IMG/VR virus record: IMGVR_UViG_3300009081_000035
Location: 1-28,711 of that record
DNA from: a virus
DNA length: 28,711 nucleotides
Reading direction: 5' to 3' (one strand)
Positions 1 to 28,711 of this stretch are shown in pieces; the stretch's first letter is position 1; each line of letters begins with the position of its first letter. Under the pieces are notes generated by a model, which was not told where the DNA came from, ran no database searches, and worked only from the letters and a program-made list of their open reading frames with translations. The position numbers and the translations under genes are program-made.

Positions 1-579
1 ACGGGTTCAAACCTTTCGTTCTTTATCGGAAAGTCAATAACGTTTGGTGATGAAGGTGCAGGGAAACGTGCTGTAATGCAGTACACCGCAAAGCCACAAG
101 ATATTACCATTGCCTACGAACAGTGCGCTATGGCGTGTGAGTACTACTCAAATGACAAGGGTGACTGCGAGGTATTGGTAGAAAAGAATAGGGCGAGGAT
201 GATAGCCCACTTCGAGTTAAAGGGATACCAAAGATACCTTGCTAAGAAGCCAAAGAAAACGGGTAAGAGTGAGTCACGTACCAAGGTAGTCGAGTATGGC
301 GTTTACATGGATGAAGCATTGTCAGACGAGATGGTAGGGGAGATTGACAGCGACTCACGCAACCATATTGACAACTATGACTTTGTAGACTTGCTATCGG
401 AGATGTGTAATTACAGTAGGGATAACAAGCGTAAGAAAGGTGATAGGGTAGACGCTTGGGGCTTGACATTGTTGAATTTAAGAACAGCCATAAAGAAGAG
501 ATTGTTAAGGAAAAAGACAGACGTAGACCAATTCGCAAATATTGGCTATAAGTTTGAGAACGGAAAAATATCGAGATAA
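1..579 (+). CDS. terL: Terminase large subunit, C-terminal part (5' end outside window)
   Basis: The reading frame is open from base 1, so this is the last 192 codons of a longer gene; the first ATG at 76 is internal. It would be the ATP-driven DNA-packaging motor's C-terminal, nuclease-side region. What is seen: a stretch 'CEVLVEKNRARMIAHFELKGY' style segment, shown here only by its core CEVLVEKNR, which resembles terminase C-termini where an acidic and Asn/Arg-rich element is followed by 'LAKKP'. The tail is rich in Lys/Arg (KKRLLRKK). The portal gene begins at the base after the stop, the usual phage arrangement. The ATPase motifs would lie upstream and cannot be checked. The call rests mainly on position before the portal and on general resemblance; a different packaging protein is possible but less likely. 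Confidence 0.65.
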   Translation, partial: TGSNLSFFIGKSITFGDEGAGKRAVMQYTAKPQDITIAYEQCAMACEYYSNDKGDCEVLVEKNRARMIAHFELKGYQRYLAKKPKKTGKSESRTKVVEYGVYMDEALSDEMVGEIDSDSRNHIDNYDFVDLLSEMCNYSRDNKRKKGDRVDAWGLTLLNLRTAIKKRLLRKKTDVDQFANIGYKFENGKISR

Positions 580-2814
580 GTGATAGCAAATACCGCCTAC
601 GATTTCGCATTCCCTAACATGGCTGTTCCTGACAAGGACAAAGGGGAAGAGTACCATAAGAAATATCTGCTTGCTATCCTTAGCAATGCTGTGTACCAAG
701 GTAACGCTTGTGACATCTACTACAATATGGAACGCAGTATGCGCTTCTATAATGGGGACTACGACTTGTCTAACAAGTTTGACTTCCTAATGAAAGACCC
801 TTCGGGTAAGGCACTCCCTGCGATATGGATGAACTACAACAAAATCCGTAACAAGATTAACTTGTTAGAGGGGGAGTTTGCAGTACAGAAAGTAAACGTA
901 GCGTGTAAGACTATCAATAGGGAAGCAGCCTCACGCAAGATGCGCAAGAGGGCAGAGATACTTGCACAGAAGATAATGATGCAGGTAGTCGAAGAGGTAG
1001 ACCCTAATGGCGATTTGCTTGGTGACGTAACCCCTAAGTATGTGCCATACACAGACGAAGAGTTAGATGTGTATATGCAGTCCTCATACAAAGAGAATAT
1101 AGAGATTGTCATGGACTCTATCTTGCGCTATGAGTTGGAGAGAGATAAGTATGTAGGCACGAGGCTTAACATGGCACGTAATATGCTTATCACTGGCAGG
1201 GCTGTTTCACGTTCAGAGTTCCGAAACAATAAACCACACGTCCGTTCTGTTGACCCTCGCTTTACGATTGTAGACCCTTATGTGTTTACAGACGATATGC
1301 TTTCAGAAGGCAGGTATGTAGGGGAATGGAGATATACTTCTTTAAGTCAGGCAGCACAAGACTATGGCTTGACGATGCAAGAATTAGAAGAGGCAAGGGC
1401 TACGCCTTCAAACATGGCATGGACAGGTTATATCGGTGGTGCTAACGATGGCAGGGAGTTCCTTATGCCATTCAATACCATTGGTAATCAGAATATGTGC
1501 TTGGTGTTCTATGCTGAATGGAGTGACTTAAAGCAGGTTACTGCAAAGGTTACAAAAGACCAATATGGCAATGAACACGTAAAGATATTAGGTGATAAGG
1601 ACAGACGCAACCTCACAGAGAAAGAGAAAGAAGCGGGTACTTACATCGAGAAGAGAAGCATTGAAACTATCCGCAAGGCTACGTTGATTGGCAACAACAT
1701 CGTTAAGGAATGGGGAGAGTTAGATAACATCGTTAGGAACAGCGAAGAGATGGACAAAGCGGAGTTCACCTATACAGTGGTAGCCCCGCAGTATGTTAAC
1801 TTCCGTAGTGTTTCTAAGGTAGAGGAATTGGCATCCTTGCAGGAGTTCAAGGACTTGTTGATGTACCACATTCAAACGCAGGTATCATCAGCAGGACGTA
1901 AGGGCTTTGAGTATAACTTAGCAGAGAAACCTGATACCCTTAGCTTAGAGGACGTGATGTACTACCTCAAAGTATCGGGTATTGTATTCAAGGAAACCAA
2001 TTCAGACCCTTCAATGCAAGGTGCGCAGATTAGACCTATTGACAATAGCTTGTCTGACGCAGTAAATCTGTACCTCAACTTGGTATCTTATGTGGATATG
2101 GAGATGGATAAGGTATCGGGCATTAACGATGCACGCCAAGGCTTCCAAAAGCAAGACTCATTGGTTGGTGTTAGTCAGATGGCAGTAATGCAGAGTTCTT
2201 TGATTACGCAGCCATTGAATGCAGCCTTTGGGCAGTTTGAGAATATCCTATGGCACAAACACGCCAACTACATTAAGACGATATTCCCATACATTAGCTA
2301 TCAGTATGAACCAATCATTTCAGAGATAGGTGTTGACATCTTGGATGCAGACGAGGAGATTCCTTTGCAGACGTATGGCATCTTCGTTCAAGTTAATGGC
2401 AATGACATTATGAATGACAGAAACAAGTTTGAAGGACTTGTGAATGCAGCAGTAATGGCTAATAGCTTGCCTATCCACGAAGCAATGGTATTGCTATATA
2501 ACCCTGATACTAAGACAGGCGTTAAGCAGTACTTGGCTATTCAGGAGAGGAAGGAACAGATGCAGCAGCAGATGATGCAGCAGCAGCAAGAGGGGGAGAT
2601 GGCTATGCAGCAGCAAGCAGCACAAGCAGATACCGAGAAGCAGATTATCGTTGACAAGGAACGTACCGCTAACAAGATTGAACAGCAGTCTATTAGAGAG
2701 GGCGAGAAGCGTGAAACGATGGTACTGAAAGCGGATATTGATGAACTACGTGAAGAACAACGCAGGAACTTCGATGCTATGATGGCAGCACTCAAAGAGA
2801 ATAAGGGAATGTAA
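580..2814 (+). CDS. Portal protein
   Basis: Predicted portal: the dodecameric ring at the capsid vertex through which DNA is packaged and ejected. Its 744 residues fit the large portals of Bacteroidota podoviruses. It lies between the terminase and the scaffold and capsid genes. The N-terminal third is charged and helical with the sequence YYNMERSMRFYNGDYD, typical of portal clip/wing regions; the C-terminal ~90 residues are a Gln/Met-rich, then Glu/Lys-rich helix (MQQQMMQQQQEGEMAMQQQ), as expected for a portal barrel or crown. The start is uncertain: GTG at 580 touches the terminase stop, while ATG at 619 (MAVPDKDKGE) would give 731 residues and is equally plausible, since neither has a clear ribosome-binding site. 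The gene ends just before a stem-loop at 2849. Function is inferred from context and composition. Confidence 0.72.
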   Translation: MIANTAYDFAFPNMAVPDKDKGEEYHKKYLLAILSNAVYQGNACDIYYNMERSMRFYNGDYDLSNKFDFLMKDPSGKALPAIWMNYNKIRNKINLLEGEFAVQKVNVACKTINREAASRKMRKRAEILAQKIMMQVVEEVDPNGDLLGDVTPKYVPYTDEELDVYMQSSYKENIEIVMDSILRYELERDKYVGTRLNMARNMLITGRAVSRSEFRNNKPHVRSVDPRFTIVDPYVFTDDMLSEGRYVGEWRYTSLSQAAQDYGLTMQELEEARATPSNMAWTGYIGGANDGREFLMPFNTIGNQNMCLVFYAEWSDLKQVTAKVTKDQYGNEHVKILGDKDRRNLTEKEKEAGTYIEKRSIETIRKATLIGNNIVKEWGELDNIVRNSEEMDKAEFTYTVVAPQYVNFRSVSKVEELASLQEFKDLLMYHIQTQVSSAGRKGFEYNLAEKPDTLSLEDVMYYLKVSGIVFKETNSDPSMQGAQIRPIDNSLSDAVNLYLNLVSYVDMEMDKVSGINDARQGFQKQDSLVGVSQMAVMQSSLITQPLNAAFGQFENILWHKHANYIKTIFPYISYQYEPIISEIGVDILDADEEIPLQTYGIFVQVNGNDIMNDRNKFEGLVNAAVMANSLPIHEAMVLLYNPDTKTGVKQYLAIQERKEQMQQQMMQQQQEGEMAMQQQAAQADTEKQIIVDKERTANKIEQQSIREGEKRETMVLKADIDELREEQRRNFDAMMAALKENKGM

Positions 2815-2848
2815 ATTACTTTAGTAAACCTTCTTAGAGAACAACACG

Positions 2849-2880
2849 GGCAACCTTAGCAGGGTTGCCTTTGTTATTTT
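2849..2880 (+). terminator. Stem-loop of the GGCAACC/GGTTGCC family (copy 1)
   Basis: GGCAACC at 2849-2855 pairs with GGTTGCC at 2863-2869 across a 7-base loop and is followed by TTTGTTATTTT. It lies between portal and scaffold, ending 29 bases before the scaffold ATG. It has terminator shape, but the T tract is interrupted, so partial read-through or an RNA-processing role is possible. Four more copies occur at later operon junctions. Confidence 0.7.
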
Positions 2881-2909
2881 AAGCATATCAGAAAACAAGA
2901 GGAAATTTT

Positions 2910-3977
2910 ATGGAAAACGAGAAGGACTTTCTTGCTGCTTTAGAAGCAGCCAAGGCAGAACAACCTACCGAAATGCCCATTGAACAAGAGGCAGAGGTAG
3001 AACAAACACAAGAGGTAGTTCAAGAAGAACAACCCGAAGAAGTGCAACCCGAAGAAGCACAAGCAGAGGAACGAACACAAGAAGGGGAAGAAGTTGTTAC
3101 ACAAGATGAAGAGGAAGATGTCCTCGTATTCGATGATGAACCCGAACAAGTAACCACAGCAGCACCACAGCCAACAGCAGAGGTGTTTGAATCGCTAAAG
3201 CAATTTGGCATTGAGGTTACTTCAAAGGAACAGCTTGCAGAAACAATCAAGCAACTCAAAACAAAGGCAGACCAAGTGGATACCATTTGGGCTTCCGAAG
3301 AGATTAAGGTTGCTAACGAGATTATGAAGCAAGGTGGTAATTGGCAAGATTACTTGCAGGTAGCCACAACGGATTGGGATGCAATCAATGACGAACAGTT
3401 ATTGATGTATGACCTTGAACTCGCATTAGGCAAAGACGAAGCGCAGTCCGCTTTGGAAGAGATGCCCGAATGGCAGAAGAAAAGGGAAGCAGCCAAAATC
3501 CGCAATGAACAGAAATCCATTCAAGCAGAGCAGAAGGCTCAAATGCAAGATAAGGCTCGTAAGGCGAAAGAAAGTTTCATCAATGGAATTGAAAGCGCAC
3601 TGTCGGAACTTCAAGTAGTTAGCAAAGTCAAAGTCAACGACGCAGACAAAGCTAATTTAAAGAAGCTAATGACTACTTACGATGAAAAGCTGCGTGCTAA
3701 CGAGATGCAGAAAAAGTATTTCCTAAACGAAAAAGGAGAACCTGACTTTAAGAAAATGATGCAAAGCGTCGCAAAGTTAGAGATGTTCGACAAAGTAGTT
3801 GAAGTGACTTTGAAGCAAGCTAAAAATCAAGGCAAGCGTGAGGTAATCGAGAAGGTATCAAATGTAAACAACCCTCGTCAAAACCAAACAGTGCAAGATG
3901 TTAGTGTTCGCAAACCCTTAACTCCGTATGAGAAAGCAATAGCTTCTCTGCAAGAAGGTAAAGACCCTTTTAAATAA
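2910..3977 (+). CDS. Scaffold/prohead core protein
   Basis: Predicted internal scaffold that shapes the procapsid and is absent from mature heads. It encodes 355 residues. Residues about 15-85 are extremely acidic and Gln-rich (short repeats such as EEQPEEVQPEEAQ), with a central helical region and a basic C-terminal region (YEKAIASLQEGKDPFK at the end). Acidic disordered N-terminus, coiled-coil middle and basic C-terminus that can bind capsid protein is the usual scaffold pattern, and the gene directly precedes the capsid gene with 21 bases between. The ATG at 2910 follows AAGAGGAAATTTT, which could serve as a ribosome-binding site. No protease motif was seen, so proteolytic removal of the scaffold is not evident here. 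Confidence 0.65.
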   Translation: MENEKDFLAALEAAKAEQPTEMPIEQEAEVEQTQEVVQEEQPEEVQPEEAQAEERTQEGEEVVTQDEEEDVLVFDDEPEQVTTAAPQPTAEVFESLKQFGIEVTSKEQLAETIKQLKTKADQVDTIWASEEIKVANEIMKQGGNWQDYLQVATTDWDAINDEQLLMYDLELALGKDEAQSALEEMPEWQKKREAAKIRNEQKSIQAEQKAQMQDKARKAKESFINGIESALSELQVVSKVKVNDADKANLKKLMTTYDEKLRANEMQKKYFLNEKGEPDFKKMMQSVAKLEMFDKVVEVTLKQAKNQGKREVIEKVSNVNNPRQNQTVQDVSVRKPLTPYEKAIASLQEGKDPFK

Positions 3978-3998
3978 AAACTTTAACAACAAAAAACA

Positions 3999-5348
3999 AT
4001 GGCATACGTTAATACACAAAGCCCCGTAAACACCGCAGGAGGTATTGCCCCATCGAAATCAGGCAGCCCAAGCGTACAAAGTCAGTATGTATTTGCTGAC
4101 TTGCAGAAACCCGACATTAGTGAATTACTCACTTACAAGTTTCCGCAATACACCCTCACCACTTTGCTTGACCGCTTAGGTCGCAATGCAGGTGTCCGCA
4201 CTGGTGACAACTCATTCTCTTGGTTTGAGAAAGGTCGCTTCCGTAAAGGCTATACAGTCGGTGCAGGTTCAAGTAACCTTACTACTGCTACCGCTACTGT
4301 AAAGTTAGTTCCATCCACTGTTGCAGACTGCGGTTTGTTAGTAGGTGACGTACTTCGCTTCGAGAATGATACCTATGGTTTTATTACCGCTATCGTTCAA
4401 AACGCAGGTAACGTAGACTTGACAGTATCTTCTGCCGAAGGTAACTTCGCATTGGCTACTGGTGCTGCATTCGCACACATCTACAACGCACAGACCGAGT
4501 TCTCTGACTCTCCAAATGGTCGTGTATGGCAGGAAGAAAAGATTACTGAAAAACTCGCTATCATGCGTCGTGCTGTAATCTGTTCTACTACCGAGGCAGG
4601 ACAAATCAAATGGATTGACAATGGCCGTAGCTACTATTTCCGTAACGAAATGGAAACTATGGAAGAGTTCCAAAAGGACAAAGAGAACTATATCTTAACT
4701 GGTAAGTCTTTTGGTACATTGTCTACCACTGGTCGTCAGTCAGGTAATGGTATCATCCCTCGTGTACTCGCTGATGGTGTTGTAGGACAATACACCTCTG
4801 CTATCACTGAAACCGATTTGCAAGCACAAATCAAGCAGATGATTTTGAATAGCCCTGCCAATGAGTTCACAGTACTTTGCGGTATTGATGCTTTCGGTGA
4901 CATTCAGAATGCGTTGCGTGACTTCGTAGTAGCAGGTTCAATGACCTATGGTACATTGGGTGAGATTGGTAACAAAGTTGGTTTGAACATCGACCAATAT
5001 CGCTTCATGGGCGTTACCTTGAACCTCAAGCAGTACTTGCCGTTCTCTGACAAGACCTTGTATCCTACACCTGTAAATGGTGGTGTGAACTACGATAAGG
5101 TAGCCTTGTTCTTGAACATGGGTTCTGACTCAAGTGGCAACCCACTTATCAGCTTGAAGCACAAGGAAGATGGATTTGGCAATAGCCTCGCATTCCGTCG
5201 TACTGTGCAGAGTGGTATCAGCACTCCCGAAGGTAATGCAAGCGTTACCCGTTCAAATGGTAAGGATGGCTTTACTGTTGACTTGTACGCCTCTATCGGT
5301 GTTGAGTTACGTGCAGTAAACAACCACGGTATCTTACTCCCTTCTTAA
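3999..5348 (+). CDS. Major capsid protein
   Basis: Predicted HK97-fold capsid subunit of 449 residues. It is third in the terminase-portal-scaffold-capsid order, begins 21 bases after the scaffold behind an A-rich leader (AACAACAAAAAACA), and is followed by the strongest-looking terminator of the window. The protein is rich in small and polar residues with few cysteines. Its segments fit such a fold: an N-arm (residues 1-40), a long helical segment around residues 200-225 (NEMETMEEFQKDKENY) and a C-terminal part rich in beta strands ending in a GVELRAVNNHGILLPS-type tail. The MCP assignment is from position, size and character; no signature motif is diagnostic. Codon choice is strongly biased towards pyrimidine-ending codons, consistent with a highly expressed gene. 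Confidence 0.75.
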   Translation: MAYVNTQSPVNTAGGIAPSKSGSPSVQSQYVFADLQKPDISELLTYKFPQYTLTTLLDRLGRNAGVRTGDNSFSWFEKGRFRKGYTVGAGSSNLTTATATVKLVPSTVADCGLLVGDVLRFENDTYGFITAIVQNAGNVDLTVSSAEGNFALATGAAFAHIYNAQTEFSDSPNGRVWQEEKITEKLAIMRRAVICSTTEAGQIKWIDNGRSYYFRNEMETMEEFQKDKENYILTGKSFGTLSTTGRQSGNGIIPRVLADGVVGQYTSAITETDLQAQIKQMILNSPANEFTVLCGIDAFGDIQNALRDFVVAGSMTYGTLGEIGNKVGLNIDQYRFMGVTLNLKQYLPFSDKTLYPTPVNGGVNYDKVALFLNMGSDSSGNPLISLKHKEDGFGNSLAFRRTVQSGISTPEGNASVTRSNGKDGFTVDLYASIGVELRAVNNHGILLPS

Positions 5349-5376
5349 TCGGATTAAATTTCGGTTAATTCTTTCG

Positions 5377-5402
5377 GCCTCACCTTCGGGTGGGGCTTTT
5401 TG
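5377..5402 (+). terminator. Rho-independent terminator after the capsid gene
   Basis: GCCTCACC (5377-5384) pairs with GGTGGGGC (5389-5396) around a TTCG tetraloop, one pair being G-T, followed by TTTTTG. The stable tetraloop and uninterrupted T run make it a good intrinsic terminator for the scaffold-capsid transcript. Confidence 0.85.
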
Positions 5403-5405
5403 TTT

Positions 5406-5413
5406 TATATTTG
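5406..5413 (+). promoter_or_regulatory. Possible Bacteroidota -7 promoter box
   Basis: TATATTTG matches TAnnTTTG exactly, 21 bases before the ATG at 5434 and immediately after the capsid terminator. No clear TTG element is seen about 19 bases further upstream, where the terminator stem lies, so the promoter is only possible. Confidence 0.35.
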
Positions 5414-5433
5414 TAGCAGTTAAACAAACAGAT

Positions 5434-5637
5434 ATGGAAAAGACATTGAAATTCGTAGAAGAGGAATTAAACAAATATGATGGTTTGTATTGGGAAGTTG
5501 AAGTTAAGCTTTCAAGAAAAGAAGAGGAATTGCAACAGCTACAAAGTGCTGTAAATTACATGAAGCTTACTTTAGAGGAATATCGTATCGAAAGAGATAA
5601 GTACCAAGATTTATTCAACGAATTAAACGGACAGTAG
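5434..5637 (+). CDS. Small coiled-coil protein, unknown function
   Basis: Encodes 67 residues that are almost entirely charged heptad-like helix (Glu, Lys, Leu, Gln: KLSRKEEELQQLQSAVNYMK), with no cysteines and no membrane segment. This suggests a coiled-coil oligomer. It is the first gene after the capsid terminator, and its stop overlaps the GTG start of the next gene (TAGTG), so the two are probably co-translated. Such small helical proteins next to the capsid gene can be assembly or head-completion factors, but nothing in the sequence proves this. No family recognised. Confidence 0.6.
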   Translation: MEKTLKFVEEELNKYDGLYWEVEVKLSRKEEELQQLQSAVNYMKLTLEEYRIERDKYQDLFNELNGQ

Positions 5638-5951
5638 TGTTTGACGACTTAAAGAACAGAAGGTATGCGGAGATAGCAAGGCTATTCAAAGACGATGAAC
5701 AGATATTAGCAAAGATGCGTGAAGTTACTATCGAGATGGAGAAGCTAAAGCAAGCCAATATCTCTTTGATGTACGCAAGGCAGGTATTAAAGAATGGATT
5801 TGCTGTGGGGGATACCATAACGCATAAGGACTACAAGGAACTACACTTGGTTAAGGAGTGGAGAGATGGTATATTCGTTGCTGCACCAATAGCAGGAAGG
5901 TCTAAGAAAGCCATTGCAGTGTATAGCGGATGGAAGAGAGTAGTGAAGTGA
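5637..5951 (+). CDS. Small protein with helical N-terminus, unknown function
   Basis: Encodes 104 residues from a GTG start that overlaps the previous stop by one base. Residues 1-50 are helical and charged; residues 55-104 look like a small beta domain (VGDTITHKDYKELHLVKEW...GIFVAAPIAGRSKKAIAVYSGW) that could be an SH3-like or nucleic-acid-binding barrel. The overlap with the coiled-coil gene suggests the two proteins act together. The next in-frame ATG is well inside the protein, and the tight coupling favours GTG. Function unknown. Confidence 0.55.
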   Translation: MFDDLKNRRYAEIARLFKDDEQILAKMREVTIEMEKLKQANISLMYARQVLKNGFAVGDTITHKDYKELHLVKEWRDGIFVAAPIAGRSKKAIAVYSGWKRVVK

Positions 5952-5967
5952 TGATTTAATTATAAAT

Positions 5968-6369
5968 ATGAAACAGAAAGTTTATTTAGCTGGTGGCTTT
6001 AAAAGTGATTGGGCTAACAAAGTAAAAAAAAGTTCAGACTTCTTTAAATGGATTAACCCAAAAGAAAAAGAGTTTAGTAACGGAGAAAGGATTGTGATGA
6101 ATGTGGATGAATACGGTAAATGGGATTTGCACTTTATAAAAAGTTGTGATATAATTTTTGTTTACGTGGAAAGGAATAACCCAAGCTGCATAGGGCTTTG
6201 TTGTGAAGCTGGTTATGCAAAAGGTCTTGGAAAGACTGTAATAACAGTATTGGAGAAAAATCACGAAACGATAAAAGATGGGTATTTATCTTTTATAACT
6301 CAAGTGTCCGATATAGTATTTGATACTTTAGAAGATGGAATTAAATATCTTAAATCATTTTCAATATGA
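5968..6369 (+). CDS. Nucleoside 2-deoxyribosyltransferase-like protein
   Basis: Encodes 133 residues. The family moves deoxyribose between nucleobases or hydrolyses N-glycosidic bonds of nucleotides. Visible motifs fit: an N-terminal beta strand and glycine turn YLAGGF (residues 6-11), a central CDIIFVYVE strand with the Asp (about residue 58), and CEAGYAKGLGK (about 80-90), matching the E-x-G-x-A-x(4)-K element that carries the catalytic Glu in this family. Size is close to short family members. In the phage it could alter nucleotide pools or supply a modified base, or act on NAD-like host molecules; none of this is shown. The gene is clearly AT-rich (two sampled lines gave about 28-30% GC against about 45% in neighbouring genes), suggesting recent acquisition. 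Its stop overlaps the next gene's start (ATGA). Confidence 0.6.
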   Translation: MKQKVYLAGGFKSDWANKVKKSSDFFKWINPKEKEFSNGERIVMNVDEYGKWDLHFIKSCDIIFVYVERNNPSCIGLCCEAGYAKGLGKTVITVLEKNHETIKDGYLSFITQVSDIVFDTLEDGIKYLKSFSI

Positions 6370-6452
6370 TAGTTTTGCTTATAATCTTCGGGGTCTTAAT
6401 ATTTTTTATTAAGGTTGAAATGAGCGAAGATGATTATTATAATTATTTTTAA
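6366..6452 (+). CDS. 28-residue membrane microprotein
   Basis: A short ORF starts at an ATG that overlaps the stop of the deoxyribosyltransferase-like gene (ATGA at 6366-6369) and ends four bases before the ATG of the PP-loop gene. It encodes an N-terminal hydrophobic helix of about 17 residues (IVLLIIFGVLIFFI) followed by Lys, Val, Glu and an acidic, Tyr-rich tail (SEDDYYNYF). This is the shape of a single-pass membrane microprotein with its acidic tail outside the bilayer. The ATGA coupling and close spacing argue that it is translated. It could be a membrane anchor or regulator for its neighbours, but the ORF is short enough that a chance occurrence is not excluded. Confidence 0.5.
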   Translation: MIVLLIIFGVLIFFIKVEMSEDDYYNYF

Positions 6453-6456
6453 AGAA

Positions 6457-7269
6457 ATGAAAACAGTAAACTCAATTTCGGGAGGAAAGACATCTGCCTA
6501 TATGGCAAAGCATTTCCCAACAGACTATAATGTATTTTCCTTGGTGAAGATTGAGGCTGAATATTGCAGACCCAAAGACAAGGGTATTGTTGATTACGTT
6601 TCCGAGAAGTTAGGAGAGGACTTTATAGCAACAGCAGAAAGCGACAAGACTCTATATGTTGTTCGTGACTTAGAGCAGATAATTGGCAAGGAGATAAAGT
6701 GGCTTTCGGGAGAGTCGTTTGAGGCCGTTATAAGAAGGAAGAAGGCACTACCAAACATGATGTGGAGGTTCTGTACCACAGAGATGAAAATGAAGCCTAT
6801 ATTCGAGTTTTGTAGAAACCACATTGACGATGTTGTTGATATGCAGATAGGTTTTAGATACGACGAGAAGGAGAGGGCTAACAGAGAGAATAAAACATTC
6901 AAAGCAATAGTTGGCCAAAGCCCTAACGGAAGAAACAAATGGAAAGAGATTCACTGGCGAGAGTTGAGTTACCCGCTTATAGACAATAAGGTATTTCACT
7001 TTAATGTGGCAGATTGGGCTAAGTCAACATCGTTAGAGTTCCCTGCGGATAGCAACTGCGTAGGTTGCTTTTGGAAGCCATTTCAGCAGTTGAGAAAGAA
7101 TTGGGAAGATGAACCATTAAAGATGCGTTGGTTCTCGGATATGGAGAAGCTGATGAAAAGGAAGTTTAAAAAAGAAATGACATACGAAAAGGTAAAAGGA
7201 ATAGGGTTGCAGTCAGACTTTTTCTTTGGTACTGGTTCGGGGTGTCAGGCAGGTTTCTGTACGGATTAA
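6457..7269 (+). CDS. PP-loop ATPase, PAPS-reductase-like family
   Basis: Encodes 270 residues from the ATG at 6457; an upstream in-frame ATG at 6430 would only add a run of isoleucines that overlaps the microprotein. The adenine-nucleotide alpha-hydrolase P-loop SGGKTS is at residues 8-13. A WRFCTTEMKMKP segment near residue 105 matches the R-x-C-T...K..P element shared by phage PAPS-reductase-like and DndC-like proteins. Further cysteines, CVGC near residue 204 and C-x(4)-C at the extreme C-terminus, could bind an Fe-S cluster or zinc. The ECG-x-H catalytic motif of true PAPS reductase is not present, so sulfur activation for tRNA or DNA, or another adenylation, is more likely than sulfate reduction. 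GC is near the phage average, unlike its AT-rich neighbour. Confidence 0.7.
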   Translation: MKTVNSISGGKTSAYMAKHFPTDYNVFSLVKIEAEYCRPKDKGIVDYVSEKLGEDFIATAESDKTLYVVRDLEQIIGKEIKWLSGESFEAVIRRKKALPNMMWRFCTTEMKMKPIFEFCRNHIDDVVDMQIGFRYDEKERANRENKTFKAIVGQSPNGRNKWKEIHWRELSYPLIDNKVFHFNVADWAKSTSLEFPADSNCVGCFWKPFQQLRKNWEDEPLKMRWFSDMEKLMKRKFKKEMTYEKVKGIGLQSDFFFGTGSGCQAGFCTD

Positions 7270-7280
7270 GAACTTTTGCT

Positions 7281-7288
7281 TATATTTA
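7281..7288 (+). promoter_or_regulatory. Possible -7 promoter box upstream of the 257-residue gene
   Basis: TATATTTA differs from TAnnTTTG only in the last base and lies 27 bases before the ATG at 7315. No convincing -33 element was found. Confidence 0.25.
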
Positions 7289-7314
7289 CGTTATTAAAAC
7301 GCAAATCAAAAATT

Positions 7315-8085
7315 ATGCAATCGAAAATCAAACCACAAGACCACGAGTTCTTTGAACTAATGGAAAAAGGAGGAGGCACTTTCCACTTCGCAACGTACTA
7401 CACTCCAGCAGGTGAGTTAAGGGGTATCAAAATCGGAGAGGACAAGAACGGCCAAACTATCTACAAGCGTTTCTCTTTAGACAAGGAAAACAAGATGCGC
7501 ATTCACAAGGCTAACAAGGTAGAGTTAGAGTTCATTACGAACCACCCTAATAACCCTGACAGCCCTTATTTTAATGGCATTGCACGTTTCCGTAAGTATG
7601 CCCCTGAAAAGCAAGACCGCCAAGCTATTGACATTGAGGTAGCAAAGGCAGCAGCAGTAACAGAGGCAGGTAACTTGAAAGGTACACGCTTGTTTGAAAT
7701 CGCAGCATTGCTTGGTATGTTCTACGATGAAACTCCCGAAGGAGAGATTTCTGCATTACGTGCTGTAATCGGAGTAGCTGTAAGTGACCCTTCGCATTTC
7801 TTAAAGGTATTCAATACCCCACGCAAGGAAAGCAAGGTACGTCGTGTTATCAAAGCAGCTATCCATGAAGGAGTTATTACAAGGGACAACGGAGTGTACC
7901 GCTTTGGTAGTGTTACCTTGGGTATTGACGAGGATGGAGTAGTTGGTAAGCTGACAGCAGAAGAGGACTTGTTTACTTTGGTAGAACGTCGTGTTGGCTT
8001 GAGTGAGGAGAAAGAGGTAGCTGCAAAGGTGGAAGCACCTAAGTCAGAGTTGCCACCCAAGCAGAAAGCAGTAGCAGGTAAGTAA
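7315..8085 (+). CDS. Protein of unknown function with a winged-helix-like C-terminal part
   Basis: Encodes 256-257 residues from ATG 7315; an in-frame ATG at 7276 lies over the possible promoter and gives an implausible hydrophobic start, so 7315 is preferred. Residues 1-95 look like a beta-rich domain (FFELMEKGGGTFHFATYYT...GIKIGEDKNG). Residues about 165-200 (KVRRVIKAAIHEGVITRDNGVYRFGSVTLG) have the helix plus beta-hairpin layout of a winged helix. The C-terminus is Lys/Glu/Ala/Pro-rich and probably disordered. The gene lies between the metabolic trio and the cassette region and ends 23 bases before a terminator. DNA binding or a role in head completion are both possible; the family is not recognised. 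Confidence 0.6.
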   Translation: MQSKIKPQDHEFFELMEKGGGTFHFATYYTPAGELRGIKIGEDKNGQTIYKRFSLDKENKMRIHKANKVELEFITNHPNNPDSPYFNGIARFRKYAPEKQDRQAIDIEVAKAAAVTEAGNLKGTRLFEIAALLGMFYDETPEGEISALRAVIGVAVSDPSHFLKVFNTPRKESKVRRVIKAAIHEGVITRDNGVYRFGSVTLGIDEDGVVGKLTAEEDLFTLVERRVGLSEEKEVAAKVEAPKSELPPKQKAVAGK

Positions 8086-8108
8086 ATTAAATTTAGGTTA
8101 AAGTTGAG

Positions 8109-8137
8109 AGTCCGTGGTGAAAGCTACGGACTTTTTT
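8109..8137 (+). terminator. Rho-independent terminator
   Basis: AGTCCGT (8109-8115) pairs with ACGGACT (8126-8132), extended inside by one G-T and one G-C pair, followed by TTTTTT. It closes the 257-residue gene's transcript and marks the left edge of the cassette region. Confidence 0.85.
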
Positions 8138-8139
8138 AT

Positions 8140-8147
8140 TATGTTTG
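8140..8147 (+). promoter_or_regulatory. Possible -7 promoter box driving the cassette region
   Basis: TATGTTTG matches TAnnTTTG exactly and lies directly after the terminator and 74 bases before the first cassette gene. There is no clear -33 element. If real, it would act like the external Pc promoter that integron cassettes need, since the cassette genes show no strong promoters of their own. Confidence 0.35.
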
Positions 8148-8149
8148 TT

Positions 8150-8206
8150 GACGACGTTTTGCAGATAAGCGAAGGCAAAGATTTAGAAACGAAAATTTTA
8201 ACTTAA
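8150..8206 (+). repeat. Degenerate left half of an attC-like site
   Basis: The segment from 8168 (AGCGAAGGCAAAGATTTAGAA) resembles the left arm of the long attC-like site at 8827 (GCCGAAGGCAGGGCTTTAG...), sharing 17 of the first 23 positions. No matching right arm or GTTAGGT core follows before gene 1. It may be a remnant of a site whose right half was lost when the array entered or was trimmed. Confidence 0.4.
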
Positions 8207-8220
8207 AAACAGAATATATT

Positions 8221-8481
8221 ATGAAAACGAGAACATCAACTTACCACAGACACTTTGCTTTTGCTTATGTGCTGTTAGTAGCTGTTATTTTTTGTGGTTG
8301 CGGAAGTAATAATTCCGAACAACAAAAAGAACCACTGAATAAGGTTCAAGAAATTGAATACGGCAGAATACAAGTTTTAATAACAGACAGTTGCGAATAT
8401 GTTGTTTGGAATTACTCCTCTGCAGGTGGCATTGTTCATAAGCAGAACTGTAAATTTTGTGCAGAACGTAGCAAAAAATAA
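8221..8481 (+). CDS. Cassette 1: small predicted lipoprotein
   Basis: Encodes 86 residues. The N-terminus has basic residues (KTRTSTYHRH), a hydrophobic stretch FAYVLLVAVIF, then CGCGSNNSEQQ, which looks like a Bacteroidota lipoprotein signal with modification at Cys25 or Cys27 followed by a polar tether. The mature part ends with a Cys-x-x-Cys pair in a basic tail (QNCKFCAERSKK), which could bind a metal or be redox active. Its stop codon is immediately followed by the first attC-like site, typical of cassette genes. A phage-encoded surface lipoprotein could change the infected host's envelope, for example to exclude other phages, but that is only inference. No family is known to me with certainty. 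Confidence 0.6.
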   Translation: MKTRTSTYHRHFAFAYVLLVAVIFCGCGSNNSEQQKEPLNKVQEIEYGRIQVLITDSCEYVVWNYSSAGGIVHKQNCKFCAERSKK

Positions 8482-8516
8482 TTGCCTATAACGGAACGAT
8501 TATTTGCGTTAGGTGG
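8482..8516 (+). other. attC-like site 1 (short or truncated)
   Basis: CCTATAACG (8485-8493) can pair with CGTTAGG (8507-8513) with a two-base bulge, and the right side gives the core GTTAGGT (8508-8514). The site begins directly after the stop codon of gene 1. At about 35 bases it is shorter than usual attC sites, so the inner L-box arms may be lost. A second small hairpin, GGTGG/CCACC, overlaps its right edge (8513-8531). Confidence 0.5.
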
Positions 8517-8561
8517 GGAATTACACCACCAAAGATTATTAACAGCACTAAATTTAAAAAT

Positions 8562-8798
8562 ATGCAAGAAGATTCTAAAAAGCACGAAACCCCCACTGAC
8601 GCAAATAATGTGTTAGCGGATAGTTTGCCGATTGATGTAGAAAAATATCCTTATTACGGAATATGTGGTAAATGTGGAAACTACCGAAACAAACTTGACA
8701 AAGACTGCTTATGTCAAACTTGCTACCAATTCGGAGTAAGAAAATTAGGTGGAATGATACCTGATGAAATCTTCAAGTTTGTTAAACCGAGATTTTAG
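8562..8798 (+). CDS. Cassette 2: small zinc-ribbon protein
   Basis: Encodes 78 residues. After a polar, probably disordered N-terminus (SKKHETPTDANN) there is a compact domain with four cysteines as two CxxC knuckles: YYGICGKCGNY and CLCQTCYQF (a fifth cysteine is adjacent), spaced about 15 residues apart. This is the zinc-ribbon pattern used for nucleic-acid or protein binding. The start is preceded by the 15-base string AAATTTAAAAATATG, which recurs at the start of cassette 3. The gene lies between the two attC-like sites and ends nine bases before the second one. Role unknown. Confidence 0.6.
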   Translation: MQEDSKKHETPTDANNVLADSLPIDVEKYPYYGICGKCGNYRNKLDKDCLCQTCYQFGVRKLGGMIPDEIFKFVKPRF

Positions 8799-8806
8799 GC
8801 AAATTT

Positions 8807-8941
8807 CCGCTAACGGTTCGGGTATTGCCGAAGGCAGGGCTTTAGAAGCAGAATGTTTAAACCTTGCACAAATGCTCAATAGGAGTAAAAACGATTAATA
8901 AACCGAGAATGCCCTGCTTTTGGCAATACCTTGTTAGGTGC
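8807..8941 (+). other. attC-like site 2 (long, with a 20-base paired stem)
   Basis: Left arm GGTATTGCCGAAGGCAGGGC (8821-8840) pairs with right arm GCCCTGCTTTTGGCAATACC (8911-8930): 18 Watson-Crick and two G-T pairs. Outside lies a second pair, CTAAC (8810-8814) with GTTAG (8933-8937), separated from the stem by GGTTCG on one side and TT on the other, like the unpaired spacer between R and L boxes in attC. The right end is GTTAGGTGC; GTTAGGT fits the core consensus GTTRRRY. The loop is about 70 bases, giving a 135-base site, similar in size to long attC sites such as Vibrio repeats. Confidence 0.65.
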
Positions 8942-8966
8942 AGTGCTTCTTACAAAATTTAAAAAT

Positions 8967-9173
8967 ATGGGAACATTAAAAGAAGTAAACGCAAGACGAA
9001 AATTGATAAAAGAAACGATTGGAAAAGTAGAAAAGATATTAAATGTGAGCAATGGTCACTGGAACAATATGCTTAAGACATATCAATTTGAATTTGGAGA
9101 AAAATTTTATATTGAAAACATTTATCTTTCAGAAAAAGCTATGTTACATATTGTTTCACAGCATTGCACCTAA
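8967..9173 (+). CDS. Cassette 3: small basic protein, unknown function
   Basis: Encodes 68 residues from ATG 8967; an in-frame TTG at 8931 lies inside the attC-like core and is rejected as start. The protein is helical and basic at the N-terminus (KEVNARRKLIKETIGKVEKIL), with a Trp-Asn-Asn segment and a YQFEFGEKFYIENIYLSE beta-like part. No motif is recognised. The start codon sits in the same 15-base leader as cassette 2. The stop codon TAA lies inside the core sequence CACCTAAC, an arrangement seen in integron cassettes where the attC start overlaps the gene end. One sampled 60-base line has only 28% GC, the lowest in this area. Confidence 0.55.
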   Translation: MGTLKEVNARRKLIKETIGKVEKILNVSNGHWNNMLKTYQFEFGEKFYIENIYLSEKAMLHIVSQHCT

Positions 9174-9174
9174 C
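9160..9174 (+). repeat. Complementary core (R''-like) at the end of cassette 3
   Basis: AGCATTGCACCTAAC is the inverse of GTTAGGTGCAGTGCT at 8933-8947 in 14 of 15 positions, so cassette 3 is framed by inverted repeats. ACCTAAC fits the R'' consensus RYYYAAC, but no right half of a third attC follows: the array appears cut here. Confidence 0.55.
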
Positions 9175-9269
9175 TCTCTGCTTGGCGCATCTTTTATGCG
9201 CCTATACACCAAAGTAATCTTTTGCGAACAGTACCACTTTTCGGTACTTTGCGCTTACAATAACTTAGA
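9175..9269 (+). other. Intergenic stretch with two small hairpins
   Basis: GGCGCAT (9184-9190) pairs perfectly with ATGCGCC (9196-9202), and AGTACC (9230-9235) with GGTACT (9243-9248). Neither has a T-run typical of a terminator. An ORF can be read through part of this stretch but overlaps cassette 3 in another frame and shows no protein-like features. This is probably original phage sequence to the right of the array. Confidence 0.45.
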
Positions 9270-9301
9270 GGCAACCTATTAATGGTTGCCCTTGTTATTT
9301 C
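9270..9301 (+). terminator. Stem-loop of the GGCAACC/GGTTGCC family (copy 2)
   Basis: GGCAACC (9270-9276) pairs with GGTTGCC (9284-9290) over the loop TATTAAT, followed by CTTGTTATTTC. It ends 18 bases before the connector gene at 9319. Confidence 0.7.
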
Positions 9302-9318
9302 AAGAGTAACGTAAAGCA

Positions 9319-10002
9319 ATGACAGCAGCACAGTTTGAAGCAGCATTTGATTTGATATGTGATAAGGTAGGTAGTCCTTACTTCTCTGCTGCGGAGAAAG
9401 AGAACTTCATCAATCGGTCGCAAACAAGTCTATTAGATGAATGCCTATTCCCTAAGCGCAGAAACCAAGACAAGAAGGATGCAGACGTATATGGCTTTGA
9501 TAACCAAACAGCCTCTATGCAAGCCTTGCAGCCATTGATTAAGTATTCTGCTGTTGCATTAGCCACTTCTAATACTGTTTCGATTGCTACATTGGAAACT
9601 GCTGCTACCGCTTCTGTTTACAGAGTAATGGGAGTATTGCTTCCCGAAGATGTACTTGGCGCAGTTCCACAATACCAAGCAAGGTATGTTCCTTCTATAA
9701 AGACATCAAGCGGTGTTTATGCGGGATTACGCTTCGGCAATCCTTCAAGCGTGAAAACGGGCATATACTCTATTGAGGGCAGGACGATTAATTTCTTACC
9801 AGCCATTACAGTAAATAACGTGGCAGGTGTAGAGTTCATCAAAGTACCTGCTACATTCAGCATATCGGGTAACGTTACTTGCGAGTTAGACCAATCTGTT
9901 CACAACGAGATATTGTTCCGTGCTTTGCAGTTATCGGGTATATCCATTAGAGAGGACTTCTTCTACCAAGCAATGAACTTAGAACAACAAAAGGAGGCTT
10001 AA
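9319..10002 (+). CDS. Head-tail connector (ring/adaptor) protein 1
   Basis: Encodes 227 residues. It follows the capsid-side genes and precedes a second protein of similar size and the stabilization-like gene, the usual place of adaptor/ring proteins that dock under the portal in podoviruses. The N-terminus is helical (AAQFEAAFDLICDKVGSPYFSAAEKENFINRSQ), and the middle is a beta-rich region of Val, Ala, Thr and Gly, with a short helical C-terminus (NLEQQKEA), a layout common for such adaptors. The gene starts 18 bases after a family stem-loop and is separated by three bases from the next gene, so it probably heads a three-gene operon. The specific ring number cannot be given from sequence alone. 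Confidence 0.55.
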   Translation: MTAAQFEAAFDLICDKVGSPYFSAAEKENFINRSQTSLLDECLFPKRRNQDKKDADVYGFDNQTASMQALQPLIKYSAVALATSNTVSIATLETAATASVYRVMGVLLPEDVLGAVPQYQARYVPSIKTSSGVYAGLRFGNPSSVKTGIYSIEGRTINFLPAITVNNVAGVEFIKVPATFSISGNVTCELDQSVHNEILFRALQLSGISIREDFFYQAMNLEQQKEA

Positions 10003-10005
10003 TAA

Positions 10006-10755
10006 ATGAGTAGATTCCTCACATTAGAACAAGCAGCCTCAAGTGCTTATATCGCATTAGGTTTAGAGAACGAAGCATACAAGCCGATATTCTTTCAGTG
10101 GGCATTCGATGCTACGAGAAGCATAGGGCTTACAAGCACACAGCTTGCTAATACGGAGATAAATATTACCAATGGTACTGCTGCTATACCGAGTGCAATG
10201 ATAATGCCATACAACTTCGCTTTGCGTGTTAGTGGCACTAACGAGATTGCATATCCTTTCTTTGATAGTACCTTTTGGAAGCAAGACAATATACCAAGCA
10301 ATGACCAAGTGAGTGATTATGCTTTGGTTGTTAATATGCAGGGCAATAACTTCGTGTTTAGCAGTGGCGTTACGGATGGTGGATTCAATAGATTGATATT
10401 GGAATATTACACTTTGCCCGTTGACGAGAACGACGTGCCATTGATTCCTGAATTTTACCAAGAGGCTATTACTGCCTACATAGAATTTATGCACACCAAG
10501 AGGCATAGGCACAAGGATAGAACGCAGATACCAATGAGTGAGGTTCAGTACTTAGAAAGCAGATGGAACAGATTGAAGTACCAAGCTATCTCTAAAAAGA
10601 ATATGCCAAGCAAGCCTGAATTGGATGGTGCTATCTCAAGGTGGCTAACAATGGTTCCGAACTATCGGCAGTTGCAAAGATACCCTAACGTAAAGACTAC
10701 TGCCATCGCATTAGCGGGGGTATTTGATTATACATTTAGTTCAATATTCGGGTAA
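10006..10755 (+). CDS. Head-tail connector (ring/adaptor) protein 2
   Basis: Encodes 249 residues. The N-terminal part is helical (LTLEQAASSAYIALGLENEAYKPIF), the middle beta-rich, and residues about 150-200 form a basic helical region (FMHTKRHRHKDRTQIPMSEVQYLESRWNRL is the source; key parts are TKRHRHKDR and EVQYLESRWN). This resembles connector proteins that contact DNA or the portal. Start ATG at 10006 lies three bases after the preceding stop, and the stop overlaps the ATG-like start of the next gene by one base, so co-expression is likely. The assignment is from context. Confidence 0.55.
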   Translation: MSRFLTLEQAASSAYIALGLENEAYKPIFFQWAFDATRSIGLTSTQLANTEINITNGTAAIPSAMIMPYNFALRVSGTNEIAYPFFDSTFWKQDNIPSNDQVSDYALVVNMQGNNFVFSSGVTDGGFNRLILEYYTLPVDENDVPLIPEFYQEAITAYIEFMHTKRHRHKDRTQIPMSEVQYLESRWNRLKYQAISKKNMPSKPELDGAISRWLTMVPNYRQLQRYPNVKTTAIALAGVFDYTFSSIFG

Positions 10756-11288
10756 TGGGACAGCTTTTAATCGATGCGCTTGTCATCAAAAACGAAACAG
10801 CACAAGGTGCTAACACGGCAACAAGAGTTGGTGGGTGGATGCAAGATGCTGCCACATACATTGAGGAAACACCGAGTGTTTTAAACTTCTTCGACTTTGC
10901 TACGTCAGGCACTACCACTTTAGCAGAGAACGTATGGGCACCTCTTAACGCTACCATCACGACTGGATTCAGCAGAAACGGATTGAGCGTGAACGCTTCG
11001 GGATTAGTAACCTATGCTGGTACAGCAAAGCATTTTAGAGTGAGTGCCATCGCTGCAATATTAGCGCAGTCTAATAGAAAGATTCACGTTGCTATCTTTA
11101 AAAATGGCGAGTTGTGGCCTTGTTCGGAGTTTGCGCAAGCTGCTGGCTCGGTGAACGAGGTGACTATCCCTTCGCAATGCGTTGTGCCTTTATCTTCGGG
11201 CGATACGATTCGGATGTATGTAAAATGCTCAACGCACGCTATCACGCTTACCTTAGACAATTTAAACGTCATCATCAATGAGTTTTAA
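10755..11288 (+). CDS. Jelly-roll-like virion protein (head or tail fibre/decoration candidate)
   Basis: Encodes 177 residues. The N-terminal 40 residues (GQLLIDALVIKNETAQGANT...) may be a virion-attachment segment. Residues about 55-177 are predicted to be a beta sandwich with a TNF/C1q-like rhythm: short strands such as KIHVAIFKNGELWP, then SSGDTIRMYVKCST and ALTLDNLNVIINEF-like end strands. Such trimeric domains form head fibres or tail tips. The gene overlaps its upstream neighbour by one base and ends before stem-loop copy 3. The fold is judged by eye from strand patterns; a fibre role is inference, and a bare decoration protein is equally possible. Confidence 0.45.
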   Translation: MGQLLIDALVIKNETAQGANTATRVGGWMQDAATYIEETPSVLNFFDFATSGTTTLAENVWAPLNATITTGFSRNGLSVNASGLVTYAGTAKHFRVSAIAAILAQSNRKIHVAIFKNGELWPCSEFAQAAGSVNEVTIPSQCVVPLSSGDTIRMYVKCSTHAITLTLDNLNVIINEF

Positions 11289-11309
11289 GTTAAATCAACC
11301 ACACAATAA

Positions 11310-11343
11310 GGCAACCTCACAAGGGTTGCCTTTGTTATTTTTG
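11310..11343 (+). terminator. Stem-loop of the GGCAACC/GGTTGCC family (copy 3) with overlapping -7-like box
   Basis: GGCAACC (11310-11316) pairs with GGTTGCC (11324-11330) over the loop TCACAAG, then TTTGTTATTTTTG. The last eight bases, TATTTTTG (11336-11343), match the -7 promoter consensus TAnnTTTG exactly, 21 bases before the next ATG, so the tail could serve both to end one transcript and to start another. Confidence 0.65.
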
Positions 11344-11363
11344 TATAGCTTTACAACAGATTG

Positions 11364-14300
11364 ATGTCACAGCCTAAGAAAGTAAATAGGTTCGTTAAGG
11401 GAATGTCTAAGGACGTAAACCCTTCAATGCAACCCGAAGATACATACAGAGATGCGTTAAACATGGACTTATCCCTCAAAGGGGAACAGCTTGTTATGAA
11501 CCGCATGAAGAGTGTCGTAGATGCTGTAACTACGGGTTCTGATGCAGCGTATATCACCATAGGGGGAGGAAACGGAACAACAGCAGCAATACTCGGTAGG
11601 TCAACGGGATTAGGCGTATTCAATGGCAACGAACAAGAGTGCGTTGCTTTCTTTGCAGCAGGTGTTAATTCAACAGCTATTGCATCATCTCGTATATTCG
11701 TATTCGCTTTAAATACCAATACATTATACACTTTTGGTGGTGAGGACTTAGAGTTAGGTTTGTTAATGGGTACTGCTGTTAGCAGTTTCATTACAAGGGA
11801 TAGAGGCAGGAGTTTCTTGTACTTTACGGATGGCGTTAATCCTTTCCGTAGATTAGAACTTAATGATGCCTCTTGGGCAGACATTACTTCCGCTGACCAA
11901 CTCAATGTGGTAAGGGAGTTCCTTGAAGATAATACCATTAACTTCTCTGCTGCTATCAAAAAAGAAGGCAGCCTTATTGCGGGTACATATCAGTTTGCAT
12001 TCAGATTAAAGCAAAGCACTACGGGTATTTACAGCAAGTGGACTAACATAACAAACCCATTGGCTATCGTACCGCTGTATGCTACTACTGCAAACTTCGG
12101 TGGATTAGTAGGAGAGGTTACGGACAAGGCTATTGAGATTGATATTACCTTCGATAATGGAGAAGAGGATAAGTACGATACACTTGAACTCGCTACCATA
12201 AAGAATACCACGGGAGATGCCATACCGCAGTCGGTGGCATTCGTTTCTTCTCATGGCTTATTATCCGACGAGATAACCATTCTTTACGATGGTGGTCAAG
12301 CAGAGTTTGAGTTGCCCGTTACAGAGATTGTGGTTGACGATGCACCAATAGAGTCTGCTGTTGCTACCAAGGAAACAAACGGCAGGGCAATACTCGGTAA
12401 TGTCACTTACTACGACAGAACTATTGCAGATAACGAGGGGGTGCTAAAGGCTACTTCCGTTATCACCGAAGAGGTAAACTATAAGTTAGAGGCAAATACG
12501 AGAGATAAAGCAGGGTACTTTAGAGATGAAGTGTACCGCTTTGGCATTACCTACCATGACAGATTTGGTAACTGGTCGCCAGTAAAGCCCTTTGACTTTA
12601 CTAACTTCAACAGAAACACGCTAACAGGTACTACAGGGACTATATCGAGTATAGCACAAAGGGAAAAGATTAATACCACGTATAACACCAATAAGGTTGT
12701 TATAAACACAACAGCAAACCCTACGGGTAGCTTTGCGGTTGGAGATGTGGTAATGATAAACTTTGGCACTACTGTTAACCCTGACCTTAGATACTTCGAT
12801 GTTTTCTCTGTTGCCCCCGAAGGCATTGTAGTTGCTGCCTATGAGGATTTGCCTACCACTACGCTTACCGTAACCACAGTAACAAAGTGCTTGGGCAATT
12901 CTTATTCACACGCTTCGAGTGGCGACTTTAAGTTCCCTGACAGAAGTAAGTTTGGCTATAACGTAAAGGGTACTTCCTTTGGAAAGGCATTGGGTTTGTC
13001 CGTTACTATTGATGGCACTACGCACCCTACATGGGCAACGGGCTTTGCTATTGTAAGGATGGAGAGGGATAGGAATGTTGTTTATCAGACTCCTTTGATT
13101 CCCGCAACGCAAGTGGCAGGAGTAATAACACCAGGCAAAAATACTACTATTAACAGGGATTACATTCGTGATACCATGGGTATTGGTCAGTTTGACCACC
13201 TTGCACCTAAGATTATGCAACTTGGAGTAGCGAGAGGAATCTCTGTTGAAACAGTGCGAGGTGACCTTGGTGGTGCAGGAGACCCTCCTTTGTCTTATGA
13301 GTATGCAGCATGGAAAGACACTACCAATGTCATTGAGAGGTGGCCTATTGCTTTTGCCCCTGCTGTTGACTACGTTGCCAATGCTGTCGGGAAGCCATTG
13401 ATTGATGTACCCGAAGGTGCTGCGTTGAATGTCAATATGAAAGACGTTGTGGCATTAGTTCGTGGTGCAGAACAAGAGAATGAAGCGATAGGGTGGAAAA
13501 CCTACTTGGCTGACAATAACAATCAGTATCTACACAACGGAAGCATATCTAACTATTCAATAGAGGTAGGCACGAGTGATGTATTCCAAAGCGTTGCTTA
13601 TCCAAGGGTTCAAGATACCGTTACTTGCTTTGACAATGCTACGGGAAGTCAAACATTCAGCATTGATGAACTGCAAGCAACGAGGGTGTACCCATTAGTG
13701 CAGAGTGGTGCTGCTGTTACATTCGAGGATGTTGTTTCAAGCAGCTTAAACGGAAAGGCTGTAAGGGTAAACGATGGCAACAATTTAGTTACACAACAAA
13801 GAACGAGTACTACGTCTATTGGCGCAGCAGAATTAGATTTGTTTGTTGGAGATGTAGATGCGCAGAGGTCTTTAGCCATTGAGTTAAATCAGCCTTTGTT
13901 AGACCCATTGTGGCCTTTAGCAAAAAGCTATACTGCTACGGGCATCCCTAACGAGAGAATGTGGACTGCATTAAACAAACCGCTTTCTACAAGGCTGTTT
14001 GACACTACTGTCACAGTAACTTCGGGTCTATTGAGAGGCAGAGGGCCATTTGGGTCTTTAGTGGGATTTGACGATACTATGACTTCATCTATGATTAGCA
14101 GTGGTGATGTTGCCAATGCTGTGTATGTTGCAAATATAGAGCAAGGGAAGTCAGATTTCAGATATGGTGCAATAAACTCATCTGCTGCATTTATCTTTAC
14201 GGGTGCTTACCATAAGATTACGGGTATTGATGATGTGCAGTTAAACGTATGGGGTGGTGATTGTTTTATAAGCAGATTTGTTTACAAAGTAAATGACAAT

Positions 14301-15716
14301 ACTTGCATACCAAGGGTGTATATGCCTCAAAACGGAAATGACGTTTCTTTCGGCAGCCCTACTTCGAGGGATGAAGGCAGGGTAACTAAAACGGGCGTTA
14401 GCAGACAGCAACCCGAATACATTGCTATATGGATGGAGAGTGAAGCAAACTTCAACTACATTGCAGACCGCAATAGATTCCCTGTAAAGGCTTCAGATAT
14501 CTCCGACTACACTCAAGTACCAAGGTACTCTTATAACTTCGGGTATAGCGTTAAGAACAGCTTAAAGAGATTCTTTTCGAGGGACACTTCTGTTGAGTTT
14601 ATAGCGGGATTCCCTGCACGTATTTTATTCTCCGATGCGAGGGTTATTGCAAGCAATGACGATGGGTACAGCAGATTCAGGGCATTGAACTTCTTTGACT
14701 TAGAAGAGAAGTATGGAGGCATTAGTGCCTTTGCCGAAGCGCAGAGTGGAGATACCTTAGCAGTACAGCAGTATGCCATTAGGAACTTACCTATTGGCAA
14801 GAATATGATTCAAGATGAAGATGGCACTACTCTAAGCGTACAAAGCGGTCAATTCATTTCTGACTTCATTAGCTACGTTAGTACGCAGTATGGCAGTACC
14901 AATAACAAGTTAACCATTGAAACAGACTTAGGTGTGTTTGTATTGGATGATAGGTCGGGTGCTTTGCTGCGCATTGGTGGAGAAACAAAATTGGTGCAGT
15001 TAGGCAAGATGGAAGGCTTCTTCAATGACAAGTACAGTAATGCAATCCTTAACTCGCAGGAGTACTCTAAGGACTTGCTAAGTCTTGGCTATGACAAGCT
15101 GAATAAGGAGTTGCATATCATCGGATATATACCAACTGGAAACGTAACGAATTGGACTGTATATAACGCCAAATTAGACGCTTTCACAAGTCGTTTGGAC
15201 TATCTGCCCGCAGTGGGTACAAAAGTCAATAATAGACCGTTTTTTATTGAGTCTTTTGGTGGCAGGACTTTCTTGTTACAGACAAGGATTGTGAACAATG
15301 TTTGGCCTTCTTCTTTCAGTTCTGTATATGCAGCAGTAGCAGCGTGGAGAGGTGGAAGCACTTATGGTACTTTGTTGTTAGGCGGTAGTAATGTAAACTC
15401 TGAAATTGAGTATGTTTGTAATGCAGATGTAGATACCCCTAAGACATTTGATATTATTGGTGCTAATAGCTTTGTTCCATTCGTTTCTTATAATGTAACA
15501 GCATTCAACGATGGTGGTGCAAGTGAAACTACTAATACGCAGACTACTAACATTAGCACCCGTGATGGAGTAACCTATGCACCATTCGTTAGGGATAGCG
15601 TAGTAGGTGGTAGATTGAGAGGCGTATATGCTACTATCAAATTGGTATTCAGCAATACGAGTGTACCCACAAGGATATACAGCTTGTTCACGCAGATAAG
15701 GAAGTCGTTTAGGTAA
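11364..15716 (+). CDS. Large stabilization/tail-hub-like virion protein
   Basis: Encodes 1450 residues; a TTG three bases earlier (11361) is an alternative start, but ATG 11364 is preferred. The N-terminus KGMSKDVNPSMQPEDTYRDALNMDL strongly resembles the start of 'stabilization' proteins of crAss-like and other Bacteroidota podoviruses (a K-G-M-x-x-D-x-N-P... Y-R-D-A-L-N pattern); here it is given by its parts KGMSKDVNPS and YRDALNMDL. The rest is long, beta-rich and repetitive in Thr/Val/Gly, typical of a multi-domain structural protein that wraps the tail barrel. No enzymatic motif was seen. It is the sole gene between two family stem-loops. Confidence is good for a structural tail protein and moderate for the specific family. 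Confidence 0.65.
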   Translation: MSQPKKVNRFVKGMSKDVNPSMQPEDTYRDALNMDLSLKGEQLVMNRMKSVVDAVTTGSDAAYITIGGGNGTTAAILGRSTGLGVFNGNEQECVAFFAAGVNSTAIASSRIFVFALNTNTLYTFGGEDLELGLLMGTAVSSFITRDRGRSFLYFTDGVNPFRRLELNDASWADITSADQLNVVREFLEDNTINFSAAIKKEGSLIAGTYQFAFRLKQSTTGIYSKWTNITNPLAIVPLYATTANFGGLVGEVTDKAIEIDITFDNGEEDKYDTLELATIKNTTGDAIPQSVAFVSSHGLLSDEITILYDGGQAEFELPVTEIVVDDAPIESAVATKETNGRAILGNVTYYDRTIADNEGVLKATSVITEEVNYKLEANTRDKAGYFRDEVYRFGITYHDRFGNWSPVKPFDFTNFNRNTLTGTTGTISSIAQREKINTTYNTNKVVINTTANPTGSFAVGDVVMINFGTTVNPDLRYFDVFSVAPEGIVVAAYEDLPTTTLTVTTVTKCLGNSYSHASSGDFKFPDRSKFGYNVKGTSFGKALGLSVTIDGTTHPTWATGFAIVRMERDRNVVYQTPLIPATQVAGVITPGKNTTINRDYIRDTMGIGQFDHLAPKIMQLGVARGISVETVRGDLGGAGDPPLSYEYAAWKDTTNVIERWPIAFAPAVDYVANAVGKPLIDVPEGAALNVNMKDVVALVRGAEQENEAIGWKTYLADNNNQYLHNGSISNYSIEVGTSDVFQSVAYPRVQDTVTCFDNATGSQTFSIDELQATRVYPLVQSGAAVTFEDVVSSSLNGKAVRVNDGNNLVTQQRTSTTSIGAAELDLFVGDVDAQRSLAIELNQPLLDPLWPLAKSYTATGIPNERMWTALNKPLSTRLFDTTVTVTSGLLRGRGPFGSLVGFDDTMTSSMISSGDVANAVYVANIEQGKSDFRYGAINSSAAFIFTGAYHKITGIDDVQLNVWGGDCFISRFVYKVNDNTCIPRVYMPQNGNDVSFGSPTSRDEGRVTKTGVSRQQPEYIAIWMESEANFNYIADRNRFPVKASDISDYTQVPRYSYNFGYSVKNSLKRFFSRDTSVEFIAGFPARILFSDARVIASNDDGYSRFRALNFFDLEEKYGGISAFAEAQSGDTLAVQQYAIRNLPIGKNMIQDEDGTTLSVQSGQFISDFISYVSTQYGSTNNKLTIETDLGVFVLDDRSGALLRIGGETKLVQLGKMEGFFNDKYSNAILNSQEYSKDLLSLGYDKLNKELHIIGYIPTGNVTNWTVYNAKLDAFTSRLDYLPAVGTKVNNRPFFIESFGGRTFLLQTRIVNNVWPSSFSSVYAAVAAWRGGSTYGTLLLGGSNVNSEIEYVCNADVDTPKTFDIIGANSFVPFVSYNVTAFNDGGASETTNTQTTNISTRDGVTYAPFVRDSVVGGRLRGVYATIKLVFSNTSVPTRIYSLFTQIRKSFR

Positions 15717-15721
15717 CGCAA

Positions 15722-15753
15722 GGGCAACTCTAATCGGGTTGCCTTTGTTATTT
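15722..15753 (+). terminator. Stem-loop of the GGCAAC/GTTGCC family (copy 4)
   Basis: GGCAACTC (15723-15730) pairs with GGGTTGCC (15736-15743), one pair T-G, around the loop TAATC, followed by TTTGTTATTT. It ends only four bases before the ATG at 15758, so if it terminates transcription the next message must start inside it or the true start lies further down. Confidence 0.7.
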
Positions 15754-15757
15754 AGTC

Positions 15758-16144
15758 ATGTTCCCACAGCCGATAGACTTTAGTATGTATAATGAATCGT
15801 ACATTGATGGTGTACGTGAACAAAGCAAAGAGAAGAACTCCCAAGTGGGCAGCGTTATTGGCGCAGGTATAGGCGCAGTAGCAGGTGCTTTCCTTGGTAG
15901 TCCCACGTTAGGTGCTTCAATAGGAGGCGGCTTAGGTGGTTTAGTAGGCGGTCAATTCGAGAACAAGCGTGATGTGAGAGAAGCAGAGGGTCTTGTAGGA
16001 AACGCACAAGCACAGATACAAGCCAATACAGCTACTTCATTAGACGAGTCTATATCTCAAGGTATGGAGTTTGGCTACAACCAAAGAACAGCGAATATGA
16101 GGAATAAACAGATGCGAACAGATTACCTTAAATTTTTGAAATAA
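15758..16144 (+). CDS. Glycine-zipper virion protein (DNA-ejection candidate)
   Basis: Encodes 128 residues. Residues about 30-66 form a Gly/Ala-rich hydrophobic stretch with Gly every third or fourth position (GSVIGAGIGAVAGAF, then GASIGGGLGGLVGGQF), a glycine zipper able to insert into or cross a membrane; charged helices lie on either side. Similar proteins in podoviruses are packed in the virion and help the genome cross the cell envelope. The start ATG is only four bases beyond the family stem-loop; ATG 15785 is an alternative (119 residues). The stop overlaps the next start (TAATG), so the next protein is probably made together with it. Confidence 0.5.
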   Translation: MFPQPIDFSMYNESYIDGVREQSKEKNSQVGSVIGAGIGAVAGAFLGSPTLGASIGGGLGGLVGGQFENKRDVREAEGLVGNAQAQIQANTATSLDESISQGMEFGYNQRTANMRNKQMRTDYLKFLK

Positions 16145-17034
16145 TGCCACCAAGATTAGACACTTCAACACTACCAGATAAATCAGGTTCTTCAACGAGT
16201 AACCCATACTTACTATTGGGATTACAACTTAGTTCATTAGGCTTATCCGCAGGGCAGTCTATTGCTGCAAGGCGCAGACTACAACAGCTACGTCAGCCTA
16301 TCCGACCGCAAATGACTCGTAACCCTTTGCTTTCGCAGAGATTGGCACAAGCACAGCAAGAGGCACAGTTAGGCAATGACTTACTCCGCAGGGAACGTGA
16401 GGCAAGCACAGCAATGGCATTAGAGAGAGGCAGACAAGTGGCTTCACAGATGGGTGGTGCCACCTATGGTGCAATGATGCAGAATCAAATTGCAGCAGCA
16501 GACAGACAAAGACGTGGTGGATTGGTAGAGGACGAACAGCTAAGGATGCAACGCCAAGGGCAGTTAGACAACTTGATTGGTCAGCAGATGAATGAAGATG
16601 CACGATTAGACCAAATGGCTATGCAGGGCTTTGGCATGGATATGCAGTTGTATAACCAACGCTTGATGATGGAAGAGGCTAACCGCAGACAAGCATTGCA
16701 GAATGTGGTTGGTACTGCTGCTGCAATAGGGGCGGATTTGCCTAATACCATTGGTGCTATGGGTGAAGGAGAAGAGGGAGATGGTGGCACTTTAGGTCAA
16801 GGCATTCAAAATACCATGATGCGCTTTAGAAAGCCAACTGATGAAAGTAGACAAGCAAAGGCAGATGCTTATGCTAAACGCAGGGCTATGCCAATGACTA
16901 CGGGGGCTACGGGTATGAACCCATTGATGCAACAACCACAGATGTCTTACAATGGCTTATCTATGGATTACTTCCCAATGACTCAAATGCAGCAGTTTGA
17001 ACCATACAATAGACCTTTGAAAAAGGGAAAGTAG
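16144..17034 (+). CDS. Gln/Met/Arg-rich internal virion protein
   Basis: Encodes 296 residues. Its composition is unusual: long stretches rich in Gln, Met, Arg and Ala (for example QQRLAQAQQEAQLG-like segments and MATY-rich parts), with a short hydrophobic N-terminal helix near residues 22-38 (LLLGLQLSSLGLSAGQS). Such low-complexity helical proteins are common among internal or ejection proteins next to the glycine-zipper protein. It is coupled to the previous gene by overlap and ends before stem-loop copy 5. The C-terminus is Met/Pro/Gln-rich and probably disordered. No family motif was recognised; the role is inferred from the neighbourhood. Confidence 0.5.
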   Translation: MPPRLDTSTLPDKSGSSTSNPYLLLGLQLSSLGLSAGQSIAARRRLQQLRQPIRPQMTRNPLLSQRLAQAQQEAQLGNDLLRREREASTAMALERGRQVASQMGGATYGAMMQNQIAAADRQRRGGLVEDEQLRMQRQGQLDNLIGQQMNEDARLDQMAMQGFGMDMQLYNQRLMMEEANRRQALQNVVGTAAAIGADLPNTIGAMGEGEEGDGGTLGQGIQNTMMRFRKPTDESRQAKADAYAKRRAMPMTTGATGMNPLMQQPQMSYNGLSMDYFPMTQMQQFEPYNRPLKKGK

Positions 17035-17064
17035 GATTTATCAATTATAATGAAACAACCTCAA

Positions 17065-17098
17065 GGGCAACTCTAAATAGGTTGCCTTTGTTATTTTA
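17065..17098 (+). terminator. Stem-loop of the GGCAAC/GTTGCC family (copy 5)
   Basis: GGCAAC (17066-17071) pairs with GTTGCC (17081-17086), extended by one T-G pair, then TTTGTTATTTTA. It lies 36 bases before the ATG at 17134. Confidence 0.7.
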
Positions 17099-17133
17099 GC
17101 ATAGCTTGCGAAATAATTGATTATCTTTAAGCA

Positions 17134-18438
17134 ATGAATCCAATAGACATTTCACTTACGGAATCCGTACAAGGCGCAGGAGGCGCAGGGTTTTCCGCAC
17201 CAATATTCCGTGCAGGAGGTGGCATAGACCAAGGCAATGCTACGCCACAAGCAAGAGGCGGTCAAGGCATGGACTACCTTGCAGGGATAGCAGATATGCA
17301 GGGCTTAGACCCCGTGAGTTCTTTGCGTGATGCCTTTGACCAAGAAGTAACCAATACATACGAGTGGATTACGGAAGTAGTAGCAAAGGGCTATGACCCT
17401 ACCAAGATGGATATGTCAGACCCTAACAGCAAAAAGGTTTACCTTGAGTTGATGCAGCGAAAGCAGGGATTGAAAAAGATGGCAGATGATTTAAAACTTA
17501 GCGGTAGAATGAAAGAGAAAGGCAACCTTCTCGTTGACCCTACTGCTGATGCAACTACCATAATGAATAAGGGCATTGAGTCTAACTTGCTTAACATTGC
17601 AAAGGGATTAAGCCAAACATTCACGCAGTCGGGATATGACAACAAGGAAGCATTTGGCATGGCTATGGAACAGTACCAAATGAATCAAGAGGGATTGTTC
17701 AAGGCTTACATAAACCAAAGGGATTTGCTTAAAGACTCGCCTACACAGCAGCGCAAGTTAGATGCCATGTATGAGGAGTCCAAGGCTATGCTTCGTATGC
17801 CTACGTTTAGCGGAGGAATTAGCGACTACGAGAAGCAGCAGATTGATTTAGGAAATAGAAAGTTTGACTTTGAGCAAAAGAAGTTTAACCTTGAACAGAA
17901 TGATGAAGTTAGGCAGTTAAGAGAAACCGTTGATAACTTTGATGTTAATTTTGATGATGGTTCTTCATTGAGGTACACAAAGTCAGTTTTGTCTGTGCCG
18001 CCCGTTCGTGTCGCATCCTCCAAGGGATATGCCTTAGATAGCAGGAAAGGGCTTCAAGAAGGGGAATATGCAGACATTATTATTGATAGATACGAGGTTA
18101 TACCAGTAGATAAGAATGGAATGCCAGTTAGGAAGGATAATTTAAGCAAGGAGGGTAAGCCAATTAAACTTGACCCTAATGCTATTTCTTTTAAACTTTT
18201 CGCAGTTGGTAATGCAAAAAAAGACGGAAAGGCAGTTCCTATATATGTAGACCCATCCGCAACCAAAAACAAACACAAGGGAACTACCGCTAATTTGGTT
18301 ATAGAAACTATTGATGATTACGAAACCCGTGCCAAAAGCATGAAGTCTGAAAGAATTAGCGCACCTGCTGCACAATCAGCCCCCGCACCGAAAGTAAATG
18401 CAACTCCTGAACAGAAATCAAGAATAGGAAGCTACTAA
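17134..18438 (+). CDS. Internal virion or tail-associated protein, unknown family
   Basis: Encodes 434 residues. The first 45 residues are Gly/Ala-rich (QGAGGAGFSAPIFRAGGG), then mainly helical sequence to about residue 280 with a charged coiled-coil part (DFEQKKFNLEQNDEVRQLRE), followed by a beta-rich domain around residues 285-400 (DIIIDRYEVIPVDKNGMPV) and a short Ala/Pro-rich tail. The gene starts a two-gene unit with the giant gene: the stop at 18438 is one base before the next ATG. This pairing and the helical composition suggest an internal or scaffold-like partner of the giant protein. No catalytic motif was seen. Confidence 0.5.
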   Translation: MNPIDISLTESVQGAGGAGFSAPIFRAGGGIDQGNATPQARGGQGMDYLAGIADMQGLDPVSSLRDAFDQEVTNTYEWITEVVAKGYDPTKMDMSDPNSKKVYLELMQRKQGLKKMADDLKLSGRMKEKGNLLVDPTADATTIMNKGIESNLLNIAKGLSQTFTQSGYDNKEAFGMAMEQYQMNQEGLFKAYINQRDLLKDSPTQQRKLDAMYEESKAMLRMPTFSGGISDYEKQQIDLGNRKFDFEQKKFNLEQNDEVRQLRETVDNFDVNFDDGSSLRYTKSVLSVPPVRVASSKGYALDSRKGLQEGEYADIIIDRYEVIPVDKNGMPVRKDNLSKEGKPIKLDPNAISFKLFAVGNAKKDGKAVPIYVDPSATKNKHKGTTANLVIETIDDYETRAKSMKSERISAPAAQSAPAPKVNATPEQKSRIGSY

Positions 18439-18439
18439 T

Positions 18440-21400
18440 ATGAACGAACAAGCAATACAAGACGCATACGCTTTATTCAGTCAATCAGGGTATAAGAAAT
18501 CTATTGGCGAGTTTAAGACTCTTTTAGGAAGCAACCCACAAGCATTGAAGGATGCTTATGATTTATTCGCTTCTAACGGATACCAAAAGTCTATTGATGA
18601 CTTCTCTTCGTTAATGGGAGTAGTAAAAAAAAAAGAACCTACTCAATCGGTTTCTCGACCAATTGGTTCGACTTCTCCATCTCCGTTAAGCTTAAATGAA
18701 CAGTTAGCGCAAGCACCTGCATTACCGAAAGATGCAAGGGTAGAAGTGCCTATTGGTTCTACACAGCAGCCACAGCAAGACCGTGCAATTACAGCAACCC
18801 CTGCACGCACACCTCTTCAAGTTTCTCCTAAAGAGATAAAGGCTAATCAATCTAAGATTGAAGGAAAGCTTAATGAGTTTTCTATTGAGGAGTTTAACAA
18901 GTCTACTGAATCCTTAAAGCAGAAAGAAGTTATGCTTGAGTCACTTGCCAACAAAGCAAACGCAGGTGATAAAAACGCAGAGGCAGAATACAGAAAGCTG
19001 TATGGCTCTTACGAAAAGGAAATCGAAGCATTAACTCCAAAAATCAATGAATACAACTCCTTGCTTCAACAATACCAACAATTAGAAGAACAAGGTAAAT
19101 CAGGTATAGTAGTTGGTGATGAACTGCAAGAGGAGAAAAGAAACACTTACAGAAGAGAGGGGCTAAACCTATTCACCGATGCAATAGAAAGGGGTATGCT
19201 TGCGGGCGAACAAGCAGACTTACTAAATGCCTTTCAGAATATGGAAGATGCAGATGTAGCAAGGCTTTCTGAAATACAAGAAGAGAGAGAGAGATTTGTT
19301 GGTTCGGAAGATTACCAAAGACTCGGAGAGATGGGCTTTGTGGAGTTCCTTAAAGCAGCACCATTAACAGCCATTGGAGAAGTTGTGACTGAAAGCCTTG
19401 CAGCAATGATTAGGCATGGCTACGCAAGGGCAGGTGCAGGTGCAGCAATGGGCGCAACAGCAGGTAGCGTTATCCCAGTGGTTGGTACAGCAGCAGGTGC
19501 AGGTTCGGGCTTCATGGCGGGTATGGGTGCAGCAAGTTTAAACTTAGAGTATAGTTCCAAGTTTATAGAAACACTCGCAGAGGCAGGTATTGACGTTAAG
19601 GATGCTGATGCCTTAAAGGCTGCATTTAACGACGAGGAAATGACAGACAAGGCAAGGAATATTGCTTTGCGCAAGGGTATCCCTATTGCTGTATTTGATT
19701 TGATTTCGGGAGGCGTTGCAGGTAAGTTTGCTGCAAAGGCAGGAAGCAAGGCATTACCAAAAGTTATTGCGGGTGTAAAAGAAGGTGCTACTCAAGCGGC
19801 ATTTGGTGGCGGTGGAGAACTTGCAGGGCAGTTGGTTGCGGGTGAAGAAATAAACCCCGTTAGTATATTGCTTGAGATGGTAGCAGAACCCTTTACGTCT
19901 ATTCCCGAAGTAGCCGTTGGCGTTATCGTAAGAAACGCAAAGGGAGGCAAGCAAACAGCACCTAACGTAATAGCTGAATTGGTTACAGCACCCGATGTTG
20001 ATTTAGAAAGCGTTTCTGAAATGCTTGATGTATCTGTTGGATTAGGAGAGATAACTCCCGAACAAAAGGATGCTGTATTGCAGGATATAGAGAGGATGTC
20101 TGCTGCTGCTGAAAAAGTACCACAGAGGTATTCTGAAAAGGCTGTTGAATTAGCCCCTCTGATATTCGAGAAGTCTAAGTTAGACGAGGGTATTGCAGCC
20201 CTTGAGGTAGAGAAAGCCAAGGCAGACGATGCTTTGGTAGGCGGTATTGACGAACAGATTGCAGAACTTAACCAACAGAAAGAAGCTATAAATGGACAAA
20301 TCCAATCAATTATTACTCCAAGTGAGGCTACAACAAATCAAGAGGCTGGAACAGCAGTTAGAGAAGATGAAGCAGGAGTTGGAATTGATGGAGATGGAGT
20401 ACAGGAAGTTGGTAATGCAGATGTACAACAAGTAGCTTCTGATTTCTTTGGATATAGGGTACAGCAAATATCGTCAGACCTTGACTCAAGAATGCAGAAT
20501 GCAGATGAAATTGACATCAACGAGATAGAGTCCGTTTCAGAGGACTTGATAGGATTAAGCGATAGCATATCAAAGAATAAAACTATTCCTGAAAGCACAA
20601 AGAAGTCGCTATTAGAAGCAATAGAAGCCAAGGTAAACGAATTATTGAATTATGAATTTGCAACAACTAACGAAACTGAAACAGTTGCCGAAAGAGCAAC
20701 AACTAAAAGTATTATCCCTACTCCGAGAGAAGGGGTACGCCAAACAGTCAGCAAAGAAAGATTTGCAGACGCAGAAGTAATGTCAAAGGGAACGAAAGGC
20801 AAGATACAAAAGAATGGAAATTTCTTTGACCTTGTTTTCGGTAACACAAAGATTCCTATTGACTGGAACTTCATAGAGTTTGTCGAGTCAAAGCTAAACG
20901 AAAATGGCGACTTGTCGGTGACTCTATTGGATTCAAGAAGCGGAACTGAATTTGCTATAACTGATAACGAGTTGGCACTTGACGTTGCCATATCCGAAAG
21001 CCAAAAGCAAATAGGTGTAGTGCCTGATGGTACTTTCGACCAAGTTGTTTCGGAAGTAGTAAACGAAAAGAAGGTAACAAATAAAAAACTGATAAATGAA
21101 AAAGCAAAAGAACCCTTGTTGGGAAAACTACAAAATGATAGGGAACAAAATGAAAGACGGGAAGAAAGTGCCCCGATGCGTCCCGAAAAAAGGAAGCGGA
21201 ATTGGTCAGAAAGGGGTGAAATAGTATCTGAATCGTGGTCTGATAAAGACTTGGCATCTGAAATCGTATCGTACAGATATTCCGATTCTCCTTCTAAAAT
21301 TGAAAGCGATAGATATAGCAAGATAAGCGATGAGTTTAAGAATAGAGGATATTCTCTTAATGACGCAGATGCAGTTAGTAGTGGGAATAAAGTAGAAAAA

Positions 21401-24400
21401 GTAGGAGGTAAAGATGCCGATGCGAAGCCAAGCGCAGAGAAAGTATCTGTGGGCAAACAATCCGAAGGTAGCAAGGAAGTTCGAGAACAAGACACCAAAG
21501 GGCAAGAAGCTGCCAAAAAGAGTACAGAAAAAGCCAAAAGCAAGTTAGAACAAGCAAGAGAAAAGCGTAAGGCTGCTATTGAAAAGCTAAAGCAGAACAT
21601 CGACAAGGCTAAGAATGTTGGTATTGCTTCTTTGGACTTCAATCAAAGGATGAAGGACGACAAGGAGTTCTTTGGTGCTATCAAAGACATTATTGAGTCT
21701 AACGTAGAGATTGGCATTACAAAGATTAGCGAGATATATGCAGAGATTGCTGACATCGTAGGCAAGTCTTTGTCCGTAACCGATAAGGCAGAAGTTAAAA
21801 AGATATTCAACCAAGTAGTGCTGAAAGAACTCCGTTCAGAGCAGCTTGAAAGATTTGAAGCAGAGTCAGTAAGAGATGCCATGAAAGAGTATCTTAACGA
21901 AAACAAGAAGGCACTTAACAGTGCTGCTAATGCGCAAGCATTGAAAATGGTTAACGCTGCTCAAACAGAGTCGTCTTTCATTGCTGCTATTAAGTACCTC
22001 GATAAGATAATAGGCGATAAAGAAACAAGAGATGCCTACAATGCTGCTTCCGAAGCCATAGACAAAGCAAAGAAGAAAGCGGATACATTGGCAGGTACTC
22101 AAGAAGTTAAGGGGTACTTGCAGAAGATAAACGCATTTGGCATCAAGGCATCTGAATTGCTAAAAGAGATTGCAGATGTGCTTGACCCAAGCAAGCCAAT
22201 GCCAAAGGCTGCAACCATTAAGGCACTTGCTGATAAGGTAATCAAGTACGTTGAGGAAAACATGAAGGGCAAGCAGCCTACTATCCCAGATGTCAGAAAG
22301 AGATTAGATAACTTGTTCCTCGAAAGAAAGAAGGACGAGAATGGTAACGTAATGCGTGACGATGATGGCAACCCAATCATGGTTGCTGCCACATTTGATA
22401 CTGCTGCCAAAGTCCGTGGGTTAATGAGAAGGGTTAGCAACATCAAGAACGATATTGCTAAGTTGGATATAACCATTGAAGAGCAAGAGGCATTTACGGA
22501 AGAGATTGATAAAGCCTTAGCAAAAATAGACGAGATTGCTAAAGAGGTAGGGGAGGCTATTCAAGAACAGAAAAAAGAAAACATCAAGAAGGCTAAGGAG
22601 ATAATATCTTCCTTGAGTGCCGATGATTTTGCAGACCCTGATATATATGAGGCAAATATACTGCCTATTATGAACAAGAAGGGTTCGATAGATTTGTTAG
22701 ACGAGTTGACCTACACTCAATCAGAAATGCTGTTAGACGCATTGGCAGACGTTGAGAATGGCTATTTACCCGTTGGCTTCTACCGAAACTTCACAGAACC
22801 ACTTGTGGGTAATGACAGAGTTAAGGCAGCATTGGAACTTGCAAAGAGTCCAACAGAGGGATTCTTGGCGAGTATATTAAAGTTTCGTTCAAAAGGAATG
22901 AATCAAGCACGTAAGTTGCTTTACGGATTCCAAGGGAAAGGGAAGTATCTTAGACCTAATAATATCTCTAAGTTTGATTTACGCAAGATGCTTGACGTTA
23001 CCTTTGCCGATAAGGTAGACAACCTATTTGGAAAGGGAAGAACAGAACCATTTAATAACAACTTTGTAATTCCATTAAAGCGTTCATTCGATAATATCTC
23101 AAGAAGCGTCACTGATATGTTCTACTTGTTCTCAAAAGAGTCAGGAATGAGTGTAAGTGATTTGCTTTTAATGAGAGGGGCAAATGAAACATCCCTAAAC
23201 AAAGTAGGTGCTTTTCTTTTGCAAAGAAGGATAGACAATGAGAGGGGCAGCAAAGGATGGAATGCCTTAAAGTATAATTCAGAGTATGCCGACAAGCAGA
23301 CCGATAAGGCAGTTCAGTCAGCAATAAGCGCATCACAAAAAAGCATTTGGGTTGAGTTAAATGATAAGTACCCTGATGGCATTAAGGAGTCAGACCTAAC
23401 TGCAAAAGAAAAGAAGTTAGTAGCTGCGTTTGATAGGGTTATAGGTATGCTTACTAAGATGCAGAAAATATCTAACCTTCGTGGAGGTAAAGTGTTTAAT
23501 GCAATAGAAGGGTATGCCCCTTTGCTTGCTATGGAAAACGTAATGGAAGCAAGCAGAACATTGGCAGAGGCTAACGACTTCACAAATGCTATGGAGATGT
23601 TAAGTCTGCGCTCTAATTCAGATAAGAACTCAAAGCCTAAGTATCGTTCCGATAGGGGTTTAAATTCAGACCCTAATTCGGGGCCATATATTGCTAATAC
23701 AAATGCCTCTACATTAATTGCCAATGCCATATCTCAAGTGGTTACGGAGTACTATATGCTTCCTATTATGTATTCAGCGAATAGGGCATTTACCTTAGCC
23801 AATCAAGAAAGCAAAGAGAATGTTGGTGACTACCTTAGAGATAGGTTTGCGGACATTATCAGAAACGAAAGACTTAGATTAAGGACTACTGCTGCAAAGA
23901 GAATTGGTAATTTATTGTCGGGCATTCAGTCAACTATATTATTGAATGTTCAACGATTCACTCCTGAATTCATTGGCGGTATGGTATTACACGCAAGGTA
24001 TGCCAAGATTAGAAACAGCCCTGCTAAGGCATCTGCTGCTTTTGCAGAGGCAGTTAAATCTTCTTTTGATGGTAGCTTTAGGAAGGCAGCGAACCTCGCT
24101 TTTGATGATGGCTTTAATCGGTTTGAAGAAATAGAAATAGGAAAGTCAGAAGAGTTTAAAAGGAGGGCAGGTAAGTTTGCAAAGACTTTAACATCCCCTG
24201 ACAGCTTGCAAGAAACAGCGTTCTCTCGTGCTGCATTTGTATTCTTTATGAAAGACAAGTACAAGGAGATAACAGGAAAGACTCTATCAATGTCTGACTT
24301 AAACGATGCAGAGTTCTTTAGAAAAAACAAAGATGCGCTAAAAGAATCATCTGACTTTGCATATAAAGAAGTTGTGGTAAAAGCAGATACACGATTTGGT

Positions 24401-25657
24401 AGGCCAGTAAGACCCGTATGGTACTTGCCATTGATTGATAGCACCAAAGGAGATTGGTCGCTAATGGGATATACCATGTCTTACTTTCTTAGTGGCTTTG
24501 CCATGAAGCAGGGTTCTAATCTTAGTGGGGATATGTACGATGCTTTGTACGGAGTGAATAAAGATAAAGGAGAGGCAGCAATAACAGCTTTAACTACTAT
24601 TGCTTCTGCATCTGCATATCAAGTTGCTAAGGGCGCACAAATGGCAGCATTAGGCGGTATATCTATTTTAGCTGCTGAATACCTTGCTGGTGATGATGAG
24701 GAGGAAAAGGAAAGGATTGTAAGAGAAGCCAAAGCATCAGTAGTTAGATTCACAAACGAAATGCTTAGTGCAAGGTTTATGACTGCTCAATTCATATCGG
24801 GATTCATGTACCTAATTACTGCAAATCAGGGCAGCATAGGAAAGCTAATGATTTACTTGACTGGCGACATCTTTATAGATAGGGCAAAAGAGTATTACAA
24901 GCAAACTGGTCAGTCTGAATTGGAGTTTATCAAAGAGGTAAAAGAACCCATTGAGAACCTTGTTAAGGATGCCACGTATAAGGAGATTGCCAATACAAGA
25001 AAAGATGGCTTGCTTAATACTTATAGTATTTTGGCAGGCGGTGGCGCAGTAGGAACAGAGGAGATTGCTAAATTATGGAACGCATCTCAAGGTGCTTTTG
25101 AAGGTGATGGTGGTGACGCAGTATATGCCTTGGGGACTATATGGAACATAGCATACGGAAGGAAAGTACCATTGCCTTTTACTCGATATATTGCAAAGGG
25201 ACTTAGAGAAAAAGATGTATCCCTTGAGAATGCCATTAGAAGGGCTAAGGCTGACAAGAGAAAAGAGGGAGAACTGATAGAACAGCTTGTATTAAAGCAT
25301 GGTTCAAGTTCTTTGGAAGGTAAAGTTAATGCAGACCAAGCGTTAAGTAATCTGTTTGAAGAGTCATTTAAACTAATGCCTGATAGGGATGCTGCCGAGT
25401 TGGAAAAGGAAATCCTTGACAAGTATGACGACCTAACCCTACCTGCCTTCATTAAAGGAATCAAGTCAAAGCAAACTAACAAAGAGAAAGGACTTGAGGC
25501 TGCTAAGTGGAGTATTAAGATTGAGGACATGGGTGACAGCAAGGAGGCTGTTGAAATGCGCATTAGTCTTTGGGATTACCTAAGTGGCATAAAAGAAAGT
25601 GATGATGATTTTTGGGACTTCTACTACAAGAAGATAGAAGAGGAGAATAAGAAATGA
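18440..25657 (+). CDS. Giant internal virion protein (2405 residues)
   Basis: Residues 5-30 and 35-60 are a tandem repeat (14 of 26 identical; pattern DAY-x-LF...GY-x-KSI...F..LLG). A Pro/Gln-rich linker follows; residues about 325-375 and 415-465 are Gly/Ala-rich hydrophobic stretches that could insert into membrane. Long charged coiled-coil segments follow (about 495-620 and 1015-1055, with many Lys/Glu), then a mixed helical domain to about 1950, and a C-terminal region with hydrophobic helices near 2045-2085 and 2110-2140. This resembles the giant cargo or polyvalent proteins of podoviruses injected with the genome; the C-terminal part may be a polyvalent-protein-associated domain. No RNA polymerase DxDGD motif or lysozyme/transglycosylase signature was recognised. 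It forms one unit with the preceding gene and the small HTH gene after it. Confidence 0.6.
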   Translation: MNEQAIQDAYALFSQSGYKKSIGEFKTLLGSNPQALKDAYDLFASNGYQKSIDDFSSLMGVVKKKEPTQSVSRPIGSTSPSPLSLNEQLAQAPALPKDARVEVPIGSTQQPQQDRAITATPARTPLQVSPKEIKANQSKIEGKLNEFSIEEFNKSTESLKQKEVMLESLANKANAGDKNAEAEYRKLYGSYEKEIEALTPKINEYNSLLQQYQQLEEQGKSGIVVGDELQEEKRNTYRREGLNLFTDAIERGMLAGEQADLLNAFQNMEDADVARLSEIQEERERFVGSEDYQRLGEMGFVEFLKAAPLTAIGEVVTESLAAMIRHGYARAGAGAAMGATAGSVIPVVGTAAGAGSGFMAGMGAASLNLEYSSKFIETLAEAGIDVKDADALKAAFNDEEMTDKARNIALRKGIPIAVFDLISGGVAGKFAAKAGSKALPKVIAGVKEGATQAAFGGGGELAGQLVAGEEINPVSILLEMVAEPFTSIPEVAVGVIVRNAKGGKQTAPNVIAELVTAPDVDLESVSEMLDVSVGLGEITPEQKDAVLQDIERMSAAAEKVPQRYSEKAVELAPLIFEKSKLDEGIAALEVEKAKADDALVGGIDEQIAELNQQKEAINGQIQSIITPSEATTNQEAGTAVREDEAGVGIDGDGVQEVGNADVQQVASDFFGYRVQQISSDLDSRMQNADEIDINEIESVSEDLIGLSDSISKNKTIPESTKKSLLEAIEAKVNELLNYEFATTNETETVAERATTKSIIPTPREGVRQTVSKERFADAEVMSKGTKGKIQKNGNFFDLVFGNTKIPIDWNFIEFVESKLNENGDLSVTLLDSRSGTEFAITDNELALDVAISESQKQIGVVPDGTFDQVVSEVVNEKKVTNKKLINEKAKEPLLGKLQNDREQNERREESAPMRPEKRKRNWSERGEIVSESWSDKDLASEIVSYRYSDSPSKIESDRYSKISDEFKNRGYSLNDADAVSSGNKVEKVGGKDADAKPSAEKVSVGKQSEGSKEVREQDTKGQEAAKKSTEKAKSKLEQAREKRKAAIEKLKQNIDKAKNVGIASLDFNQRMKDDKEFFGAIKDIIESNVEIGITKISEIYAEIADIVGKSLSVTDKAEVKKIFNQVVLKELRSEQLERFEAESVRDAMKEYLNENKKALNSAANAQALKMVNAAQTESSFIAAIKYLDKIIGDKETRDAYNAASEAIDKAKKKADTLAGTQEVKGYLQKINAFGIKASELLKEIADVLDPSKPMPKAATIKALADKVIKYVEENMKGKQPTIPDVRKRLDNLFLERKKDENGNVMRDDDGNPIMVAATFDTAAKVRGLMRRVSNIKNDIAKLDITIEEQEAFTEEIDKALAKIDEIAKEVGEAIQEQKKENIKKAKEIISSLSADDFADPDIYEANILPIMNKKGSIDLLDELTYTQSEMLLDALADVENGYLPVGFYRNFTEPLVGNDRVKAALELAKSPTEGFLASILKFRSKGMNQARKLLYGFQGKGKYLRPNNISKFDLRKMLDVTFADKVDNLFGKGRTEPFNNNFVIPLKRSFDNISRSVTDMFYLFSKESGMSVSDLLLMRGANETSLNKVGAFLLQRRIDNERGSKGWNALKYNSEYADKQTDKAVQSAISASQKSIWVELNDKYPDGIKESDLTAKEKKLVAAFDRVIGMLTKMQKISNLRGGKVFNAIEGYAPLLAMENVMEASRTLAEANDFTNAMEMLSLRSNSDKNSKPKYRSDRGLNSDPNSGPYIANTNASTLIANAISQVVTEYYMLPIMYSANRAFTLANQESKENVGDYLRDRFADIIRNERLRLRTTAAKRIGNLLSGIQSTILLNVQRFTPEFIGGMVLHARYAKIRNSPAKASAAFAEAVKSSFDGSFRKAANLAFDDGFNRFEEIEIGKSEEFKRRAGKFAKTLTSPDSLQETAFSRAAFVFFMKDKYKEITGKTLSMSDLNDAEFFRKNKDALKESSDFAYKEVVVKADTRFGRPVRPVWYLPLIDSTKGDWSLMGYTMSYFLSGFAMKQGSNLSGDMYDALYGVNKDKGEAAITALTTIASASAYQVAKGAQMAALGGISILAAEYLAGDDEEEKERIVREAKASVVRFTNEMLSARFMTAQFISGFMYLITANQGSIGKLMIYLTGDIFIDRAKEYYKQTGQSELEFIKEVKEPIENLVKDATYKEIANTRKDGLLNTYSILAGGGAVGTEEIAKLWNASQGAFEGDGGDAVYALGTIWNIAYGRKVPLPFTRYIAKGLREKDVSLENAIRRAKADKRKEGELIEQLVLKHGSSSLEGKVNADQALSNLFEESFKLMPDRDAAELEKEILDKYDDLTLPAFIKGIKSKQTNKEKGLEAAKWSIKIEDMGDSKEAVEMRISLWDYLSGIKESDDDFWDFYYKKIEEENKK
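18452..18619 (+). repeat. Tandem 30-residue repeat coding region in the giant gene
   Basis: Two copies (18452-18529 and 18542-18619) encode the motif DAY-x-LF-x(3)-GY-x-KSI-x(2)-F-x(2)-L, with a 30-residue period. The copies have diverged at the DNA level but keep the protein pattern, suggesting a selected binding module at the N-terminus. Confidence 0.65.
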
Positions 25658-25929
25658 GTGAACTAACGGAGTTTAGGTACTGCTTCCTACGAAGCAATAC
25701 AAGGCTAAAGGAAGTGATAAAGGCACGTATCAAGCAAAGGCAGACTTCATTACCGCAGGTGTGCGAGAAGGCAGGGCTTGATTACAGCAGGTTATACTTC
25801 TACTTGAACAAGCCATACTACGATACCACATTGAGTAGGTATGCTTCTCAAAAGGAAGTGTTGGCATTGGCGGGTTACTTGGGTATAGAGATAGACACAA
25901 GGATAGTAGTCAAAGGAAAGGATGTGTAA
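25654..25929 (+). CDS. Small helix-turn-helix-like protein
   Basis: Encodes 91 residues, with its ATG overlapping the stop of the giant gene (ATGA). Residues about 30-62 (TSLPQVCEKAGLDYSRLYFYLNK) have the layout of a Cro/CI-type helix-turn-helix: a helix, a short turn with Gly, and a recognition-like helix, then further helices (KEVLALAGYLGIEID). It is basic in its first half (IKARIKQRQ). It could regulate late genes or bind phage DNA, but it sits at the end of a virion operon, an unusual place for a regulator. The helix-turn-helix call is from pattern by eye; another small helical fold is possible. Confidence 0.5.
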   Translation: MSELTEFRYCFLRSNTRLKEVIKARIKQRQTSLPQVCEKAGLDYSRLYFYLNKPYYDTTLSRYASQKEVLALAGYLGIEIDTRIVVKGKDV

Positions 25930-25933
25930 AAAG

Positions 25934-25961
25934 GAAGCCCCGTTAAGGGGCTTCTTTGTTA
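25934..25961 (+). terminator. Bidirectional terminator at the convergent junction
   Basis: GAAGCCCC (25934-25941) pairs with GGGGCTTC (25947-25954) around GTTAA. The + side is followed by TTTGTTAT, the same tail as the five family hairpins although the stem differs; on the - strand the stem is followed by CTTTTT, a normal T run. It separates the + virion genes from the - strand genes. Confidence 0.85.
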
Positions 25962-25964
25962 TCG

Positions 25965-26168
25965 CTACAATAAATGATTATTTGGATTATCGTTTGAATC
26001 AGCGATAATGGATGGACTTCCAAACCAAAAAATACTTTCAAGTACCTTTTCTAACTCCCTTTCATCCCTAATACACATTGCCTCAAAAGAGTCAGGTTCA
26101 TCAATCAATACCCTAATATCTCTCTTCAATTTAGCATTCTCTTTCTTCAACTTTTGGTAGGAGTTCAT
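25965..26168 (-). CDS. Small coiled-coil protein, unknown function
   Basis: Encodes 67 residues. The N-terminal half is a Lys-rich heptad-like helix (SYQKLKKENAKLKRDIRVL), followed by an acidic part and a C-terminus with Phe, Trp and Asn. The start overlaps the end of the next upstream gene by 38 bases, more than the usual coupling, so a shorter start is possible, though none is evident. It is the last gene of the left-facing operon. Function unknown. Confidence 0.45.
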   Translation of the reverse strand: MNSYQKLKKENAKLKRDIRVLIDEPDSFEAMCIRDERELEKVLESIFWFGSPSIIADSNDNPNNHLL

Positions 26169-26382
26169 TTCTGTACTTTTTAAATTGTTTCATTCCTAAT
26201 ACCAATGCACCTAAAGGGGTTAATGAACTACCGAAGTTGCCCTCAAGTGTTCTCATGTAGTATTGGTAATCTTCACCTCTCTCAATCACAAAGGTATGTT
26301 CTCTCTGAAAGGCCATCAGTTCCTCTAAGTCAAATAGCTTTCTGATTAACCCTTCCTCCCATTGCAGCATATCCTCAATCAT
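26131..26382 (-). CDS. Small protein, unknown function
   Basis: Encodes 83 residues from ATG 26382, which forms an ATGA overlap with the stop of the upstream gene; a longer start at 26430 would overlap that gene by 52 bases and is less likely. The first half is acidic and helical (EDMLQWEEGLIRKLFDLEEL), followed by a Gly/Leu segment (SSLTPLGALVLGMKQFKK) that is weakly hydrophobic and could be a membrane-facing helix. It lies directly after the membrane-anchored coiled-coil gene, so a shared lysis or membrane role is possible but not shown. Confidence 0.5.
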   Translation of the reverse strand: MIEDMLQWEEGLIRKLFDLEELMAFQREHTFVIERGEDYQYYMRTLEGNFGSSLTPLGALVLGMKQFKKYRNELLPKVEEREC

Positions 26383-26984
26383 AGCAAACTTCTTAAAATA
26401 ACTCCACTCCCCAGCCCTATCCAAAACCAAGGCAACTTCTTTTTCTTCTTCTCTTCAATAATGATAGAGGAGATACCAACAATCTCACCACAACCCGAAT
26501 AGTTAGCAGAAGCAATTACTTTATTCCCTTCCTTGCGCTGAATGATTGTTACTTCAAATGGCTTGATTTGGTATGCCAACATTCCGCTATCAACAGACAA
26601 GTCAATACAGCTATCAGAGTATGTAAAACTCACATTGCTATCCGTTACCAATTCAGTAGAGTAAATGGTATCGTGAACCACTACAACAGACGTGCCGTTT
26701 AAGCCTCCTTTACTGCGCTTTGACAGACTTTTAATGTCGTTGGCTAACTTGGTATTGGTTGACTTGAGTTCGTTGATTGTAAGCGATAATACGAGGTTTT
26801 CTGCGTAACGCTTTCCGTTCACTTCTCGGTAGTTGGTGACAGTATCCATTACCACTTTCAGATTCCTTGTGGCTTGCTTTGCTTCTTGCTTGTATTCATT
26901 GCAAGTACGGATAGAGTAAATGCAGATTATTAGCAAGAGAATTGGTATAGACCTTTTGATTAGGTCGAGTGTAATTTCTTTCAT
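26379..26984 (-). CDS. Membrane-anchored coiled-coil protein (spanin-like candidate)
   Basis: Encodes 201 residues. Residues about 9-27 are a hydrophobic helix (RSIPILLLIICIYSIRTC) with charged residues before it; residues about 30-95 are a charged helical region with heptads; a middle beta region has several Val/Ser/Thr segments; and the C-terminus has KKKKKLPWFWIGLGSGVILRSLL-like hydrophobic sequence, seen here in its parts KKKKK and PWFWIGLGSGVIL. A membrane anchor, periplasmic coiled coil and C-terminal hydrophobic end is a layout of many Bacteroidota phage proteins placed near lysis genes (DUF6549-like proteins come to mind, unverified). No endolysin lies in the window, so the lysis role is inference. 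It is joined to both neighbours by ATGA overlaps. Confidence 0.55.
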   Translation of the reverse strand: MKEITLDLIKRSIPILLLIICIYSIRTCNEYKQEAKQATRNLKVVMDTVTNYREVNGKRYAENLVLSLTINELKSTNTKLANDIKSLSKRSKGGLNGTSVVVVHDTIYSTELVTDSNVSFTYSDSCIDLSVDSGMLAYQIKPFEVTIIQRKEGNKVIASANYSGCGEIVGISSIIIEEKKKKKLPWFWIGLGSGVILRSLL

Positions 26985-27301
26985 GGCTTACCTCCTTCTG
27001 AAATCATTCCAATGTATTCAATCGCATCGTCAAAGTCGCAATTCAGTATTTTGTTTGCAATTATCTTGAGATTAGCTTGAGTTATTGCGTCACACGATTC
27101 CGTAGCATCTTCCCTGCCCGCATTATATCCATCCATGAATGCACTTCTCGTCTGCTCTTTCTCCATTTCTTTCGCTTTTGCTACAATCTCTTCAAACTGC
27201 CTCAAGGTAATTACCTCTTCTTGTTCTCCCGAATGCCACTCGCTAATCCTGCTTGCCTTGAAGAAATCTTCCACAAGGAAATTTACTGCTGTCTGATTCA
27301 T
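26981..27301 (-). CDS. Small acidic helical protein, unknown function
   Basis: Encodes 106 residues, mostly helical and acidic. The central part has heptad-like spacing (RQFEEIVAKAKEMEKEQTR) followed by AFMDGYNAGRED, a motif often found in small phage proteins of Bacteroidota whose function is not established. Both ends overlap neighbouring genes by four bases (ATGA), the mark of a tightly coupled operon. No metal-binding or catalytic pattern is evident. Confidence 0.6.
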   Translation of the reverse strand: MNQTAVNFLVEDFFKASRISEWHSGEQEEVITLRQFEEIVAKAKEMEKEQTRSAFMDGYNAGREDATESCDAITQANLKIIANKILNCDFDDAIEYIGMISEGGKP

Positions 27302-27540
27302 ATTGAAACCCTTTTAAGTAACCATTTTAAATCTTCTATGTTGTCAATCCTTCCTATGAAAACCTGCTGCCTCATATCCTCTCTAAAGTCCCATTTCCAT
27401 ATAACCAATTCTGAATCATGCCAAAGTCTTATCCTGACTGTTTCGGATTCGTTTTCAAACCAAAGGAAGCCGATGTGTTTAAATCCTAAAAGCGATAGTC
27501 CTTCTTTGAAGTCTTTGCTCCAATCCGTTGCTGTTTTCAT
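27298..27540 (-). CDS. Small Trp-rich protein, unknown function
   Basis: Encodes 80 residues from ATG 27540, which is two bases after the upstream stop; ATG 27552 would add four residues and overlap the previous gene by ten bases. The protein is compact with six Trp residues and alternates strand-like segments (HIGFLWFENESETVRIRLWHD, listed here as FLWFENE and IRLWHDSE). This suggests a small alpha/beta domain. Its stop overlaps the next gene's start (ATGA). No family recognised. Confidence 0.55.
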   Translation of the reverse strand: MKTATDWSKDFKEGLSLLGFKHIGFLWFENESETVRIRLWHDSELVIWKWDFREDMRQQVFIGRIDNIEDLKWLLKRVSI

Positions 27541-27542
27541 TA

Positions 27543-27860
27543 CTATCCCCATTGCTTTTCTTGTATAAAATTGTCAGCTTCCAATCTAAGCCTAATTGCT
27601 AACTTGTGCCATAATGCTTCGCCTGCTTTAATTCCGAATGTGAAATCCAGTCGCTCGAATAATTCATCTATGACTAAATCCGAAATGAAATCTAATGCCA
27701 ACTCTTCTGAAATCTCTTCAACGTCATCGAGGTCTGAATCAGTTGCACTAAATCCATAGTCACCGAAATGAATCCACTTCCAATCTTGGTCGCATCTTAC
27801 GTCTATGTTCCTACCAAGACCTATAACGTCTAAAGTTGGTTTTGTTTTCCAATATCTCAT
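27543..27860 (-). CDS. Small acidic protein, unknown function
   Basis: Encodes 105 residues. It has an N-terminal strand-like part (RYWKTKPTLDVIGLGRNIDVRCD), an acidic middle (DSDLDDVEEISEELALDF), and a helical C-terminus (ALWHKLAIRLRLEADNF). The ATG overlaps the stop of the upstream 53-residue gene (ATGA at 27857-27860). The Trp-bearing N-terminal part recalls the style of the following gene, but no clear duplication is visible. Function unknown. Confidence 0.6.
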   Translation of the reverse strand: MRYWKTKPTLDVIGLGRNIDVRCDQDWKWIHFGDYGFSATDSDLDDVEEISEELALDFISDLVIDELFERLDFTFGIKAGEALWHKLAIRLRLEADNFIQEKQWG

Positions 27861-28018
27861 TTCTTTTCTTGTTTAGGTGAATGCCAATAGTGTTCGCACT
27901 TAACTTCTCCATCTTCTACGACAAACTTAAAGTCTGCGTAAGACTGCATAAACTCATTTGGAATAGAGTTGTAACGCCTACAATTCTCTCTTAGAGGGCA
28001 AGCGTTGTTACTGCACAT
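27857..28018 (-). CDS. 53-residue Cys-containing protein, short phage ORFan
   Basis: This gene encodes 53 residues from ATG 28018 to a TGA that overlaps the next ATG. It begins MCSNNACPLRENCRRY and ends with VKCEHYWHSPKQEKK: four cysteines as C-x(4)-C, C-x(5)-C and a distant fourth, with a His nearby, which could bind zinc or an Fe-S cluster. Proteins with the same CPLRE-x-C-x-R-Y start are familiar to me from small Bacteroidota phage ORFs, though I cannot check this here. Its start lies seven bases after the stop of the 172-residue gene. Small size but strong protein-like pattern and coupling support it. Confidence 0.6.
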   Translation of the reverse strand: MCSNNACPLRENCRRYNSIPNEFMQSYADFKFVVEDGEVKCEHYWHSPKQEKK

Positions 28019-28025
28019 TGCTATG

Positions 28026-28544
28026 TCAGGCATTGGATATGTCTAATGGTTGCTTCTTCATTTCCAAAACACAAATGCCATTTTTAGAAAGCCAAGGCTT
28101 GTAGAACCTATCTTCGAACTCTTCTTTGGTTAGTTCTTTGTAGTGCTGTAAGCCTCCGTAAATTACGTGCCAAATATTAGCAGAGGTAATGCCCATCTTT
28201 ACGTTTGTCAAACAAGCATATCCCTTTGATGCCCAAAAATCATCATGGTCAGGGTAATGCAAAACACAAACAGCATCATCATATACACTCCCATGACTCT
28301 CCTCTTCTTCTTCTTTAATCACCCCTCTTCGTGCAACAAACTCCTCTGTATCCTTAATCTCTTCTGCCCACTCTTTGATGTAGTCTAATACACTTTCCTC
28401 ACTCCAAGATACACCAACAAGGCATCCCTTGAAAGCATCAAACATTTCATTTAATGAAGCATCTGCGTGGTCAAGCGTTACAGTTGCGGTAGTGCCATAG
28501 CCACTTATTACAGTAACCGTGGTTGCGTTATTTACTTTTTTCAT
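28026..28544 (-). CDS. Protein of unknown function, acidic
   Basis: Encodes 172 residues. The N-terminus is a beta-like Thr/Val stretch (NNATTVTVISGYGTTATVTL), followed by Trp-containing helical parts (WSEESVLDYIKEWAEEI), a run of five Glu (KEEEEES) and a His/Asp-rich segment (LHYPDHDDFWASKGYAC). No known domain recognised. Its ATG overlaps the end of the upstream gene by 17 bases. It is probably part of the same left-facing operon. Confidence 0.6.
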   Translation of the reverse strand: MKKVNNATTVTVISGYGTTATVTLDHADASLNEMFDAFKGCLVGVSWSEESVLDYIKEWAEEIKDTEEFVARRGVIKEEEEESHGSVYDDAVCVLHYPDHDDFWASKGYACLTNVKMGITSANIWHVIYGGLQHYKELTKEEFEDRFYKPWLSKNGICVLEMKKQPLDISNA

Positions 28545-28711
28545 TTTGTTGTCTTTTAATTACTCGTCTTGTTAACTCTTCAAACTTACGTTCAGCATTG
28601 TCAATGCCCTTAATCGTATAGGCATACTGCCCAAACGCAGGACTTCTCGGATAAGTGATACAATTGTATTGCTTGTTCTCTTTATGCTCAAAAACCTCGT
28701 AATGGGATAGC
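28528..28711 (-). CDS. C-terminal part of an unknown gene (5' end outside window)
   Basis: Reading leftwards from the right edge, one frame is open for 61 codons until a TAA at 28528-28530. The product part includes SHYEVFEHKENKQYNC and NAERKFEELTRRVIKRQQNEKSK: first mixed, then a basic helix. It overlaps the next gene by 17 bases, as is common here. The other two frames on this strand contain stops. Too little is present to name a family. Confidence 0.5.
   Translation of the reverse strand, partial: LSHYEVFEHKENKQYNCITYPRSPAFGQYAYTIKGIDNAERKFEELTRRVIKRQQNEKSK

Follow-up and report, generated by a model that had tools for sequence, protein, structure and literature searches.

Three attC-like sites and their genes in a crAss-like phage contig point to an integron-like cassette system in Bacteroidota and their phages

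Results

A low-GC insert between phage structural genes

The DNA analysed here, referred to as the window, is the whole of the 28.7-kb (28,711-nucleotide) IMG/VR virus contig IMGVR_UViG_3300009081_000035, a metagenomic record and probably a fragment. It encodes a portal protein, the end part of the large terminase subunit and a homologue of tail ring protein 3/4, and this set of genes (terminase, portal, ring proteins) places the record with the crAss-like phages (Crassvirales). The portal has relatives in crAss-like phages with only 21-24% identity over up to 88%; a search for the coat protein gave no match. Three small genes and three attC-like sites lie upstream of the ring 3/4-like gene, which is the first phage gene 3' of them (Table 1). 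A PAPS-reductase-like gene (phrog_424) is located near the array, at 6430-7269, and a member of this family forms a cassette, with a site on either side, in a different phage (L006, 233-1111). Farther along the window, an open reading frame for 2405 aa at 18440-25657 closes the plus strand module, and from about 25.9 kb onwards the genes are on the minus strand and the GC skew is reversed.

Table 1. Features of the array and its flanks (window coordinates)
Feature	Position	Strand	Basis and remarks
Phage terminator-like hairpin with T-run, left flank	8105-8139	+	By eye
Three-cassette array proper	8156-9174	+	
attC-like site 1	8147-8283	+	R1 47.9 bits, E 6.7e-10; 17/20 stem, 8162-8181 with 8253-8272, read from sequence
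Cassette unit 1 (site 1 and gene 1)	8156-8492	+	Starts after AC, ends with AAC
Cassette gene 1, 86 aa	8221-8481	+	ORF; lipoprotein-like signal (VIFC), C-terminal HKQNCKFC; no Pfam family
attC-like site 2	8484-8621	+	R1 75.1 bits, E 2.6e-16; 13/16 stem
Cassette unit 2 (site 2 and gene 2)	8493-8814	+	
Cassette gene 2, 78 aa, zinc-ribbon-like	8562-8798	+	ORF
attC-like site 3	8806-8942	+	R1 93.5 bits, E 1.3e-20; 23-nt stem, 87% complementary, inverted repeat I1
Cassette unit 3 (site 3 and gene 3)	8815-9174	+	
Cassette gene 3, 68 aa, unknown	8967-9173	+	Read and translated; start ATG 8967; stop codon overlaps CTAAC box
Phage terminator-like GGCAACC..GGTTGCC repeat, right flank	about 9266-9300	+	By eye; resembles repeat at about 2848-2880
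crAss-like tail ring protein 3/4	9319-10002	+	Pfam CrAss_Ring_3_4, E 5.8e-6, slightly short of cut-off

An earlier note on this DNA had described three small genes of low GC with attC-like sites between virion genes, and composition agrees with this: GC is 34.2% in the array and 41.9% elsewhere, and 2 of 554 sliding windows of equal size are as low. The same note leaned on the motif GTTAGGT, which is present where it was reported (plus strand at 8508 and 8933, minus strand at 9168), but only two of these three are real boxes, the copy at 8508 lying inside the stem of site 2. Counts of the motif carry little weight and were discarded, as the window has 12 where 6.5 are expected and 3 of 100 shuffles reach that number. 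A search for box-stem-box geometry that is independent of sequence found two sites in which 13 or more of the 16 positions pair and none elsewhere, where 0.05 are expected per shuffled window. No Rfam family scored above its gathering score at 8000-9400, and a search of IMG/VR with three proteins flanking the array gave no close relative with which an empty site could be compared.

Anatomy of the sites and their cassettes

The inverted repeats define a palindrome of about 125 nt, present in three copies, in which a TAAC box is followed after 6 nt by a stem, its loop and the returning stem, and after a further 2 nt by GTTAG. The earlier note had proposed a scan with an attC covariance model. 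We ran one with R1, a model made from an alignment of 43 bacterial elements from which the window and viral sequence were excluded, and it matched exactly three plus strand sites, the first of which had been overlooked in the earlier list; in the rest of the window nothing was found at E<0.01 except the reverse strand of the third site. When nhmmer was used in place of the covariance model, site 1 was missed and site 2 scored weakly. The left box of site 1 is replaced by phage sequence (GACGAC), and its right box, GTTAG, is at 8274; the right box of site 2 is GTTAGCGG at 8612, which is also the right-box consensus of the wider site family. With three R1 sites, no recombinase and phage genes around them, the locus has the make-up of a phage CALIN (two or more attC sites and no integrase, in a phage genome).

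Two properties expected of integron sites give different answers here. Sites 2 and 3 fold as DNA (z -1.7 to -2.6), site 1 folding no better than shuffles, and in the conserved stem of R1 both partners have changed in 6 of the 16 pairs, as expected of the imperfect palindrome of an attC. The right boxes, by contrast with IntI-type boxes (GTTRRRY / RYYYAAC), read GTTAGTA, GTTAGCG and GTTAGGT, and one of the three fits GTTRRRY.

Two further corrections to the earlier note concern gene starts: gene 2 starts inside site 2 and gene 3 starts at ATG 8967. The loop of site 1 contains the start codon of gene 1, and that of site 2 contains a ribosome-binding-like stretch along with the start codon of gene 2, the first 19 residues of which are encoded within the site (leader MQEDSKKHETPTDANNVLA). 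A start codon in the loop of the upstream site is a property of several phage cassettes, these two included, and a near-identical leader, MQ(T/E)DSKKHxxPTDANNVLA, is found on other genes in L069, L071, L072/L074 and L073. Given the start codons in the sites and the recurring leader that they encode, the site may also serve as an expression module. The direction of the genes relative to the sites is in phages mostly opposite to that in bacterial arrays, and with this reversed polarity phage cassettes would be read along the phage operon. The products (lipoprotein-like, zinc-ribbon-like and unknown) are possible cargo affecting the host.

A site family in Bacteroidota

We scanned 84,980 prokaryote genomes with a search pattern based on site 3 and Empedobacter plasmids. 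It matched 66 contigs, by title practically all from Bacteroidota, Ignavibacteria or Chlorobi, and the 43 elements aligned for R1 were taken from these matches. In a sample of the Bacteroidota phylum, about a third of the genomes (70 of 198) have sites by R1 at E 1e-6 or better, and long same-strand arrays are found in Chryseobacterium, Pedobacter, Pelobium and others, including genomes G002, G008 and G014. The complete chromosome CP058707 (G020, contig 1) has at least 150 sites, all on one strand, between about 3.478 and 3.982 Mb, a span of some 500 kb. Throughout the phylum the family has a conserved loop sequence, unlike ordinary attC sites, whose loops are not known to be conserved.

For viruses, most matches to a first, loose pattern were due to chance and were discarded. 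We examined 38 viral records, of which the window is one; rescanning with R1 gave sites in 37, and several have them beside terminase, portal, polymerase or helicase genes. One 40.7-kb phage record (L069/L197, G232), which also encodes a terminase and a helicase, has two site arrays on opposite strands.

A recombinase at the arrays

No tyrosine recombinase is encoded in the window, as neither PF00589 nor TIGR02249 has a match in the 28.7 kb, and none of 30 host genomes has a match above the TIGR02249 cut-off for IntI. Many host genomes do encode a tyrosine recombinase, for which the best-scoring model is in most cases that of XerA (NF040815). The stretch that holds the IntI insertion (near patch III) is missing from the recombinases at related arrays, which lack profile positions of about 181-238; the corresponding part is 83 residues long in IntI4 and 35 in the phage protein. 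The array recombinases often carry an additional domain, KWS..WHxP, at the N-terminus. A tree of the recombinases that included IntI2 had long branches, and the branching order was not recovered.

These recombinases keep company with the arrays. The gene is near the right end of an array in G002, G008, G012, G014, G020 and others. Among genomes with many sites, 14 of 18 have a match of more than 250 bits; among those without, 3 of 18 do (P 0.0003). Five of the 38 viral records encode a tyrosine recombinase, and in all five the gene lies 568-1372 bp beyond the right end of the array on the same strand (chance placement product 2e-9). Against a role of this enzyme, the orientation of the gene varies among genomes, and G011 has a large array with no close recombinase of the XerA-like array type. 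Several bacterial recombinases are preceded by CTAAC, about 4 nt and then the stretch ATATACG.

Cassettes recur as whole units in other phage contigs

Copies of the first two cassettes in other viral contigs show where the units begin and end. For cassette 1 and its site, L173 contains a copy of 84% identity, and the homologue of gene 1 there is 81% identical; no homologue of gene 1 was found among annotated phages. On the left, L173 reads TTATAAC/GTTTTGCAG and the window GACGAC/GTTTTGCAG (the slash marks the breakpoint), so that the two diverge exactly at AC/GTTTTGC. As they part after AC, the left edge of the insert (8155/8156) falls on the box. On the right they part at TAAC, with ATTAAC/GTTAAGG in L173 and TATAAC/GGAACG in the window. 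The copy of cassette 2 and its site is in L075 (89% identity), with other neighbours on both sides; the left breakpoint is at ATAAC (CATAAC/GTTCCG in L075, TATAAC/GGAACG in the window) and the right one at CTAAC (CGCTAAC/GGTTCTCGG and CGCTAAC/GGTTCGGG, respectively). The phage contigs have thus reassorted whole units. If the array was inserted, the uninterrupted phage junction would have read TTGACGAC/TCTCTGC. The earlier note had set as the outcome against its reading that no attC hits be found and that the three genes be fixed core genes of related phages; instead, attC-type sites are there, and the cassettes occur elsewhere in other orders.

The ends of the cassettes tell the same story. 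The ends of unit 3, GTTAGGTGCAGTGCT at 8933-8947 and AGCATTGCACCTAAC at 9160-9174, are complementary at 14 of 15 positions, and they also surround other genes in L022, L049, L053 and L063. In 91 cassettes from 17 arrays, 6.0 of the 9 positions after the core match within a cassette; the figure is 3.1 for the two flanks of a site, and 500 shuffles gave no more than 3.7. Matching of the two ends within a cassette is the typical signature of cassettes that form circles by closure at the box, and the 3' box complementing the cassette's own 5' end is thus a property that these 91 cassettes have in common with IntI-type ones. Within the window, cassettes 2 and 3 fit this pattern and cassette 1 does so weakly.

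Block differences among Polaribacter phage isolates

The annotated phages with the nearest recombinases are the Polaribacter phages Freya and Leef and the Cellulophaga phage Ingeline, all with reported integrases; the Freya genomes are 44.0-48.9 kb (Bartlau et al., PMC8776804). We compared five of ten Freya isolates from one host strain (Freya_1, 2, 5, 8 and 10). Freya_1 has no array and AAC alone between gene 66 and the integrase gene. Beside the integrase, Freya_2 has block A (its left side and block A were read), Freya_5 A and B, Freya_8 A and C, and Freya_10 A, B and C, with all junctions at AAC. Freya_8 and Freya_10 differ by exactly block B, in the middle of the array. The flanks, fetched for up to 2000 bases per side, are identical where compared (Freya_1, 5 and 8 against 10). 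The blocks, of about 0.8-3.2 kb with their genes included, are present or absent whole, and block A carries a site of the R1 family (E 6e-6). They abut a constant stretch, ACCCCTATAACAACAATAAG, beside the integrase gene. The isolates show precise gain or loss of cassettes beside this stretch, a candidate counterpart of attI; the CTAAC/ATATACG stretches before several bacterial recombinases resemble it.

Discussion

We think it very probable that the insert is a three-cassette array of an integron-like system of Bacteroidota and their phages, in which a XerA-like recombinase exchanges the units. The units, each made up of the palindromic site of about 125 nt and one gene, extend between successive TAAC boxes. 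The enzyme that exchanges them at the AAC (GTT) boxes is most likely a XerA-like tyrosine recombinase, which for the window would act in trans, its source being the host or another phage; the array of the window may have arrived by such a route. Where a genome has its own recombinase, new units would be inserted beside the recombinase gene. The substrate would be the folded single strands of the sites, as in integrons, and some sites would supply the ribosome-binding region and the start codon of the next gene. Part of this proposed chemistry is made plausible by earlier work on attC-type cassettes in virulent phages, in which one Polaribacter phage site was used by IntI1 (Qi et al. 2023, PMC9892861), although R1 scores that phage, P12002L, weakly (E 0.011). 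That study also means that phage-borne cassettes as such, which the earlier note would have considered unusual in a structural module, were already reported.

The strongest rival, and an improbable one in our estimation, is that a phage picked up an ordinary IntI-type CALIN whose cassettes are moved by canonical IntI. Much of what we observe would be expected in that case: the sites are palindromic, the cores are GTTA, there is a single gene per cassette and the cassette ends are complementary, and phage CALINs, that of the Polaribacter phage included, have sites usable by IntI1 (Qi et al. 2023, PMC9892861). Our reasons for preferring another enzyme are that (i) only one right box in three fits GTTRRRY in full and the loop is conserved across the phylum; (ii) the 30 host genomes gave no match above the IntI cut-off; (iii) a survey with IntegronFinder 2.0 found Bacteroidetes almost free of integrons, with In0 elements and one complete integron only (PMC9024848); and (iv) the recombinases beside the arrays are without the IntI insertion. 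The earlier proposal of an integron-type array in a tailed-phage structural region stands, and the array has relatives on Bacteroidota chromosomes and in other phages, but it is not an ordinary integron, given boxes that in most cases keep GTTA/TAAC only, a conserved loop and a XerA-like recombinase beside such arrays.

It is very unlikely that the palindromes are REP- or MITE-like mobile repeats that spread between small genes which are not themselves cassettes. The sites are indeed better conserved than the intervening genes, and near-identical sites are found beside different genes. However, the complementarity joins the ends of the gene segment and not the flanks of the site, the copies of genes 1 and 2 elsewhere are accompanied by their sites, and the Freya blocks vary whole, genes included. 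An assembly chimera, with a bacterial cassette array wrongly joined to a phage contig, is slightly less likely still; the record is metagenomic and of 28.7 kb, but there are 37 other viral records with sites, several of them beside phage replication or packaging genes, the block variation is in sequenced isolates, and the genes of the window have the polarity of phage and not of bacterial cassettes. Least probable of all are ordinary small phage genes separated by terminators or RNA hairpins, as the sites share boxes, spacers and loops with chromosomal arrays of other orders, contain start codons, mark recombination breakpoints and have been reassorted, even if hairpins between short genes are common and attC sites are thought to hold weak terminators (PMC9892861).

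The integron-like system that we favor has much in common with integrons (IntI, attI and attC; classes 1-3 and sedentary chromosomal ones): cassettes bounded by palindromes, exchange at a GTT box, complementary cassette ends, long arrays of one orientation with a recombinase at one end, and insertion beside the recombinase. It differs in having a XerA-like recombinase without the IntI insertion, boxes that are mostly the GTTA/TAAC core only, a conserved loop, phage cassettes in reverse polarity and start codons that can sit in the site. Archaeal-type XerA (NF040815; PDB 4a8e, 5hxy) is the nearest sequence relative of most array recombinases (168-235 bits) and is known for the resolution of chromosome dimers, whereas the array recombinases adjoin cassettes and many have the N-terminal KWS..WHxP domain. 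Compared with the phage CALINs of Qi et al., the family that we describe extends across Bacteroidota, has a recombinase type of its own, varies by blocks among isolates and includes a crAss-like carrier; we found no description of a cassette array in crAss-like phages in the open-licence literature searched. On balance, we lean towards the view that Bacteroidota and their phages share a second integron-like platform of independent standing, with its own recombinase clade without the IntI insertion, its own site family, reversed phage cassettes and a site that gives a start codon and a leader fused to new genes. To judge from the same literature, such a Bacteroidota-wide system appears not to have been recognised before.

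If this is correct, Bacteroidota would have a large pool of mobile genes that has gone unrecognised and in which phages and drug-resistance plasmids take part, and a start codon placed within the recombination site would represent a new means of expressing captured genes. Cassette capture by phages is open to direct testing, as some phages have their own cassette recombinase and isolates of one phage differ only in cassette blocks. With regard to drug resistance, sites of the family are present on Empedobacter brevis plasmids NZ_CP043637.1 (L002, 1874-2011 and 2932-3068) and NZ_CP043636.1 (L001, 3995-4130), on one of which they are found between the resistance genes mphG, lnu(H) and arr; with family sites on resistance plasmids, the system may move drug resistance in Flavobacteriia. 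An array-type recombinase, 44-54% identical to a Chryseobacterium one, is encoded directly before tet(X3) on Acinetobacter plasmids (L212, 4052-4717; L213, 3890-4549), and R1 found no sites around tet(X3) there. A phage contig with an array and a recombinase (L172) has an adjoining gene for a GroEL-like chaperonin at 7385-9022.
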